Shown here in pieces: positions 1 to 64,000 of a stretch of DNA of 64,000 nucleotides. The notes beneath the pieces are model-generated. The model ran no database searches and was not told the origin of the DNA. It was given only the letters and a program-made list of their open reading frames with translations. Within the stretch, counting starts at the first letter, position 1, and each line of letters opens with the position of its first letter. The DNA comes from Hymenobacter jeongseonensis (lineage in GTDB: Bacteria > Bacteroidota > Bacteroidia > Cytophagales > Hymenobacteraceae). The stretch covers positions 1 through 64,000 of the forward strand of contig NZ_JADQDQ010000009.1 in assembly GCF_015694725.1 (NCBI RefSeq), given 5' to 3'. Both the position numbers and the translations under genes were made by a program.

Positions 1-323
1 TTCCACCCCGTGGTCATGGACTACCTCGGCTCCGAGCCCTGGTCGCTCTACACCGCCTACCAGGCCAAGTACGACAAGGCCACGGTGACGGCCCCGAGCT
101 GGGGCCCGGCCCTGCCGGCCGGCAAGCGCTACTACTACATCCCCGAGGTCGACGGCTTCTACGACGTGCCGGCCCGCGAGTACGTGGTCAAGCGCAGCGG
201 CCGCTGGATTCGGGCCACCAGCCTGCAGGGCGCCAACACCACCACCTTCCACCCCGTGGTCATGGACTACCTCGGCTCCGAGCCCTGGTCGCTCTACACC
301 GCCTACCAGGCCAAGTACGACAA
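1..323 (+). repeat. 77-bp exact direct repeat inside the partial CDS, period 246 bp
   Basis: Bases 1-77 and 247-323 are identical; the first difference is 78 (g) versus 324 (a), which is synonymous. The period is exactly 82 codons. More copies may lie upstream of the window. Confidence 0.95.
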
Positions 324-342
324 ACCAACAAGCAGCAAATAA
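1..342 (+). CDS. 3' end of a repeat-containing protein of unknown function (5' end outside window)
   Basis: The frame is open from base 1 to a TAA at 340-342, giving 113 residues of a protein whose start lies upstream. The visible part contains a Tyr-rich stretch (KRYYYIPEVDGFYDVP) followed by a basic segment (KRSGRWIRA) and a short module (FHPVVMDYLGSEPW) that occurs twice, 82 codons apart. The two copies are identical in DNA over 77 bases (1-77 and 247-323). Tyr-rich segments of this kind occur in uncharacterised Bacteroidota proteins, but I cannot name a domain. The tail is short and polar (KPTSSK). A strong terminator follows 23 bases after the stop. Function unknown. Confidence 0.8.
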   Translation, partial: FHPVVMDYLGSEPWSLYTAYQAKYDKATVTAPSWGPALPAGKRYYYIPEVDGFYDVPAREYVVKRSGRWIRATSLQGANTTTFHPVVMDYLGSEPWSLYTAYQAKYDKPTSSK

Positions 343-365
343 GCCGCTGCCACCAACCACTTTTC

Positions 366-399
366 AAGACCTGCCCCTTCATCGGGGCAGGTCTTTTTT
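366..399 (+). terminator. Intrinsic terminator of the repeat-protein gene
   Basis: A perfect 12-bp stem (366-377 with 384-395), a 6-nt loop and a T run follow the stop codon at 342. Confidence 0.93.
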
Positions 400-420
400 A
401 TGGGTTTAGGCTGGGTTGCG

Positions 421-428
421 TAGCTTTG
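421..428 (+). promoter_or_regulatory. Probable -7 box (TAGCTTTG) of the MBOAT gene
   Basis: This is an exact match to the Bacteroidota -7 consensus TAnnTTTG, lying after the preceding terminator and 31 bp before the ATG at 460. I saw no well-spaced TTG -33 element. Confidence 0.5.
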
Positions 429-459
429 AAACTGCCCACTTGCACAGTTCTCACATTCC

Positions 460-1893
460 ATGGTTTTTAGCAGTACGCTTTTCCTCTTCTACTTTCTTCC
501 TGGATTTCTGCTCCTTTACTATGCAGTACCGACACGCTTCAAGAATACCGTGGCCTTGTTGGCCAGCCTGGGATTTTATGCTTGGGGCGGGCTGAATTTC
601 CTAGCCCTGTTTCTGGGCTCGGTGTTGATAAACTTTGTACTCATCCGCTTCATGGATGCCACGTCGGAGCGATGGAAGCAGCGCATTTTCTTAATCATCA
701 GCATCCTACTCAACGTAGGAATGCTGTTCTATTTCAAATACGCCAACTTCTTTCTCGACAATGCCAGCGCCCTACGCAGCTACTTTGGCGGGCCGCCGCT
801 CACTTGGGAAAAAGTTGTGTTGCCCATCGGCATTTCATTTTTCACCTTCGAAAAGCTCACCTATACCATCGATGTGTACCGCGGCGTGAACAAGCCACTG
901 AAGTCTTTCGCCGACTTCCTGCTCTACATCATGCTGTTCCCCAAGATGATAGCCGGGCCGATTGTGCGCTTCCACGAGATTGCCGGGCAGCTCACCGACC
1001 GCACCGCCTTCGACACCGTGGACCAGAAGTTGGCCGGCTTGTTCCGGTTCGTCATCGGCTTGGCAAAGAAGGTGCTCATCGCCAACGTGTTGGGCGAGCA
1101 GGCCGATATAATTTTCGCCACCACTCCAGCTTCACTCGGTCCGGCCACGGCTTGGCTGGGGGCCGTGGCCTACACATTTCAGATTTATTTCGACTTCTCG
1201 GGCTACTCCGATATGGCCATTGGCCTGGGCCGGATGATGGGCTTTCAATTTCCCGAAAACTTCAACAACCCCTACATCTCGCGGTCCATCACCGAGTTTT
1301 GGCAGCGCTGGCACATCACGCTGGGCCGCTGGATGCGCGATTACCTCTATATTCCGCTGGGCGGCAACCGTGTGAAGCCCAGCCGACTATATATCAACCT
1401 CTGGACCGTGTTCATTCTCTCCGGCTTCTGGCACGGCGCCGCCTGGAATTTCATTGCTTGGGGCGCATATCATGGGTTGTTTCTGATTCTGGACCGGCTT
1501 TTTCTCCTTAGGATTTCGCAGCGGCTAGGAGCGCTAAGCATCATTCCCACTTTCATCGTCACCGTTATTGGCTGGGTGCTGTTTCGGGCCGAAAGCCTAG
1601 CCCAGGCACTGGCTTATCTGCGGGCCATGGTGCCGCAGGCGCCCACGGCCGCCACTTTGCCGGTGCCCTACTTCACGCCGGAATTCTGGACCATACTGGC
1701 CCTAGCAGCGGCCATTGCCTTTGTGGCGGCCTGGCCCCGCGCCGAACGGGCCGAGCTGGGCCTGCTGGCTACCTCACACTTCAGCTTCCGCCAAGCCGCA
1801 GGCCTGAGCACCGTCACGGCCGTGCTGCTACTGTTGGCCGTGAGCTACGTGGCCGGCAGCTCCTTCAATCCGTTCATCTACTTCCGTTTCTAA
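460..1893 (+). CDS. MBOAT-family membrane O-acyltransferase (AlgI-like)
   Basis: At 477 residues this has the usual AlgI/DltB length, with hydrophobic segments throughout that predict an inner-membrane protein with about 10-12 helices. Family motifs visible are FPKMIAGPIVRF, DFSGYSDMAIGLGRMMGF, WQRWHITLGRW (His285) and SGFWHGAAWNF (His325, the invariant MBOAT histidine). In characterised relatives this protein passes acetyl or acyl groups across the membrane to a periplasmic transferase that modifies a polysaccharide. Two AlgX/AlgJ-like proteins follow directly, the first after only 12 bp, which fits such a relay. The polymer is not identifiable because no polysaccharide synthase is in view. 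The ATG at 460 begins a natural N-terminal hydrophobic helix. Confidence 0.93.
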   Translation: MVFSSTLFLFYFLPGFLLLYYAVPTRFKNTVALLASLGFYAWGGLNFLALFLGSVLINFVLIRFMDATSERWKQRIFLIISILLNVGMLFYFKYANFFLDNASALRSYFGGPPLTWEKVVLPIGISFFTFEKLTYTIDVYRGVNKPLKSFADFLLYIMLFPKMIAGPIVRFHEIAGQLTDRTAFDTVDQKLAGLFRFVIGLAKKVLIANVLGEQADIIFATTPASLGPATAWLGAVAYTFQIYFDFSGYSDMAIGLGRMMGFQFPENFNNPYISRSITEFWQRWHITLGRWMRDYLYIPLGGNRVKPSRLYINLWTVFILSGFWHGAAWNFIAWGAYHGLFLILDRLFLLRISQRLGALSIIPTFIVTVIGWVLFRAESLAQALAYLRAMVPQAPTAATLPVPYFTPEFWTILALAAAIAFVAAWPRAERAELGLLATSHFSFRQAAGLSTVTAVLLLLAVSYVAGSSFNPFIYFRF

Positions 1894-1905
1894 GCCTGCG
1901 CATTC

Positions 1906-3216
1906 ATGTTGGCCACCAATCAAGAACGAGCAAAGCGGGTGCTGCTATGGCTGCTGCTGCTGATGTTGCTGCTGCCCGCGGTGCAGGCCAAGTTCAGGCT
2001 TATCCAATTGGCTCCACTCGAAGGCAACTTTGCCGAACAGGCGCCTCGCGCGGTGCTGAACTGGCAGAAACTGCGCGACAACACCTACCAAACCGACCTG
2101 GAACGCTACCTGGAAACCCGTCTTGGCTTCCGTGAAGGGCTAATTCGCCTGCGGAATCAGCTGCGCTTTACCCTATTTAAAGCTTCTAGCTCGCCCTTCA
2201 TGGTTATTGGGCAACAGGGCGTCATTTTTCAGGATTACCCCATCAAGGCTTATCTGGGGCTGGACACCATCGCCTCTTTACAAATCCGGTTTCGGGTGAA
2301 GCAATTCAAGCAAGTACAGCAGGACCTGGCCGCCCGGGGTATCCCACTCCTGTTCATTATGGCACCCAATAAAGCCCGGCACTTGGCACACCTGCTGCCC
2401 CCACACTTGCCAACACCCCGGCTCGGACAGTCGAACTATGAGGTTTTTACGGCGGAAATGCGGCAGCAGGGCGTGGCCTTACTCGACCTGAATTCACTAT
2501 TTAAGGCTTGGGCAGACACCGCCCGCTACCCCCTGTTCTCGTGGGGCGGCACGCACTGGAATGCCGTGGGGGCCGCTCTTTCGGCCGATACCATCACCGG
2601 GCGGGTCGAGCACCTGCTGCACACGCCACTGCCGCGCCTACGGGCCATCGGCCTGCCGGTGATAACGGACACTGCTCGGGGAATGGACGCCGACTTAAGC
2701 CGCCCGCTGAATATGTTTCAGTCCCTTTCGGCTTATCCGTCAGTGTACCCGCGCCTGGGCCCCGCGCCCGCCCGCCCCGGCGAACGGCGGCCCAATCTGC
2801 TGCTGGTTGGTGATAGTTTCAGTTGGGGGCTCATGTTCTTCTCTCCTTTCATTCAGCACTCCTTCGCCCCAGAATCCCGCCTGTGGTACTACAACAGCAC
2901 TGTTTACCTTCCCGACTCTTTCGAACACAAAGACCCTGCTGGCAGCGAAGTCAAAAAGTTGGACCTGCGCCAGCAGGTGGAAAGCCGGCAAATTGTTCTG
3001 GTGCTGGTATCCGAGGGCAACCTCTACTCCCGCGAGTTTGAGCTAACGCCGCGATTGTTCGACCTTTACCATCCGCAAAGTAACGAGGACAAAGAACGGA
3101 TACGAGAAATCGAGCGAAAATTTGTCAGTCAACAGAGCTGGGAAGCGCAGACCCAACCTGGCTTTGCCGAGCGGATGCACGAGCAAGCCGTGGCCACCTA
3201 CTACCTTGAGCAATAG
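1906..3216 (+). CDS. AlgX/AlgJ-like SGNH-type acetyltransferase, copy 1
   Basis: This 436-residue protein has an N-terminal hydrophobic signal or anchor (WLLLLMLLLPAVQA) and a periplasmic SGNH-like domain. The nucleophile motif is GDSFSWG with Ser304, and the histidine motif is GGTHWN with His217. In AlgJ and AlgX the latter reads D-x-H, so the Asp is replaced by Gly here. It starts 12 bp after the MBOAT gene and is probably co-transcribed with it. The likely role is the periplasmic or surface acceptor step of O-acetylation of a polysaccharide. It is clearly homologous along its whole length to the next gene. Family assignment is good; the substrate is unknown and activity is uncertain given the Asp change. 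Confidence 0.85.
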   Translation: MLATNQERAKRVLLWLLLLMLLLPAVQAKFRLIQLAPLEGNFAEQAPRAVLNWQKLRDNTYQTDLERYLETRLGFREGLIRLRNQLRFTLFKASSSPFMVIGQQGVIFQDYPIKAYLGLDTIASLQIRFRVKQFKQVQQDLAARGIPLLFIMAPNKARHLAHLLPPHLPTPRLGQSNYEVFTAEMRQQGVALLDLNSLFKAWADTARYPLFSWGGTHWNAVGAALSADTITGRVEHLLHTPLPRLRAIGLPVITDTARGMDADLSRPLNMFQSLSAYPSVYPRLGPAPARPGERRPNLLLVGDSFSWGLMFFSPFIQHSFAPESRLWYYNSTVYLPDSFEHKDPAGSEVKKLDLRQQVESRQIVLVLVSEGNLYSREFELTPRLFDLYHPQSNEDKERIREIERKFVSQQSWEAQTQPGFAERMHEQAVATYYLEQ

Positions 3217-3254
3217 ACCCTGAGTTGCCCCAAGAGGCCCTGACCACAGCCACA

Positions 3255-3286
3255 TTGCCGATGACTGACTTAACACCGTAGTTTTG
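3255..3286 (+). promoter_or_regulatory. Probable Bacteroidota promoter of AlgX-like copy 2
   Basis: TTG at 3255-3257, a 21-nt spacer, then TAGTTTTG at 3279-3286. This fits the TTG-N17-23-TAnnTTTG consensus with both elements and lies in the 133-bp gap before copy 2 (ATG 3350), so copy 2 may have its own promoter. Confidence 0.55.
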
Positions 3287-3349
3287 AACCATACTGGCTC
3301 TGGCAGCCAGCAGTTCGTTCAGTATTTCCGCTTTTAGCACTCCCGCCAT

Positions 3350-4666
3350 ATGTCAGCCAATATTCCTTATAAGGGCAAACATGCCTTGCTGGTGGCGCTG
3401 CTGCTGATGTTGCTGCTGCCCGCGGTGCAGGCCAAGTTCAAGGTAGTGAAAATGGATGCTCTCGGCGGTTACACCGCCAGCACGGCCCCACACCCAGAGC
3501 TGGACTGGGCCGGTCTGCAGAACAACAGCTACCAGACCGACCTGGAGCATTACCTGGAAGCGCGGGTGGGCTTTCGCGAATGGTTTATTCGCCTGCGCAA
3601 CCAGTTTTCCTACACCTTTCTTAACGTGGCGCGCGCCAACCGTGTGCTTGTAGGCCGCGACAATGTGCTATACGAAGAACGGCCCGTGCTCACGTACCTG
3701 GGCCAGGATTTAATGGCTGATTCCGTGGTGCAGCACCACGTCCGGCGCTTTCGGGCGGTGCAGGATACTTTGGCCCGGCGCGGCAAGCTGCTGGTGTTCG
3801 TGGTGGCCCCAAGCAAAGCTTCATTCATGCCCGAATACCTGCCCAGCTACTACCGCCAGCAAAAGCCGGGGAAGTCGAACTACCAAGCTTACTCGGCGGC
3901 CCTGCGGGCGGCAGGGGTCAATTTTCTGGATTTAAGCCAAGCCTTTCGAGCCTGGAAGGACACCACCTCCCATCCCCTTTTTCCGCGGGGCGGCATTCAC
4001 TGGAGCAGCTACGGCGCCAAACTGGCCGGCGACACTCTCCTATGCTACGTGGAAAAGCTATATGGACACGAGCTGCGCGACTTCCGTCTGGTACCGGGCG
4101 ACATCACCCGCGAGCCGCGCGAAAGCGACAACGACATTGCCAAAGCCATGAACCTGATGTGGCCCGCCGCGGCTTACCCCATGGCTTACCCCACGGCCGT
4201 GGCGCAGCCCCTGAAGCCCGGCCAACGCCAACCTAACCTGCTGCTCATCGGCGACAGTTTCTGCTGGCCCATTATGTATCCATTTATCAACGAAGCGTTT
4301 GACAACAAACAGTCGCGTTTTTGGTACTACAACACCGAGGTTTCCTGGCCCGACGAGCACCCCGAAGGCCGGGCCGTGGGCGCGCTCGACCGCAAGCAGC
4401 AGTACCTGAGTCGCGACATCATCATGATACTCTTCACCGAGTACAATATGATTCACCTCGACGGCGGGTTCAGCGACGATGCCTACAACATTTTCACGCC
4501 CTACACCCGCGCCGATTCGGCGCGCATCAAGGCGTTTGAAACCCGCATCGCCGCCATTCCGGATTTGGCTGACAAATGGTGGTCCAAATCGGCCGAAACC
4601 GGGCTTTCGCTGCAGCAGCTCATTCACCGGCAGGCCGTAGCTCAGTACGATTCCATTCGGCATTAG
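3350..4666 (+). CDS. AlgX/AlgJ-like SGNH-type acetyltransferase, copy 2
   Basis: This 438-residue paralogue of the preceding gene has an N-terminal hydrophobic segment (LLLMLLLPAVQA), His217 in GGIHWS and Ser303 in GDSFCWP, at almost the same positions as in copy 1. The Asp expected two residues before His is again Gly. A 44-bp stretch in the signal-peptide region is identical to copy 1 (1953-1996 and 3397-3440), so the pair arose by tandem duplication. A 133-bp gap with a good promoter match separates the copies. The copies may have split roles, as AlgJ and AlgX do in alginate acetylation; that is inference. A bidirectional terminator follows. Confidence 0.85.
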   Translation: MSANIPYKGKHALLVALLLMLLLPAVQAKFKVVKMDALGGYTASTAPHPELDWAGLQNNSYQTDLEHYLEARVGFREWFIRLRNQFSYTFLNVARANRVLVGRDNVLYEERPVLTYLGQDLMADSVVQHHVRRFRAVQDTLARRGKLLVFVVAPSKASFMPEYLPSYYRQQKPGKSNYQAYSAALRAAGVNFLDLSQAFRAWKDTTSHPLFPRGGIHWSSYGAKLAGDTLLCYVEKLYGHELRDFRLVPGDITREPRESDNDIAKAMNLMWPAAAYPMAYPTAVAQPLKPGQRQPNLLLIGDSFCWPIMYPFINEAFDNKQSRFWYYNTEVSWPDEHPEGRAVGALDRKQQYLSRDIIMILFTEYNMIHLDGGFSDDAYNIFTPYTRADSARIKAFETRIAAIPDLADKWWSKSAETGLSLQQLIHRQAVAQYDSIRH

Positions 4667-4694
4667 CCGGCTTGAATCGTTGCCATTACCCCAC

Positions 4695-4728
4695 AAAAAA
4701 AGCGGCTCTTCGTTGGGCCGCTTTTTTT
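4695..4728. terminator. Bidirectional terminator between AlgX-like copy 2 and asnS
   Basis: A perfect 12-bp stem (4695-4706 with 4717-4728) is flanked by A and T runs, so it can act on both converging transcripts. Confidence 0.92.
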
Positions 4729-4744
4729 GTAATCATTAAGGCGC

Positions 4745-6139
4745 TTAAAACGCTGCGTTCTTGGGATAGCGCGGGAAGGGAATCACGTCGCGAATGTTGC
4801 TCATGCCCGTCACGAACAGCACGAGGCGCTCGAAGCCCAGGCCGAAGCCAGCGTGCGGCGCGGTGCCGAAGCGGCGGGTGTCGAGGTACCAGTCCAGCTC
4901 GTCGGTGGGCACGTGCATTTCGGCCATGCGGGTGGTGAGCTTCGTGTAATCCTCCTCGCGCTGCGAGCCGCCGATGATTTCGCCGATGCCGGGAAACAGC
5001 ACATCCATGGCGCGCACGGTGCGGCCGTCGTCGTCCAGCTTCATGTAGAAAGCCTTGATTTCCTTCGGGTAGTTGGTGAGAATAACGGGCTTCTTGAAGT
5101 GCTTCTCCACCAAGTACCGCTCGTGCTCCGACTGCAAGTCGGTGCCCCAATCCACGGGGAATTCAAACTTCTGCTTCGCCGACTTCAGGATTTCCACCGC
5201 CTCGGTGTAGGTGAGGCGCTGGAAGGCGTTGTCCACCACGAAATGCAAGCGGCCGAGCAGCTCTTTGTCGTACTGCTCGTTGAGGAAAGCGAGGTCGTCG
5301 GCGCAGTGCTCCAGAGCGTATTTCACCAGGCTTTGGAGGAAATCCTCGGCCAAATCCATGTTTTCTTCGAGCTCGTTGAAAGCCACTTCGGGCTCAATCA
5401 TCCAGAACTCGGCCAGGTGGCGAGCGGTGTTGGAGTTCTCAGCCCGGAAGGTGGGGCCGAAGGTGTAGATGCTGCCCAAGGCCATGGCCGCCAGTTCACC
5501 TTCGAGCTGACCCGACACGGTGAGGTTGGTTTGCTTGCCGAAAAAGTCCTCCGAGAAGTCCACCGAGCCGTCGGCGGTGCGGGGCGGGTGCTCGGGCGAC
5601 AGCGTGGTCACGCGGAACATCTGGCCCGCGCCCTCGGCATCGGAGCCGGTGATGATGGGCGTGTGGACGTAGAAAAAACCGTTTTTGTTGAAGTAGTCGT
5701 GAATGGCGAAAGCCAGGGCATGCCGCACACGCAGCACTGCCCCAAACGTGTTGGTGCGGGGGCGCAGGTGGGCGATTTCACGCAAATGCTCCAGCGAGGT
5801 GGCTTTCTTTTGCAGCGGGTAGGCTTCCGCATCCGACTTGCCCAGCACCGTGATTTCAGCGGCTTGGATTTCCACGGTTTGTCCCTTGCCTTGCGAGGCG
5901 ACGAGCTTGCCGCGAATGGCCACGCACGAGCCCGTGGTGACATATTTCAGGTCTTCTTCGGGAAACTTTTCCGCATCAGCCACCACTTGGATATTGTGGA
6001 TGATAGAACCGTCGTTGACGGCAATGAACTGCACATATTTATTGCCGCGGCGGGTGCGAACCCAGCCTTTGACGAGGACTTCGCGGTCGAGCTCCTGGCT
6101 CGACAGAAGCTGCTGCACGGTGGACCGTTTGAGGGACAT
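4745..6139 (-). CDS. asnS: Asparaginyl-tRNA synthetase
   Basis: This 464-residue class IIb aminoacyl-tRNA synthetase charges tRNA-Asn. An N-terminal OB-fold anticodon-binding domain ([12 protein letters not shown] onward, about residues 15-110) precedes the catalytic domain. Motif 2 reads [16 protein letters not shown] and motif 3 [12 protein letters not shown]. The frame continues upstream to 6286, but the start [12 protein letters not shown] at 6139 matches the family N-terminus, and a TACCTTTG -7 box lies 28 bp upstream at 6168-6175. The protein ends in the usual IPFPRYP region. It is divergent from rpoN and convergent with the AlgX-like gene. Confidence 0.97.
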
Positions 6140-6167
6140 AACTTGCGGATAACGGATTGTAAGAGGG

Positions 6168-6175
6168 CAAAGGTA
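6168..6175 (-). promoter_or_regulatory. Probable -7 box (TACCTTTG) of asnS
   Basis: On the minus strand this reads TACCTTTG, matching TAnnTTTG, 28 bp before the asnS start. The same octamer lies before four other minus-strand genes or gene groups in the window. Confidence 0.6.
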
Positions 6176-6322
6176 GCCGTAACTCCACCTTTTAATGGGA
6201 GAATCGTTGAATAGGAATGGTCGCCGCTGTGGGGACGCCGTTTCAATCAAAAGCCGGAGGTACAGGACCTCAACTTTTCGGGCCAAGTTTTAGTAAAAAC
6301 GACCGTCGGCCCGCCCTTTTCG

Positions 6323-6330
6323 TATTTTCG
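6323..6330 (+). promoter_or_regulatory. Possible -7 box (TATTTTCG) of rpoN
   Basis: TATTTTCG differs from TAnnTTTG by one base and ends 5 bp before the rpoN ATG, which would give a very short or leaderless transcript. No clear TTG element is seen upstream. Confidence 0.35.
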
Positions 6331-6335
6331 CTCCT

Positions 6336-7925
6336 ATGCAACGCCTCGACCTTAAACAGCTCCTTTCCCAAAAGCTTAGCCCGCAGCAGATTCAGTTTAT
6401 TAAGCTGCTGCAGATACCTACGGCCGAGCTGGAAACCCGCATCAAAGAAGAGATGGAGGTGAATCCGGCTTTGGAAGAAGACGAAGCCGACGAACCCGAG
6501 GAGTTGGAACGCGACGATGACGACAGCGACGACTCGGACGACCCCGATGCAAGCCTCGACAACGACGAAAACACGCTGGACGAAGATTTCGACGACCGCG
6601 GCGCCGACCAGGAAATGGCCGACGAAATGCCCGAGCCGGACCTTTTGCCCAAAGACGACGGCCCGGTTGACTCCGAAACGGCCGCCGATAACACTGACCT
6701 CGACCTGAGCGACTACCTCAACGACGACGAAATAGCGGGCTACAAGATGCAGGGAGACGGCCCCGGCGAAGAGGAAGAGCGCGACACCCCGCTGGCCGAC
6801 ACCAGCGGCTCGCTCATGGATTCGCTCATGGACCAGCTGCACTTTGCCGATTTGGACGAGCGCCAGGAGGCCATTGGCCAGCAGCTTATCGGCTCGATTG
6901 ACGGCGACGGCTACATCCGGCGCGACCTTTCGGCCATTGCCAACGACTTGGCTTTCTCGCAAAACCTGGAAGTAACGGTGGCCGAAATAGAAGCCGTACT
7001 GCGCGTGGTGCAGGGCTTCGACCCGCCCGGCATTGCCGCCCGCGACCTGCCCGAGTGCCTGCTCCTGCAGCTGGAGCGCCGGCCCCAAGACGAAAACACG
7101 GTGAATGCCGAGCGCATCTTGACGGATACGTTTGAGGAGTTCAGCAAGAAACATTACCCTCGCATTCAGCAAAAATTGGATTTGGAGGATGATGAGCTGA
7201 AAGAGGCCATCAACGTGATTCTGAAGCTGAACCCCAAGCCCGGCGGCAGCGGCCCCAGCGGCTTGGGCAAAACGCAGTATTTGATGCCCGACTTCATTCT
7301 CACGAACGACAACGGCATTTTTAACCTGACCCTGAACGCCCGCAACGCCCCCGAGCTGCGCGTGAGTCCGGCCTACACGGAGATGTTCCGGACCTACGAC
7401 AAGGCGGCCAAGAAGGACCAGAAAATGAAGGAGGCCGTGACCTTCGTGAAACAGAAGCTGGACTCGGCCAAGTGGTTCATCGACGCCATCCGGCAGCGCC
7501 AGAACACGCTGCTGCGCACAATGAACGCCATTGTGGAGCTGCAGCGCGACTTCTTTGCCGAAGGCGACGAGGGCAAGCTCAAGCCCATGATTTTGAAGGA
7601 CATTGCCCAGCGCATCGGCATGGACATTTCGACCGTGAGCCGAGTGGCCAATTCCAAGTCCATCCAGACCGAATTCGGCATTTATCCGCTCAAGTATTTC
7701 TTCTCCGAAGGCATTGCCACCGACTCGGGCGAGGACGCTTCCAGCCGCGAGGTTAAGAGCATTCTGAAAGACCTGATTGGCAACGAGAACAAGGAACGGC
7801 CGCTGAGCGACGACAAACTGGAGAAAATGCTCAATGCCCGCGGCTACAACATTGCCCGCCGCACGGTGGCCAAATACCGCGAGCAGCTCAACATTCCGGT
7901 GGCTCGTTTGCGCAAGGAATTGTAG
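6336..7925 (+). CDS. rpoN: RNA polymerase sigma-54 factor
   Basis: This 529-residue protein has the RpoN architecture. The N-terminal activator-interacting region is Gln/Leu-rich (SQKLSPQQIQFIKLLQIP). It is followed by a very acidic region II (about residues 47-130), the core-binding domain, a helix-turn-helix (DIAQRIGMDISTVSRVANSK) and a C-terminal RpoN box (ARRTVAKYR). It directs transcription from -24/-12 promoters and needs AAA+ enhancer-binding proteins, none of which lie in this window. It is divergent from asnS. A GC-rich hairpin follows the stop. Confidence 0.97.
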   Translation: MQRLDLKQLLSQKLSPQQIQFIKLLQIPTAELETRIKEEMEVNPALEEDEADEPEELERDDDDSDDSDDPDASLDNDENTLDEDFDDRGADQEMADEMPEPDLLPKDDGPVDSETAADNTDLDLSDYLNDDEIAGYKMQGDGPGEEEERDTPLADTSGSLMDSLMDQLHFADLDERQEAIGQQLIGSIDGDGYIRRDLSAIANDLAFSQNLEVTVAEIEAVLRVVQGFDPPGIAARDLPECLLLQLERRPQDENTVNAERILTDTFEEFSKKHYPRIQQKLDLEDDELKEAINVILKLNPKPGGSGPSGLGKTQYLMPDFILTNDNGIFNLTLNARNAPELRVSPAYTEMFRTYDKAAKKDQKMKEAVTFVKQKLDSAKWFIDAIRQRQNTLLRTMNAIVELQRDFFAEGDEGKLKPMILKDIAQRIGMDISTVSRVANSKSIQTEFGIYPLKYFFSEGIATDSGEDASSREVKSILKDLIGNENKERPLSDDKLEKMLNARGYNIARRTVAKYREQLNIPVARLRKEL

Positions 7926-7932
7926 CCTCGGC

Positions 7933-7951
7933 AAGCCGCTACCAGCGGCTT
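7933..7951 (+). terminator. Hairpin after rpoN, weak terminator or mRNA 3' end
   Basis: An 8-bp perfect stem (7933-7940 with 7944-7951) with a 3-nt loop lies just after the rpoN stop. There is no T run, so termination is uncertain. Confidence 0.35.
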
Positions 7952-8008
7952 CGCTGCCAGTACAAAGCGGCTGCTTAGGTTCCGCTTATTGTCAAGCATC
8001 TTTGTACT

Positions 8009-10819
8009 GTGAAGAATGCTGACAACAACCTGACCCTACCAACCGACCCGACCGAACTGCGCGCTTTGGTCCTGGCCGAGCGCGCCCGCTGCCAGCAGGC
8101 CGAAGCCGATTTAGAAGGGTTTCGCAGCAAGAGCCGCATTCCCGAACTCAACCCCAACCCCATCATGCGGGTGAGTAGCTCCGGCGAATTGTTGTACGCC
8201 AACCCGTCGGCGGCCATGTTGGCCGGCGAATTGCGTGCGACAGGTCCTTCGCGCGTGCGGCCGCAGCTCATTCAGGCCGCCGCCCAAACGCTGCGCACGG
8301 GCGAACCCCTGGAACGGGAACTACAGGCCAACGGCCAGCATTTCCTACTATTTGCAGTGCCGGTGCCGGAAGAGGATTTTGCCATGCTGTACCTCACCAA
8401 CGTGACGGCCCGGCGCCAGGCCGAGCAGGAAACATTGGACCAGCGGGCATTTTACGAAACCATTCTGGCCCACCTGCCGGCCGTGGTGACGGTGCTCGAC
8501 CCCGACCAGCGCTACCGCTACCTCAACCCCTATTCGGAGCCCGATGCGGCGAAACGCCAAGCCCGCGTGGGCCTAAATTTTGCCGAGCACAGCGCCGCCA
8601 TTGGGCTGCCGCCCGCGCTGGCCGTGCGCCGCCGCCGCTTGTTCGACCGCGCCGTTACCACGCGCCAAGTGGTGAGTTGGGAAGAGCAATGGCCCGCCGC
8701 TAATGGCGAAATGGCCACCCATTGGCAGTGCTACTACCAACCGATATTTGGCGCCAGCGGGGTACTGCGCGAAGTAATGTGCTACGGGCTCGACAACACC
8801 GTGCGGCGGCAGGCCGAGGCGCGCTCCCGCCAAAGCGACGCGCAGGTGCTGGCCCAACAAACCTTTACCCAACTCGTCCTCGACCTAAACCCCAACCTCA
8901 TCTGGGTGCGCGATGCCGAAGGCCGCACCGTGTTTGAGAATGCCCAAATGAAGGCTTTCCGGAGCCTGGTGAGCGAAGTGGCCGGTGCCCCGACCATGGA
9001 AGCCGCCATGAGCAAGGAGGAACTCAAGGCCTCTACGCGCGCCGACCAGCAAGTGCTCGAAGATGGCCAGGCCCTCACCATTCAGATTTCCATGGTATTG
9101 GCCAATGGCGAAGAACGCTGGTTCCAGAGCGTGCGCTGCCCGTTGGTGCTCGCCGACGGCACGGCCCAGGTGCTGGGCGTGAGCACCGACATTACCGAAC
9201 TCAAAAAAGCCCAACAGGAAGCGGAAGCGTCGGCCACAGCTCGCGAAAACTTCCTGGCCAACATGAGTCACGAAATTCGCACGCCGCTCAACGGGGTGCT
9301 GGGGATGACCAGCTTGCTAGCCAAAACCGGCCTCAGCGAGCAGCAGCTCAACTACACCACCATCATTCAGCACTCCGGCCGCCACTTGCTCAACGTGGTG
9401 AACGACGTGCTCGACATGGCCAAAATCACTTCCGGCAAGCTGGATTTGGAGCAAGCCGCCTTCAACCTCTGCGATTCGATGGGCCACGCGGCCCAGCCCC
9501 TGGTGATGCAGGCGCAGGAGAAAGGCATTCGGGTGGTGGGCACGCTGCTGCGCGACTCCTGCCCACTGCCGTGGGTGCTCGGCGACTCCTACCGCCTGAA
9601 TCAGATTCTGATTAACCTGCTTTCGAACGCCATCAAGTTCACGCCCGCGGGCGGCACGGTGGCGGTGGGAGGCTATTTCGTGAGCGAAACCGAAGATACC
9701 CTCACCACCGAATTCCGCGTAACGGACAGCGGCATTGGCATTGCGGCCGATAAGCTGGAAAGCATCTTTCAGGAATTTACCCAAGCCTACGCCGACACCA
9801 CGCGGCAGTTTGGCGGCACGGGCTTGGGCCTGAGCATCAGCCGGGCGCTGGTGGCCCAAATGGGCGGCCGCCTCACGGTGCAAAGCCAGCAGGGCCAAGG
9901 CAGTTCGTTTTCGTTCGTGACCACGCTGCCCAAAGCCAGCCTCGAAGCGCGCCAGCGCGCCATGGCGCCCAGCGCGCCCATGCAGGAAGCGGCCGTGCGC
10001 GGCCGGCGCGTGCTGCTGGTGGAAGACAACCCCGTGAACCGCGAAGTGGCCAAGCTGCTGCTGGAAGGCCACGGCGTACTGGTCGACGAAGCCAACAGTG
10101 GCATCGAAGCCTTGGAGCTGTTTGAAGAGCGCCGCTACGATACCATTCTGATGGACATTCAGATGCCGGGCATGAACGGCTTGGAAGCCACTGCGCGTAT
10201 CCGGGCGCACTACGACGCCGTGCGGGCCGCCACGCCCATCCTGGCCCTCACGGCCAATGCCTTCCGGGCCGATGCCGAGAAATATGCCGCGGCCGGCATG
10301 AACGACACCCTGCCCAAGCCCTTCGACGAAGCCGAGCTGCTCAGCAAGCTGGCCGCCTTGATGGCCGGCGCGACGGCGCCCCCGACAGAAGCCGCTCCCG
10401 AAACGCCTCGGGCCGCGCCCGAGGCCACACCGGAACCCCAGCCGGAATCCATCGCCGAACCGGCACTGGCCAGCACCGACGAAGCCCCGCCCCTTTTCGA
10501 CCTGGCCCTGCTACACCAAACTGCCCACGGCAGCACGGTTTTCATGAACCGCATTTTGGCCTCGTTCCACACCAATACCCCCGGCAGCGTGGCCGAGCTG
10601 CGCCAGGCGCACCCGGCCGCTGACTGGCCGACTGCGGCCGCGTTGGCGCACAAATTACGGCCCTCGCTGCGCCTCTTGGGAGCCGTACGGATAGCTCCTT
10701 GGCTCGAAATCCTGGAAGCTGACGCCTCCACCACTGCGGAGCGGGCTGAAGCGACCCTGGAGCTAGCAGCTGGGCTCGAGGAGCTGCTGGCGGTGCTACC
10801 AAAGGAATTGTCGGCATAA
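8009..10819 (+). CDS. Hybrid sensor histidine kinase/response regulator with PAS domains, receiver and Hpt
   Basis: This 936-residue multi-domain phosphorelay kinase has no obvious membrane helix, so it is probably cytosolic. Three PAS-like regions (about residues 45-130, 150-260 and 285-400) precede a HisKA domain (NFLANMSHEIRTPLNG, His421) and a HATPase with N, G1 and G2 boxes (NQILINLLSNAIKF, GTGLGLSI). Then come a receiver domain (LVEDNP, Asp716 in LMDIQMPG), a Pro/Glu/Ala-rich linker and a C-terminal Hpt domain (His881 in AHKLRPSLRLLG). The start is GTG at 8009, 83 bp after rpoN. All phosphotransfer residues are present, so an internal His-Asp-His relay is expected. Signal and final target are unknown, and no partner regulator is adjacent. 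Confidence 0.93.
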   Translation: MKNADNNLTLPTDPTELRALVLAERARCQQAEADLEGFRSKSRIPELNPNPIMRVSSSGELLYANPSAAMLAGELRATGPSRVRPQLIQAAAQTLRTGEPLERELQANGQHFLLFAVPVPEEDFAMLYLTNVTARRQAEQETLDQRAFYETILAHLPAVVTVLDPDQRYRYLNPYSEPDAAKRQARVGLNFAEHSAAIGLPPALAVRRRRLFDRAVTTRQVVSWEEQWPAANGEMATHWQCYYQPIFGASGVLREVMCYGLDNTVRRQAEARSRQSDAQVLAQQTFTQLVLDLNPNLIWVRDAEGRTVFENAQMKAFRSLVSEVAGAPTMEAAMSKEELKASTRADQQVLEDGQALTIQISMVLANGEERWFQSVRCPLVLADGTAQVLGVSTDITELKKAQQEAEASATARENFLANMSHEIRTPLNGVLGMTSLLAKTGLSEQQLNYTTIIQHSGRHLLNVVNDVLDMAKITSGKLDLEQAAFNLCDSMGHAAQPLVMQAQEKGIRVVGTLLRDSCPLPWVLGDSYRLNQILINLLSNAIKFTPAGGTVAVGGYFVSETEDTLTTEFRVTDSGIGIAADKLESIFQEFTQAYADTTRQFGGTGLGLSISRALVAQMGGRLTVQSQQGQGSSFSFVTTLPKASLEARQRAMAPSAPMQEAAVRGRRVLLVEDNPVNREVAKLLLEGHGVLVDEANSGIEALELFEERRYDTILMDIQMPGMNGLEATARIRAHYDAVRAATPILALTANAFRADAEKYAAAGMNDTLPKPFDEAELLSKLAALMAGATAPPTEAAPETPRAAPEATPEPQPESIAEPALASTDEAPPLFDLALLHQTAHGSTVFMNRILASFHTNTPGSVAELRQAHPAADWPTAAALAHKLRPSLRLLGAVRIAPWLEILEADASTTAERAEATLELAAGLEELLAVLPKELSA

Positions 10820-10871
10820 TTTGCCGGACGTCGCTTGAATTAATGTGTTTGCCAGCCCAGGCTGGCGCCCA

Positions 10872-12974
10872 TTACCGCCGCCCCACGCGCCATTCGGCCG
10901 TCAGCTCGAAATACGGCAGCACCCGGCTGGTTTCGCGGGCCAAATCCAGGGCCGTGTAGCTGCTGCCGATGAAGGTACCGGAGCCGGTGGTGTACGTTGA
11001 AAACGTGCGTAGCCATTGCAGCCACACGCTCGCCGAAACGTTGAAGCCGGCGGTGGCGCGGCGCTCCACCGCCACTTCGGGACCGTGCTGGCGGGTGACG
11101 TTGTGCAGGAAAATAAGCGTCGTGGCCGGGCCCGTGGGGTCGTCCAGCAGCAGGGCTGCCCGGCCGTAGTTGCGCTGCTCCAGCAGGCGGTAGCCCAGGC
11201 GCAGGCTGGTGCTGCCGCGCAGGCCGGCCCAGCTCTGGCGCGCCCCCAGCGTGAAGTCGTGGGTGACGCTGGTATCGAGCGGGCTCTCCCGAAACTGGGC
11301 CCAGTTGAGCTGGCCCACCCGGTTTTCGCGGCGCACGTAGTCGGCCAGCAGCAGCAGGCGCGGCCGCAGCTGGTAGCTGATACTTTGGGTTTGTTCCAGC
11401 ACCCGGCTGGCGCGGTTGCGGGCCTGCTCGCTGGCACGGTCGCGCACCTGGTAGCTCACCCACAAGTGGTAGTAGGAACGGATGCTCAGCTTGCCCGGCG
11501 CCCAGGTGAAGCCCGGCTCCCAATGCAGCAGCCGGTCGGCGTAGTTTTCCGCGCTCAGGCCCGCCCGGATGAACACCGTTTGGCGGTACTCCCCGGCCAC
11601 GCCCAGCGTGGTGCGAAAGGCCCCGGCCCAGCGGCCGGTCCAGGTGAGGCGGGCCATGTGCTGGGCTTCGTCGCGGGTTTGCTGGTTGTCTTTGCTGGGC
11701 GCATCCACCCGCAGCAACTGGGCCGAGCCCAGCAGCGCCAGGGCGTGGCGGGCCGTGGGCAGCCAGGTGAGCGTGCTTTGCCAGAGCGTGGTTTGCTCGG
11801 TGATGTCCTTCACCTGCTCCCGGGCCAGAGCCGTGGCCAGGCGGGCCACGCTCAGGTTGCGCGAGTTGTCGAGGTAGTAGGCCCGGGTTCGTTCGCGGTA
11901 GCTGAAGGCTACTGTGGCTTGCAGCTGCGGGCGCGCATAGCGCAATTCCTGGCGCGTATCCAGTTCGCGCTGGCGGTAGCCCACGTCCTGCAGCGTGTCG
12001 GCCGCATCGGCTTGCCGCCGGTATAAGAAAGCGCGGGTGGGCAGCAGCACGCTGTTGTCGGAGCGCAGGGTAGTGAAAGCGTTGATGCGGTACGAAGCGC
12101 CTGCCTGCGCTGCCACCGTATCGGACTGAATGCGCTGCACCGAGCCCAGCAGGTAGTCTTCGGCGCAGTTGGTGCGGTAACCCAGCCGGCCCTGCACCGT
12201 GAGCGGCGCATTGGGCAAAAAGGCCTGTTCGCCGATGGCTTCGGCCACGAGGCGCTGCATGGTGCGCGGCCCCAGCACCGCGCGCGTGCCCAGCACGCGC
12301 ACGGCCAGCGGCGGCGCAGCAGGGCCATTGGCAAAGTAAATGGCGGCTGCATCGAAGCCATAGGCCACGCCGGCATCGTCGCGGCCGTTGCGGCGGTCGG
12401 TGGCCAGACCGCCGAGCACGGTGAGGCGCATTTGGGAAAGCGAGTCGGTGGCGTGGCCGGGGCGCAGGCGGCGCTGGTAGCCCAGCCGGCCCAGCCACAA
12501 GCCGCTGCGGGTGCCGTTGGCGCGGCTTTGATCGTAGTGAATCTGCTGGCCCAACTGCCAGTGGTTGGCAGCATCCAGCGTGAAGACGTGGGCGACGTCG
12601 GCCCCGTAATCTTCCCGTACAAAAGGCGGCGTGCCCCGCGAGTCGTAAATCATGTCGGTGCCCAGGCGGTAGCGCAGCTGCTGGCGCGGCCCCAACCGCA
12701 GGTAGCCGCGCGCGCCCGTGGTTTGCACAAACGTGCTCAGGCCCACGCGCCGGGCCCGCGCCACCAGTAGCAGCGCGGTATCGGCCACAGCCGGCTGCAG
12801 GCCACTGAATACCGGGCCAAATGGCGTGGCCCCTACCAGCACCTGGGCCCGCCCCGGCAACCCGCCCAGCAGCAGCAACAGTAGCAATATTCCCGGCTTG
12901 CCTGCGCGCCGGCAGTGGAGCGGGCGTGGTGCCAACCTTTTGCCCAAAAGCACCGATAACCACTGAATTATCAC
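10872..12974 (-). CDS. Predicted outer-membrane beta-barrel protein, function unknown
   Basis: This 700-residue protein has a long basic N-terminus leading to a signal peptide (ILLLLLLLGGLPGRAQ). The rest alternates aromatic and polar strands, as in large outer-membrane barrels (for example YHLWVSYQVRD and LRLGYRLLEQRNYG), and ends in ELTAEWRVGRR. I cannot assign a named family. It starts with GTG at 12974; a GTG start with a long basic lead is unusual, and an internal start nearer the signal peptide is possible. A 707-residue open frame overlaps it in another register but is Pro/Arg/Ala-rich low-complexity shadow. It is convergent with the hybrid kinase gene and stands alone. Confidence 0.8.
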   Translation of the reverse strand: MIIQWLSVLLGKRLAPRPLHCRRAGKPGILLLLLLLGGLPGRAQVLVGATPFGPVFSGLQPAVADTALLLVARARRVGLSTFVQTTGARGYLRLGPRQQLRYRLGTDMIYDSRGTPPFVREDYGADVAHVFTLDAANHWQLGQQIHYDQSRANGTRSGLWLGRLGYQRRLRPGHATDSLSQMRLTVLGGLATDRRNGRDDAGVAYGFDAAAIYFANGPAAPPLAVRVLGTRAVLGPRTMQRLVAEAIGEQAFLPNAPLTVQGRLGYRTNCAEDYLLGSVQRIQSDTVAAQAGASYRINAFTTLRSDNSVLLPTRAFLYRRQADAADTLQDVGYRQRELDTRQELRYARPQLQATVAFSYRERTRAYYLDNSRNLSVARLATALAREQVKDITEQTTLWQSTLTWLPTARHALALLGSAQLLRVDAPSKDNQQTRDEAQHMARLTWTGRWAGAFRTTLGVAGEYRQTVFIRAGLSAENYADRLLHWEPGFTWAPGKLSIRSYYHLWVSYQVRDRASEQARNRASRVLEQTQSISYQLRPRLLLLADYVRRENRVGQLNWAQFRESPLDTSVTHDFTLGARQSWAGLRGSTSLRLGYRLLEQRNYGRAALLLDDPTGPATTLIFLHNVTRQHGPEVAVERRATAGFNVSASVWLQWLRTFSTYTTGSGTFIGSSYTALDLARETSRVLPYFELTAEWRVGRR

Positions 12975-13159
12975 GGACTAACGGCTCCGTTTTTGTAAGT
13001 TCACAGAGCCACGCCGGGAAGGTAATGCATGAGCCGGTGTGGATTGGGAAATAGTTTTTCGTTAGGTTAGCTGTAAATAAAGCCGCTTGGGCCCGCTACT
13101 GTGCTTTTGCAATGGTTAGGGCGTGCCCTGCAGGTTTTGCTTTTTCTGCTATTCGTTCT

Positions 13160-15265
13160 ATGATTAATTCTTTTGTGTTCCGCCTTTTGGCTCTCAGCCC
13201 GGTGGTTATGTTGCTACTCGCCGCACCAGCTGCTCAGGCCCAAAGGGTGCTATGGGCAGCCCGCGTGGTAGATGTTTCCTCGCAAAAAGCCGAAGGCAAG
13301 GCCGCGTTTGCGCCCTCCCAGGTATTGGGCACGCCCAATGCGTTGCCGCTGGGGCAAATCAGCAACGACGCTTGGATTCCGAAGAAGGAAGGTGCCAACG
13401 AATTCATTGAAGTCCGGTTTGCCCGGTCCATTGCAGCCCAGCAAGTAACCATTGTCGAAAACTTCAACCCCGGCTCCATTACCAAGGTCGAGCTGGTGGA
13501 CACCAAGGGGGCCAAGCACGAGGTGTATTCCAACGCCACGCCAGGCCCCATCCCGGAGCCTTTTCGCACGCTTGAAATCCGGTTTCCGGTGGCCGAATAC
13601 CGCACCCTGGGCGTGATAGTGCGCATGAACACCGGCAAGGTGGAAGGCGTGAATCAGATTGACGCCATCGGCGTTGCCGACGTGGCTTCCACCATGGTAA
13701 AACAGGCATTTGATGCCCCCAAAGGCGCCGATGCGGTGCTGTCCACGCAGTTCGACTCGTCGCTGGTGAACTTGGGGCCGAACGTGAACACGCGCTACGT
13801 GGACACGCACCCGGTTATTTCGCCCGACGGCCGCACGCTCTACTTTGCCCGGCAAAACCACCCCGGCAACGTGGGCGGCGTGCGCGACCCGCAGGACATT
13901 TGGATTTCCCGCCTCGTTTCGGGCAAGAACAAAACCTGGGGCCCGGCCCGCAACATGGCCGAGCCCAGCAACACCCCCGAAGACCCCAACGGTCTGGCGT
14001 CGGTATCGGCCAACGGCCAGTCGGCGCTACTCATCGGCGTGTACGAAGACGGCCTGATGCAGCCCAAAGGTTTCAGCATGAGCCGCCGCTCGGCCATTGG
14101 CTGGAGCAAACCTCAAAAAGTGCAGATTGACGACTACTACAATAAAGACCCCGAGCACATTGATGCCTGCCTGGCCACTTCGGGCAAGGCCCTGCTCATG
14201 GCCGTGGAGCGCAACGACGGCATCGGTAGTCAGGACATTTACGTCAGCTTTCCGAAGCCCGACAAGCTGCCGGGCGCCATGGCCGACCCCAAAAAACAGG
14301 TGGAGTGGACCAAACCGCTGAACCTGGGCCGGAACGTAAATACCGACAAAGCCGATTTTGCGCCCTTCCTCGCCGCCGACGAGAAGACTTTGTACTTTGC
14401 TAGCGAAGGCCGCGGGGGCTACGGCAAGTCTGACATTTTCTACTGCAAACGCCTCGACGACACTTGGACCAACTGGAGCCCGCCCCGCAACCTTGGCCCC
14501 GTGGTGAACTCGCCCGACTTTGATGCCTACTACACCGTATCGGCGGCCGGCCAGGATGCCTACCTTGTGTCGTCGCGCAATGGCACGGATGGCTCCAAGG
14601 ACATCTTCCGCATCTCGTTGGCTCCCGCCTTCCAGCCCGAAGTGGTGACGCTGGTAACCGGCCGCGTGCTGGATGTGAACACCAAAAAGCCCATCCGGGC
14701 CATTATTCACTACGAAAACCTGCTCACGGGTGAGGAAATCGGCGTGACCGAAACCGACCCGCGCGACGGTTCTTACACCATTGTGCTGCCCAGCGGCGTG
14801 CAGTACGGCTACCGCGCCGAAGCCGTCGGCTACATCGCCGAAAACGCCAACCTCGACGTGACGGCCAAGGAGAAATACTCCGAGCAGAAGGAAGACCTGT
14901 TCCTCGTGCCCTTCAACGTGGGCCAGACCGTGAAGCTGAACAACATCTTCTTCCAGCAGAGCAAGTACTACCTGAACACCAATTCTTACCCTGAGCTGGC
15001 GCGCCTCATCCGCATCATGAAAGAGTATCCTTCGTTGGAAATTAAAATTTCCGGCCACACCGACAACCAGGGCGACCCCGCCCTGAACCTCAAGCTGAGC
15101 CAGGACCGGGTGAACGAGGTGAAGAAATACCTCAGCAGCCACGGCATCAACGGCGGCCGCATCACCACCGAAGGCTTCGGCGGCAGCAAGCCCATCGCCA
15201 GCAACGACCAGGAAGAAACCCGCTCCAAAAACCGGCGCGTGGAGTTCACCATCACGAAAAAATAA
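13160..15265 (+). CDS. OmpA-family protein with PD40 repeats and a carboxypeptidase-type regulatory domain
   Basis: This 701-residue protein carries a signal peptide ending AAPAAQAQ (residue 28). An N-terminal sandwich-like region (about 30-190) is followed by WD40-like PD40 beta-propeller repeats (SPDGRTLYFAR, ADEKTLYFASEGRGG, SSRNGTDGSKDIFRIS). A CarboxypepD_reg-like domain begins near residue 499 (VTGRVLDVNTKKPI), and a C-terminal OmpA peptidoglycan-binding domain spans about 593-700 (KISGHTDNQGD, LSQDRVNEVKKYL, KNRRVEFTI). This order resembles PorE-type and other Bacteroidota envelope proteins that tether outer-membrane complexes to peptidoglycan, but no TPR region is seen. The frame opens at 13112; ATG 13160 begins the natural signal peptide. 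A strong terminator follows. Confidence 0.9.
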   Translation: MINSFVFRLLALSPVVMLLLAAPAAQAQRVLWAARVVDVSSQKAEGKAAFAPSQVLGTPNALPLGQISNDAWIPKKEGANEFIEVRFARSIAAQQVTIVENFNPGSITKVELVDTKGAKHEVYSNATPGPIPEPFRTLEIRFPVAEYRTLGVIVRMNTGKVEGVNQIDAIGVADVASTMVKQAFDAPKGADAVLSTQFDSSLVNLGPNVNTRYVDTHPVISPDGRTLYFARQNHPGNVGGVRDPQDIWISRLVSGKNKTWGPARNMAEPSNTPEDPNGLASVSANGQSALLIGVYEDGLMQPKGFSMSRRSAIGWSKPQKVQIDDYYNKDPEHIDACLATSGKALLMAVERNDGIGSQDIYVSFPKPDKLPGAMADPKKQVEWTKPLNLGRNVNTDKADFAPFLAADEKTLYFASEGRGGYGKSDIFYCKRLDDTWTNWSPPRNLGPVVNSPDFDAYYTVSAAGQDAYLVSSRNGTDGSKDIFRISLAPAFQPEVVTLVTGRVLDVNTKKPIRAIIHYENLLTGEEIGVTETDPRDGSYTIVLPSGVQYGYRAEAVGYIAENANLDVTAKEKYSEQKEDLFLVPFNVGQTVKLNNIFFQQSKYYLNTNSYPELARLIRIMKEYPSLEIKISGHTDNQGDPALNLKLSQDRVNEVKKYLSSHGINGGRITTEGFGGSKPIASNDQEETRSKNRRVEFTITKK

Positions 15266-15315
15266 CCGACACCACAACCCGTGCGGCGGCTGATTGGCCC
15301 ACCTTAACACTCAAC

Positions 15316-15350
15316 AAAAAAGCCCCTTGCATGCAGCAAGGGGCTTTTTT
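15316..15350. terminator. Bidirectional terminator between the OmpA-family gene and floA
   Basis: A perfect 15-bp stem (15316-15330 with 15336-15350) with a 5-nt loop, flanked by A6 and T6. Confidence 0.95.
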
Positions 15351-15392
15351 GTTGTTGGCTCGACGGGGCATCCTGCCAGTAAAAGACAGTAA

Positions 15393-16388
15393 TCAGGGCG
15401 TGATATTGCTGGAGCCGGGCTTCACGTTGCCGCTGCCGCCGGGGTTGGCAATGGAATCACGCATGTCGGTATCGGCCTGCACGTTGCGCATTTTGTAATA
15501 ATCCATCACGCCCAGATTGCCGCTGCGGAAGGCGTCGGCGATGGCCTTGGGGATTTCGGCTTCGGCTTCTACCACGCGGGCCTTAGCTTCCTGGGTTTTG
15601 GCGCGGTTTTCCTGCTCCACGGCCACGGCCATGGCGCGGCGCTCTTCGGCACGGGCTTCAGCCACGCGTAAGTCGGCGGCGGCTTGGTCCATTTGCAGCT
15701 TGGCGCCGATGTTCTCTCCGATGTCGACGTCGGCGATGTCGATGGATAGAATCTCGAAGGCCGTGCCCGCATCCAAGCCTTTGGAGAGCACGAGTTTGGA
15801 AATCTTATCGGGGTTTTCCAGCACCTCTTTGTGCGACTTCGAGGAGCCGATGCTCGTCACGATGCCCTCGCCCACCCGGGCCAAGATGGTTTCTTCGCCG
15901 GCTCCACCCACGAGTTGGGCAATGTTGGCCCGCACCGTAACGCGGGCAATAACGATGAGTTGAATGCCGTCCTGCGACACGGCCGCCACGTTGGGCGTGT
16001 TAATCACCTTGGGGTTCACGCTGGTGGTGACGGCCTCGAACACGTTTCGGCCCGCCAAGTCGATGGCGGTGGCTTGCTTAAACGTGAGGGGAATGTTGGC
16101 CTTATCGGCCGAAATCAGCGCTTTGATGACGCTGGGCACATTGCCGCCGGCCAAGAAGTGGGTCTCCAAGTCGTTGGCCGTGAGTTGTAAGCCGGCTTTG
16201 GTGGAAGTAATCAGCGAATTGACAATCAGGGACGGCGGCACCTTCCGGACGCGCATGAAAGCCAGCTGAAACAAGCTTACCCGTACTCCCGAGAAAATAG
16301 CCGTGACCCACAGGCTAATGGGGAAAAAATACAGGAACACCAGCAGCACAACCGCTGCAACGGCTACAGGGAATATAGGAAAATTCAT
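15393..16388 (-). CDS. floA: Flotillin-like protein FloA (SPFH family)
   Basis: This 331-residue protein, of the usual FloA/YqfA length, has an N-terminal hydrophobic hairpin ([20 protein letters not shown]). The following SPFH-like region contains [13 protein letters not shown] and [22 protein letters not shown], then an Ala/Glu-rich segment ([21 protein letters not shown]) typical of flotillins. It scaffolds functional membrane microdomains. The frame runs upstream to 16667, but that extension is Arg/Cys/Trp-rich and unlike the family; ATG 16388 gives the expected MNFPIFPV start. The NfeD-like gene lies 91 bp upstream on the same strand, the standard operon partner. Confidence 0.95.
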
Positions 16389-16479
16389 GCCGTAAGGTAA
16401 TGAGGAATTCTGCACTGCATCGAGCACATACCAACTTGTACCACCCTTCTTGTAATCAGAAACCCATGGTGCAGCGCCT

Positions 16480-16944
16480 CTATGCAGCCGCCACCACAAT
16501 GCGGTTTTGCTCGATGGCCAGCACGCGCACGTCGCTGCCCGCGGCCACAAACTCGCCCCGCGTAACCACTTCCCGCCGCTCGGCGCCAAAAAGCACGGTG
16601 CCCGCCGGCCGCAGCGCCGATAACGTGCGGCCCAAGGTACCGGGCGGCATGTCGGCGCGCCGCACATCGTCCACGGAGGCGTTGTTGACGCTGGTCAGGG
16701 CCACCCGCGACAGGTTTTTGGGCCGCAACCCCACGTAGACAATCAACCCGGCCACCAGCGCCACGGTCACCAGCGCGTAGTGGCCCAGGGGCGTGCCCAA
16801 GTCGCGGTAGCCCATCCAGATGCCCACCGCCAGCAGCACAAACCCGACCAGGCCCACCACCGTGGTGCCGGGAATAAAAATCACCTCCGCTGCCAGAAAC
16901 AGCAGTCCAAACAAGAGCAGCATCGCAATAGAAAGCCAGGGCAT
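16480..16944 (-). CDS. NfeD-family membrane protein, partner of FloA
   Basis: At 154 residues this is a short NfeD without the N-terminal protease domain. Membrane segments lie near residues 5-22, 28-45 and 55-72. A soluble C-terminal OB-fold follows ([44 protein letters not shown]). NfeD proteins associate with flotillins or stomatins in the membrane. It lies 91 bp upstream of floA, same strand. A 15-bp palindrome separates it from proS upstream. Confidence 0.9.
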
Positions 16945-16994
16945 GGTCGGAAGGATTTAGGGGAAACGGTACGGAAATATACTACGGCAAGAAA

Positions 16995-17035
16995 GCAAAA
17001 CGTCATGCTTCGACTCGCGCAGCATGACGTTTTGC
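16995..17035. repeat. Palindrome A1: solo hairpin with family A ends
   Basis: A perfect 15-bp inverted repeat (16995-17009 with 17021-17035) with an 11-nt loop. Its inner arms carry CGTCATGCT/AGCATGACG, the ends of the longer family A elements elsewhere in the window. It lies 19 bp downstream of the proS stop and may also serve as that gene's mRNA 3' hairpin. Confidence 0.8.
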
Positions 17036-17054
17036 CTCCATTCAGAAACGATTA

Positions 17055-18530
17055 TCAATACGCTCGGGCGAAGTAGGCGCGGCGGACGCTGGGCTGGCCC
17101 GTCACCATGCAAACACCGTCCTCGTCGGGCTCGTTCAGGGCTAGGCAGCGCACGGTGGCTTTGGTTTCGGTCTTGATGCGCTCCTCGGTTTCGGAGGTGC
17201 CGTCGTAGTGCGCCAGCACGAAACCAGCTTCGTTGTCCAGTACCCGCTTGAACTCGTCGTAACTGTCGACGCGGGTGGTGTGGGTTTCGCGGAATTTCTT
17301 GGCTTTCTGGTAAATATTCACCTGAATATCATTGAGCAGTTGGTCCACACTGGCCACAATGTCGGCTAGCGGCAGGCTCATTTTCTCCTTGGTGTCGCGG
17401 CGGGCTACCTCCACGGTCCCGGCGTCCAGGTCGCGGGCGCCGATGGCTAAGCGCACGGGCACGCCCTTCATTTCCCACTCGGCAAACTTGAAGCCGGGCC
17501 GCTCGGTGTCGCGGCTGTCCACCTTCACCGCAATGCCGCGGGCAATGAAACCCTGCTGAATGGGCCGAATGCGCTCCAACAGCGCGTCGAGCTCACCCGA
17601 CTTATAAATCGGCACGATGACCACTTGGATTGGCGCCAATTTGGGCGGTAGCACTAGGCCTTCGTCGTCGGAATGCGCCATCACGAGGGCGCCCATCAGG
17701 CGGGTGCTCACGCCCCAGCTGGTGCCCCACACGTGCTCCAGGCCACCTTCTTTGGTAGCGAAGGTGACGTCGAACGCCTTGGCGAAGTTCTGGCCCAGGA
17801 AGTGGCTGGTGCCGGCTTGCAGTGCCTTGCCGTCCTGCATCAGTGCTTCAATGCAATAGGTGTCTTCGGCACCGGCGAACCGCTCGTTGGGCGTTTTCAC
17901 GCCTTTTACCACGGGCAGGGCCATGTGCTCTTCGGCAAATTCGGCGTACACGTCGAGCATCTGGCGGGTTTCGGCCACGGCCTCCTCGGCGGTGGCGTGG
18001 GCGGTGTGGCCCTCCTGCCACAGAAACTCGGCGGTGCGCAGAAACAGACGGGTGCGCATTTCCCAGCGCACCACGTTGGCCCACTGGTTAATGAGCAGCG
18101 GCAGGTCGCGGTAGCTCTGCACCCAGTTTTTGTAAGTACTCCAGATGATGGCCTCTGAGGTAGGGCGCACAATGAGTTCTTCTTCCAGTTTGGCGTTGGG
18201 GTCCACGCGCAACTTGCCGGGGTTGTCGGGGTCGGTTTGCAGGCGGTAGTGCGTTACCACGGCGCACTCCTTGGCGAAGCCTTCGGCGTTTTTTTCCTCG
18301 GCTTCGAACAAGCTTTTGGGTACGAAGAGCGGGAAGTAGGCGTTTTCGTGGCCGGTGCGCTTGAACATATCGTCGAGTTGGCGCTGCATTTTTTCCCAAA
18401 TGGCGTAGCCATAGGGCTTGATAACCATGCAGCCGCGCACGGCCGAGTTTTCGGCCAGCCCGGCACGCTTCACTAACTCATTGTACCAAAGCGAATAATC
18501 TTCTTGGCGGGTAGGCAACTTTTTGCTCAT
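17055..18530 (-). CDS. proS: Prolyl-tRNA synthetase, archaeal/eukaryotic type
   Basis: This 491-residue class II synthetase charges tRNA-Pro. It is the shorter form without the bacterial editing insertion. Motif 2 is [19 protein letters not shown]; the HSD- and GTSH-type segments ([20 protein letters not shown]) are present, followed by an anticodon-binding domain and a C-terminal domain ending in ARAY. Two in-frame ATGs are close (18539 and 18530); I chose 18530 ([19 protein letters not shown]) because it matches the usual N-terminus. It heads the proS, NfeD-like, floA strand group, with a palindrome after the stop. Confidence 0.96.
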
Positions 18531-18802
18531 GGGAGGCATCTAAGATTTAATTGAAAAAGTTCCTAATTCTGGTATAAGATTTGAACTGAACCAGGGGCAC
18601 CGTTTCGGGGTCAAATTACGTTATTAATGTGCGGACCTCGTATCAGGCATCCATGCTCACTTTGGCGGCATTGCCCCGGCTTTTGCAACTTTCCTTTGGG
18701 TTGCAGATTACGAAGCTACCGTTGAGTATTAGTTCTTTCGCCTGCTTCCGTCGTTTGCGTCGTTACTTTACCGTAAGCCTGTCCATTATACATTTTTCAG
18801 CC

Positions 18803-20152
18803 ATGAAAAACCTACTCACCGCCATTCTGCCTGCCTTGGCCTTGCTCGCGCTGGGTGGTTGTGCGAGCACCTCGGGGCTCGCAACGTCGGAAGACGACGG
18901 CGTTTATTATTCTTCCCAAGACCGCACCACGGCCGTTGTTCGTCAGGCCCAGCCCTCGGCGACCTCTGCGCCGGCCCGCACCGAGGAGGCAACCGAGGAG
19001 GCCACCAACCCGGACTACAACGGCAACACCGCCAGCTCCTCGACCCGCCAAAACAGCGGGTCGGATGAGTACTACGACAATACCTATACCTACATGCAGG
19101 GCCTGCCCAACTACGGCCCTGGTGTTAGCTATTACACACCCTACAGCCCCTATACCAACCTTAACTACGCTGGCGCCTGGGGCATCGGGGCCTGTGGTTT
19201 TTCGCCTTATGGTATCTGCGACCCCTTCTACAGTTCATTCTACAGCCCGTTTTACGGGTACGGCTCGGGCCTGAGCATCAGCTTTGGCTTTGGGCGGCCC
19301 TGGGGCTACGGTGGTTACGGCTACGGCCGTCCGTTTGGCCGCGGCTACGGTGCCGGTTTTTACGACCCTTATTTCTACGGTGGCCCCATGTATGGTGGGT
19401 ATTACGGCCGGGGCGGCGGCTACTATGGTGGTGGCTACTACGGCAGCAATTTTGGCTACGGCAACCGCTACAACGGCAACGAGAACGTGCGCAGCAACCG
19501 CACCTACGGCCACCGCAACAACCGCGCTTCGGATGCGCGGTACTCGTCGGGAGTTAGGCCGTCGGGCACGAGCGGCAACACCAGCGGCGGAGCAACCCCG
19601 GGCCGCGCCCGCACCGAAGAAGCCCGGGCGCCCCAGCCCGCGCCCAACGAACAAGGCCGGGTACGGTCCGAAACCGTTACCGCAAATCCTTCGGGCGATA
19701 CGCGCACGCGTTCCGAGTATAACCAAACCCGCCGCCGCAACGAGCCCGTGTACCGCGACATGAGCCAGCAGCCCGAGGGTGCGGGCCGCGTGGTGCGCGA
19801 GGAAACCGGTGGCCGGCAGCGGGCTACCGAAGTACTGCCCGAGCGCAGCCAGGCACAACCAGCCCCGGCCCCGCAGCCGCAGGAAGTTCAGCGGCGCCGC
19901 GAAGGCTTTTCCCAGAGCCCCGCGGCAAGTCCAGCACCAGCCAACACGCGCGCTCAAACGCCAGAGCAGCCCGCCCGCCAGCGCCGCACTACCTATGAGC
20001 AGCCCCGTCCGCAGCGGACGTACGAGCAACCCCGTCAGGAAACCTACCAGCAGCCCTCAAGCCAGCCATCGTACTCACCGCCCTCCAATAGCGGTGGCAA
20101 CAATGGCGGCAGCAGCAGTGGCCGTTCCGGTGGCCGGGGCCGAGTGAACTAG
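18803..20152 (+). CDS. Gly/Tyr-rich lipoprotein of unknown function
   Basis: This 449-residue protein has a lipobox LLALGGC (Cys20), so it is a predicted lipoprotein. The mature part has a Thr/Glu/Ala linker, a central Gly/Tyr/Phe-rich low-complexity region (about residues 110-225, for example YGYGRPFGRGYG) and a basic, Gln/Pro/Arg-rich C-terminal third ending in Gly/Ser-rich sequence. No enzymatic motif is seen. The composition suggests a surface or matrix structural role, but that is inference. The frame opens at 18629; ATG 18803 starts a clean signal peptide. It shares strand with the FadL-like gene, with a GC hairpin between them. Confidence 0.78.
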   Translation: MKNLLTAILPALALLALGGCASTSGLATSEDDGVYYSSQDRTTAVVRQAQPSATSAPARTEEATEEATNPDYNGNTASSSTRQNSGSDEYYDNTYTYMQGLPNYGPGVSYYTPYSPYTNLNYAGAWGIGACGFSPYGICDPFYSSFYSPFYGYGSGLSISFGFGRPWGYGGYGYGRPFGRGYGAGFYDPYFYGGPMYGGYYGRGGGYYGGGYYGSNFGYGNRYNGNENVRSNRTYGHRNNRASDARYSSGVRPSGTSGNTSGGATPGRARTEEARAPQPAPNEQGRVRSETVTANPSGDTRTRSEYNQTRRRNEPVYRDMSQQPEGAGRVVREETGGRQRATEVLPERSQAQPAPAPQPQEVQRRREGFSQSPAASPAPANTRAQTPEQPARQRRTTYEQPRPQRTYEQPRQETYQQPSSQPSYSPPSNSGGNNGGSSSGRSGGRGRVN

Positions 20153-20190
20153 GTACGGCACCGGTGTTTCTGCAAAAAATTTACCCAAGC

Positions 20191-20216
20191 GAGCCGGCCA
20201 CACGGCCGGCTCCTTT
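20191..20216 (+). terminator. GC-rich hairpin with short T-rich tail between lipoprotein and FadL-like genes
   Basis: A perfect 9-bp stem (20191-20199 with 20204-20212), a 4-nt loop and a C/T-rich tail, 38 bp after the lipoprotein stop. It may terminate or attenuate transcription into the next gene. Confidence 0.6.
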
Positions 20217-20229
20217 TCTTCCTACCCCC

Positions 20230-21795
20230 ATGAAAAAACGGATTATCTGGCTTAGCCTGGCCCTTGTAGCAGGGCAGGCCGGCCACGCCTTTGCCCAAGG
20301 TCCGGCCGATGCGCTGCGCTACTCTCGCCTTCAGTTTGGGGGGCCCGCCCGCACGCTGGGCATTGGAGGGGCCAACGTAGCCCTCGGTGCCGACTTTGGC
20401 AACCTCACCAGCAACCCCGCGGGCCTGGGCATGTACCAAAAGTCGGAGCTGCATTTCACGCCCGGCATTGGCTTTGGGCAAAGCAATGCCAGCATTGATG
20501 GCAGTTCTTCGGGAGCACAGGAGGCTACTAAAAACAGCTTTCACATCGCCAGCGGCGGCTTGGTGTTCACCACCCGGCGCCCCGATGACGACCAGACTAC
20601 TAACTGGCGGGCCGGGTCCTTCGCCCTGGGCTTTACCCGACTAGCCGACTTTAATACCGCCTCCAGCTACCAGGGGACGATAAACAATAATCAATCGTTT
20701 CTGTCGCGCCTGCAGCCGGAAGCCGGGGCGCGAGGACAGGCCTTCTTCGATGACCTCGACGGTCAATTCGATGCCAACGATTACGAAACGAACCTGGGCC
20801 TGGCCTATGGCGCGTACCTGGCCGACATTGTGCGCGGACGAAATGGTCTCGATTCGGCAGTGGTGTTGCGGCGGCAGGGCAGCGTGCTGAACCAAGGCGA
20901 AACGGTTACCAATTCGGGTTCCGTATCCCAATTCGACCTGGGATACGGCGCTAGCTACCGCGACCGGCTATACATCGGCGGCGCCTTGGGCATCGTCAAT
21001 TCCAAGTACACCGAAGTTCGTGTACTGACCGAAACCGATGATGACCCCAATACCTACTTCAACGGACTGCGCAGCCGCTCCGAGTTGACGACGCGGGGCA
21101 CGGGCATCAATGCGCGGCTGGGCTTGATTTATAGGGCTACCGACAAGGTGCGCGTGGGGGCATCGGTGCAAACGCCAACGTTTACGCGGCTGAACGATAC
21201 TTACAATGAAAACCTGACCTCGGATTTTAGTGGCCAGGGCACTGACCGCGTGCCGGTGGACCTACCCGTGGGCGAAACCACAGTAAATTTCCCGTCCAAT
21301 GACTACGCCTACACACTTACATCTCCTTTTCGGGCCAATGGCGGGGTAGCGGTTACGTTGGGCAAGTATGGCTTTGTGACGGGCGACGTGGAATACGTGA
21401 ATTACGGCCAAGCCCGCTTGCGCAACGACTCGGAGGATGTCAACGGCGACGATTATTCCTTCAGTGCGGAAAACAGCGAGATTCAAGCCCGCTACCAAAG
21501 CGCCGTCAACCTGCGGGTTGGAGGAGAAGCACGCTTCGATATTTTCCGGGCGCGGCTGGGCTTTGCCCGCTACGGCGACCCGTATAATGAAGATGCCGAA
21601 CTGGGACGCGCGCAGAATTATTACACCGGCGGGCTAGGCATCCGCCAAGGCAACTTCTTCCTCGACGCGGCGGCCGTTTACACCACCTTTAACCAGGCCT
21701 ACACGCCTTACTCGCTGCCGAACAACTTGCAGCCGTACATTAAGGTAGACAACAACCGTTTTACGACCAGTGTCACAGCCGGCATCACATTCTAA
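20230..21795 (+). CDS. OmpP1/FadL/TodX-family outer-membrane transporter
   Basis: This 521-residue protein has a signal peptide ending HAFAQ (about residue 22), then an N-terminal segment typical of the family (ALRYSRLQFGGPARTLGIGGANVALGADFGNLTSNPAGLGMY). The SNPAG element is the usual FadL mark. The remainder is barrel-like, ending in an aromatic residue (TAGITF). The family imports hydrophobic compounds such as fatty acids; Bacteroidota members are largely uncharacterised, so the substrate is unknown. ATG 20230 is chosen because it begins MKKRIIWLSLALVAG, whereas the longer frame from 20164 is not signal-like. A terminator follows the stop. Confidence 0.88.
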   Translation: MKKRIIWLSLALVAGQAGHAFAQGPADALRYSRLQFGGPARTLGIGGANVALGADFGNLTSNPAGLGMYQKSELHFTPGIGFGQSNASIDGSSSGAQEATKNSFHIASGGLVFTTRRPDDDQTTNWRAGSFALGFTRLADFNTASSYQGTINNNQSFLSRLQPEAGARGQAFFDDLDGQFDANDYETNLGLAYGAYLADIVRGRNGLDSAVVLRRQGSVLNQGETVTNSGSVSQFDLGYGASYRDRLYIGGALGIVNSKYTEVRVLTETDDDPNTYFNGLRSRSELTTRGTGINARLGLIYRATDKVRVGASVQTPTFTRLNDTYNENLTSDFSGQGTDRVPVDLPVGETTVNFPSNDYAYTLTSPFRANGGVAVTLGKYGFVTGDVEYVNYGQARLRNDSEDVNGDDYSFSAENSEIQARYQSAVNLRVGGEARFDIFRARLGFARYGDPYNEDAELGRAQNYYTGGLGIRQGNFFLDAAAVYTTFNQAYTPYSLPNNLQPYIKVDNNRFTTSVTAGITF

Positions 21796-21814
21796 CCGAT
21801 GCTTTTGAAATACT

Positions 21815-21846
21815 AAAAGGCGGCTCCATTCCGGAGCCGCCTTTTT
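21815..21846. terminator. Bidirectional terminator after the FadL-like gene
   Basis: A perfect 13-bp stem (21815-21827 with 21833-21845), a 5-nt loop and a T run. It also faces the convergent lipoprotein gene ending at 21867. Confidence 0.93.
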
Positions 21847-21866
21847 TGTTCCCGCAAACCCCTCGG

Positions 21867-22889
21867 CTACTTCTGCACCCGAACCACGCAGGTAAGAACC
21901 GGCGCGGTGCCCAGCACAACATCGGAAACGAGCAGCAGACCTGTTTTTCCCTCGGTTGTCCGGAAGGCGATAACCTGGTCTTTGGCCAAGGCGCCCGTGC
22001 TCAAGCCATCGGGGGCAGCCGTGAATAGCTCGCCGTTGGTGAAAGCGGTTGTAAATGCGGCCGTAGTGGCGGCCGCGTTGAATTCGACGCTGCTTAGGTT
22101 GGTGCGGCGCAATTCGGTGCGGCGCCGGATGGGCCACTTGGCCACGGGCAGCAGCGGCAATTGGCCGGCGTGGGCCGGTGCTTCCAGCGTGATGCTGCCG
22201 TTTCGAACCGTGGCAATTACGTCCACCAACTGCTGGTTGGGCTGCACCGTGGCTTCGTTGTTGAGCACGGCGTATTTGGGCAGCAGCAGGCCGTAGCTCA
22301 AGTTCAGGAATACGCGGGCCCGCTCGCGCAGCGTATCGAACGCCAGCGCGGTGCGGGGCCGGGGCCGCACTACGAGGTTGTAATTGTGGAACACAGCCGC
22401 CGAATCGGGCTTGCGCACGGTGAGGCGAAAGGCCCGCGACGCGCTTTCGCCGGTGGCGTCGGTGACGGTGTATTGCCACACCTCGGTGCCGGAAGTGGAG
22501 CGCGCCGAAAACCGGTTTTCGAACAAATACTCGCCGCCCCGGAAGGGCGAAGTGTAGGTGCTGGTGCTCTGAATGGGGGTGATGAGCGAATCGAGGTAGA
22601 CGATGGTTTGCGCGGCTGGCGCGTCGCTGGGGTCGAAGCCGGAAAGCGGCAGCGGGTAGAGAAACGGCTCGGGGCCGGGCTCGTAGGTGACGCTGATGCG
22701 CAGGCGCCGCAGGGCGTTGTCGTTGCCCACGGCGTAGGCGCGGGTCGAGAGCGTGTCGTTGGCACTCACCGTGCGGTTGCTGGAGGTGAGCGTGGTGTTG
22801 CCCACGAAGTCGAGCCGCACCGGCCCGTTGGTTTTGGAACAGGCGCCCAGCAAGACGGGCAGCAAAAGCAGCAGGAGGCGAAAACGCAT
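21867..22889 (-). CDS. Lipoprotein of unknown function
   Basis: This 340-residue protein has a lipobox LLGAC with Cys17. The mature protein is Thr/Ser/Ala-rich, with beta-strand-like segments such as LRISVTYEPGPEP and WQYTVTDATGESASRAFRL, suggesting Ig-like or PKD-like folds, but I recognise no named domain. The frame opens at 22913; ATG 22889 gives a standard lipoprotein start (MRFRLLLLLLPVLLGAC) and sits 5 bp from a TACCTTTG -7 box, which supports it. It is divergent from the DPP-IV gene across a 103-bp gap. Confidence 0.78.
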   Translation of the reverse strand: MRFRLLLLLLPVLLGACSKTNGPVRLDFVGNTTLTSSNRTVSANDTLSTRAYAVGNDNALRRLRISVTYEPGPEPFLYPLPLSGFDPSDAPAAQTIVYLDSLITPIQSTSTYTSPFRGGEYLFENRFSARSTSGTEVWQYTVTDATGESASRAFRLTVRKPDSAAVFHNYNLVVRPRPRTALAFDTLRERARVFLNLSYGLLLPKYAVLNNEATVQPNQQLVDVIATVRNGSITLEAPAHAGQLPLLPVAKWPIRRRTELRRTNLSSVEFNAAATTAAFTTAFTNGELFTAAPDGLSTGALAKDQVIAFRTTEGKTGLLLVSDVVLGTAPVLTCVVRVQK

Positions 22890-22894
22890 AGTTA

Positions 22895-22902
22895 CAAAGG
22901 TA
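22895..22902 (-). promoter_or_regulatory. Probable -7 box (TACCTTTG) of the lipoprotein gene
   Basis: Minus-strand TACCTTTG lies 5 bp before the start at 22889, implying a leaderless or near-leaderless mRNA. Confidence 0.6.
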
Positions 22903-22941
22903 GCGGGAGCCACGCCCCGCGACGGTGCTGCGGCTGGTTGT

Positions 22942-22949
22942 TACCTTTA
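22942..22949 (+). promoter_or_regulatory. Possible -7 box (TACCTTTA) of the DPP-IV gene
   Basis: One base away from TAnnTTTG, 43 bp before the ATG at 22993, in the divergent promoter gap. Confidence 0.35.
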
Positions 22950-22992
22950 ACGTTCCGTTTCCTCCCTTATTTCGCTCACGCTTTTCCGATTT

Positions 22993-25233
22993 ATGCGTTT
23001 TCGCTTTTTTGCGCTGGCCGCGCTACTGGCCGCCAACGGCCCGGCATTGGTTCCGGGCTTCACTCTCACCCTGGTGCAGGCCCAGCAAAAGCTGCCGCTG
23101 ACCCTGGAAGACATCTGGGCCAAGCCCACGTTCCGCGCCGCTAGCGTGCCGGGGTTCAACTGGATGAACGACGGCCGCTACTACTCGGCGCTGGAAGGCG
23201 GCAGCCTTGTGCAGTACGAGGTGACAACCGGCAAAGCCCTGGCTACCCTGGTGGCCGCCGCCGAACTGCAGTTGCCCGGCGCCGCCAAGCCGCTGAACGT
23301 GGACGGCTACACCTTCAACTCGAACGAGCAGAAAATCCTGTTCACAACCGATACGGAGCCCATTTACCGGCACAGCGCCCAGGCCACGTACTACGTGTTT
23401 GACCGGGCCAGCAAGAAGCTGACGCCGCTGAGCGCCGGCGGCAAACAGGGCTACGCCACGTTCTCGCCCGATGGCCAGCGCGTGGCCTTTACCCGCGACA
23501 ACAACGTGTTTGTGACGGAATTGGCCACCATGAAGGAAACTCCCGTGACCAGCAACGGGGTGAAAAACAACCTCATCAACGGCTCGACCGACTGGGTGTA
23601 CGAAGAGGAATTTGGCTTTGCGCAGGGTTTCTTCTGGTCGCCGGATAGCAAGCAAATTGCTTTCTACACCTTCGATGAAAGCCAGGTGCCCGAGTACGAC
23701 ATGCAGAAGTGGGGCAACCTCTACCCCCAGGAATACCGCTTCAAATACCCCAAGGCCGGCGAGAAAAACTCGGTAGTAGGCGTGAATGCCTACGACGTGG
23801 CCAGCGCCCGCACCACCAAAATGGACGTGGGCCCCGAGCCCGACCAGTACATCCCGCGCGTGATGTGGACGCAGGTGCCGAACACGCTCAGCATTCAGCG
23901 TTTGAACCGCCTGCAGAACAAGCTCGAAATTCTGCACGCCGACGCCAACACCGGCAAAGCCAGCGTGGTGCTCACCGACACCAACCCGGCTTACGTTGAA
24001 ATCAACGACGACTTGAAGTACCTGGCGGGCGGCAAGCAGTTCGTTTTCACCAGCGAGAAAGACGGCTACCAGCACCTCTACCTGCACGACATGAACGGCA
24101 AGCAGGTGCGCCAGCTCACCAAAGGCAACTGGGAAATCAGCCAAATTAACGGCTTCGACCCCAAAACCGGCTTTGTGTACTACACCAGCACCGAAGGCTC
24201 GGCCCTGCAGCGCCACCTCTACCGCATCAACCTGAAAGGCTCGGGCAAAAAGCGCATCAGCGAGGCCGGCAACGGCACCGACGTGGTAAACATGAGCCCC
24301 GACACCAAGTATTTCCTCAACACCCACTCCTCGGCCGGCGTGCCGGCGGTGGTGAGCCTGCGCGAAGGCGCCAGCGGCAAGCTGGTGAAAACCCTGGAAG
24401 ACAACGCCAAGTTGCGCCAGACCCTGACGCAATACGACCTCGGCAAGCACGAATTCATCACCTTCAAAACCTCCGAAGGCGTGGATTTGAACGGCTGGAT
24501 GATTAAGCCCGCCAACTTCGACCCCAACAAGAAATACCCCGTGCTGATGCACGTGTACGGCGGCCCCAGCTTCGGCAGCGGCAGCGCCCAAACCGTGCTC
24601 GACAACGCCGGCGGCGGCACGGCCTTCACCAACTACCTCTGGCACCAGATGCTGGCCCAGCAGGGCTACATCGTGGTTTCGGTGGAAAACCGGGGCACTT
24701 CGGGCCGCGGCTCGGCCTTCCGCAAGGCCACGTATGCCAACCTGGGAAAGCTCGAAACCATTGACCAGGGCGAAGGCGCTAAGTACCTCGGCAGCCTGCC
24801 CTACGTGGACAAATCGCGCATCGGCATCTGGGGCTGGAGCTACGGCGGCTATATGACCTCGCTGGCCATGACCAAAAACCCCGACCTCTTCAAGATGGGC
24901 ATTGCCGTGGCCCCGGTCACGAACTGGCGCTACTACGACAGCGTGTACACCGAGCGCTACCTGAAAACACCCCAGGAAAACGCCGCCGGCTACGACGAGA
25001 ATTCGCCCGTGCAATTCGCCCAAAACCTGAAAGGCAAGTTCCTGCTCGTGCACGGCACCGGCGACGACAACGTGCATTTCCAGAACTCCATCGCCTTCGT
25101 CGACGCCCTCGTCAAAGCCGACAAGGACTTCCAGACGCTCTATTACCCGAACCGCAACCACGGCATCTCGGGCGGCAACACGCGCCTGCACCTCTACCGC
25201 CAGATGACGAATTTTGTGAAGCAGAACCTGTAA
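22993..25233 (+). CDS. S9B-family prolyl dipeptidyl peptidase (DPP-IV)
   Basis: This 746-residue protein has an N-terminal hydrophobic signal-like region, so it is probably periplasmic or secreted. It has a DPP-IV beta-propeller with the dipeptide-anchoring double Glu (DWVYEEEFGFAQGFFWSPD) and a C-terminal alpha/beta-hydrolase domain. The triad is visible: Ser616 in GWSYGGYM, Asp691 in HGTGDDNVHF and His723 in NRNHGISGG. The enzyme removes N-terminal X-Pro dipeptides from peptides and probably serves peptide nutrition. It stands alone, divergent from a lipoprotein gene and convergent with catalase. Confidence 0.95.
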   Translation: MRFRFFALAALLAANGPALVPGFTLTLVQAQQKLPLTLEDIWAKPTFRAASVPGFNWMNDGRYYSALEGGSLVQYEVTTGKALATLVAAAELQLPGAAKPLNVDGYTFNSNEQKILFTTDTEPIYRHSAQATYYVFDRASKKLTPLSAGGKQGYATFSPDGQRVAFTRDNNVFVTELATMKETPVTSNGVKNNLINGSTDWVYEEEFGFAQGFFWSPDSKQIAFYTFDESQVPEYDMQKWGNLYPQEYRFKYPKAGEKNSVVGVNAYDVASARTTKMDVGPEPDQYIPRVMWTQVPNTLSIQRLNRLQNKLEILHADANTGKASVVLTDTNPAYVEINDDLKYLAGGKQFVFTSEKDGYQHLYLHDMNGKQVRQLTKGNWEISQINGFDPKTGFVYYTSTEGSALQRHLYRINLKGSGKKRISEAGNGTDVVNMSPDTKYFLNTHSSAGVPAVVSLREGASGKLVKTLEDNAKLRQTLTQYDLGKHEFITFKTSEGVDLNGWMIKPANFDPNKKYPVLMHVYGGPSFGSGSAQTVLDNAGGGTAFTNYLWHQMLAQQGYIVVSVENRGTSGRGSAFRKATYANLGKLETIDQGEGAKYLGSLPYVDKSRIGIWGWSYGGYMTSLAMTKNPDLFKMGIAVAPVTNWRYYDSVYTERYLKTPQENAAGYDENSPVQFAQNLKGKFLLVHGTGDDNVHFQNSIAFVDALVKADKDFQTLYYPNRNHGISGGNTRLHLYRQMTNFVKQNL

Positions 25234-25260
25234 AAAGCTTTAGCCAAACAACACTAGAAA

Positions 25261-25357
25261 GAACGTCATGCTGAGCTTGTCGAAGCATCTCTACCGCTTC
25301 GCCTGCACCGCTGCAACAAAGCAGTAGAGATGCTTCGACAAGCTCAGCATGACGTTC
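25261..25357. repeat. Family A palindromic element A2
   Basis: Perfect 34-bp inverted arms (25261-25294 and 25324-25357) around a 29-nt centre, between the convergent ends of the DPP-IV and catalase genes. The arms begin GAACGTCATGCTGAGC and carry the TTGTCG variant. Confidence 0.93.
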
Positions 25358-25369
25358 AAATAAGCAGTC

Positions 25370-25405
25370 AATAAAAAGGGCTCCCAATTGGGAGCCCTTT
25401 TTATT
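25370..25405. terminator. Bidirectional terminator between DPP-IV and catalase
   Basis: A perfect 16-bp stem (25370-25385 with 25390-25405) with a 4-nt loop and flanking A5 and T5. Confidence 0.93.
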
Positions 25406-25418
25406 GCGCCAATCTACA

Positions 25419-27080
25419 TTAATACGGCTTGGCGTCGTGGGCGATGGCCTCGGCCTCGTGCACGGCGGCGGAAGCTTTGCTTTCGTTGGCCTGGGTGGCG
25501 CCGGCTTGGCCGCTGCGGGCGTTTTGCAGGCCCTCGGCCAGGCGGCGGCCCCAGTCGGCGTCGCACTGGGTGCAGAGGTCAATCATTTTTTTCTGAATTA
25601 CCTCTGCAGCATCGGCCAGGGCGCCGGTCATATTGCTGATGAGGTCGTTGCGCTCCCAGTCTTCGTGCAGGCGATACCGCTCGCCGGCTTGCTTGAAATT
25701 GTTGGTGCGGTCGATGGCCTGGCGCACCAGGCGGCCCTGGTAGGCCGGCATGTGGTCGGCGCCAGCCCGGGGCGACTCGCGCAGGCCCTTGAGGCTGCTG
25801 GGCTCGTAGTTCACGTGCAGGTTCTGGCCGGGGGCGGCATCTACGTGGTAGGCCATCTGGCCGTCGCGCTGGTTGGTGGCCACGTGCTTTTTAGGCGCGT
25901 TAATGGGCAGTTGCAGGTAGTTGGTGCCCACGCGGTAGCGCTGCGTATCCGAATACGAGAACGTGCGGCCTTGCAGCATTTTGTCGTCCGAGAAGTCGAG
26001 GCCGTCCACCAAAACGCCGGTACCGAAGGCCACTTGCTCCACTTCGGCGAAGTAGTTTTCGGGGTTGCGGTTCAGCGTCATCTTGCCCACGGGCAGGTGC
26101 GGGAACTGGTCTTCGGGCCAGATTTTGGTGTCGTCAAGCGGGTCGAAGTCGAGTTCGGGGTGCTCGTCGTCGCTCATAATCTGCACGCGCAGCTCCCACT
26201 GCGGGAAGTTGCCGGCCTTGATGTTGTCGAACAGGTCCTGGGTGGCGTGGTTGAAGTTCTTGGCCTGGATGGCTTCGGCTTCGGCTTGCGTGAGGTTTTT
26301 GATGCCTTGCAGCGGCTCCCAGTGGTATTTCACGAGCACGCCCACGCCTTCCTGGTTCACCCACTTGTAGGTGTTCACGCCGGAGCCCTGCATCTGGCGG
26401 TAGTTGGCCGGAATGCCCCAGGGCGAGAACAGGAACGACACCATGTGCATGGCCTCGGGCGTGTTCGAGATGAAGTCAAAAATCCGCTCGCCGGTCTGGC
26501 GGTTGTGCACCGGGTCGGGTTTCTGGGAGTGAATCAGGTCCGGGAATTTGAGAGCGTCGCGGATAAAGAACACCTTCAGGTTGTTGCCCACCAGGTCCCA
26601 GTTGCCGTCTTCGGTGTAGAATTTCACCGCGAAGCCGCGCGGGTCGCGCAGGGTTTCGGGCGAGTGCCCGCCGTGGCCCACCGTGCTGAAGCGCACGAAC
26701 ACCGGCGTTTCCTTGCCGGCCGTGTTGAATAGCTTGGCGCGGGTGTATTTCGCAATGGGCTCGTCGCCCACTTTGCCGTAGGCTTCGAAGATGCCGTGGG
26801 CCCCGGCGCCGCGGGCGTGCACCACCCGCTCGGGCACCCGCTCGCGGTCGAAGTGGCTGATTTTTTCCAGAAACTGGTAGTTTTCCAGCGTGGCGGGGCC
26901 GCGGTTGCCCACGGTGCGCAGGTTCTGGTTGTCGTAGACGGGGTGGCCCTGGCGCGTGGTCAGGGTGTTGGCGTCTTCGCCGGCGGCCATGCGGCCATCC
27001 AGCGAACTGCCAGCGCCGTTCACGGCCGTGCCGTGCTCACCGGGCTGCTGGCGGGGAGTCAAGTCTTGCTCTTGCTTCAT
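25419..27080 (-). CDS. katA: Heme catalase
   Basis: This 553-residue monofunctional heme catalase dismutates hydrogen peroxide. The distal histidine is His88 in [12 protein letters not shown]. The conserved block [19 protein letters not shown] and the Asn-containing DLVGNN are present. The proximal heme Tyr lies in the [12 protein letters not shown] motif. A Gly/Asp-rich N-terminal extension (about 55 residues) and a C-terminal Ala/Gln/Glu-rich tail flank the core. No signal peptide is seen, so it is probably cytosolic. It is monocistronic, with terminators on its 3' side; no OxyR-type gene is adjacent. The letter of the gene symbol is conventional rather than proven. Confidence 0.96.
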
Positions 27081-27306
27081 AGAATAGTGGATTAAGAAAG
27101 GATGAAAACAAACACGTGTGCCGCCCGAATAACGGCAAAAATGAAGTTGTTGTTCAACTCATTTTCCCACAAAAAGCCGCAAGAACAATTGCCTGAGGCA
27201 TTTTCAGGCCTTTCTTATCGCTGCAAATCCTGCGTTCTGCCCAGTGGGCCTAGGCTTCTATCCGCGCCTTTTGCAGCTATTTAGATGGGCTAGTGGCCGG
27301 GCTTAC

Positions 27307-28182
27307 CTAGAGCGTATTTGCAGTGGCCAATCGGGTGCCGCGCACCACGCGCGGCTTGCCAAACATATCGGGCAACACGCGCACATCGGTATAGGCCCGC
27401 GCTTGGAGCAGCGCTGCCGTTTCGGGGCCCAGCGCTTCGTTTATTTCCAGGTACAGCACGCCTCCAGAGCCAAGCAGTTCCAGCCCAATGTCAGCCAGGC
27501 GCCGGTAAAACAGCAGCGGGTCTTCATCCGGCACAAACAAAGCGGTGGCCGGCTCCCAAGCCAGCACGTTCTCCCGCATCAGCGGCCGTTCGCTTTCGCG
27601 CACGTAAGGCGGGTTGCTCACCAGGATATCCAGGCTGCCGGGCGCGAGGTCAGCGGGCAATTCCTGTAAAATATCCACTTGCTGAAACCGCACGGCGGGG
27701 GCGTAGCGGGCGGCGTTGCGGCGCGCTACGGCCAGGGCCTCGGCCGAAATATCCACGGCCAGTACCTCTGCGTCGGGCAGCGCCGTGGCCAGGGCCAGCG
27801 CCAGGCACCCCGAACCGGTGCCCACGTCCAGCACTTTCAGCCCGGCGCGGCCAAGCTGTTCCATCTTTATCACCCGCACCAACTCTTCGGTTTCGGGCCG
27901 GGGAATGAGCGTGGCCGGGGTTACTTCCAGCGTCATGTCTTCGAAAAATGCCTGCCCCAGCACGTACTGCACGGGCTCGTGGGCCAGCAGGCGGGCCTGC
28001 AAGGGCGGCAGCGCGGCCAGGGCGTGGGCGGGCACCGGCTGCTGGGCGTCCATCATGCGCTGCAGTGCGTCAATATCCAGCAGGTATTCCACCACCAGGG
28101 TCGCAATGGCTTCGGCTTCGCGGTGGGGGTAGGCGGCTTGTAAGGCCAGAGCAAGGGTGGTAGTGAATAGGCGGATGGTCAT
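27307..28182 (-). CDS. prmC: Peptide chain release factor N5-glutamine methyltransferase
   Basis: This 291-residue AdoMet-dependent enzyme methylates the GGQ glutamine of release factors. The N-terminal helical substrate-binding domain (to about residue 90) precedes a Rossmann methyltransferase domain with motif I VLDVGTGSGCLALALA and the diagnostic NPPYVRESE, which binds the target glutamine side chain. The start at 28182 lies 5 bp from a TACCTTTG -7 box. It is divergent from ribD across a 54-bp gap. Confidence 0.96.
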   Translation of the reverse strand: MTIRLFTTTLALALQAAYPHREAEAIATLVVEYLLDIDALQRMMDAQQPVPAHALAALPPLQARLLAHEPVQYVLGQAFFEDMTLEVTPATLIPRPETEELVRVIKMEQLGRAGLKVLDVGTGSGCLALALATALPDAEVLAVDISAEALAVARRNAARYAPAVRFQQVDILQELPADLAPGSLDILVSNPPYVRESERPLMRENVLAWEPATALFVPDEDPLLFYRRLADIGLELLGSGGVLYLEINEALGPETAALLQARAYTDVRVLPDMFGKPRVVRGTRLATANTL

Positions 28183-28187
28183 CAGGA

Positions 28188-28195
28188 CAAAGGTA
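28188..28195 (-). promoter_or_regulatory. Probable -7 box (TACCTTTG) of prmC
   Basis: Minus-strand TACCTTTG, 5 bp before the prmC start, back-to-back with the ribD box at 28225-28232. Confidence 0.6.
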
Positions 28196-28224
28196 AAGCC
28201 AAGGCCGAGCTACGGTTGGCGAAC

Positions 28225-28232
28225 TACCTTCG
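28225..28232 (+). promoter_or_regulatory. Probable -7 box (TACCTTCG) of ribD
   Basis: One base from the consensus and 4 bp before ATG 28237. It argues against the upstream TTG at 28216 as start, which would lie before the box. Confidence 0.45.
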
Positions 28233-28236
28233 CCTC

Positions 28237-29289
28237 ATGAATTCAGAAGATGTGATTTTCATGCGCCGCGCCCTCGATTTGGCGCAGCTCGGCACCGGCT
28301 ACGCACGCCCCAATCCGTTGGTGGGCTGCGTGGTAACGCACCAGGGCCGCATCATTGGCGAGGGCTGGCACCAGCAATACGGCGGCCCCCACGCCGAAGT
28401 AAACGCGCTGGAATCGGTGGCCAACCAAGCGTTGCTGCGCGAAAGCCGCGTGTACGTGACCCTGGAACCCTGCGCCCACCACGGCAAAACCCCACCCTGC
28501 GCCGACCTGCTCATTGCCAAGGGTGTACCGGAAGTAGTCATTTGCAACGAGGACCCGTTTCCGCTGGTGGCGGGCCGGGGCATCGACAAGCTGCGCGCCG
28601 CCGGCGTGAAGGTGGAAACCGGCGTACTGGCCGCCGAAGGGCGCTGGCTCAACCGCCGGTTTTTCACCTTTCACGAGAAAAAACGGCCCTACCTGGTACT
28701 CAAATGGGCCGAAACGGCCGATGGCTTTCTGGCTGGGCGCTACTTCCAGCCGGTGCAAATCAGCGGGCCGCAGGCGGGCTTGCTCACCCACCAGTGGCGG
28801 GCCGAGGAACAGGCCATTCTAGTGGGCACCCGCACCGCCCTGCACGACAACCCCCGCCTGAACGTGCGCGACTGGCCCGGCCCCCAGCCCACGCGCTTGG
28901 TTATCGACAAAAACCTGAGCCTGCCGCCCACCCACCACCTGCTCGATAGCTCGCAGGCCACCCTCATCTACACCTATCGGCAGCCCCGGCACGCCACCAA
29001 CCTCGACCTCGTGACTTTGTCCGAAGCCGACGACCTGATTCCGCAGGTAATGGGCGACTTGTACGAGCGGCAGATTCAGTCGGTACTGGTGGAAGGCGGC
29101 CCCACGGTGCTCAACGCGCTGATAAACGCCGGGCTGTGGGACGAAATCCGGGTGTTCCGGGCGCCCCTGCGGCTGGGCCAGGGCATTGCCGCGCCGCGCA
29201 TGGGCCTGACGGCTCTGCGCGAGCGGCGGAACGTTGGGCCCGATGAGTTGTTCTGGTATGTAAACGACAAAAAACCTGCGGTGCACTAG
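28237..29289 (+). CDS. ribD: Bifunctional riboflavin biosynthesis deaminase/reductase
   Basis: This 350-residue protein catalyses two successive riboflavin steps: deamination of the pyrimidine intermediate and reduction of its ribosyl side chain. The N-terminal cytidine-deaminase fold carries the zinc motif HAEVNALE and PCAHHGKTPPCADLL. The C-terminal reductase half begins near residue 150 (RPYLVLKWAETADGF) and contains the VEGGPTVLNALI segment. ATG 28237 is chosen (MNSEDVIFMRRALDLA); the frame also opens at a TTG at 28216. No other rib genes are nearby, so the pathway is dispersed. Confidence 0.96.
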   Translation: MNSEDVIFMRRALDLAQLGTGYARPNPLVGCVVTHQGRIIGEGWHQQYGGPHAEVNALESVANQALLRESRVYVTLEPCAHHGKTPPCADLLIAKGVPEVVICNEDPFPLVAGRGIDKLRAAGVKVETGVLAAEGRWLNRRFFTFHEKKRPYLVLKWAETADGFLAGRYFQPVQISGPQAGLLTHQWRAEEQAILVGTRTALHDNPRLNVRDWPGPQPTRLVIDKNLSLPPTHHLLDSSQATLIYTYRQPRHATNLDLVTLSEADDLIPQVMGDLYERQIQSVLVEGGPTVLNALINAGLWDEIRVFRAPLRLGQGIAAPRMGLTALRERRNVGPDELFWYVNDKKPAVH

Positions 29290-29376
29290 CGGCGGGGTGT
29301 AATGCCCGGCGCAATTCAGCGAATCATACTTACGACATTTCCCCGCGCGACAGACGACGCCCGCGCTTCCTCCCTC

Positions 29377-29859
29377 ATGGCCGAAAACCTCACCCTCGAC
29401 ACCACGCTCACCAAAGCCGAGCAATACCGCCAGCTGCTGCCTCAAATCGAAGCCCTCACCACCGGCGAACCCGACCTGACGGCCAACTTGGCCAATACGG
29501 CTGCCGCCCTGCGCCAGGCTTTCGGGTTTTTCTGGGTGGGATTTTATCTGGTGAAGGGCGACGAGCTGGTGCTGGGCCCGTTTCAGGGTCCTATTGCCTG
29601 CACGCGCATTCGGCACGGCAAGGGCGTGTGCGGAGCCAGCTGGGCCCAAGCCCAGACCCTGCTGGTGCCCGACGTGGAAGAATTTCCCGGCCATATTGCC
29701 TGCAGCTCCGATTCGAAATCAGAAATCGTGGTGCCCATTATCAGCAACGGCCAAGTGGTGGCCGTGCTGGACGTGGACAGCGACCAGCTCAACGACTTCG
29801 ACCACGACGACCAAGCTGCGCTGGAACAGCTTATGCAGCTGGCCGCCCGCTGGTTCTAA
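29377..29859 (+). CDS. msrC: Free methionine-(R)-sulfoxide reductase (GAF-domain fRMsr)
   Basis: This 160-residue protein is a single GAF domain that reduces free methionine-R-sulfoxide. Three cysteines sit at residues 75 (IACTRI), 85 (GVCGAS) and 109 (HIACSSDS). Their spacing of 10 and 24 matches the catalytic and resolving cysteines of E. coli MsrC. The frame opens at 29302, but ATG 29377 (MAENLTLDTTLTK) gives the normal length. It follows ribD by 87 bp on the same strand. Confidence 0.93.
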   Translation: MAENLTLDTTLTKAEQYRQLLPQIEALTTGEPDLTANLANTAAALRQAFGFFWVGFYLVKGDELVLGPFQGPIACTRIRHGKGVCGASWAQAQTLLVPDVEEFPGHIACSSDSKSEIVVPIISNGQVVAVLDVDSDQLNDFDHDDQAALEQLMQLAARWF

Positions 29860-29870
29860 CGCCCCAATTG

Positions 29871-29878
29871 TACCTTAG
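29871..29878 (+). promoter_or_regulatory. Possible -7 box (TACCTTAG) of the UPF0323-like lipoprotein gene
   Basis: One base from TAnnTTTG, 27 bp before the ATG at 29906. Confidence 0.35.
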
Positions 29879-29905
29879 CTACTCCTCTATTTTCCAGTTT
29901 TCCCT

Positions 29906-30580
29906 ATGAAAAAGCACTTTCATCCCCTCGGCGACTGGCGGCGCAATGTGCTGCTGATGGCCGCGGCCACCAGCCTGGGCCTGGCCCTGCCGGCTTGCTC
30001 CGACAACCAGCGCGCCGATACCAACGGCGCCGAAGCCGGCTGGGGCGGCGAGACCTACAGCCAGGGCGTCATCACGGAAATGACCGAAGTCCAGCCCGGC
30101 GAATGGAAAATCACGGCCGAGCGCCCGGCCGGCAAAGAAGAAGTAGCCGCCGTGCTGCGCCACTTCGACGGCAAAGTGGACACCCTGCAGGGCCAAGCTC
30201 TGCAGCGCCAAATGCAGGAATACAGCCGCGCCAACCCCGAAAACCGCTCCGGTGGCACCGGCATGATGGACATTCTGATGTGGAGCGGAATCGGCTACAT
30301 GGCCGGGCGTTTCCTCACGCCCAACACCGGCGCCTACGCCAACCCCGGCCTGCTCCAGCGCAACCAAGGCTGGCGCGCCAACGTGGCCCGCGAGCGCCAA
30401 ACCGGCCGCGGCTTTTTCGGCCGGGGCTTCGGCGGCGCCGGCACTTCGCCCAATGCGGGCATCTCGGAAAGCCGCTCCACGGTGCGCACGGCGCCCCGGC
30501 CCAGCTTCCGGAGCAGCTCGCCCGCGGGGCGCAGCAGCGGCTTTGGCAGCCGCGGCGGCTCGCGAGGATTTGGCGGGTAA
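29906..30580 (+). CDS. UPF0323-like lipoprotein next to a glutathionylspermidine-synthase-like gene
   Basis: This 224-residue lipoprotein has a basic N-terminus, a hydrophobic signal and a likely lipobox ALPAC (Cys31). A short soluble region (SQGVITEMTEVQPGEWKITAERPAG) is followed by a Gly-containing hydrophobic segment (MDILMWSGIGYMAGRFL) and a Gly/Ser/Arg/Phe-rich tail (SGFGSRGGSRGFGG). This layout resembles UPF0323 lipoproteins of Epsilonproteobacteria, which lie beside glutathionylspermidine-synthase-like genes, and parallels the ygiB-ygiC pair of enterobacteria. That recollection plus the next gene is the basis for the name; the role is unknown. Confidence 0.7.
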   Translation: MKKHFHPLGDWRRNVLLMAAATSLGLALPACSDNQRADTNGAEAGWGGETYSQGVITEMTEVQPGEWKITAERPAGKEEVAAVLRHFDGKVDTLQGQALQRQMQEYSRANPENRSGGTGMMDILMWSGIGYMAGRFLTPNTGAYANPGLLQRNQGWRANVARERQTGRGFFGRGFGGAGTSPNAGISESRSTVRTAPRPSFRSSSPAGRSSGFGSRGGSRGFGG

Positions 30581-30614
30581 GCCCCTTTCTCAGTTTACAA
30601 AACGTTGTTTACAG

Positions 30615-30720
30615 AACGTCATGCTGAGCGCAGCCGAAGCATCTCGCGTGCCACCGCTAAACTCGACGATTGAGTTAGTGACTGCACGCGAGATGCTTCG
30701 GCTGCGCTCAGCATGACGTT
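30615..30720. repeat. Family A palindromic element A3
   Basis: Perfect 37-bp inverted arms (30615-30651 and 30684-30720) around a 32-nt centre, between the lipoprotein gene and the glutathionylspermidine-synthase-like gene. The arms carry the GCAGCCG variant, as in A5. Confidence 0.95.
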
Positions 30721-30769
30721 GCTATTTATTAAAAATTTATCTACTTCAGCAACTCTCCCTAATTTATCC

Positions 30770-31945
30770 ATGATAAACCTCCTCCCTCTCACCGGCGATG
30801 TTTCGCCCGCCGTGCGCACTTTGGGCTGGGACTGGGCCATTGAGGAAGCGTGCCAGAACTACGTGGCCCGCGAAGCCGTGCAGCTCAGCGAGAACGAGGC
30901 GGAGGTGTTGCTGCAGGCCGCCGATACGCTTTACGACATGCTGGTGGAATCCATTCCGGACCCTATTTCGGATGCGTTTTTGCAGCAACTGGCCATTCCC
31001 GCCAACTTGTGGGAGATTGTGCGCCACTCCTGGAAAGATGAGCGCCACTGGCACCTCTACGGCCGTTTCGACCTGGCCCTGACGCCCGAGGGCCCCAAGC
31101 TGCTGGAGTTTAACGCCGATACGGCCACCAGCATTCCCGAAACCAGTGTGGTGCAATGGGCCAGCCTAGTAGCCACGGGCCAGACCGACGAAGACCGCCA
31201 GGCCAACGGCTTGTTCGAGTGCCTCGAAGACCAGTTCCGCCACTGGCGCACCCTCAATATCGACCGGCAGGCCACCCTGCTGCTGGTGCACCTCCCCGAC
31301 AGCGCCGAAGACGAAGCCAATTGCGCGGTGCTGGCCGAAGCCGCCCACGCCGCTGGCTTTGCGGACTTCCACATTTGCTCCGTCGACGACATGAAGGTGT
31401 CGGTGGCCGGCGAAGACCGGGGCATCTGGGCCGAAACCGCGCCAAACCAGTGGCAGAAATTCGACTTCCTGTTCAAACTCGTGCCCTGGGAAATTCTGGC
31501 CGAAGAGGAACCGGAACTCACCGCCGATTTGGCCCACCTGCAGCTCACGCGCGACGTGGTCACGGCCAATCCGGCCTACAGCTTGATTTTCCAGAGCAAA
31601 GCCTTGCTCGCGCACCTTTGGAACCAGTTTCCGCACCACCCGCTGCTCCTCGAATCTAGCCTGACTACCCTGCCCGGCCACCACATCCGCAAGCCCCTGT
31701 TTGGGCGCGAGGGCCAGAATGTGGCCGAAATTCAGCCCGATGGCCGCACCAGTACCGAAGTCCCAGGCGATTTTGCCCAGCAGCCGCAGCTTTACCAGCG
31801 TTGGGCCGAGCTGCCCGCCGATGCGCAGGGCCGGCGGTACCAAGCGGGGGTTTTCTGGGCTGGGGAGGCCTGCGCCATCGGCTTCCGGCGCGAAGCCGGG
31901 TTGATTACCAATTTGTCGGAATTCGTGCCGCACGTTTTGGTGTAG
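30770..31945 (+). CDS. Glutathionylspermidine synthase-like ATP-grasp protein (YgiC/YjfC type)
   Basis: This 391-residue protein has the C-terminal amidoligase-type ATP-grasp fold of glutathionylspermidine synthase, without the amidase half. Recognisable segments are EEACQNYVAREAVQLSE, LLEFNADTATSIPE, FDFLFKLVPWEIL and KPLFGREGQNVAEI. Homologues ligate small peptides or polyamines using ATP, but the substrate of the YgiC/YjfC branch is unknown. The frame opens at 30713 inside palindrome A3; ATG 30770 (MINLLPLTGDV) is preferred. It pairs with the upstream lipoprotein, separated by the palindrome. A terminator follows. Confidence 0.88.
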   Translation: MINLLPLTGDVSPAVRTLGWDWAIEEACQNYVAREAVQLSENEAEVLLQAADTLYDMLVESIPDPISDAFLQQLAIPANLWEIVRHSWKDERHWHLYGRFDLALTPEGPKLLEFNADTATSIPETSVVQWASLVATGQTDEDRQANGLFECLEDQFRHWRTLNIDRQATLLLVHLPDSAEDEANCAVLAEAAHAAGFADFHICSVDDMKVSVAGEDRGIWAETAPNQWQKFDFLFKLVPWEILAEEEPELTADLAHLQLTRDVVTANPAYSLIFQSKALLAHLWNQFPHHPLLLESSLTTLPGHHIRKPLFGREGQNVAEIQPDGRTSTEVPGDFAQQPQLYQRWAELPADAQGRRYQAGVFWAGEACAIGFRREAGLITNLSEFVPHVLV

Positions 31946-31964
31946 CGCACCGCGTTGCATCCAC

Positions 31965-32004
31965 AAAAAAGCCCGGCTCCATTGGGGAAGCCGGGCTTTT
32001 TTTG
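31965..32004. terminator. Bidirectional terminator between the GSS-like gene and psd
   Basis: A 14-bp stem (31965-31978 with 31989-32002) flanked by A6 and T7. Confidence 0.93.
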
Positions 32005-32020
32005 ATTTTATCAGACGGGT

Positions 32021-32686
32021 TTATTTCACTTTGAGCTGGCAAATAACCGTTTCACCGCCTTTCACTTTCTGGCCCAACTCCACTTTTATTTCGGTGTCTA
32101 TGGGCACAAAAACGTCGACCCGGGAGCCGAATTTGATGAAGCCGAACTCTTCGCCCTGGCTTACTTCGTCGCCCTCGTTCACGTACCACACAATGCGGCG
32201 GGCCATGGCGCCGGCAATCTGCCGGAAGAGCACCAGCGGGCCGGCATCGCTTTCCACCACCACGGTGGTGCGCTCGTTTTGGGTGCTGCTTTTGGGGTGC
32301 CACGCCACCAGGTAGTTGCCGGGGTGGTACTTGAAATACTTCACCAAACCCGAAATGGGGTTGCGGGTGACGTGCACGTTGATGGGCGACATGAAGATGC
32401 TGATTTGCTTGCGCTCATCCTCAAAATATTCGGGTTCGAACACGTTTTCGATGACCACCACCTTGCCATCGGCGGGCGCCAGCAACAAATCTTCGTGGGT
32501 GAACAAGTGCCGGAACGGGCTGCGGAAAAATTGCAGAATCAACAAAAAGACAATAACGGTGGCCCCGGCAAACAGCCGGTTGACCAGGTCCGCACCTTTG
32601 TTCAAATTGAATACCAGCAAATTAAGCGCCAGCAAAACCAGCAGCGTAACGAACAGAATACGTCTTCCTTCTTTATGAATCTTCAT
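32021..32686 (-). CDS. psd: Phosphatidylserine decarboxylase (short archaetidylserine-type)
   Basis: This 221-residue proenzyme makes phosphatidylethanolamine from phosphatidylserine. N-terminal membrane segments (about residues 10-27 and 38-53) precede the catalytic region with ISIFMSPINVHVTRNP and FRQIAGAMARRIV. Self-cleavage is expected between Gly187 and Ser188 in FGSRVDVF, giving the pyruvoyl group on the short alpha chain. It shares strand with glutamate dehydrogenase and with cdsA further upstream, another phospholipid gene, though a hairpin and glutamate dehydrogenase lie between. Confidence 0.95.
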   Translation of the reverse strand: MKIHKEGRRILFVTLLVLLALNLLVFNLNKGADLVNRLFAGATVIVFLLILQFFRSPFRHLFTHEDLLLAPADGKVVVIENVFEPEYFEDERKQISIFMSPINVHVTRNPISGLVKYFKYHPGNYLVAWHPKSSTQNERTTVVVESDAGPLVLFRQIAGAMARRIVWYVNEGDEVSQGEEFGFIKFGSRVDVFVPIDTEIKVELGQKVKGGETVICQLKVK

Positions 32687-32740
32687 GCTAATTGCGAAAC
32701 GGGCCGCCTGGGATGCAAGTTAAAGCCCTCTAGCTAAACA

Positions 32741-32776
32741 ACGGCCCACTTTACCGCAACGGGTAAAGTGGGCCGT
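32741..32776. repeat. 15-bp inverted repeat between psd and glutamate dehydrogenase
   Basis: A near-uninterrupted stem (32741-32755 with 32762-32776) with a 6-nt loop and no T run. It could be an mRNA 3' hairpin of the upstream dehydrogenase gene or a small palindrome unrelated to families A and B. Confidence 0.6.
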
Positions 32777-32865
32777 ATGTTCGGGTGGCGCGCAAAACGG
32801 GAGTATTGCGCCGCCATCAACCCAGCAGGCGCCGTTGCCGACGCCTTCGGATTGGGCAGTAGGGC

Positions 32866-34155
32866 TTAGAAACCGCCGCGGAACTTATAGGTCTGGGCTA
32901 CTTTGTCGATGGCTACCACGTAGGCGGCAATGCGCATCGGCACGTTGTATTTCTGGCTGGTTTGGTACACCTTTTCAAACGCGTCGTTCATGATGCGGTC
33001 GGCGCGGTCGGTCACCATGTCGAGGCTCCACTTGAAGCCTTGCTTGTTCTGCACCCACTCGAAGTAGGAAACGGTTACGCCGCCCGAGTTGGCCAGAATG
33101 TCGGGCACCACCATAATGCCTTTTTCGTTGATAATCGGGTCGGCCGACGCCGAAGTGGGGCCGTTGGCGCCTTCCACGATGAGCTTGGCCTTGATGTTGT
33201 GGGCGTTGTGCTCGGTGATGACGTCTTCCACGGCAGCGGGCACCAGCACGTCCACGTCAGACGTTAGCAGGTCGTTGGGGTCCATGGGCGTGGCGCCGGT
33301 GAAGCCTTCGAGGCGGCCGTTGTGGGCGTTTTTATAGGCAATGGCATCGTCGATGTTGATGCCGTTATCGTTCCAGTAAGCTCCCGAAATGTCGGATACG
33401 CCCTTGATTTTTACGCCTTCGGCGTGCAGCAAAATTGCTGCCCACGAACCCACGTTGCCAAAGCCCTGCACAGCGGCCGATACTTCGGTCGGCTTCAGGC
33501 CCAGCTTTTTCAAAGCAGCCAGCGTCGACACCATCACGCCGCGGCCGGTGGCCTCGGTGCGACCCAGCGAGCCGCCCATTACCAGCGGCTTGCCGGTAAC
33601 TACAGCGGGCGACGTCATGCCGTTGGTTTTGGAGAATTCGTCCATCAGCCACGCCATTTCGCGGGGGCCGGTGCCCATGTCGGGAGCCGGAATGTCGCGG
33701 TCGGGGCCAAAAATATCTTTCAGGGCGAGGGTGTAGCCGCGGGTCATGCGCTCAATTTCGCCGGCGCTCATGGTGGTGGGGTCGCAGATGATGCCGCCCT
33801 TGGCGCCGCCGTAGGGAATATCAACCACAGCGCACTTCCAGGTCATCCAGGCGGCCAGGGCTTTCACCTCGTCGAGGTGCACATTTTTGTCGTAGCGAAT
33901 GCCGCCCTTGCTCGGGCCCAGAATCGTGTTGTGAATAACGCGGTAGCCTTCGAATACGCGAATGTGGCCGTCGTCCATCGTCACCGGAATGTTGACGATA
34001 ACCTGCTTGTCGGCAGCTTTCAGGACGTTGTAGGTGGCATCATCGAGACCCAGAATATCGGCCGCGATGTTGAAGCGCGACATCATCGATTCCAGGGGGT
34101 TTTCGCGGTCCAGGAGCGGGGCGGGTTCTTTATACACGGTGTGGTGGGCTGCCAT
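32866..34155 (-). CDS. gdhA: Glutamate dehydrogenase (Glu/Leu/Phe/Val dehydrogenase family)
   Basis: This 429-residue protein interconverts glutamate with 2-oxoglutarate and ammonium. The substrate domain has KGGIRYDKNV and the catalytic-lysine motif PYGGAKGGI (Lys119). The Rossmann NAD(P) domain has VQGFGNVGSWAA, and the C-terminus ends in AQTYKFRGGF. Length and motifs fit hexameric GDH; amino-acid dehydrogenases of the same superfamily are shorter. The start at 34155 is supported by a TACCTTTG -7 box at 34210-34217. The cofactor preference cannot be fixed by eye. Confidence 0.92.
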   Translation of the reverse strand: MAAHHTVYKEPAPLLDRENPLESMMSRFNIAADILGLDDATYNVLKAADKQVIVNIPVTMDDGHIRVFEGYRVIHNTILGPSKGGIRYDKNVHLDEVKALAAWMTWKCAVVDIPYGGAKGGIICDPTTMSAGEIERMTRGYTLALKDIFGPDRDIPAPDMGTGPREMAWLMDEFSKTNGMTSPAVVTGKPLVMGGSLGRTEATGRGVMVSTLAALKKLGLKPTEVSAAVQGFGNVGSWAAILLHAEGVKIKGVSDISGAYWNDNGINIDDAIAYKNAHNGRLEGFTGATPMDPNDLLTSDVDVLVPAAVEDVITEHNAHNIKAKLIVEGANGPTSASADPIINEKGIMVVPDILANSGGVTVSYFEWVQNKQGFKWSLDMVTDRADRIMNDAFEKVYQTSQKYNVPMRIAAYVVAIDKVAQTYKFRGGF

Positions 34156-34209
34156 TCGGGTTGTGATTAGGGAAGTGTTGGGTGGGAGTGTGCGTACGGT
34201 TTAGGGCCG

Positions 34210-34217
34210 CAAAGGTA
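34210..34217 (-). promoter_or_regulatory. Probable -7 box (TACCTTTG) of glutamate dehydrogenase
   Basis: Minus-strand TACCTTTG, 54 bp before the start at 34155, in the 206-bp gap after cdsA. Confidence 0.55.
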
Positions 34218-34361
34218 TTGGTTTTGCCAAGACCAGAGGCGTATTGCGTGCAAACGTTTGGGGCGTTTCCCCGAGATTGTTTAGCACCAGCAACATTGCC
34301 CCGGCTACCGTTTAGCGGCAATTGCCGCGGGCGCAACCCCGGCAATAACAAGTCCACTTTT

Positions 34362-35261
34362 CTACCCTGCCAGCAATTGCAGCAGCGCCAGCACCGGCAG
34401 CACCAACAAAAAAGCATCGAACCTATCCAACAACCCGCCGTGGCCGGGCATGATGCTGCCCGAATCTTTCACGCCCACGCTGCGCTTGAGCATGGACTCG
34501 GCCAAGTCGCCGAGCGGGCCGAAGATGGCCACGACTCCGGCCGCTACGAGACGGTGTTCCAGCGGCACATCGGGCAGCATAAACTTCAGAGCCCAACCCA
34601 CGGCCAGCGTAAGCAGAAAGCCGCCTGCCCACCCTTCCCAGGTTTTGCCGGGCGAAATGCTGGGAGCCAACTTGTGCTTGCCGAAGGTTTTGCCGGCTGC
34701 ATAGGCGCCTATGTCGGAAGCCCATACCAAGAACAGGAGGGCAAAGACGCGCCGGTAGTCGTAAGCAGAGTGAAAATTTGCGATTACACCCAACAAAATC
34801 ATCGGAAAACTCACGTAAAACAGGCCAGCGAGGGTAGCGGCTAGGTCAGAAAACGGCTTGTTGTGCGTGGGCCAGAGGACAATTGCCCGCAGCAGTAAGA
34901 ACACAGGCAAGCACAGGAATAAGGCGATGGCAACCGCTGGCACAGTGCCTAACGTGCCTTCTTCGTTGGCCGCAACCATAAATACCAGGCCCGCAGTGGT
35001 AATCAAGCTTGTTCCTACTCCTATCCATTTCGCTGGCTTGAATCCATCGGCCCGCATCATGCGGTAGAACTCCAGCAGCATTTTAGTCTGCACGGCCGCG
35101 AAAAATAAGGCGAAGGTCCACGCGCTGTACCACACACTGCCCAGCAGCATGGCCGCGCCGATGGAAGCGTAAATGACCCGCAAGCGCAAGTTGCTGGGGC
35201 CGGTTTTCTGCTCGGTGGGGTCGGCTAATTCGGGGGTAATCGGAGGCGTAAAGTCGGACAA
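34362..35261 (-). CDS. cdsA: Phosphatidate cytidylyltransferase
   Basis: This 299-residue integral membrane protein makes CDP-diacylglycerol from phosphatidate and CTP. About eight hydrophobic helices are seen. The C-terminal family signature is complete: SMLKRSVGVKDSGSIMPGHG followed by GLLDRFD. The Asp-containing segment FLVWASDIGAYAAGKTFGKHKL is also present. It lies 43 bp downstream of the CPBP protease gene on the same strand, probably one operon. Confidence 0.95.
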   Translation of the reverse strand: MSDFTPPITPELADPTEQKTGPSNLRLRVIYASIGAAMLLGSVWYSAWTFALFFAAVQTKMLLEFYRMMRADGFKPAKWIGVGTSLITTAGLVFMVAANEEGTLGTVPAVAIALFLCLPVFLLLRAIVLWPTHNKPFSDLAATLAGLFYVSFPMILLGVIANFHSAYDYRRVFALLFLVWASDIGAYAAGKTFGKHKLAPSISPGKTWEGWAGGFLLTLAVGWALKFMLPDVPLEHRLVAAGVVAIFGPLGDLAESMLKRSVGVKDSGSIMPGHGGLLDRFDAFLLVLPVLALLQLLAG

Positions 35262-35304
35262 CGCGGAGGGATGAGGATGGGCGGAAAGGTAAGCGGTGAG
35301 CAGG

Positions 35305-36291
35305 CTAGGCCAGCGGCTTGGGGCGGTGCAAGTCCACGCCGTCGTGGCTGAGGGTGAGCATTTGGGTGGGCTTGGGCGGGGCCGTCATCTGCTGGTAGAG
35401 GAAGTAGAGCAAGCCGGCCGAGAGCAGCGCCGACGGCACTACCAACGTCCACGGCAAAGACTCGTTGCCGTCGGGGTCGAAGCCCCAGCCGAACAGGCCG
35501 CGCTGGCTGAGGAACAGAATCAGCAGCTGCAAGGCATTCTGTACGAAGTGCGCCGCCATCGACACCAGGATATTGCCGCTCCAGAAGTACAAATAACCGA
35601 GCACCAGCCCGAGCACAAACCGCGGCACAAACCCGAAAAACTGCATGTGAATGGCACTGAAAATGGCTGCCCCCAGCCACACGCCCACGTGCGGCGAAAA
35701 CCACCGCACCAGGTTTTTCTGAATCACGCCCCGAAACACCAGCTCTTCGCTCACGGCCGGCACCACGGCGATGACCACCACCGCCACCAAAAACCGGGTG
35801 GTGGAATTGAACCGCGTGAGGAACTTGGTGAGGCCCTGTGCCCGGTCTTCGCTGGCCCGCGCCCACACCTCGAAATCGTGCAGAAAGCCGGGAAAATGCG
35901 CGTCGGCGTTCCAGGCAATGAGGCTGGACATGAAGGGCACAATGACGACGATAAGCGCCCCGGCGCCCAGCAGCCACCAGCCCGCCCCCAACCGGCGCGG
36001 ATTAAAATACTCGGCCCAGCCGTAGCCCAGCAACGAAGCTAGGGCCAGCGCCCCGCCCGCACCCGCCGAAAACAGCAGCACGCCCTGCGCCATCATCAGC
36101 AGCCCCCAGCCCTGCGGGTACGCCGACGGGGCCGTCATCACCTTGCCGGCTTCGGCCACCGAGAGCCCGAACCCAGCCTGGGCCACTCCAAAAACGACGG
36201 CATAGCCCACGCAAGCCCCCGCCACCAAGAGCACCAGCAGCATCAATACCTGGAGGCCGGGGTGCAGCGTACGGGGCAGGAAACCTTTCAT
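35305..36291 (-). CDS. CPBP-family intramembrane metalloprotease
   Basis: This 328-residue protein has about eight hydrophobic helices. The Abi/CAAX-protease motifs are EELVFRGVIQ (Glu-Glu), FSAIHMQFFGFVPRFVLG (His) and a final SMAAHFVQN (His). It may cleave membrane or prenylated substrates; bacterial members are poorly characterised. It begins at 36291 in the gap shared with divergent dusB and palindrome A4, and precedes cdsA by 43 bp. Confidence 0.9.
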   Translation of the reverse strand: MKGFLPRTLHPGLQVLMLLVLLVAGACVGYAVVFGVAQAGFGLSVAEAGKVMTAPSAYPQGWGLLMMAQGVLLFSAGAGGALALASLLGYGWAEYFNPRRLGAGWWLLGAGALIVVIVPFMSSLIAWNADAHFPGFLHDFEVWARASEDRAQGLTKFLTRFNSTTRFLVAVVVIAVVPAVSEELVFRGVIQKNLVRWFSPHVGVWLGAAIFSAIHMQFFGFVPRFVLGLVLGYLYFWSGNILVSMAAHFVQNALQLLILFLSQRGLFGWGFDPDGNESLPWTLVVPSALLSAGLLYFLYQQMTAPPKPTQMLTLSHDGVDLHRPKPLA

Positions 36292-36366
36292 AGCAGGAGA
36301 CTAGTTGGGAAGGGCGTAAATTTACCGCAGATTTAAATTAAGGCTAACCGACGCACCCCCACAAGA

Positions 36367-36468
36367 ACGTCATGCAGAGCGCCGCGAAGCATCTCGCGTG
36401 CCACCACTAACCCAATCGGTTGGTTACTTGGCTGCGCACGAGATGCTTCGCGGCGCTCTGCATGACGT
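36367..36468. repeat. Family A palindromic element A4
   Basis: Perfect 30-bp inverted arms (36367-36396 and 36439-36468) around a 42-nt centre, in the divergent gap between the CPBP gene and dusB. The arms have the GCAGAGCGCCGCG variant. The centre resembles that of A3. Confidence 0.93.
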
Positions 36469-36505
36469 GCAAATTGGTACGAGGTTCTCATTGAATTATA
36501 AAAAC

Positions 36506-37498
36506 GTGGTTAACATAGGCCCCAACATCCAGCTTCCCGACTTCCCGCTCCTGCTTGCGCCCATGGAGGACGTGAGCGACCCGCCATTCCGCGCCGTGTG
36601 CAAGGCCAACGGGGCCGATTTGATGTACACCGAATTTATTTCCTCAGAAGGCCTGATTCGGGCGGCGGCCAAAAGCCGGAAAAAGCTGGACATTTTCGAC
36701 TACGAGCGGCCCATCGGCATCCAGCTGTTTGGTTCCGATGTGGAAACCATGGGCGAGTGCGCGGCCATCAGCACCGAGGTGGGGCCCGATTTGATTGACA
36801 TCAACTACGGCTGCCCCGTGAAGCAAGTGGCCTGCCGCGGCGCCGGCGCGGCCCTGCTGCGCGACATCCCCAAAATGGTGGAAATGACGGCCGCCGTCAT
36901 CCGCAACACCCACCTGCCCGTGACCGTGAAAACCCGCCTGGGCTGGGACGACGGCACCAAAAACGTGGAGGAAGTGGCCGAGCGCCTGCAGGACATCGGC
37001 ATTGCGGCCCTCACCGTGCACGGCCGCACCCGCGTGCAGCTCTACAAAGGCGAAGCCGACTGGCGCCTGATTGCCAAAATCAAGGATAACCCGCGCATTC
37101 ACATTCCCATCTTCGGCAACGGTGACATCACCTCGCCCGAAAAAGCCCTCGAATACAAAAACCGCTACGGCGTGGACGGCGTAATGGTGGGCCGCGCCAG
37201 CATCGGTTACCCCTGGATTTTCCGCGAAATCAAGCACTACGTGGCCACGGGCCAGCTCCTGGCTCCGCCCACGCTGGAGGAGCGGGTGGCCATGTGCCAG
37301 ATGCACTTCGACAAAAGCGTGGAGTGGAAAGGCCCGAAAGTGGGCATTTTTGAGATGCGCCGCCACTACGCGCACTATTTCCGTGGCCTGGAAGGCGCCA
37401 AAGCCTGGCGCACCAGCTTGGTGAACGCCGAAACTCCAGACGTGGTATACGGCATCCTGCAAGAAATCGCGGCCAGCGACGCCGTGATGGTGGGGTAG
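36506..37498 (+). CDS. dusB: tRNA-dihydrouridine synthase B
   Basis: This 330-residue FMN-dependent TIM-barrel enzyme reduces specific uridines in tRNA. Visible motifs are PLLLAPMEDVSDPPFR at the N-terminus, DINYGCPVKQV with the catalytic Cys, TVKTRLGWDD, LTVHGRTR and GVMVGRASIGYPW. The frame extends upstream to 36398 inside palindrome A4, which is not coding. I place the start at GTG 36506 (VVNIGPNIQLPDFPLLL), which gives the family N-terminus; a TTG at 36491 is the alternative. A sensor kinase follows after palindrome A5. Confidence 0.93.
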   Translation: MVNIGPNIQLPDFPLLLAPMEDVSDPPFRAVCKANGADLMYTEFISSEGLIRAAAKSRKKLDIFDYERPIGIQLFGSDVETMGECAAISTEVGPDLIDINYGCPVKQVACRGAGAALLRDIPKMVEMTAAVIRNTHLPVTVKTRLGWDDGTKNVEEVAERLQDIGIAALTVHGRTRVQLYKGEADWRLIAKIKDNPRIHIPIFGNGDITSPEKALEYKNRYGVDGVMVGRASIGYPWIFREIKHYVATGQLLAPPTLEERVAMCQMHFDKSVEWKGPKVGIFEMRRHYAHYFRGLEGAKAWRTSLVNAETPDVVYGILQEIAASDAVMVG

Positions 37499-37532
37499 TT
37501 TACCTGTTACGTCGATACGCCGGCCACTATAG

Positions 37533-37628
37533 CCCGTCATGCTGAGCGCAGCCGAAGCATCTCTCCCGCGCAACTAATTCATTTTAGTATTGCGGGAGAG
37601 ATGCTTCGGCTGCGCTCAGCATGACGGG
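37533..37628. repeat. Family A palindromic element A5
   Basis: Perfect 37-bp inverted arms (37533-37569 and 37592-37628) around a 22-nt centre, between dusB and the histidine kinase gene. The arms carry the GCAGCCG variant, identical to A3 over most of their length. Confidence 0.95.
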
Positions 37629-37654
37629 ATTTATCAGAATTTGACACCCACTGA

Positions 37655-38866
37655 ATGATTCTTCCGATTTACGACCAAAAGTCCCGTGTCAAAATCCTGG
37701 TGGCGGTGCTGGCCCTGCTCATTGGCGCAGCCACCGTTGTCTACACCAACTTGCTGGTGCAGCGCGTGTCGGAACGGGAGCAGCAGCAGATTCAACTCTA
37801 CGCCAAGGCCCAGGAGTTCATCATCAATTCTGAATCGGACTCGAATACGCTCTTTGTATTCAATGAGATTGTGAATGCCAATGCCACCATTCCAGTTATT
37901 CTCAGCAGCGACGGCACGGACATTTTGGCGGCCAAAAACATCAGCATGCCGGCCCGCATTTCGGTCAAGGATTCGGTGGCATTGCTACAAAGTGAATTGC
38001 TGCTGATGAAGCAACAGCACACGCCCATTGTGGTGAAATTTGGCGCCGGGCAGGTCAACTACATCTACTACCGCGACTCGCAGCTATTGCAGCAGCTGCG
38101 CACCTACCCGCTGGTGCAATTGGTCGTGATTGGCTGCCTGGGCATCATTGCCTACTTCGCGTTCAGCTCCTCGCGCCGGGCCGAGCAAAACCGCGTCTGG
38201 GTGGGTTTGGCCAAAGAAACCGCGCACCAGTTGGGCACGCCGCTCAGCAGCCTGGTGGGCTGGCAGAACTACCTGCGCGACTCCGAGCGCTTCAAGGACG
38301 AGCCCATTGTGGAGGAACTGGGCAAGGACATTCGGCGCCTGGAAATCATCACCGAGCGGTTCAGCAACATCGGCTCGGTGCCGGTGCTCAAGGACGAAAA
38401 CCTCTACCACACCACCCGCAACGCCATCGAGTACCTGCAAAGCCGGGTTTCAAAAAAGGTCGTTTTCAAAATCGAGTCGGACCTGCCGCTCGATACGCCG
38501 GCCCGCATCAACGTGCCGCTGTTCGATTGGGTCATCGAAAACATTTGCAAAAATGCGGTGGATGCCATGGACGGGCGCGGCTCCATCACGCTGCACCTGC
38601 GGCGGGTGCGCACCCGCCGCAGCTGGTACCGCCGCAGCGCTCCCGGCCGCCAAGTTGCCGTCGACATTACCGACACCGGCAAAGGCATTCCCAGCCACAA
38701 GCTCGAAAGCGTATTTATGCCCGGCTTCACCACCAAAAAGCGCGGTTGGGGCCTCGGCTTGGCCTTGGCCAAGCGCATCATCGAGAACTACCACGAAGGC
38801 AAGCTCTTTGTGAAATGGAGCGAAGTAGGCCGTGGCACCACCTTTCGCATAGTGCTGAACCAGTAG
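37655..38866 (+). CDS. Membrane sensor histidine kinase
   Basis: This 403-residue kinase has a TM helix near residues 12-30, a short extracytoplasmic domain of about 120 residues, and a second TM near 150-167. The H box is LAKETAHQLGTPLSSLVGW (His191). The HATPase region has an N box (ICKNAVDAMDGRG), DTGKGIP and GFTTKKRGWGLGLALAKRI. The ETAHQLGTPLSSL H box is a form seen in many Bacteroidota kinases. No regulator is adjacent, so it is an orphan kinase. It is convergent with the lipocalin-like gene, with palindrome B1 between. Confidence 0.93.
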   Translation: MILPIYDQKSRVKILVAVLALLIGAATVVYTNLLVQRVSEREQQQIQLYAKAQEFIINSESDSNTLFVFNEIVNANATIPVILSSDGTDILAAKNISMPARISVKDSVALLQSELLLMKQQHTPIVVKFGAGQVNYIYYRDSQLLQQLRTYPLVQLVVIGCLGIIAYFAFSSSRRAEQNRVWVGLAKETAHQLGTPLSSLVGWQNYLRDSERFKDEPIVEELGKDIRRLEIITERFSNIGSVPVLKDENLYHTTRNAIEYLQSRVSKKVVFKIESDLPLDTPARINVPLFDWVIENICKNAVDAMDGRGSITLHLRRVRTRRSWYRRSAPGRQVAVDITDTGKGIPSHKLESVFMPGFTTKKRGWGLGLALAKRIIENYHEGKLFVKWSEVGRGTTFRIVLNQ

Positions 38867-38873
38867 AAAAAGC

Positions 38874-38947
38874 TGTAGCGTGGACTTTGCGAGTCCGCGT
38901 GTAGAAGAACGTTCTTCCATACGCGGACTCACAGAGTCCGCGCTACA
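38874..38947. repeat. Family B palindromic element B1
   Basis: An imperfect inverted repeat with ends TGTAGCG and CGCTACA and inner GAGTCCGCG/CGCGGACTC blocks. It fills the gap between the kinase stop and the stop codon of the convergent lipocalin-like gene, which it abuts. Confidence 0.88.
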
Positions 38948-40018
38948 TCACCGGTTAGTGATTTCCACGTAGGCTTTGCCGTTCACGGGCTTGCCGTTTT
39001 GCGTGCCCGTGACGCGGCACATGCCTTCCCAGTAATTCAATTTCAACACCTTAAAGAGGAGCAAATTCAATTCTTGGTGGGGCACCAGCGGCGTCACCAC
39101 TAGGTCGTAGCCTTTGCTGGGCACGGTGATGCGCCACGTGGCGGGGTACTTCTTCTTGGAGGTTGGGCTGGTCCAGTACGTGAGGGGTTCCAGCTTGAAA
39201 TCGGTTTCGGCAAGGTGCAGGTTTTCACCCTGAGCACCAAAATGCGAGCCGCCGCCAATTTGCTGGCCGGTTTTGGTATCGTGCACGGCATACAGCATCA
39301 GGTCTTCCTTGGACTCGTCCATTTGGATGCTGAGCCAGTCCCAGGCCACGTTGCGCTTGTTCACGCCGCCGCAGTTCCACTGCCGGTCGTACCAGAGCTC
39401 GCCGGTCACCTGGCGGGTTTTGCCGCCTACCTCGATGGTGCCGGTGGTGGCGAGGCGCGGGTAGCTGTAATAGCCGGCCTGGGCCACCGGGCCGTATTGC
39501 TCGTAGCCCGTGCCGCCGTGCAGCAGCACCGGTTTGGTGGGCGTGGTACGGAGATTGATGGCTTGGCCGGTTTTATTGCGCGGACCTTTGGTGGTCATGC
39601 GGGCCTGTAGCTGGTAACGGCCTTCCTGGCCTGTGAGGGTCCAGGTTTGGTCGTCTTTGGGCTGGGCGAGGCTGATGGGCAGCGCGGCGGTGAGCGGCGC
39701 GGGCAGCTTATCAAGCTGGTAATCGAAGGCGAAAAGCTGCGTTTGCGGGTCCGTCAGGGCGAAGTTTACCATCTGGTAATCTTTCTTGCCATCGGGGCTG
39801 AAGTGGAAGAAAACGTACTCCACGCCGAAGTCCTCGCCGGTGGCCACGTCCTTCAAATGGCCCGTGAAGTACCACCACTCCAGCGAGTTTTTCACATGGG
39901 GTGCTTCCTCCAGCGGCAGCTGGGCCTGGCCGGGGAAAACATCGTTTTTAACAGTAGGCTTGAGGATGGAGCAAGCCGAAGCAACAGCAAGAAGCAGGGC
40001 GAATCGCAGGAATTTCAT
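38948..40018 (-). CDS. Lipocalin-like/CrtC-type (AttH-fold) lipoprotein
   Basis: This 356-residue protein has a lipobox AVASAC (Cys16). The mature domain matches the hydroxyneurosporene synthase/AttH fold: EWWYFTGHL near the N-terminus, GVEYVFFHF, a central GYYSYPRLATTGTIEV, and WYDRQW with WDWLSIQMD. CrtC members hydrate carotenoids, but lipoproteins like this one are usually annotated only as lipocalin-like secreted hydrolases; no carotenoid genes are nearby. The frame opens at 40081; ATG 40018 (MKFLRFALLLAVASAC) is the clear start. Confidence 0.87.
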   Translation of the reverse strand: MKFLRFALLLAVASACSILKPTVKNDVFPGQAQLPLEEAPHVKNSLEWWYFTGHLKDVATGEDFGVEYVFFHFSPDGKKDYQMVNFALTDPQTQLFAFDYQLDKLPAPLTAALPISLAQPKDDQTWTLTGQEGRYQLQARMTTKGPRNKTGQAINLRTTPTKPVLLHGGTGYEQYGPVAQAGYYSYPRLATTGTIEVGGKTRQVTGELWYDRQWNCGGVNKRNVAWDWLSIQMDESKEDLMLYAVHDTKTGQQIGGGSHFGAQGENLHLAETDFKLEPLTYWTSPTSKKKYPATWRITVPSKGYDLVVTPLVPHQELNLLLFKVLKLNYWEGMCRVTGTQNGKPVNGKAYVEITNR

Positions 40019-40147
40019 ACCCTGCCACAAGGCTTTTCCGAGGCTAAAAGTTTGGTTTAGGGTGGAGTTTAACGCGCGCAATGCGGGGTCCTAAAGCCTC
40101 CGAAGCGCTTTTTGCCACCTGTCCCACTTCTCCCGAAAACCCAGCTA

Positions 40148-40849
40148 CTACTTCTGGGGCGGCGCTACGGGAGGCTCGGGCATCCGGATTTTGCCCATCA
40201 CCTGCCCGCGGTTGGGCACCGACTCCATTCGCACCACCAGCGGGCCCGGCTGCGGCGTGGTGCGCGTGTTCAGGCTCACCTTTTTCTCCTTGAAATCAAA
40301 CGGATTGCCCACAAATCGCAGCTCGACCGCGCCGCCGGCCAAGGGCGCCCAATCCCGCGCCATGCGCAGCTCGAACTGGCCTTGCTCGTCCGTAACGGTG
40401 CCGTACTGCGTGCCATTGATGAAAACGCTGACTTGCGCGGCGGTTTTGCTCTCGCCGTCGAATACCTGGCCGCGAATGATGAGCTGCTGCGTCTGCGCGG
40501 CGGCGGGGTCCGTGGGGGCAGCCGTGGCTTGGGCTGGCAGTTGCTGGGGCGGCTTGGTAGCGCAAGACGTCAGGGGCTGCCAGCCCAGCAGCGCCAAGCC
40601 AGCCAGGGCCCAACGCCGCCAGCGGCTGGCCGGCGCCGAGGCGACCAGCTGCGGGGCGCGGGCCAGTGCGCACACCGTCCGGCCGCCCTGCCGCGCCAGA
40701 TACGCCATGATTTCCGCATCGCTCAGGCGGGTGAAGTCCACGACTTCGGTGGCACAGGCGCCGCAGTGGCGGCCGTCGGCGGTGGGCGTCATGGCGGCCC
40801 AGGGCTGGGCGCAGGGCTGCGGAATGGAGATGCGGGGGAGAGTGGCCAT
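40148..40849 (-). CDS. Zinc-ribbon-like/TM/carboxypeptidase-regulatory-domain protein, paralogue 1
   Basis: This 233-residue protein has an N-terminal ribbon-like motif with Cys13, Trp17, Met20, His28, Cys29 and Cys32, followed by VVDFTRLSDAEIMAYL and another Cys in GRTVCALA. One hydrophobic segment (about residues 77-92, RRWALAGLALLGW) is followed by a polar linker and a beta-rich domain with IRGQVFDGESKTAAQVSV and DEQGQFELRM, like CarboxypepD_reg domains. The layout suggests a small metal-binding cytosolic head, one membrane pass and an exported beta-sandwich. It shares ribbon positions exactly with the next gene upstream (25-bp gap). Function unknown. Confidence 0.78.
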   Translation of the reverse strand: MATLPRISIPQPCAQPWAAMTPTADGRHCGACATEVVDFTRLSDAEIMAYLARQGGRTVCALARAPQLVASAPASRWRRWALAGLALLGWQPLTSCATKPPQQLPAQATAAPTDPAAAQTQQLIIRGQVFDGESKTAAQVSVFINGTQYGTVTDEQGQFELRMARDWAPLAGGAVELRFVGNPFDFKEKKVSLNTRTTPQPGPLVVRMESVPNRGQVMGKIRMPEPPVAPPQK

Positions 40850-40874
40850 GGAGCTAATGTAGTTTGTTTGACGG

Positions 40875-41744
40875 TTATCGGCCTCGGAATGGTTGAGTCA
40901 ACCAATATTTACTCCAATAATAAAAGCGGCGCGGATGCCAGGGCGCGGGCGGCATCTTGCGGGCATAAACAAAGTCTACTTCGCCCAGCATGCCTTTGAC
41001 ATCGGCTTGAAGCCGAAAATTTTGTATCGAGGACGCATTGGTGGCAATGCGCGTGCGCTGTTGTGTTACAAACCCAACAAAATGAATGGTTAGCGTTAGC
41101 TCTCGGGTTCCAATTAGTGAATCCGGCACTTGCAACTCAAAACGGCCATCGGCATTTGTACTTGTTCCAAAGCGAGTGCCGGCAATGAGCACGGTACAGC
41201 CCGGTATCGACTCGCCGCTGCTAGCATCCATAACAATGCCCTGCAACAGCGGCGTCGTCACTGCCGGGAAATACTTCTTAGGGACCGATGCGGAATCCGG
41301 GATGCTAGTCTGTTGCTTCAAGGCCGAGTTGGTGCCTTGAGTAATGGAGGAATTGTCTGCATCTGGAGGAAGCGTAGCCGGTACTGGCCCGCCCGAATGT
41401 TGGGCGCGCCATTCGGCAGGGGTTTGGGCAAGTGCTGAGGTGCCCGCCGTTTCGCGCACGCTCCACAGGGCTACGGCCGCCGCCAGCCAAGTCCGCCAGC
41501 GCGTTGGGGCAGCCAGTTCGGCGCGCTGCAACGGCCGTTCTAGCTGCCCCGCCGCGAAGCGCCCGCAGATGCGGGCGTTTGCGGCCCCGGCGAGATAGGC
41601 CAGGATTTCGGCGTCGGTTTTCAGAGTAAAGTCCACCACGTTTTTTTGGCAGGCCGCGCAGTGGCGGCCGGCGGTGGTGGGCATCATGGCGGCCCAGCTT
41701 TCGTGGCAGGGCTGCGGAATGGAGAGGGTAACAGATGGGCGCAT
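40875..41744 (-). CDS. Zinc-ribbon-like/TM/carboxypeptidase-regulatory-domain protein, paralogue 2
   Basis: This 289-residue paralogue has the ribbon residues Cys13, Trp17, Met20, His28, Cys29 and Cys32 at the same positions, then VVDFTLKTDAEILAYL and a further Cys in RICGRF. A hydrophobic segment (about residues 83-95) leads to a Ser/Pro-rich linker and a CarboxypepD_reg-like domain (LLQGIVMDASSGESIPGCTV, TNADGRFELQVP). The C-terminus is basic and aromatic (RRFYYWSKYWL). The frame opens at 41804; ATG 41744 (MRPSVTLSIPQPC) aligns with the start of paralogue 1. The pair is probably co-transcribed. Confidence 0.78.
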   Translation of the reverse strand: MRPSVTLSIPQPCHESWAAMMPTTAGRHCAACQKNVVDFTLKTDAEILAYLAGAANARICGRFAAGQLERPLQRAELAAPTRWRTWLAAAVALWSVRETAGTSALAQTPAEWRAQHSGGPVPATLPPDADNSSITQGTNSALKQQTSIPDSASVPKKYFPAVTTPLLQGIVMDASSGESIPGCTVLIAGTRFGTSTNADGRFELQVPDSLIGTRELTLTIHFVGFVTQQRTRIATNASSIQNFRLQADVKGMLGEVDFVYARKMPPAPWHPRRFYYWSKYWLTQPFRGR

Positions 41745-41861
41745 GGGCTTGAATTTGGTGCGAAGGGCAGCCCTTGTCTGATGCCGACGGCACATGAATT
41801 CCACATGCCCCCGCCATTATGCTTTATCTTTTGCGCTTCAAACTCGTCCCATCCACCTTTC

Positions 41862-43640
41862 ATGCGTTCTGATAAGTCCCTTTTCCGCCGCAAAACCATC
41901 GCGGCCATCCTCCAAAACCCACCTGCCGATGCCGAGGGCCACGCGCCCGGCGGCTTGGAGCGCCACCTTACCGTGCGCGACCTCACGGCGCTTGGCATTG
42001 CGGCCATCATCGGGGCCGGCATTTTCAGCACCATCGGCAAAGCCAGCCTCGACGGCGGCCCGGCCGTGTCGCTGCTGTTTGTGTTCACGGCCGTGGCCTG
42101 CGCGTTTTCGGCGCTGTGCTACGCGCAGTTTGCGGCCACCATTCCGGTCAGCGGCTCGGCTTATACCTATGCCTACGCCTCGTTTGGCGAACTCGCGGCC
42201 TGGATTATCGGCTGGGCCCTCATCATGGAATACGCGGTGGGCAACATCGTGGTGGCCATTTCCTGGTCCGATTATTTTACGGGCCTGCTCGATGGCGTCG
42301 GGCTGCACATTCCGGCGTACCTGAGCACCGGCACCCAAAGTGCCTACCAAGGCTACAAAGCCGTGATGGCGCTTATGCAGGCCAATTTGCCCCTCTCGCA
42401 AGCCACGCCCGCCCAGATGGAAGGCTACAAAATCTGGACTACGGCCCCGGCTCTGTTCGGCAACTGGCACCTGGTGGCGGACTTGCCGGCTTTCCTTATC
42501 ACCGTCGCCATCACGGCATTGGTGTACGTGGGCATCAAGGAAAGCAAGACGGCTTCCAACATCCTGGTGCTCTTGAAACTGATTGTGGTAGTGGTGGTTA
42601 TTGCCGTGGGCGCGTTCTACATCGAGCCGGCCAACTGGAGCCCCTTCGCGCCCAACGGCGTGGGCGGCGTGCTCAAAGGCGTATCGGCGGTGTTCTTTGC
42701 CTATATCGGCTTCGATGCGATTTCGACCACCGCCGAGGAATGCAAAAACCCTCAGCGCGACCTGCCCAAGGCCATGATGTATGCCCTCGTCATCTGCACG
42801 GTGCTGTACGTTATTATCACCCTGGTACTCACCGGTATGGTGCCCTACACCAAGCTCGGCGTGGGCGACCCGCTTTCGTTCGTGTTTGCCGAAGTGGGCC
42901 TGCCCAAGCTCTCGGGCCTGGTGGCGGTGAGTGCGGTGTTTGCCATGGCCTCGGTGCTGCTGGTGTTCCAGCTGGGCCAGCCGCGTATTTGGCTCACCAT
43001 GAGCCGCGACGGCTTGTTGCCGAAGGTATTTTCGCGCATTCACCCGCGCTTCCACACGCCGTCGTTTGCTACCATTGTCACGGGCTTTTTTGTGGCGGTG
43101 CCAGCGTTGGTGCTGAACATGGATTTGGTGGTGGACCTCACCAGCATCGGCACGCTGTTCGCGTTTGCGTTGGTGTGCGGCGGCATTCTCATCATCGACC
43201 CTTACGGCCGCTCGGAGGCCCGATTTAAGGTGCCGTACATCAACGGCAAGTTCCTGGTGCCGCTGTTGCTGCTGCTGGGCACTTACCTGATTTTCCGCTA
43301 CAACTCCTCCGACAACCACGAGTTTTGGCTGGACGTGAGCGGGCAGCGCGGCTGGCTCGCCACCGACGCCGTGAGCGGAAGCATCACCGGCGGCTTTGCC
43401 CACCAGATTCCTACGTTGGTGTTCTTCTTGTTTTGCATTGCGCTGGCCGTGCTGTCGTTCCGCAAGCGCCTCTCGGCCCTGCCCGTGCTCGGCCTGCTCA
43501 TCAACCTGTACCTGATGACGCAGCTCGGCATCAGCAACTGGACGCTGTTTTTCGTGTGGCTGCTCATTGGCCTGGCGGTGTATTTCGGCTACGGCTATTC
43601 GAACTCCAAGCTGAACCAGCGGGTGAAGGTGGCGGCTTAA
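41862..43640 (+). CDS. APC-superfamily amino-acid permease (CAT-like)
   Basis: This 592-residue inner-membrane transporter has about 12-14 helices. The N-terminal LTVRDLTALGIAAIIGAGIF and the following GPAVSLLFVFTAVACAF are the usual APC start. GFDAISTTAEECKNPQRDLP is typical of the cationic amino-acid transporter branch. It is probably a proton-coupled amino-acid importer; specificity is unknown. The frame opens at 41646; ATG 41862 (MRSDKSLFRRKTIAAIL) fits family N-termini. It is divergent from the zinc-ribbon pair. Confidence 0.9.
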   Translation: MRSDKSLFRRKTIAAILQNPPADAEGHAPGGLERHLTVRDLTALGIAAIIGAGIFSTIGKASLDGGPAVSLLFVFTAVACAFSALCYAQFAATIPVSGSAYTYAYASFGELAAWIIGWALIMEYAVGNIVVAISWSDYFTGLLDGVGLHIPAYLSTGTQSAYQGYKAVMALMQANLPLSQATPAQMEGYKIWTTAPALFGNWHLVADLPAFLITVAITALVYVGIKESKTASNILVLLKLIVVVVVIAVGAFYIEPANWSPFAPNGVGGVLKGVSAVFFAYIGFDAISTTAEECKNPQRDLPKAMMYALVICTVLYVIITLVLTGMVPYTKLGVGDPLSFVFAEVGLPKLSGLVAVSAVFAMASVLLVFQLGQPRIWLTMSRDGLLPKVFSRIHPRFHTPSFATIVTGFFVAVPALVLNMDLVVDLTSIGTLFAFALVCGGILIIDPYGRSEARFKVPYINGKFLVPLLLLLGTYLIFRYNSSDNHEFWLDVSGQRGWLATDAVSGSITGGFAHQIPTLVFFLFCIALAVLSFRKRLSALPVLGLLINLYLMTQLGISNWTLFFVWLLIGLAVYFGYGYSNSKLNQRVKVAA

Positions 43641-43764
43641 AACTCGTTGCAGCAAATCTTTTGTCTCCAAACACGACCTGCTAAGCGTTGCTGCACCGCT
43701 CTTCCTAGCCCTCCGTACCCCATTTGGAATGGAGTGGGATTGAGAGCTGAATGGGTGTTTCTAG

Positions 43765-43830
43765 AAACAGTGCCCGTCCATCCGTGCCCACCTAGTGGCA
43801 GACGGATGGGCGGGCACTGTTTTTTATTTG
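43765..43830 (+). terminator. Long palindrome with T run after the APC permease
   Basis: 21-bp arms (43765-43785 and 43802-43822) with one G/T mismatch and a T6 run. It is 124 bp beyond the permease stop and unrelated in sequence to families A and B. Confidence 0.7.
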
Positions 43831-44367
43831 ACAGCAATTTTGTGGGCGTGCTAGTCGCGAGAATAGTCAGGCAAAAGCTCCGGTTAGGAATGAGACGGTT
43901 CTAATTCAGAATCACGTGCTGAGCGGCGCAGTCTGAATAACCAGGCGATGAGACAGTCCTGGTTTCTAATGCCGCAATTCAAAGCCATTGAAATCATGAA
44001 ACCGCAGCAGCCAAACACGCCGGTCGGGGATGCACAAAGGCAGAAAACCTTGCTAAACGCAACACATTTGTAACTATCGGCGCGGCTATTTGTCTTATCC
44101 CAGACGAGATTCAGCCGGGTGAGGCGAAACTATCCGACGCTGAGTTAAGTCAAGTTGCCCTCTTAGTAAAATTGGCCTGTGCACAAGCCTGCAATACGGT
44201 TTCTACTTGGCTCCATTCGGTCAAATACAAATCATCAAAGCGGAGAACCGGTGCCAAATAGCAGGCAGCCGAACACTATTTTTTGCTGCGTCCAAAAAAA
44301 ACCAGTTCATAACCCTGGAACAAGCATACGATTCAATTGCGAAGTAATGCGTTTATTTGCAATGGGG

Positions 44368-44398
44368 TTTACTTTCACCCATGCTAGCTTTACTTTCA
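44368..44398 (+). promoter_or_regulatory. Direct repeat TTTACTTTCA, candidate operator before the TetR gene
   Basis: Two identical 10-mers at 44368-44377 and 44389-44398 are spaced 21 bp apart, about two helical turns. The second ends one base before the TetR ATG. Autoregulation by TetR is a plausible role but is inference; TetR sites are usually inverted repeats. Confidence 0.4.
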
Positions 44399-44399
44399 A

Positions 44400-45107
44400 A
44401 TGCACCCCACCTTCCGCATTGAGCTAAACGAGAAACTATACCTGCGCGACCCCCAGGACACGGACCTGGGGCGCCGGCTAGTAGCAGAAAGTGTGCTCCT
44501 CATCGACCAAATTGGTTTTGAGCAGTTCACTTTCAAGAAGCTGGCGCAGCGCATCGAATCCACGGAAGCCTCGCTGTACCGCTATTTTGAGAACAAGCAC
44601 AAACTACTGGTGTACTTGGTGAGTTGGCACTGGGCATGGCTGCGCTACCAGATTCGATTCCACACCCATAACGTGCCCGACGCTTGCGAACGGCTGCGAC
44701 TCATTCTGGGCATTCTCACCCGTTCCCACCAAGATGACCCGGCCACGGTTCAGCTCGACGAGGCGGCCCTCTACCGCATTGTGGTCAGCGAAGCTTCCAA
44801 GGCCTACCTCACCAAGGACGTGGACGACGACAACCGGGCCGGGCTGTTTCGGGAGTACAAGCGCTTGGCAGCAGGCATAGTGGAAGTGGTACAGGAAATC
44901 AACCCCGCCTACATCTACCCGCACGCCTTGGTGAGCACCTTGCTGGAATCGGCCCGCAAGCAATTCTTCTTCGCCCAACACCTGCCCTCTCTCACGGACG
45001 CTGTAACCGGCAACGGCGGTGAAAACGCCGTGCAAGCCTTCCTGACCCAGCTGGCTTTTGCTACCCTGACTCTGAAAATCTCCTCGGACCCCGACCGAAG
45101 CGCCTAA
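44400..45107 (+). CDS. TetR/AcrR-family transcriptional regulator
   Basis: This 235-residue protein has a TetR N-terminal HTH domain, about residues 20-72: LGRRLVAESVLLIDQIGFEQFTFKKLAQRI, then STEASLYRYFENKHKLLVYL. The C-terminal ligand domain is variable with no recognised effector. It heads a same-strand group of ABC exporter, HlyD adaptor and TolC channel, 46 bp before the exporter, and so is the likely local repressor of it. A 10-bp direct repeat immediately precedes its ATG. Confidence 0.92.
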   Translation: MHPTFRIELNEKLYLRDPQDTDLGRRLVAESVLLIDQIGFEQFTFKKLAQRIESTEASLYRYFENKHKLLVYLVSWHWAWLRYQIRFHTHNVPDACERLRLILGILTRSHQDDPATVQLDEAALYRIVVSEASKAYLTKDVDDDNRAGLFREYKRLAAGIVEVVQEINPAYIYPHALVSTLLESARKQFFFAQHLPSLTDAVTGNGGENAVQAFLTQLAFATLTLKISSDPDRSA

Positions 45108-45153
45108 CATCTACTAGAATACTCACCCCGTTCCTTCGACTTCACTCCTCCTT

Positions 45154-46884
45154 ATGGCGGACCTGCCCCCATCTTCCCTCACCCCCGGCCAACGCCTGTT
45201 CCGGTTGCTGGCATCCGAGCGGCGCGACATCACTTACCTCTATGTGTACGCAACGCTGGCCGGCCTCGTCAACCTGTCGTTGCCCCTGGGGGTGCAATCC
45301 GTCATTGGCTTCGTGAGCAGCGGGGCCGTGAGCACTTCGCTGGTGGTACTCATTGGCTTCATTGTTCTCGGCACGCTGCTGATGGGCGGCCTGCAGGTGA
45401 TGCAGGTGTACCTGGTCGAATTCATTCAGCAGCGGCTCTTCGCCCGCATTAGCCTCGACTTTGCCCTGCGCCTGCCGCAGGTGCGGACCGAGTCCTTGGA
45501 TGGCCAGTACCTGCCCGAGCTCATGAACCGGCTGCTTGATGCCCCCACCCTGCAGAAGGGGTTGGCAACCATTCTGATTGAGTTTTCGGCGGCGGCCCTA
45601 CAAATCCTGTTCGGGCTGTTGCTGCTCTCCTTTTACCACCCCATCTTCATCGCCTTTGGGGCGTTGCTAGTGGGGCTGCTGGCCCTGATGATTCGCGTGA
45701 CGGGCCCCAAGGGATTGAGCACCAGCCTCCAGGAGTCCAAGTACAAGTACAAGGTAGTAGCCTGGCTCGAAGACGTGGCCCGCACCGTGCATACCTTCCG
45801 CCACCCACCCCGGCAGGAAATGGCCTTGGACCGCACCGACACGCTGGTAGAGGGCTACCTGAGCTCGCGCCAAAGCCATTTCCGGGTGCTGCTCATCCAA
45901 TTCTGGGGGTTCGTGGCGTTCAGAACTTTGATTACGGCGGCGCTGCTCATCATCGGCTGCTGGCTGCTCATTGACCGCCAGATTAACATCGGTCAGTTCG
46001 TAGCAGCCGAAATCGTCATCATCCTCACCATTTCAGCTGTGGAAAAAGTACTGCTCAAGCTGGACGTGGTGTACGACGCGCTGACCAGCCTCGATAAAAT
46101 TGGCCACGTGCTGGACTTGCCTGTGGTGAACGGCCAGGGCGCCACTACGTTGCCGCTGCCCGCTGTGCAGGCTGGCCTGCGGGCCGAACTGCGCCAGCTC
46201 AGCTACGAATACCCCGACACCCATCGCCACCCGCTTGACCAGCTCACGCTCACCATTGCTTCGGGCGAGCACTTGGGCCTAGCCGGCTACGACGGCTCGG
46301 GCAAAACCACGCTCCTGCGCATCTTGGCCGGCTTGCTCACCGGCTACACTGGCGTAGTGGCTTACGATGGGCTGGCCTTACAGGATTTGACGCCCGCTTC
46401 CCTGGGCGAACACGTGGGCGACAACATTGCCCATCAGCACCTTTTCGACGGCACTCTGCTTGAAAACCTCACCCTGGGCCAAGCCCGCATCGGGGCCGAC
46501 GACGTGGCCTGGGCGCTGGCATTGGTAGGGCTGCGCGACGACGTATACGCCCGCCCCTTGGGCCTGAATACGCCTCTGGGCATCGGCTCGCCACTCGCCG
46601 ACAGCACCCGCCAGAAACTGCTGCTGGCCCGGGCCCTGGTGCGCCGCCCCCGCCTGCTTCTGCTCGATAATTTCCTGCCGGGGGTGGAACCTGCCGAACA
46701 GCTGCGCATCCTGCGGCGGGTGCTGGCATCCGAACACCCCTGGACCGTAGTCCTGGCTTCCAATGATTTGCGCGTGCTCAGCCTCTGCCCGCGCTTGGCG
46801 GTGCTGCGCGAAGGCGTGCTGGTAGCAGACGGCGCATTTGCCGCAGTGGCCCAGCAAGCCGAAATGCGGGAACTGCTAGCGTAA
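45154..46884 (+). CDS. ABC exporter (TM plus NBD) with a degenerate ATPase domain
   Basis: This 576-residue half-transporter of the HlyB/MsbA type lacks a peptidase domain. TM helices lie within about residues 20-300 and the NBD within about 340-576. Walker A is intact (GYDGSGKTTLL, Lys384). Against family consensus the other key residues are changed. The Q-loop Gln is replaced by Ala426, LSGGQ by LADST (481-485), the catalytic Glu after Walker B Asp505 by Asn506 (LLLLDNFLPG), and the switch His by Asn537 (VLASNDLRVL). The reading frame is intact and neighbours are conserved exporter parts, so it is not a decaying gene. It is likely the inner-membrane component of a type I secretion-like complex. 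Confidence 0.88.
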   Translation: MADLPPSSLTPGQRLFRLLASERRDITYLYVYATLAGLVNLSLPLGVQSVIGFVSSGAVSTSLVVLIGFIVLGTLLMGGLQVMQVYLVEFIQQRLFARISLDFALRLPQVRTESLDGQYLPELMNRLLDAPTLQKGLATILIEFSAAALQILFGLLLLSFYHPIFIAFGALLVGLLALMIRVTGPKGLSTSLQESKYKYKVVAWLEDVARTVHTFRHPPRQEMALDRTDTLVEGYLSSRQSHFRVLLIQFWGFVAFRTLITAALLIIGCWLLIDRQINIGQFVAAEIVIILTISAVEKVLLKLDVVYDALTSLDKIGHVLDLPVVNGQGATTLPLPAVQAGLRAELRQLSYEYPDTHRHPLDQLTLTIASGEHLGLAGYDGSGKTTLLRILAGLLTGYTGVVAYDGLALQDLTPASLGEHVGDNIAHQHLFDGTLLENLTLGQARIGADDVAWALALVGLRDDVYARPLGLNTPLGIGSPLADSTRQKLLLARALVRRPRLLLLDNFLPGVEPAEQLRILRRVLASEHPWTVVLASNDLRVLSLCPRLAVLREGVLVADGAFAAVAQQAEMRELLA

Positions 46885-46928
46885 TCTCAGCGGGCGCTGT
46901 TTTCTATCTCTTCTATTTCTCTTCAACG

Positions 46929-48329
46929 ATGCCTTTTGCTGAACACCCCCTAGCCGAATCTAACCCGCTGACCGGGCGCTTCCGCTCGTTTGCGCGGGTG
47001 CAAACCCCCAAGGCGGGCCGCACGCTGGCCCGCTGGGCGGCGGGGCTGGGCTTGCTGGTGCTGCTGGCCGGCTTCCTGCCCTGGACGCAGAACATCCGCT
47101 CTGCCGGTACGCTTACCACGCTACGCCCCCAGGACCGTCCCCAAACCGTGCCCAGCACCATTGCCGGACGCATTCAGCGCTGGCGGGTGCGTGAGGGCCA
47201 GCATGTGCGCCGCGGCGATACCCTGGTAGAAATTACCGAGATAAAAGAGAAGTATTTCGACCCGCAGCTCGTGCAGCGCACCGGCGAGCAACTCGACGCC
47301 AAGATTGGTTCGCTGAGCGAAAACCGAGCGAAGGGCACGGCCCTCAGCGCCCAGCAGACCGCTCTGCGCGCCGGGCTGCAGGTAAGCCTCAGCAAAGCCC
47401 GCAATTACGTGGAGCAAAGCCGACTGAAAGTAAATTCCGACCAAGCCGAACTCGTGGCCGTGCGTAACGACTACACCATTGCCGAGCGCCAGCAGCAGCG
47501 CCAGGAAGAACTGTACAAGCAGGGACTAAAGTCGCTCACGGAGCTGGAGCAGCGCCGCCTGAAGTTTCAGGAGGCGACGGCCAAGTTGCAGTCGACCGAA
47601 AACAAGCTGGCTGCCAGCCGCCAAGCCTTCACCAACGCTCAATTAGAATTGGCTTCGCTCGCCGCCGAGTACCAGGACAAGCTGGCCAAATCAGAATCGG
47701 ACCGGCGCTCGGTGACGGCTTACCAGTTCGACACCGAAGGGCAGATTGCCAAGATGCGCAACGAGCTGGCCAACCTCAGCATCCGGTCAGGCTTCTACCA
47801 CATCACGGCCCCGCAGGACGGCTACGTGGTGCGTGCCTTGAAAGAAGGCATTGGCGAAATCATCAAGGAGGGCGAACCGATAGTAACGGTGATGCCCGAC
47901 GCGCCGGCCCTGGCCGCCGAGCTCTACGTGAAGCCAATGGATATTCCGCTGTTGCGCGTGGGCCGTAAAGTGCGCCTGCAGTTCGACGGCTGGCCGGCGC
48001 TGGTGTTCAGCGGCTGGCCGGGCACCAGCTTCGGCACGTTCGGCGGGGTGGTGTCGGTCATCGACAACATTGATTCGCAAGGCCAGTACCGGGTGCTTGT
48101 TACGCCTGACTCTACGCAGGAAGCTTGGCCTCCCCCACTGCGCGTGGGCTCGGGGGTGTACGGTTGGGCCCTGCTCGATGACGTGCCCATTTGGTATGAG
48201 CTGTGGCGGCAGGTGAATGGCTTCCCGCCCAACTACGTGGGCGGCCCTACCCCCAGCCCCGACAAAGGCGGCAAGGAGACTAAAAAAGCGGCCAAGGAAT
48301 ACTCTACGACCGAAGAAGAAACGAAATGA
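46929..48329 (+). CDS. HlyD-family membrane fusion protein
   Basis: This 466-residue periplasmic adaptor has one N-terminal TM (about residues 36-52). A lipoyl/barrel start follows (VPSTIAGRIQRWRVREGQHV), then a long coiled-coil hairpin rich in Gln, Glu, Lys and Arg (about residues 100-275). The beta domain returns with ITAPQDGYVVRALKEGIGEIIKEGEP. The C-terminus is Lys/Glu-rich. It joins the ABC exporter (44 bp upstream) to TolC (4-bp ATGA overlap downstream). The cargo is unknown. Confidence 0.93.
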   Translation: MPFAEHPLAESNPLTGRFRSFARVQTPKAGRTLARWAAGLGLLVLLAGFLPWTQNIRSAGTLTTLRPQDRPQTVPSTIAGRIQRWRVREGQHVRRGDTLVEITEIKEKYFDPQLVQRTGEQLDAKIGSLSENRAKGTALSAQQTALRAGLQVSLSKARNYVEQSRLKVNSDQAELVAVRNDYTIAERQQQRQEELYKQGLKSLTELEQRRLKFQEATAKLQSTENKLAASRQAFTNAQLELASLAAEYQDKLAKSESDRRSVTAYQFDTEGQIAKMRNELANLSIRSGFYHITAPQDGYVVRALKEGIGEIIKEGEPIVTVMPDAPALAAELYVKPMDIPLLRVGRKVRLQFDGWPALVFSGWPGTSFGTFGGVVSVIDNIDSQGQYRVLVTPDSTQEAWPPPLRVGSGVYGWALLDDVPIWYELWRQVNGFPPNYVGGPTPSPDKGGKETKKAAKEYSTTEEETK

Positions 48330-49900
48330 ACCAGTGGCGCGTGTGTGGGATAGGGCTGACTTTGCTGGTCCTCGTGGTTGGATTGGGCGACGTGGCCGCG
48401 CAAACAGTGCGCCCGGCAAGCCCGTTGCCGGGCCAGTCGCCCCGCACCCAACAGCGGCTGCAGCGGCAAGCGCGCCAGCTACAGCCAACTGGTTTGCAAG
48501 GTGCGCCGACCCTGGTAACTCGCCCGGTGGAGCTAGCCGATAGCGGCCGCGTATTTGGCCTCACCGATTTGCTGACCTACGTTACGCTGCGCCACCCCCT
48601 GGCCCGGCAGGCGGGCTTGCTGCCCGAGCGTGCCTTGCAGGAAGTGCGCTTAGCCCGCGGCCAGTTCGACCCCGCGGCCACCAGCAAATACTACGGCAAG
48701 CAATTCGGCGGCAAGGATTACTTCCACGACTGGGACACCCAATTGCGGGTTCCTCTTTGGTTCGGAGCCGACGTGAAAGCCGGATTTGAGCGGGGGGTGG
48801 GCACCTACATTAACCCCGAAAACTATACCGCGCCGGTGGGCTTGAGCTACGTGGGCATCTCGGTGCCGCTGGCCCAGGGCCTGTTGATAGACGAACGCCG
48901 GGCGGCGGTGCGCCAGGCCCAGGCCCTGCAGGGCCTAGCCGAAGCCGAGCGGCGCGGGGTTCTGAATAAGCTACTGCTACAGGCCGCCAAAGACTACTGG
49001 GACTGGACCTTGAGCTACCAGCGCCAGGAATTGTTACGGCAGAATGCTGACCTGGCCGCCGTGCGCTTCCGGGCCGTGCGCGAGCGGGTGCGCTTCGGCG
49101 ATTTGGCCGCTATTGACTCAGTGGAGGCCCTGACGGAGCTGCAGAACCGCCAAGCATTGCTGGTGCAGGCCCAAGTGCAGTGGCAAAACGCTACGCTGCA
49201 GTTGAGCAACTACCTCTGGGACGAGCAGCAGCAGCCCCGCGAACTGCCCAACGACGTGCGGCCCCAGGGACTGCCCAGCCCGGCAGACTGGCTTTCGCTG
49301 CCTCCCGACTCGCTGGCGGCCTTGAGCGAACTAGCTCAGCAGCAGCACCCCGACTTGCAGAAAAGCCGGGCCAAGCTAGTGCAGCTGGGCGTGGAACGGC
49401 GCCTGCTCGGCAACAAGCTGCTGCCCAAGCTCACGCTCGACTACAACCTATTGCAAGCCGGCCAACCATTCAGCCCCGAAACCGGCGCCAACTTCAGCGG
49501 GGCCTATTTGCAAAACAACTACAAGCTCGGCGTGAGCTTTGCCTATCCTTTGTTGCTGCGCCAAGAGCGGGCCAAGCTTCAACTCAATCGCCTCAAGTTG
49601 CGCGACATCGAGCTGGGCCTGCAACAAGATACCCGCGCCATTCAGACCGGGGTGCGGGCTGTGGCCAACGATTGGGAGGCCCTACGCGCCCAACTGGCTC
49701 TACAGGAGCAAGTGGTACTGAACGCCGAGCGCCTCCGCAAGGGGGAGCAAATTCGCTTTGAAAACGGCGAAAGCTCGGTTTTTCTGCTCAACACCCGCGA
49801 AGCCAGTTTGGTCACGGCCCGCGTGAAACTTGCCGAATTGCAGGCTAAGTACGCCCAAACCCAAGCCACGCTGCGTTGGGCGGCCGGCGGGGTAGAATAG
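48326..49900 (+). CDS. TolC-family outer-membrane channel
   Basis: This 524-residue protein has a signal peptide (ending near GDVAAQ) and two TolC/OEP repeats of long helices. Visible segments include RQAGLLPERALQEVRLARGQFDP near the N-terminal repeat and QQDTRAIQTGVRAVANDWEAL in the second. Barrel strands lie near VPLWFGADVKAGFERG and KLGVSFAYPLLLRQE. Its ATG overlaps the stop of the HlyD gene by 4 bp (ATGA), so the two are translationally coupled. It completes the exporter. Confidence 0.93.
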   Translation: MNQWRVCGIGLTLLVLVVGLGDVAAQTVRPASPLPGQSPRTQQRLQRQARQLQPTGLQGAPTLVTRPVELADSGRVFGLTDLLTYVTLRHPLARQAGLLPERALQEVRLARGQFDPAATSKYYGKQFGGKDYFHDWDTQLRVPLWFGADVKAGFERGVGTYINPENYTAPVGLSYVGISVPLAQGLLIDERRAAVRQAQALQGLAEAERRGVLNKLLLQAAKDYWDWTLSYQRQELLRQNADLAAVRFRAVRERVRFGDLAAIDSVEALTELQNRQALLVQAQVQWQNATLQLSNYLWDEQQQPRELPNDVRPQGLPSPADWLSLPPDSLAALSELAQQQHPDLQKSRAKLVQLGVERRLLGNKLLPKLTLDYNLLQAGQPFSPETGANFSGAYLQNNYKLGVSFAYPLLLRQERAKLQLNRLKLRDIELGLQQDTRAIQTGVRAVANDWEALRAQLALQEQVVLNAERLRKGEQIRFENGESSVFLLNTREASLVTARVKLAELQAKYAQTQATLRWAAGGVE

Positions 49901-50029
49901 CAGTCGCCGTTCGGTTGGCCTTGCGTTCTGCCTTCCACCGATTGGTCGCAAGCAGAAACAAAGGGGAACCCAATTTATTCCACAAAAAATTGGGAGTAAT
50001 TTAAACGCATAAACGTGTCGGCCGCAGGC

Positions 50030-50037
50030 TACCTTCG
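50030..50037 (+). promoter_or_regulatory. Possible -7 box (TACCTTCG) of the PAS kinase gene
   Basis: One base from the consensus, 22 bp before ATG 50060. The 159-bp gap after tolC suggests a separate transcript. Confidence 0.4.
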
Positions 50038-50059
50038 CTTGGCTCCCTGCCAATAATTT

Positions 50060-51169
50060 ATGCTAAACCAGACCGAAATTCTGCACCATGTGGTGCAGGG
50101 CAGTCCCATTCTTCTTTTCGCGTACAGTGTGAGTGCCCGAGAAGTGCTGTTCGTGAACGAAGCCTACGAGCGGATTTTCCCCCAAAGCCGGCGGGACACC
50201 GCCACCGCCGACCTGCCCGCGCTGCTGCGCTGCCTCCCGCCCGAAGACCAGCAATACGCCCTGGGTTGCCTGACAGACCTCGCCAACGGCGAACTGCAGG
50301 ACGACTTGCTGCTGCGCATGCAGCTGGAGCCCAACGTGCCTTTGCGGTGGCTGTGCGTGCGCGCCCACCGCGCCGTGGCCAGCGACGGCCAAGTGCTGCT
50401 GTGCGGCAGCGTGCAGGACGTGACCGTGGACCACGAGTACACGCGCAACGCCGATAAGTTCATGGCCAAGAAGAATACCACGCTCGAAATCCTCTCCCAC
50501 GACCTGGCCGGGCCGTTCAACATGCTGCAGCAGATGGCGGGTTTTTTCCAGGAAAAAACCCAGGACTTGCACGACCCGCAGCTGGAAAAAATGGTGCAGG
50601 TGATGCAGGACACGTGCCGCGACAGCATCAATCTCATCCGCGAGTTCGTGGACAGCGAGTTTGCCGAGTCGGCCAGCGTGCAGCTCAAGCGCGCGCGGGT
50701 GGACCTGGCGGCCAGCATCCGCCAGGTAATGGATACCTACCAGCAGTCCGAGCACCTGGTAAACAAACGCTTTAGTTTTAGCAGCACGCCAGACAAGGTG
50801 TACATTGAGCTGGACAACAACAAGTTTTTGCAGGTGATGAACAACTTGTTGTCGAACGCCATCAAGTTTACCGGCGAAGGCGGCCACATTGCCGTGACGG
50901 TGGTGCAACACCCGCAGCACGTGCTGGTGACCGTGGCCGACGACGGCATCGGCATTCCCGAAAAGCTGCAGCCGGTGTTATACGACCGGTTCACCAAAGC
51001 CCGCCGACCAGGCTTGCGCGGCGAGAAAACCACCGGCCTGGGCATGTCCATCATTCAGGCGCTGGTGCGGCTGCACGGCGGCGGCATCTGGTGCGAAAGC
51101 CAGGAAAATGCGGGCACCACGTTCTTCATTCAGTTGCCCACGGAAGCACCACGGCCTATTTCGAGTTGA
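50060..51169 (+). CDS. PAS-domain sensor histidine kinase
   Basis: This 369-residue soluble kinase has an N-terminal PAS domain (about residues 8-130: HHVVQGSPILLFAYSVSAREVL). The H box is EILSHDLAGPFNMLQQMAGF (His147), and the HATPase has NNLLSNAIKFTGEGG, ADDGIGIP and GLGMSIIQALVRLHGG. No membrane helix is seen. It follows the exporter on the same strand. Its 3' end overlaps by 14 bp the convergent response-regulator gene. It may signal to that regulator, but the kinase on the other strand is the closer operon partner. Confidence 0.92.
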   Translation: MLNQTEILHHVVQGSPILLFAYSVSAREVLFVNEAYERIFPQSRRDTATADLPALLRCLPPEDQQYALGCLTDLANGELQDDLLLRMQLEPNVPLRWLCVRAHRAVASDGQVLLCGSVQDVTVDHEYTRNADKFMAKKNTTLEILSHDLAGPFNMLQQMAGFFQEKTQDLHDPQLEKMVQVMQDTCRDSINLIREFVDSEFAESASVQLKRARVDLAASIRQVMDTYQQSEHLVNKRFSFSSTPDKVYIELDNNKFLQVMNNLLSNAIKFTGEGGHIAVTVVQHPQHVLVTVADDGIGIPEKLQPVLYDRFTKARRPGLRGEKTTGLGMSIIQALVRLHGGGIWCESQENAGTTFFIQLPTEAPRPISS

Positions 51170-51557
51170 GTGCCGCTTCCAGTTGCGCGCGCACGTTTTG
51201 TATCTGCTCCCCGTCCAGCGGCTTGCGAATAAGGCCGGCCACCAGCGGGAACTCGTGGATGCGCTCGGCGTCGGAGTGGGCCAAGGAAGACGTGAGGATG
51301 AAGATGTAGCAGCGCCCCAGCAGGGCTTCTTCCTGTGGTTTGAGGGCAGTCAAAAAATCCCACCCGTCCATCACGGGCATGTTCAGGTCGAGAAAAATGA
51401 CCTGGGGCAACTCGTGCAACGGCGCATTCTGCAGGAATTCGAGGGCTTGCTGGGCCGACGCGAAGGATGCCAGATTTTCGGCAAACCCTTCTCGTTTCAA
51501 CAGGCGTTCGGTGAGGAATACGCCGATGGAATCGTCGTCTATTAATAAGGTTTCCAT
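51156..51557 (-). CDS. Single-domain response regulator
   Basis: This 133-residue protein is one receiver domain without output. The acidic pocket is LIDDDS (residues 5-10), the phospho-acceptor is Asp57 in FLDLNMPVMDGWDF, and the switch Thr and Lys are in FILTSS and IRKPLDG. It acts by protein contact or as a relay intermediate. It lies 7 bp downstream of the PAS kinase gene on the same strand and overlaps the 3' end of the other kinase by 14 bp. Confidence 0.94.
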   Translation of the reverse strand: METLLIDDDSIGVFLTERLLKREGFAENLASFASAQQALEFLQNAPLHELPQVIFLDLNMPVMDGWDFLTALKPQEEALLGRCYIFILTSSLAHSDAERIHEFPLVAGLIRKPLDGEQIQNVRAQLEAALNSK

Positions 51558-51564
51558 GCGGGGT

Positions 51565-52992
51565 TCAGCGTAAATGCAAAGTAAAGCAGGTGCCCGCGTT
51601 CACGGTGCTGCTCACCTCGATGCGGCCGCCCATGGTTTCGACGTGGGTTTTCACCAAATACAGGCCCATGCCGCGGCCCGGCTGGCTGGTATGAAACCGC
51701 TTGTAAAGCCGAAAAACATCGGGCCCGGCTTTGTCCACGTCGAAACCCGAGCCGTTGTCGGCAAACAGCACGCGCACCCCAGCGCCGGGCTGCGCCGTGG
51801 CGCTAACCGTGACCCGCAGGCGCCGCTCCTCGGAGCGGTACTTGATGGAGTTGGACAAGAGGTTAAAAAAAATACTGTAGAGGTAGGCGCGGTTGCCGAG
51901 CACGCTCAGGCCCGCCGGCAGGTCCATCACCACTTCGCCGCCGCACTGGGCAATGGGTTCGGCGAGGTTGCGCCGGGCCTGCTCCACCACGTCGGCCAGG
52001 GGCACGTGCTCCGGCTCGTCCACGTCCTGCTTGTCCCGAATCGAAAGAATGGTGTTCATGTCCCGCAACACGTTGTCGAGCTGCTGGGTGCTGGTGCGCA
52101 AGTTGTTTAGCGTTGGCTGATAATCGGCCGAGTCGCGGTCCAGGCTGTTGAGCAAGTCCACCAGCCCGATGGCGTTGGCGAGCGGGGCGCGCAAGTTGTG
52201 CGACACGATGTAGGTGAACTGCTGCAAATCCTGGTTTTGGCGGTATAGCTCCTCTTGCGACTTCACTTTGTCCGTGACATTCGAGAAGTAGACCGACAAG
52301 CCTTCCTCGGAAGGAAACGCCTTGATATCCAGCCAAAGCGCCCGGCGCCGGAAGAACGCCTCAAAATGCACGGCCTGGTTGGTATCGAGGGCCCGGCGGA
52401 AATGCTGGTGAAAAATTTCGTTTTCATCGGCCGGAAATACATCCTGTAGGTATTGGCCCAGCAGGTGCTCCCGGTTCACGTTCAGCAGGCGCTCCACTTC
52501 GCCGTTGATGTAAGCGAAGCGCCAGTTGTGGTCCAGCACAAAAAATGCATCGGTGATGCTCTCAAAAATGGTGTTGAGCTTGTGGGCCTGCTCGCGAATC
52601 ACGAGGTGGCTTTGGTACACTTCCGTTACGTCGCGCAGCACCGCGTACACGCCCGCAATCGTGCCTTCCACCACCAGCGGGACCTTGGTTACGGCAACCC
52701 GGAGGGCGTTTGAAGTGCCGACAAAATGCACCTCCGCATCGAAGTAAACTTTGTGCCCCTCGAAGGCCTCCCGTAGCTTTTGCGCAAACAACGCGTGTAG
52801 CGACGGCGGCAGAAATTCGTTGAAGTGGTGGCCCACAACCTCGTCCTTGGGCCGCTGCAATACCGCCAGATAGGCCGGGTTAGCATCCCGGATGACGCCC
52901 TCCCGGTTCTGGAACAATACCAAATCGGGGTTATTCTCAAACAGGGCCCGGTACCGCTGCTCGCTTTCCTTCAATTGAAAAATGTCATTCAT
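51565..52992 (-). CDS. Multi-PAS sensor histidine kinase
   Basis: This 475-residue soluble kinase has PAS domains at about residues 1-125 (ESEQRYRALFENNPDLVLF) and 135-250 (LNTIFESITDAFFVLDHNW). The H box is FTYIVSHNLRAPLANAIGLV, with a HATPase (FFNLLSNSIKYRSEERRL, FADNGSGFD, GRGMGLYLVKTHVETMGG). The frame extends upstream to 53133, but MNDIFQLKESEQRYRALF at 52992 is the natural start. It precedes the single-domain regulator by 7 bp, its probable partner. Confidence 0.92.
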   Translation of the reverse strand: MNDIFQLKESEQRYRALFENNPDLVLFQNREGVIRDANPAYLAVLQRPKDEVVGHHFNEFLPPSLHALFAQKLREAFEGHKVYFDAEVHFVGTSNALRVAVTKVPLVVEGTIAGVYAVLRDVTEVYQSHLVIREQAHKLNTIFESITDAFFVLDHNWRFAYINGEVERLLNVNREHLLGQYLQDVFPADENEIFHQHFRRALDTNQAVHFEAFFRRRALWLDIKAFPSEEGLSVYFSNVTDKVKSQEELYRQNQDLQQFTYIVSHNLRAPLANAIGLVDLLNSLDRDSADYQPTLNNLRTSTQQLDNVLRDMNTILSIRDKQDVDEPEHVPLADVVEQARRNLAEPIAQCGGEVVMDLPAGLSVLGNRAYLYSIFFNLLSNSIKYRSEERRLRVTVSATAQPGAGVRVLFADNGSGFDVDKAGPDVFRLYKRFHTSQPGRGMGLYLVKTHVETMGGRIEVSSTVNAGTCFTLHLR

Positions 52993-53327
52993 AAACGGCG
53001 GCGCTCTGGGGCCGGAGCCGGAGCAGTTGCGGGATAGAAATTTCCATTTTGGTTTACGAAAACCGCCCGATTTTGTCGTCAACCCCGCCTGAAAAACCGT
53101 TTTTTTTGTGGCCTCAGTGCCAGTCCCCCTCATTCAACTCGCGCCTTCGCTCGTTGGGCTTCTGCGGTAAATAGCACGGCCTTATCGGTTGCAAGCCCCT
53201 GATTTACACAGGTCGGCTTTCAAAAGTAGTTCGACGGGAAGCCGGAAAAGAAGCCGCCGTTCAACCCGCTCGCCATTGCGCCACCGTATGTGCAGTTCCA
53301 AAGACTTCCTGCCCGGCTGCTTCATCC

Positions 53328-54317
53328 ATGCGCGTACGCTTTTGCTTCCTTCTTGTGGCCTTGCTGGCCGGGGCCATGCCCGCCGGAGCCGCGCCCGCGC
53401 TGTCCGACACGCTCCGGCCTACCAGCCCCGAACGCCTGTTGCGCTACACGTATGCCAACGACTTTCTGGCCCGCACCGACTACTACTTTACCCAAGGCAT
53501 GACGCTGACGCTGGTGCTGCCTAGCTTGGCCCGCCTGCCCACCCAGCGCGTGCTGCTGCGGGGCGCGCCCGGCAGTACGCAATACCATGGCGTGCTGCTG
53601 CGCTACGACGGGTTCACGCCCCTGCGCATTCAGGACCCGTTTATTCGCTTCGGCGACCGGCCGTATGCTTCTTACGTCTACGCCTCGTTTTTCCGGGTCA
53701 GCAACCAGCCCACGCGCCGGCGCCGCCTGACCTCGGCCTTGGAAGTGGGCTTTATCGGGCCCGGGACTTTCGCCAAAGAATTCCAAACCGCCATTCACCG
53801 CGCCACCAACAACCCCGAACCCCGCGGCTGGGACTATCAAATCCGGACCGATGCCGTGCTGGGCTACCGCGTCGGCTACGAGCGGCAGCTGCTGGCCGTG
53901 GCCGGCGTCGCCGAGGTCATCGGCCACGCCGAAGCTTCGTTGGGTACGCTGTATACCTATGCTAGTACCGGCGCCCAGTTGCGCCTGGGCCTGCTGCAGC
54001 CGTATTTCACCAACCTTGGCGTGGGTAGCGGCACCAGTCAGCCGGGCCGTTCGCGCTGGCAAGTTTACGCCCACACGTCGCTGGAAGGCCGATTGGTTGG
54101 GTACGATGCCACGCTGCAAGGCGGCCTGTTCAACCAATCGAGTCCCTACGTGCTGCCGGCCGGTGCCGTGACGCGCACGGTGCTGCGCAACACCACCGGC
54201 TTGGTGCTGGCCCACAAGGGCTTCAGCCTCGATGTTACTTCCACGTGGATTTCCCCCGAGTTTGCGGGTGCGCGAAGCCACAGTTGGGGAAAACTGGCGC
54301 TGACGGCCGCTTTTTAG
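53328..54317 (+). CDS. LpxR-like lipid A deacylase (DUF2219 outer-membrane protein)
   Basis: This 329-residue protein has a signal peptide (FLLVALLAGAMPAGAAPA). LpxR motifs visible are YANDFLARTDYYFTQGMTL, DRPYASYVYASF and the segment GPGTFAKEFQTAIHR with GWDYQIRTDA. The family is a 12-stranded barrel that removes the 3'-acyloxyacyl chain of lipid A using conserved Asn, Asp and His. The Asn and Asp of NDFLARTD and the His of AIHR are present. It is convergent with the EamA gene 11 bp away. Substrate is inferred from family. Confidence 0.87.
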   Translation: MRVRFCFLLVALLAGAMPAGAAPALSDTLRPTSPERLLRYTYANDFLARTDYYFTQGMTLTLVLPSLARLPTQRVLLRGAPGSTQYHGVLLRYDGFTPLRIQDPFIRFGDRPYASYVYASFFRVSNQPTRRRRLTSALEVGFIGPGTFAKEFQTAIHRATNNPEPRGWDYQIRTDAVLGYRVGYERQLLAVAGVAEVIGHAEASLGTLYTYASTGAQLRLGLLQPYFTNLGVGSGTSQPGRSRWQVYAHTSLEGRLVGYDATLQGGLFNQSSPYVLPAGAVTRTVLRNTTGLVLAHKGFSLDVTSTWISPEFAGARSHSWGKLALTAAF

Positions 54318-54328
54318 CCAGCGACGCG

Positions 54329-55357
54329 CTACCTGGCCCGGTGAATGATGAGAACGCCGGCCAGAATAATCACCATGCCCAACAAGTGCCACAGGTTGAA
54401 GGCCTCGCCATCCAGCGCACCCCAGGCCAGGGCCACGACGGGAATCAAATACGTACTCGACGAGGCAAACAAGGCCGTGGATTGCTGAATGAGGCGGTTG
54501 AATAGCACCATGGCCACGGCTGTGCTCATGGTGGCCAGCAGCGCGATGTAGCCAAAAGCCGTCCAGGCGCCCGGCACGGTGGATAACTTGTGCAAAAACT
54601 CCGTTCCCGCCAGCAAATAGGCCAATGCCGGCCCGCCGATGAGCAGCAGCAACACGGCCGTGACGGCCATTGGGGTCATGCCGCCCAGCTTGTGCTTGAT
54701 GACGTTCACACTGATTCCGTAGCCGATGGTGGCAATCAGGATGTAGATACCGTACCAAGCGTTTCCCTCGCCGGTAGGCGTGTCGGTGCCGCCGCTGCCG
54801 CCAAGTAGCAGCATCACCACCGTGCCCGCTAGCCCCAGCGCGATGCCCAGCACCCGCAGCGCCGTGAGCCGCTGCCCAAACAGCAGCGCCCCCACCACCA
54901 ACGTGAACACCACCGTAAGGGCATTGAGCACGCCCGCCAGCCCCGAAGCCAGCTTGGTTTCAGCATAGGCAAAGAGGAAGGCGGGAATTAGGGTGCCCAC
55001 CACGCCGCTCAGCCCCAACCACTTGAAGCGGCTGCGCTCCACGGTGCTCACGTGGCGCAGGGCGAAGGGCAGCAGCAGCAGCGCCGCCACGCTCACGCGG
55101 GTGGCGCCCAGCTCCATGGCCGAAAACACAACCAAGCCTTTTTTCATCAAAATAAAAGACGTGCCCCAAATAGTAGCCAAAATCAGGAGCAGTATCCAGG
55201 CCATGGGCGTGGTGACGCCGGGAGCAGTTACACCCGCCTTGGCCGCCACCGGCCCGGCAGCGGGCGTTTGAAAGCCATTATTGGCTTGGGCCGAGACGGC
55301 TGCGGCGGGAGTGGGAACGATTGGGGTATCAGCAACGGGTGGGTTTGGAGCAAGCAT
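54329..55357 (-). CDS. EamA-family (DMT superfamily) transporter
   Basis: This 342-residue protein has ten hydrophobic helices in two EamA repeats (WILLLILATIWGTSFILMKKGL near the start, then ATIGYGISVNVIKHKLGG in the second repeat). Substrate is unknown; family members export amino acids or other small metabolites. A Pro/Ala-rich N-terminal extension of about 45 residues precedes the first helix. The start at 55357 is supported by TACCTTTG four bases upstream. It is divergent from hemA. Confidence 0.9.
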   Translation of the reverse strand: MLAPNPPVADTPIVPTPAAAVSAQANNGFQTPAAGPVAAKAGVTAPGVTTPMAWILLLILATIWGTSFILMKKGLVVFSAMELGATRVSVAALLLLPFALRHVSTVERSRFKWLGLSGVVGTLIPAFLFAYAETKLASGLAGVLNALTVVFTLVVGALLFGQRLTALRVLGIALGLAGTVVMLLLGGSGGTDTPTGEGNAWYGIYILIATIGYGISVNVIKHKLGGMTPMAVTAVLLLLIGGPALAYLLAGTEFLHKLSTVPGAWTAFGYIALLATMSTAVAMVLFNRLIQQSTALFASSSTYLIPVVALAWGALDGEAFNLWHLLGMVIILAGVLIIHRAR

Positions 55358-55361
55358 GGCG

Positions 55362-55369
55362 CAAAGGTA
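55362..55369 (-). promoter_or_regulatory. Probable -7 box (TACCTTTG) of the EamA gene
   Basis: Minus-strand TACCTTTG, 4 bp before the start codon. Confidence 0.55.
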
Positions 55370-55461
55370 CGGGAGGCCAGAACGGAGGCTCTCGGTTAAG
55401 TTGCCCGGCGGCCCGAACCGGAGTATTACTTCGGCTGTTTCATTCTTGCCGATTCCTGCCG

Positions 55462-55469
55462 TAATTTTG
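55462..55469 (+). promoter_or_regulatory. Probable -7 box (TAATTTTG) of hemA
   Basis: Exact match to TAnnTTTG, 27 bp before ATG 55497, in the gap divergent from the EamA gene. No well-spaced TTG element was found. Confidence 0.45.
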
Positions 55470-55496
55470 TTGTCCGGTTTCGTGCCGATTCAGTCT

Positions 55497-56768
55497 ATGT
55501 CGCATCCGTTCAAGGCCGTTAGCCTATCCTTTAAGAAAGCCCCGCTGGCCATCCGCGAGTTGCTTTCTTTAGATGAAGCTGCTTGTCGTCGTTTCCTGCA
55601 CACCTTGCACCACGATTTGGGTCTTTCCGACCTGCTCGTGCTGAGCACCTGCAACCGTACCGAAGTGTATTACGCGGCCGACGATGACCGCAGCCGCGAA
55701 ATCATCCTCGCCCTGGGCCACCTCAAGGACCGCGCCGACATCGGCCAGTTCCTCCCCTACTTCGACCTGCTGCCCGACACCGACGCGGCCGTGCAGCATC
55801 TGTTTGAAGTAGCCATGGGGCTTGACGCTCAGGTAGTGGGCGACCTGCAAATCAGCAACCAAGTAAAGACGGCCTACCAGTGGTCGGCCGACGCCGACGC
55901 GGCGGGTCCGTTTCTGCACCGCCTGCTGCACACGGTGTTTTTCACCAACAAGCGCGTTCAGACCGAAACCAGCTTCCGCGACGGCGCGGCCTCCATCAGC
56001 TATGCCGCTCTAGAACTGGTAGAAGAGCTGACGGCCGACGTGGCCAACCCGCGCGTGTTGGTGGTGGGCTTGGGGGAAATTGGTGCCGATGTGTGCCGCC
56101 ACCTGGCCGCCAGCAAGGCCTTCGGCGACATCACCATCTGCAACCGCACCCGTGGCAAGGCCGAGGAACTGGCCGCTGAGTGCGGCATGCGCCTCGTGGA
56201 TTTCGAAGATTTGGTGCCCGCGCTCAAAGAGGCCGATGTTATCATTTCTTCCATCAACCGCGCCGAACCGTTCTTTACCCGCGAACTGGTGGCGCACCTC
56301 GATGTGCTCAGCTTCAAGTTTTTCGTGGACCTGAGCGTGCCCCGCAGCATTGCTTCCGATGTGGAGCAAGTGCCCGGCGTACTGGTTTATAACATCGACG
56401 CCATCCAGAGCAAGGCTTCGGCCGCGCTGCAAACCCGCTTGGCGGCCGTGCCCCAGGTGCGCGCCATCATCGCCGAAAGCATTGTCGGCCTCAACGACTG
56501 GGCCAAGGAAATGATGGTTTCGCCGCTCATCCAGAAGATGAAGGCCAGCTTGGAAACCATGCGCCAAGAAGAGCTAGACCGCTACCAAAAGCGCGCCACG
56601 CCCGCCGAAAGCAAGCTCCTCGACGAAGCCACCCGCTCGCTGATGCAGAAGATTCTAAAGCAGCACGTGCTGCACCTGAAATCGGCCTGCAAGCGCGACG
56701 AAGCGGATAAATTAGTGGCCATGCTGGGCGAGATGTTCGACCTTGAAAAACAGGAAGCGGCGGCGTAA
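55497..56768 (+). CDS. hemA: Glutamyl-tRNA reductase
   Basis: This 423-residue enzyme reduces glutamyl-tRNA to glutamate-1-semialdehyde, the first committed step of C5 tetrapyrrole synthesis. The catalytic Cys52 lies in LVLSTCNRTEVYY. The NADPH Rossmann domain has VLVVGLGEIGADVCRHLAAS and the following NRTRGKAEELA. A C-terminal dimerisation helix (about 320-415) ends the protein. The frame opens at 55281; ATG 55497 (MSHPFKAVSLSFKKAPL) is the family N-terminus. A terminator follows. Confidence 0.96.
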   Translation: MSHPFKAVSLSFKKAPLAIRELLSLDEAACRRFLHTLHHDLGLSDLLVLSTCNRTEVYYAADDDRSREIILALGHLKDRADIGQFLPYFDLLPDTDAAVQHLFEVAMGLDAQVVGDLQISNQVKTAYQWSADADAAGPFLHRLLHTVFFTNKRVQTETSFRDGAASISYAALELVEELTADVANPRVLVVGLGEIGADVCRHLAASKAFGDITICNRTRGKAEELAAECGMRLVDFEDLVPALKEADVIISSINRAEPFFTRELVAHLDVLSFKFFVDLSVPRSIASDVEQVPGVLVYNIDAIQSKASAALQTRLAAVPQVRAIIAESIVGLNDWAKEMMVSPLIQKMKASLETMRQEELDRYQKRATPAESKLLDEATRSLMQKILKQHVLHLKSACKRDEADKLVAMLGEMFDLEKQEAAA

Positions 56769-56791
56769 TGCAACCCGTCTTTATTCAATAG

Positions 56792-56825
56792 AAAAGCCCG
56801 ACCCATTACAGGGTCGGGCTTTTTT
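56792..56825 (+). terminator. Intrinsic terminator of hemA
   Basis: A perfect 13-bp stem (56792-56804 with 56811-56823), a 6-nt loop and a T run, 24 bp after the hemA stop. Confidence 0.93.
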
Positions 56826-56835
56826 ATGCTCTAAC

Positions 56836-57027
56836 CTACCGGGTAGTGCGAAACAGCTGCGGGTCAGCCGCCGAGTCTTTGATGAACTCCGGTGAAATCT
56901 GCACCTCGACCGCATTCACCAGTTCAACTCCCAAATCGGTTTCTACCCGTATGCGCGGGGCCTGCGCCTGAGCGGGGAAGCAAATCACCCTGACACCAGA
57001 AATAGAAGGATTGTGATGAAAAGGCAC
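56836..57027 (-). CDS. Doubtful small hypothetical protein
   Basis: A 63-codon frame (MPFHHNPSISGVRVICF start, FRTTR end) sits just before the hemA terminator in its own direction. The stop lies 12 bp from the hairpin, as a gene end would. No family is recognised and no promoter is visible. It could be real, a 3' remnant or chance. Confidence 0.22.
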   Translation of the reverse strand: MPFHHNPSISGVRVICFPAQAQAPRIRVETDLGVELVNAVEVQISPEFIKDSAADPQLFRTTR

Positions 57028-57154
57028 ATGTGGTATCGTGTTGCCAACAAACAGCTTGATACATTATTGAGAAATGGTCATTCAAATTAGGCAAGGGAGC
57101 TGAATATGCAATCAGCCCCGTTGCTCAGCTACTTACGAAATGATATTGACCACA

Positions 57155-57188
57155 AAAAGCCCCGACGCTGCGTAGCGCCGGGGCTTTT
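57155..57188 (-). terminator. Probable terminator of the FdhF/YdeP-like gene
   Basis: A 10-bp stem (57155-57164 with 57179-57188) with a small inner stem and an A5 run on the plus strand, so a U run for the minus-strand transcript ending at 57254. Confidence 0.8.
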
Positions 57189-57253
57189 CACTCTCGATAC
57201 TAGTCGTTGCCAGACGGCAAATTGCTTTGCTCGTCCAGCTACAGCCAGAGGCC

Positions 57254-59809
57254 TTACTCGGCCATCATGGCCTCGCGGGATTTCACCCGTTTATCGTTGT
57301 TCACGGCCGTGGGCACCACCGTTACCACCACGTACTTGGAGGTGGGCGTATTGCTCACTTTGGCTACGCTGGAGACGGGCACCAGCGGGTTGGCCTCCGG
57401 AAAGTAGGCCGACACGTTGCCTTTGGGAATGTCATAGGGCACGGCGACGAATTTCTCTACCGTGCGCTCCGAGCCTTCGAAGTGGCTGGTGATGTCGATG
57501 AGGTCCTTGGATTTGATGCCGCGGTCAGCCATGTCTTCGCGGTTCATGAACAGCACGCGGCGCTCGCCCTGGATGCCCCGGTACCGGTCGTTGTACTCGT
57601 AGATGGTGGTGTTGAACTGGTCATGGCTGCGCACGGTCATCAGCACCAGCTGGCCGGGCTCGAGGTGGTGTTTCAGCAGCTCCGTGGTAGAGAAGTTCGC
57701 CTTGCCGTTTTTGGTGGTGAATTTCCGCTCGCGGGGGCCATTGGGCAGGTAGAACCCGCCGGGGCGGCGCAGCTTCTCGTTGAAGCCTTCGAAGCCCGGA
57801 ATCACGCGGCTGATGTGGTCGCGGATAACGTCGTAGTTCTCCGTCATCGCCACCCAGTCGGCAATGTTGGTTTTGTCGCCCAGAGTGGCAATGGCCACGC
57901 CCGCAATGATGGCGACTTCGCTCATCATCTGGCCTTCCAGGGGCACCAGCACGCCTTTGTTCTGGCTCACCACGCCCATAGAATTCTCGCAGGAAGTCAT
58001 CTGGTGACCGGATTTTTGCATGTCAATGTCCAAGTGCGTGAAGCAGGGCAACAGCAGGCTGGTTTCGCCGGTCACGAGGTGGCCGCGGTTGAGCTTGGTG
58101 CCCACAAACACGGTCAGTTTCTGCTTGCGCATGCCTTCGGCAATGACTTCGGTGTCGGGGCCGGCCGCCAGCAGGTTGCCGCCAAGGCTGAAGTACACCT
58201 TGGTTTTGCCCTTGTACATGGCCTTGATGGACTCTACCACGTCGAGGCCGTGCTCATAAGGCGGCGTGAAGTGGAATTCTTTGGCCAGCGAATCCTGAAA
58301 CACCTTGGTGGGCTGCTCCCAGATGCCCATGGTGCGGTCGCCCTGCACGTTGGAGTGGCCACGCACCGGGCAAGTGCCCGCGCCGGGCTTGCCGATGGCG
58401 CCCTTCATCAGGTGCAGGTTCACGATTTCCTGGATGGTTTGCACGCCCTGGCGCTGCTGCGTGACGCCCATGGCCCAGCAGGTAATGATTTTCTGCTTCG
58501 TGGCCAGCATGTTGGCTGCTTCCAGCAACTGGGCGCGGCTGATGCCGCTTTCCGACTCGATGTCTTCCCAGCTGGTGTTGCGGATGTTCTGCTCGAACGA
58601 CTCGAAACCGGTGGTGTGCTCGGCAATGAAGCCGTGGTCCACGACTTTGCCGGGGTTCATGTCCTCAGCCTCAAACAGGTGCTTCATGATGCCGCGCAGC
58701 AGGGCCATGTCGCCGTCAATCCGCACTTGCAGGAACAGGTCGGTAATCTGAGTGCCGTCGCCAATCAGCGCGCCCAAGGCCCGCAGCGGGTTCATGAAAT
58801 CCTGCGGGTTCTTGAAGTTCTGGAGGCCAGCCTCAATCAGCGGGTTCACGCTGATGATTTTGGCCCCGTTCCGCTTGGCCTTTTGCAAGGCCGACAGCAT
58901 GCGCGGGTGGTTGGTGCCGGGGTTTTGGCCGATGACGAGGATGACTTCGGCTTCGTACAAATCATTCAGCGTGACGGAGCCTTTGCCCAAGCCCAAGGTG
59001 GGGCTGAGCGCGGCGCCGCTGCTTTCGTGGCACATGTTGGAGCAGTCGGGCAGGTTGTTGGTGCCGAACTGCTTGGCGAAAAGCTGGAAAAGGAAAGCCG
59101 GCTCATTCGGCACTTTGCCCGACGTGTAGAACAGGGCCTCGTTGGGCGAACTCAAGGCGTTCAGCTCGTCACCTATCATTTTGAAGGCATCGGGCCAGGC
59201 AATGGGCTTGTAGTGATTGTCGCCGGGGCGCTTCACCATGGGGTGCGTTAGGCGGCCAGCGTTGTTCTGGTCGCGGTCGGTCATGCGCGAAAGCTCGGCC
59301 AAGCTGTGCTTGGCGAAGAACTCAGGACCGGCGGCCTTGTCGTCGGCATCGGACGCGGTGGCCTTGGCGCCGTTCTCGCAGAACTCGGCCACCGAGCGGT
59401 GGTCGTCCGGGTCGGGCCAAGCGCAGCTGGAGCAGTCGAAACCGTCCTTCTGGTTCATTTTGAGCAGGCCCTTGGTGCCGCGCTGCAAGCCGCCTTCGCT
59501 CCAGCTAAACTCCATGGATTTGATAACAGCCGTGAGGCCGGCGGCTACCCGGTCTTGCTCTTTTAACACGAGGCCGGTCAGCGCTTCCGGGGGCTGGGCC
59601 AGAATGGGGTTGCGGTACTTGGCGTTGGGCACGTCGGGGGCGTCTATGTTGCTTTCATCGCGCTCGGATTGCGGGTCCGGGCGGTAGTGGTCGGGCGCTG
59701 GCGCGGTGCCCTGGTCGGGCCGTTCGCCGCTGTGCGGCGCATTGGCTTCAGCGCCTTGCTGTTCGGTTTTGCCAGCTTGGCTGGGGTCTTCGGCGGGGGA
59801 TTTTTCCAT
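57254..59809 (-). CDS. FdhF/YdeP-family molybdopterin oxidoreductase
   Basis: This 851-residue bis-MGD enzyme resembles formate dehydrogenase H and E. coli YdeP. The N-terminus (about residues 1-65) is a polar Gln/Pro/Asp-rich extension. Iron-sulfur ligands lie in GFDCSSCAWP (Cys126, Cys129) and FCENGAKA (Cys144), the YdeP-type arrangement. The DCSNMCHESSGAAL segment (Cys256, Cys260) occupies the molybdenum-ligand region. Later domains include LVIGQNPGTNHPRML and CPVRGHSNVQGDR. No Tat signal is seen, so it is probably cytosolic. A small conserved gene and fdhD lie upstream on the same strand. Formate as substrate is not proven; YdeP enzymes have uncertain substrates. Confidence 0.92.
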   Translation of the reverse strand: MEKSPAEDPSQAGKTEQQGAEANAPHSGERPDQGTAPAPDHYRPDPQSERDESNIDAPDVPNAKYRNPILAQPPEALTGLVLKEQDRVAAGLTAVIKSMEFSWSEGGLQRGTKGLLKMNQKDGFDCSSCAWPDPDDHRSVAEFCENGAKATASDADDKAAGPEFFAKHSLAELSRMTDRDQNNAGRLTHPMVKRPGDNHYKPIAWPDAFKMIGDELNALSSPNEALFYTSGKVPNEPAFLFQLFAKQFGTNNLPDCSNMCHESSGAALSPTLGLGKGSVTLNDLYEAEVILVIGQNPGTNHPRMLSALQKAKRNGAKIISVNPLIEAGLQNFKNPQDFMNPLRALGALIGDGTQITDLFLQVRIDGDMALLRGIMKHLFEAEDMNPGKVVDHGFIAEHTTGFESFEQNIRNTSWEDIESESGISRAQLLEAANMLATKQKIITCWAMGVTQQRQGVQTIQEIVNLHLMKGAIGKPGAGTCPVRGHSNVQGDRTMGIWEQPTKVFQDSLAKEFHFTPPYEHGLDVVESIKAMYKGKTKVYFSLGGNLLAAGPDTEVIAEGMRKQKLTVFVGTKLNRGHLVTGETSLLLPCFTHLDIDMQKSGHQMTSCENSMGVVSQNKGVLVPLEGQMMSEVAIIAGVAIATLGDKTNIADWVAMTENYDVIRDHISRVIPGFEGFNEKLRRPGGFYLPNGPRERKFTTKNGKANFSTTELLKHHLEPGQLVLMTVRSHDQFNTTIYEYNDRYRGIQGERRVLFMNREDMADRGIKSKDLIDITSHFEGSERTVEKFVAVPYDIPKGNVSAYFPEANPLVPVSSVAKVSNTPTSKYVVVTVVPTAVNNDKRVKSREAMMAE

Positions 59810-60156
59810 GACAAGCAGAACGGTTGATTAATAAGGAATACGGCTCAGCCAAACATCTTAATGTTAATGGCTCGCATTTGTTTAAAAACAATTAACAAGC
59901 AGCTGATTTTCAACAAATACGAATTTGCCTAAAAATCAACAAACGTTTCCGGAAAATCATTAAACGCTGTTTCTCCAAATACTAGCCAGCCAACTGAAAG
60001 CAGCATGAAAACTACGTAATCTGGCTTGGCGAACACCCGAACACAAGGCATGTACTATTCACCGGAAATACTATCCCGCAAGTGTACTGCGCCATCTACA
60101 GTATTGCAAGTGCGTGGCCGCAGCAAATTACCCGCCTGTTACGATTTTGCCAACAA
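59810..60156. other. 347-bp AT-richer gap upstream of the FdhF/YdeP-like gene
   Basis: No gene is seen. The segment is clearly AT-richer than its surroundings, with several poly-A-like and CAAA runs. It probably holds the promoter of the oxidoreductase, but no convincing -7/-33 pair could be fixed. Confidence 0.6.
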
Positions 60157-60480
60157 TTAGTGACGGCAGTCCAAATCCTTTTCAACCAGCACTTTCAGGG
60201 GCTGACTTTCGGCCATCATCAGGGTGGCGGAGAGACCGTTTTGGTCGGTGCTGGTCCACTTGGTGGCCAAGGCAGCCGGCACTTTGATGGTAATGGCTCC
60301 AGCCCCGTGGGTGATGCGAAATTCCTCGGTTTCGGAGCGCTCCAGCGCATAAGTGAGGTTCTCCCGCGACGACAACCCCAGTGGCACGACTACCGCGACG
60401 CGGCCAGTCTGAGCAAAATGCGCAACTTCAGCTTCAGAGAGCCGGAGGCGAATGGAATTGTCTTCGAAGCGGAGTTTCAT
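60157..60480 (-). CDS. Small conserved protein next to formate-dehydrogenase genes
   Basis: This 107-residue soluble protein starts MKLRFEDNSIRLRLSEAEV and ends in VEKDLDCRH. It reads as alternating beta strands (VAVVVPLG, FRITHGAGAITIKVP) and lacks a signal peptide or membrane segment. Similar short proteins with an N-terminal IRxRLSxxEV motif occur near molybdoenzyme genes in Bacteroidota; I believe they are catalogued as DUF7009, but that is recollection. Located between the oxidoreductase and fdhD on the same strand, it is probably part of that group. Confidence 0.75.
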   Translation of the reverse strand: MKLRFEDNSIRLRLSEAEVAHFAQTGRVAVVVPLGLSSRENLTYALERSETEEFRITHGAGAITIKVPAALATKWTSTDQNGLSATLMMAESQPLKVLVEKDLDCRH

Positions 60481-60739
60481 ACTGGAATTGAATACGGTTT
60501 CTTAAGCGGGAAGATATAGCCGGGGTTATCTAGTGCCCGGCTTAAGCAGCGTAAAATTGGCCTTGCAACTCGCTTGTGCTGCCCCGAAAGGCAGCCAGAA
60601 TTTTGTAGTTTCTATTGGCTTTATACGGCGGCTCTTACTACTTACTATTTAAAAACAGGCCAGCGTCTGCTATTACGACCTTTCACCGGTGCCGTAAAAC
60701 CGGCACTGTCGTGGCCGGCTCGCGCGGCAAGTATTTCGC

Positions 60740-61618
60740 CTAGCCATTGGCCTCTTTCAGGCGCCAACCGTGGCTGTAGATATTGTAGCGCCCTTGGCGC
60801 ACGAAGCCCAGCACGGTCATCCCGAAGTTTTCGGCGGCCTGCACGGCCAGGCTACTCGGGGCACCCACGGCGGCAATAATGCCAATGCCCGCCGCGGCGG
60901 CTTTCTGCACCAACTCAAAGCTTACGCGGCCACTCACCAACAGCACGTGCTGGTGAAGCGGCAGCCACTCGGCCAGCAGCGCGGCACCAATCACCTTGTC
61001 CAGTGCATTGTGGCGGCCCACGTCTTCGCGCAGCAAGACCAGCTCACCCGCTGGCGTGAACAGCGCCGAGGCGTGCTGGCCCCCGGTTTGCTCGAAGCCG
61101 GCCTGAGCGGCACGCAGGCGCTCGGGCAACCGGTGCACTGTTTCGTAGCTCAAATACGGGCCATCGGTGGGCAGCACCGGGCAGGAAGCGGTGCGCACGG
61201 CGTCGATGCTGGTTTTGCCGCACACACCGCAGCTGGAGCTAGTATAAAAATGACGCTCCATGGCCGAGAAATCCACTTTGACGTGCGCGGCGAGCTCGGC
61301 ACGGGTCACGTTGCCGGCTTCTTCGGCCTTTTGCACATCGGGGCAAGGGATAATGCCCAATAAGTCGGATTTGTGCTGAATAATGCCTTCGGTGAGCAGG
61401 AAGCCGGCAGCCAGCTCTTCGTCGTGGCCGGGCGTGCGCATGGTCACGGATAAGGTGCGGTGCTCGCGCTGGCCATTTACCTCATAGCCCACGCGGATTT
61501 CCAGCGGCTCCTCAGCGGCCAGCTGGTCGGAGGCCGTGACGGGCGGGCCCGCGCCACTCACTTTTTGAATGGTGGCAAACTCGTAACTAGCGGCGGGGAG
61601 CAGAATGGCAGGGTCCAT
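60740..61618 (-). CDS. fdhD: Formate dehydrogenase accessory sulfurtransferase FdhD
   Basis: This 292-residue protein transfers sulfur to the bis-MGD cofactor of formate dehydrogenase-type enzymes. The diagnostic motif SSCGVCGKTSIDAV (Cys130, Cys133) carries the transferable sulfur. Also present are RTPGHDEELAAGFLLTEGII and LVLLREDVGRHNALDKVIGA. Its partner is the FdhF/YdeP-like enzyme on the same strand 930 bp downstream, across a 107-residue gene. A chimeric family A palindrome lies upstream. Confidence 0.96.
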   Translation of the reverse strand: MDPAILLPAASYEFATIQKVSGAGPPVTASDQLAAEEPLEIRVGYEVNGQREHRTLSVTMRTPGHDEELAAGFLLTEGIIQHKSDLLGIIPCPDVQKAEEAGNVTRAELAAHVKVDFSAMERHFYTSSSCGVCGKTSIDAVRTASCPVLPTDGPYLSYETVHRLPERLRAAQAGFEQTGGQHASALFTPAGELVLLREDVGRHNALDKVIGAALLAEWLPLHQHVLLVSGRVSFELVQKAAAAGIGIIAAVGAPSSLAVQAAENFGMTVLGFVRQGRYNIYSHGWRLKEANG

Positions 61619-61649
61619 GAATAGGATGAGAATATAAATTTTAATCTAC

Positions 61650-61759
61650 ACGTCATGCTGAGCTTGTCGAAGCATGACGTGTGCCATAACTAAACCAATC
61701 GTCAAACGAAAAAGATTAGTGATGGCGGGCAAGCTACTTCGCTGCGCGCTGCATGACGT
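61650..61759. repeat. Family A element A6, degenerate and chimeric
   Basis: The ends ACGTCATGC (61650) and GCATGACGT (61751-61759) match family A. The left arm follows the A2 variant (AGCTTGTCGAAGCAT) while the right arm follows the A4-like variant, so the arms pair poorly. The left arm alone contains a 10-bp palindrome (61650-61659 with 61671-61680). The centre (GTGCCATAACTAAACCAATC) resembles those of A3 and A4. Confidence 0.78.
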
Positions 61760-61818
61760 TCTTTCATCATGCCGTTCTTGCGCCTCGTTGCCTATCCCGT
61801 AGTTACAACTTCTACCGA

Positions 61819-63123
61819 ATGAAATTCAGAAAGCTGACTCAAAATCTTACGCTGTGGGTGCTGCTGGCCATTGTGAGCGGAGCGCTGCTGGGGCACTTTG
61901 CACCCGCTACCGCCGTGAAAACTGAATTTCTCGGCAAGTGGTTTATCGCCGTCGTCAAGCTGTTCATCAACCCCATTATTTTCCTCACTATCACCCTCGG
62001 CATCAGCACCATGGGCGACTTGAAGAAGGTGGGGCGCATTGGCGGCAAGGCCCTGCTGTATTTCGAAATCGTGACCACGCTGGCGCTGCTCATCGGCGTG
62101 GGCGTGGCGGCTTTGGTGAAGCCCGGCGCCGGGGTGGCGGTGGGCAAGGTCAGCGGCGCGGCCGTGGGCGAGTACACCAAACGGGCCGTTGAGTTCTCCT
62201 GGCTGCACTTTTTGGCCGATAACTTTACGCTGCAAGTGCTACTGCTCTCCATCGTGCTGGGCATCGTTCTGAGCAAATACGCGGGGCGTAAGCGCATCAT
62301 TCATTTTCTGAAAGAAGCCTCGAAATACGTATTCCGTGGGCTGCATCTGGTGATGCTGCTAGCGCCCATTGGGGCGTTTGGCGGCATGGCCTTCACCATT
62401 GGGAAGTTCGGCATTGCCACGCTGTTGCCACTGGGCAAGCTAATGGCCACGGTGTACTTGACCATGGCCGTGTTCGTTTTTCTTATCCTGGGAGGCATTC
62501 TTCGCTACTGCCGCATCGGCATGTGGTCGTTTCTTAAGTACATCAAGGCCGAGTTGCTGATTGTGCTCGGCACTTCTTCGTCCGAAGCCGGCCTGCCGGG
62601 CCTCATGGAAAAGCTCGATCGCATGGGTTGCGCGCAGCCGGTGGTGGGGCTGGTGGTGCCCACGGGCTACTCATTTAATCTGGACGGCACCACTATCTAC
62701 CTGTCGCTGGCCACGCTTTTTCTGGCGCAAGTCTTCCACGTCGATTTATCCGGCGCTCAACTTCTGACCATGATGGGCATTTTGATGGTGACCAGCAAGG
62801 GCGCGGCCGGCGTGGCAGGCAGCGGCTTTGTGGTGTTGGCCAGCACGCTCACCGCCCTCAAAGTCATTCCGGTGGAAGGCCTGGCCCTGCTGCTGGGCGT
62901 GGACCGGTTTATGTCGGAAGCGCGCTCCATCACCAATTTTATTGGCAACGGGGTGGCCACCGTTTTTCTGGCGCACACCGAAGGCGCCCTCGACCACAAC
63001 CTGGCCGAAGCCGCCCTGGGCAAGCGCCTGCGGCCCCTGCGCTTCCGCCGCCGCCATCTGAGCAGCGGCGAGTATCTGGGCGAAATAGCAGAGGAAGTGG
63101 CCGAAAAAACGGCTCCGCAGTAG
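61819..63123 (+). CDS. SDF-family dicarboxylate/amino-acid:cation symporter
   Basis: This 434-residue inner-membrane transporter has eight helices plus re-entrant loops. Signature segments are LGTSSSEAGLPGLMEKL (serine-rich HP1-like motif) and PTGYSFNLDGTTIYLS, plus GVDRFMSEARSITNFIGNG near the C-terminus. It imports C4-dicarboxylates or acidic amino acids with sodium or protons. The frame opens at 61753; ATG 61819 (MKFRKLTQNLTLW) is preferred because the longer frame starts next to palindrome A6. It shares strand with the MOT1-type gene. Confidence 0.93.
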   Translation: MKFRKLTQNLTLWVLLAIVSGALLGHFAPATAVKTEFLGKWFIAVVKLFINPIIFLTITLGISTMGDLKKVGRIGGKALLYFEIVTTLALLIGVGVAALVKPGAGVAVGKVSGAAVGEYTKRAVEFSWLHFLADNFTLQVLLLSIVLGIVLSKYAGRKRIIHFLKEASKYVFRGLHLVMLLAPIGAFGGMAFTIGKFGIATLLPLGKLMATVYLTMAVFVFLILGGILRYCRIGMWSFLKYIKAELLIVLGTSSSEAGLPGLMEKLDRMGCAQPVVGLVVPTGYSFNLDGTTIYLSLATLFLAQVFHVDLSGAQLLTMMGILMVTSKGAAGVAGSGFVVLASTLTALKVIPVEGLALLLGVDRFMSEARSITNFIGNGVATVFLAHTEGALDHNLAEAALGKRLRPLRFRRRHLSSGEYLGEIAEEVAEKTAPQ

Positions 63124-63130
63124 CACTGCC

Positions 63131-63220
63131 TGTAGCGTGGTCGTACCCGGAGGGACTCTGCGAGTCCGCGCATCGAACGAACGAAACCACACGGGCGCGG
63201 ACTCGCAGAGTCCACGCTAC
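63131..63220. repeat. Family B palindromic element B2
   Basis: Right arm 63196-63220 pairs with left-arm blocks 63132-63140 and 63155-63170; a 14-nt insertion (63141-63154) interrupts the left arm. It lies between the SDF symporter stop and the GTG of the next gene, 18 bp before that start. Confidence 0.85.
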
Positions 63221-63238
63221 TTCCCGACCTTTGCCACT

Positions 63239-64000
63239 GTGGAACCCTCAACCCTGACCCAGGCCGAACCGAGCCTTGCCTCTACCCGCCGCCCACCCAT
63301 CCGCTTCGACCGCAACGAACTGGCCGGCGCGTTTGGCGACCTCGGCACCGACCTGCCGCTGCTCATCGGCGTCATTGCCGCCTCGGGAATGGACAGCGCC
63401 GGCGTGCTCATCATGTTCGGGCTGATGCAGGTGTTTTCGGGGCTGTGGTACCGCATGCCCATGCCCGTGCAGCCGCTCAAGGCCTTCGCTGCCTTGGTTA
63501 TTGCCCAGAAAATTCCCGGGCGGGTCATTTTTGGCGGCGGGCTGGCCATTGGCGTGAGCATGTTCTTCCTGTCGGTAACGGGGCTGATTGATGCCCTGGC
63601 GCGGCTCGTGCCCAAGGCCGTGGTGCGCGGCATTCAGTTTGGCTTGGCGCTGCAGCTGGCCACTTTGGCCTTGAAACAGTACGTACCGGCCGACGGCCTG
63701 CCCGGCTTTGCGCTAGCGGCGGTGGCGTTCATCATCACGGTGGTGCTGCTGGGCAACCGGCGCTGGCCGGCGGCACTAGCAGTTATTGCCCTGGGCGTGA
63801 CGTATGCGCTGGTTTTCAAGCTGGATTTGGCCACGGCGCAGCGGGCCGTTGGCCTGCACCTGCCCACCTGGCACGTGCCGCAAATGGCCGATATCCTGAC
63901 CGGGGCCGTGCTGCTGGCGCTGCCCCAGATTCCGTTGTCGCTGGGCAACTCGGTGCTGGCCACCCGTCAGATTGCCAACGACTACTTCCCCGAGCGGCAG
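63239..64000 (+). CDS. MOT1-type molybdate/sulfate transporter (3' end outside window)
   Basis: From GTG 63239 the frame stays open to the window edge (254 codons). Helical segments carry MOT1/SulP-like motifs: AGAFGDLGTDLPLLIG near residue 30, PVQPLKAFAALVIA near 81, VRGIQFGLALQ near 130 and LPQIPLSLGNSVLATRQI near 235. MOT1 proteins import molybdate. A molybdate transporter next to a molybdoenzyme and fdhD fits, though sulfate or another oxyanion cannot be excluded. It begins only 18 bp after palindrome B2. The start could be further downstream. Confidence 0.82.
   Translation, partial: MEPSTLTQAEPSLASTRRPPIRFDRNELAGAFGDLGTDLPLLIGVIAASGMDSAGVLIMFGLMQVFSGLWYRMPMPVQPLKAFAALVIAQKIPGRVIFGGGLAIGVSMFFLSVTGLIDALARLVPKAVVRGIQFGLALQLATLALKQYVPADGLPGFALAAVAFIITVVLLGNRRWPAALAVIALGVTYALVFKLDLATAQRAVGLHLPTWHVPQMADILTGAVLLALPQIPLSLGNSVLATRQIANDYFPERQ

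Follow-up and report, generated by a model that had tools for sequence, protein, structure and literature searches.

The window, by which we mean the whole 64,000-nucleotide stretch of Hymenobacter jeongseonensis contig NZ_JADQDQ010000009.1 that was analysed, encodes an ABC-type half-exporter whose nucleotide-binding domain (NBD) is dead, in an intact operon with a HlyD-type adaptor and a TolC-type channel. The protein is one of a Bacteroidota family whose NBD motifs have decayed throughout and of which one clade has no NBD at all, and the conservation of the protein's two domains is the reverse of that in an ordinary exporter. Judged from the sequences, the family probably forms a type I secretion-like tripartite exporter that works independently of ATP hydrolysis, and is most likely ion-driven. 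Independence from hydrolysis is the safer part of this reading and is very likely; ion coupling in particular is favoured less strongly, as a reasonable expectation. The half-decayed relatives and the NBD-less clade take the finding beyond the first-pass annotation of this DNA, in which neither was foreseen.

The half-exporter and its gene group

The gene is intact, as the first-pass annotation had stated, with an ATG start and an unbroken reading frame, and the order TetR-ABC-HlyD-TolC on a common strand is borne out by the reading frames and by Pfam (Table 1). Pfam places ABC_membrane at residues 31-285 and ABC_tran at residues 361-506, each above its cut-off, which is the arrangement of type IV (ABCB-like) exporters. 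The protein is single-copy in its own genome, where the second-best match has 86 bits against 1232 for the protein itself. For the adaptor, the top NCBIfam match is type_I_hlyD, at 96 bits and under the cut-off of 209.

Table 1. Features of the gene group and of the half-exporter, in window coordinates.
Feature	Position	Strand	Basis
TetR-family regulator, first of group	44400..45107	+	Pfam TetR_N above cut-off
ABC-type half-exporter, dead NBD, 576 aa	45154..46884	+	ORF, translation, Pfam ABC_membrane and ABC_tran
Membrane domain, residues 1-335, strongly conserved part	45154..46158	+	Six long helices in model
Residues 211-225, tip of TM4-TM5 loop	45784..45828	+	Between model helices 163-212 and 225-273
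Glu286, TM6	46009..46011	+	Acidic in 64/64 representatives (63 Glu, 1 Asp)
Glu297-Lys298 pair, TM6	46042..46047	+	Glu297: 62 Glu, 2 Asp; Lys298: 63 Lys, 1 Arg (n=64)
Degenerate NBD, residues 336-576	46159..46881	+	Pfam, alignments
Walker A GYDGSGKTT (378-386, Lys384), kept	46285..46311	+	Alignments
Ala426 where Q-loop Gln expected	46429..46431	+	Alignment
LADST (481-485) where LSGGQ signature expected	46594..46608	+	Alignment
Asp505 (Walker B) and Asn506 (catalytic Glu position)	46666..46671	+	Alignment
Asn537 where switch His expected	46762..46764	+	Alignment
HlyD-type periplasmic adaptor	46929..48329	+	Pfam HlyD_3
TolC-type outer membrane channel	48326..49900	+	Pfam OEP; start overlaps HlyD stop

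The motifs were read by aligning the protein with relatives and with eight ordinary ABC exporters from its own genome, and there are no gaps between its row and the ordinary-exporter rows in the motif stretches. The alignment gives the same assignments as the earlier reading of the single sequence: the Walker A Lys and the Walker B Asp are kept, and Ala, LADST, Asn and Asn replace the Q-loop Gln, the LSGGQ signature, the catalytic Glu and the switch His. The catalytic motifs LSGGQ, Walker B Glu and switch His are thus absent from the protein and, with the Gln lost as well, no canonical site could form in a homodimer, as had been claimed.

Three further observations concern the surroundings of the group. 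Adjoining the TolC gene, the region 50060-53133 encodes a protein with a histidine-kinase ATPase domain and, by eye, a receiver-like protein and a PAS-kinase-like protein too. On the minus strand, two adjacent look-alike proteins (40148-40849 and 40875-41804) are apparently a tandem pair, each with a CarboxypepD_reg-like domain and, by eye, a stretch resembling C..W..M.P...GRHC.AC...VVDFT. Also on the minus strand, 38948-40081 encodes a protein with CrtC N-terminal and Lipocalin_9 domains.

Decay and loss of the NBD across Bacteroidota

A scan of contigs found 87 relatives, the best 80 of which were kept (38-89% identity) and come from Cytophagales (Hymenobacter, Pontibacter and others), Saprospiraceae and flavobacteria, Cellulophaga and Tamlana among them. 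A profile of the membrane domain (A1) was then run against 395 genomes drawn across the phylum Bacteroidota with a limit of E 1e-30. It gave 97 matches in 96 genomes, the window's own included, the weakest having E 4.8e-63. Of these matches 63 belong to the dead-NBD group, 28 are half-decayed and six have no NBD, and a canonical NBD was found in 0 of the 97. Three half-decayed members score 221-339 bits against this profile, and the top score among eleven other ABC proteins (eight of the same genome, a PCAT-like one, MsbA and YddA) is 28 bits. The boundary between dead and half-decayed NBDs was set at a membrane-domain score of 360 bits, a split that the tree backs (100/100) but that is imperfect, since a Riemerella member (L249) scores 339 bits yet has a dead-type NBD.

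Pooling gave 217 loci, reduced to 199 by removing repeats: 151 dead-NBD, 27 half-decayed and 21 NBD-less. Seven further distinct dead-NBD loci bring that class to 158, a count from which the plasmid members L249-L251 are excluded; the signature is absent from these too. The half-decayed members, which are more distantly related, all keep the Walker A Lys and the Walker B Asp (27 each), and most keep the catalytic Glu (25) and the switch His (20); the signature core is present in 11 and the Gln in none. Among the 158 dead-NBD members, 154 retain the Walker A Lys and 0 the signature core SxG; Gln is found in 11, the Walker B Asp in 52, the catalytic Glu in 17 and the switch His in 13, and Walker B Asp and catalytic Glu never occur together (0/158). 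These decay counts are of sequences and not of events, in a sample weighted toward Hymenobacter. Asp stands at the Glu position in 85 of 151 members, and variants of Walker B (e.g. LNDF) and of the switch (e.g. SNDP) recur among the relatives. The first-pass annotation had referred to such variants in other Bacteroidota exporters and had proposed a conserved subfamily rather than a lone mutant; their recurrence and the absence of the signature core from all 158 dead-NBD members support this. In L117, L203 and L250 Walker A is seemingly lost as well, which would take the decay one stage further.

The 21 distinct NBD-less loci are those of 14 genomes of the same genus, in which the match is restricted to the membrane domain, together with G052 and six genomes of the phylum sample. 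Their genes stop 8-13 residues past the membrane domain and are followed directly by HlyD, whose start lies at a median offset of -7 bases (taking mechanical first starts). Eleven NBD-less representatives form one clade (100/100; 99 in a quick tree), nested among dead-NBD rows when the half-decayed rows serve as outgroup; the quick tree places it as sister to L036, a dead-NBD member. The missing domain was sought elsewhere in these genomes with a profile of the family NBD and was not found in 20 of the 21 (G011 was left out): the best score per genome among the matches listed was 131-150 bits, the level of ordinary exporters. In two control genomes that do have the family NBD it scored 301 and 356 bits, with an ordinary exporter there reaching 162. 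In 37 Hymenobacter genomes (E 1e-60), the dead-NBD form occurs in 16 and the NBD-less form in 14; seven have neither and none has both. If the two were independent, six genomes with both would be expected and the chance of none is 2e-5, which is only suggestive of mutual exclusion, as related genomes are not independent.

The HlyD-TolC setting is constant. The pairing with HlyD and TolC had been taken to be conserved, and in all 92 distinct dead-NBD loci that have 3.5 kb or more of downstream sequence HlyD is the immediate neighbour, with TolC behind it. The two are likewise present in all 19 NBD-less loci whose downstream sequence is long enough, and in the half-decayed loci HlyD is found in 20 of 24 and TolC in 21 of 24. 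Of the 144 dead-NBD loci whose upstream flank reaches 1 kb or more, at least 104 have a TetR gene upstream on the same strand, many flanks being short; of the 21 distinct NBD-less loci (L120-L134, L160, L167-L171) 0 have one. Regulation may have been altered along with the loss of the NBD. In one of the latter, L134, a TetR gene is present on the opposite strand. Beyond TetR, HlyD and TolC, no gene cluster occurs in more than 4 of 79 representative loci, whose flanks differ in length; the neighbours were considered as a guide to substrate or function, and no recurring substrate gene was found among these 79. A PADLOC scan gave just short Walker A matches. The Riemerella anatipestifer member L249 has its HlyD and TolC genes and lies in a housekeeping neighbourhood (murB, rplU and others), in a record labelled as a plasmid.

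Constraint on the membrane domain

In 11 genomes the mean identity to the window protein is 84% for the membrane domain and 69% for the NBD, the reverse of an ordinary exporter in the same 11 genomes (74% and 84%). The same holds for dN/dS. With the window's own genome added, the medians are 0.125 for the membrane domain and 0.323 for the NBD, the NBD being higher in 66 of 66 pairs; for the ordinary exporter they are 0.256 and 0.182, with the NBD lower in 51 of 66 pairs. Closer pairs within the family (the 41 of 57 computed pairs with dS under 2, two of the 41 being half-decayed) give 0.114 for the NBD and 0.054 for the membrane domain, the NBD again being higher in 39 of 41. The NBD is therefore relaxed yet retained, and the membrane domain tightly held. 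Purifying selection on the dead NBD persists and Walker A is retained, which means that the domain still matters in that branch. The NBD-less members have a median dN/dS of 0.168 (119 pairs, dS 0.05-2), which is below the value of the ordinary exporter but not lower than the 0.125 of the dead-NBD membrane domains.

An alignment of 19 diverse members, the window protein included, has 46 invariant membrane-domain columns. Glu286 is conserved across the family, and is also Glu in 14 of 15 half-decayed representatives; it aligns with Phe288 of E. coli MsbA, and at least 8 of 9 ordinary exporters have no acidic residue there. Glu297, Lys298 and Asp308 are conserved in the family likewise; among the nine ordinary exporters, two have Glu at the position of Glu297 and four an acidic residue at that of Asp308. 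These four residues could have a role in proton coupling or in handling the substrate. The acidic residues need not serve proton coupling, because they are already conserved in the half-decayed relatives. The counterparts of the MsbA proton residues D41, E149 and D252 were also considered, and are not acidic in the family. Glu314 of LmrA falls near Asp308 by a rough count from Walker A only, from which we make no claim.

The NBD-less clade differs from the rest at the surface that would face an NBD. The tip of the TM4-TM5 loop, where transporters of this type have coupling helix 2, is its least conserved bin. Of 67 columns conserved at 90% or more in 53 dead-NBD representatives, 52 are kept (at 80% or more) in the 11 NBD-less ones, but identity in the bin 211-225 drops to 0.20 of the usual value, and no other whole bin lies below 0.66. 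In 23 overlapping dead-NBD control clades the same bin lies at 0.39-1.29 and is the lowest in 8 of 23, so the loop signal is strongest in the NBD-less clade yet graded, and not unique to it. Arg210 and Phe215 of this NBD-facing loop show the difference more clearly, being present in 49 and 52 of the 53 dead-NBD representatives and in 1 and 2 of the 11 NBD-less ones. The model of the window protein, on which the helix limits rest, has a pLDDT of 79.5 and a pTM of 0.52.

Origin and source of energy

The top NCBIfam match of the window protein is the type I secretion model TIGR03375, at 169.7 bits against a cut-off of 693, and the best matches of the membrane-domain profile among solved structures are ComA chains (E 1e-9). 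A model of the relative L079 (mean pLDDT 83, from a 26-row alignment) aligns with exporters at Z about 30. Against HlyB (8dck) 665 residues align, starting from residue 4, and the other full-length rows cover 536-565 residues and almost all begin around residue 155. This difference suggests that the modelled L079 has a C39-like domain at its N-terminus. Of the dead-NBD members 37 of 151, and of the half-decayed ones 21 of 27, carry an N-terminal extension of at least 110 residues, which is absent from the window protein; the extension found no credible match in Pfam or in a profile search of solved structures. A C39 or C39-like domain is not present in all type I secretion transporters. Exporters such as HlyB, LssB and PrtD share HlyD and TolC partners with the window system. 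The window family differs from them in having no functional NBD and no recurring substrate gene nearby, and the window protein itself in having no N-terminal domain and in scoring far under the TIGR03375 cut-off.

A parallel for the loss of the NBD is SbmA. PMC13316013 proposes that this transporter descends from an ABC membrane domain, having lost the NBD along with the coupling helices, and that protons drive it via a glutamate ladder; the SbmA/BacA (SLiPT) secondary peptide transporters share with the window family an ABC-type membrane domain without NBD, conserved glutamates and loss of NBD-coupling elements. By analogy, the family fits an SbmA-like course and supplies its intermediates. 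However, SbmA imports, whereas the window family sits with HlyD and TolC and has surviving dead-NBD intermediates. A common origin with SbmA or YddA receives no support from the sequences (profile scores of -4.7 and -0.5 bits), and Pfam SbmA_BacA has no match in the window protein or four NBD-less members, the control E. coli SbmA giving 558 bits. Without their NBDs, LmrA-MD and MsbA-MD are described in PMC2704374 and PMC4979069 as transporting with ion gradients. MsbA-MD was reported to be less efficient than full-length MsbA. These are engineered truncations of active exporters, whereas the NBD-less clade is natural and its transport is a prediction. In the titles and abstract beginnings searched in the open-licence literature, no family of exporters was found that is naturally dead-NBD or NBD-less and associated with HlyD and TolC.

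We propose descent from an ABC exporter of a type I secretion-like kind, with an ATPase that decayed stepwise: the Q-loop and signature probably went first and the catalytic Glu and the switch His next, and in one clade the NBD disappeared completely. In a TetR-linked export machine with HlyD and TolC, the window protein would be the inner-membrane component; two copies of its membrane domain would keep alternating access and hand the substrate on to HlyD and TolC, no ATP being hydrolysed. The most likely source of energy would be a gradient of protons or another ion acting on acidic membrane-domain residues such as Glu286 and Glu297, although an unrelated energising protein may be encoded elsewhere. 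The leftover NBD of the window protein probably binds nucleotide without turnover, as a structural or regulatory clamp.

The most serious alternative, which we nevertheless consider unlikely, is that the membrane domain is no pump but an anchor, gate or passive channel for HlyD-TolC, or a sensor. The NBD-less clade has no evident energy source and the HlyD-TolC setting is constant, both of which this would explain. However, the membrane domain is very highly conserved, including charged and polar helix residues, seemingly beyond what an anchor would need, and its dN/dS is about half that of the membrane domain of one ordinary exporter in the same genomes (0.125 against 0.256).

It is improbable that a canonical ABC half-transporter, or an NBD from elsewhere, pairs with the protein and supplies ATP hydrolysis. 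TAP and TM287/288 keep one complete site. Exporters with one degenerate site exist, and CFTR and Pdr5 also keep one complete site (PMC7756269). All four have non-canonical NBD residues too, often with Walker A kept, and ordinary exporters that might act as partners are present in the searched genomes. Nevertheless, the window family could form no complete site, even in a mixed dimer, because the cis Gln, Glu and His and the trans signature are all missing, leaving both mixed sites incomplete. Nor was a recurring canonical partner half-transporter found beside the genes at the 217 loci, of which 61 are shorter than 5 kb and so give a short view. Another NBD-like ORF is present at 10 of the 217, and in five of these, all distant loci, the motifs read as those of presumed UvrA genes, which were rejected as partners. 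The NBD-less clade, moreover, loses the loop residues that would contact a partner NBD.

There is similarly little to be said for slow hydrolysis by the homodimer with its altered residues, such as an Asp in place of the catalytic Glu. In its favour, Walker A is kept, and this Asp, found in more than half of the members counted above, is a conservative replacement known from degenerate sites (PMC7756269). Against this, the signature is gone in all 158 dead-NBD members, the window protein has Asn and not Asp, and the NBD-less clade could not hydrolyse ATP at all. A pseudogene or sequencing artefact, which the loss of motifs resembles, can be dismissed, as the earlier annotation had thought, given intact reading frames in many genomes, an NBD dN/dS of 0.114 and a family spread across the phylum. 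Of the mechanisms that the annotation had offered, another mechanism therefore fits best, and a partner NBD fails, its site being incomplete and NBD-less relatives existing.

Transport independent of ATP hydrolysis, probably coupled to ions, is thus the reading we prefer. A practical consequence concerns annotation: two annotated records call members merely 'ABC transporter ATP-binding protein', a name that can mask the loss of the NBD. Ion-driven work by the lone membrane domain of an ABC exporter rests, to our knowledge, on LmrA-MD, MsbA-MD and SbmA, and a natural family with dead or absent NBDs, fixed with HlyD and TolC, permits a direct test of the question. The family may well be a natural, phylum-wide record of the passage from an ATP-driven type I secretion-like exporter to a secondary-active tripartite exporter, independent of the SbmA lineage, though we would put the case for this no higher than evenly balanced. 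If it is true, the half-decayed, dead and NBD-less stages of that transition are all alive today.
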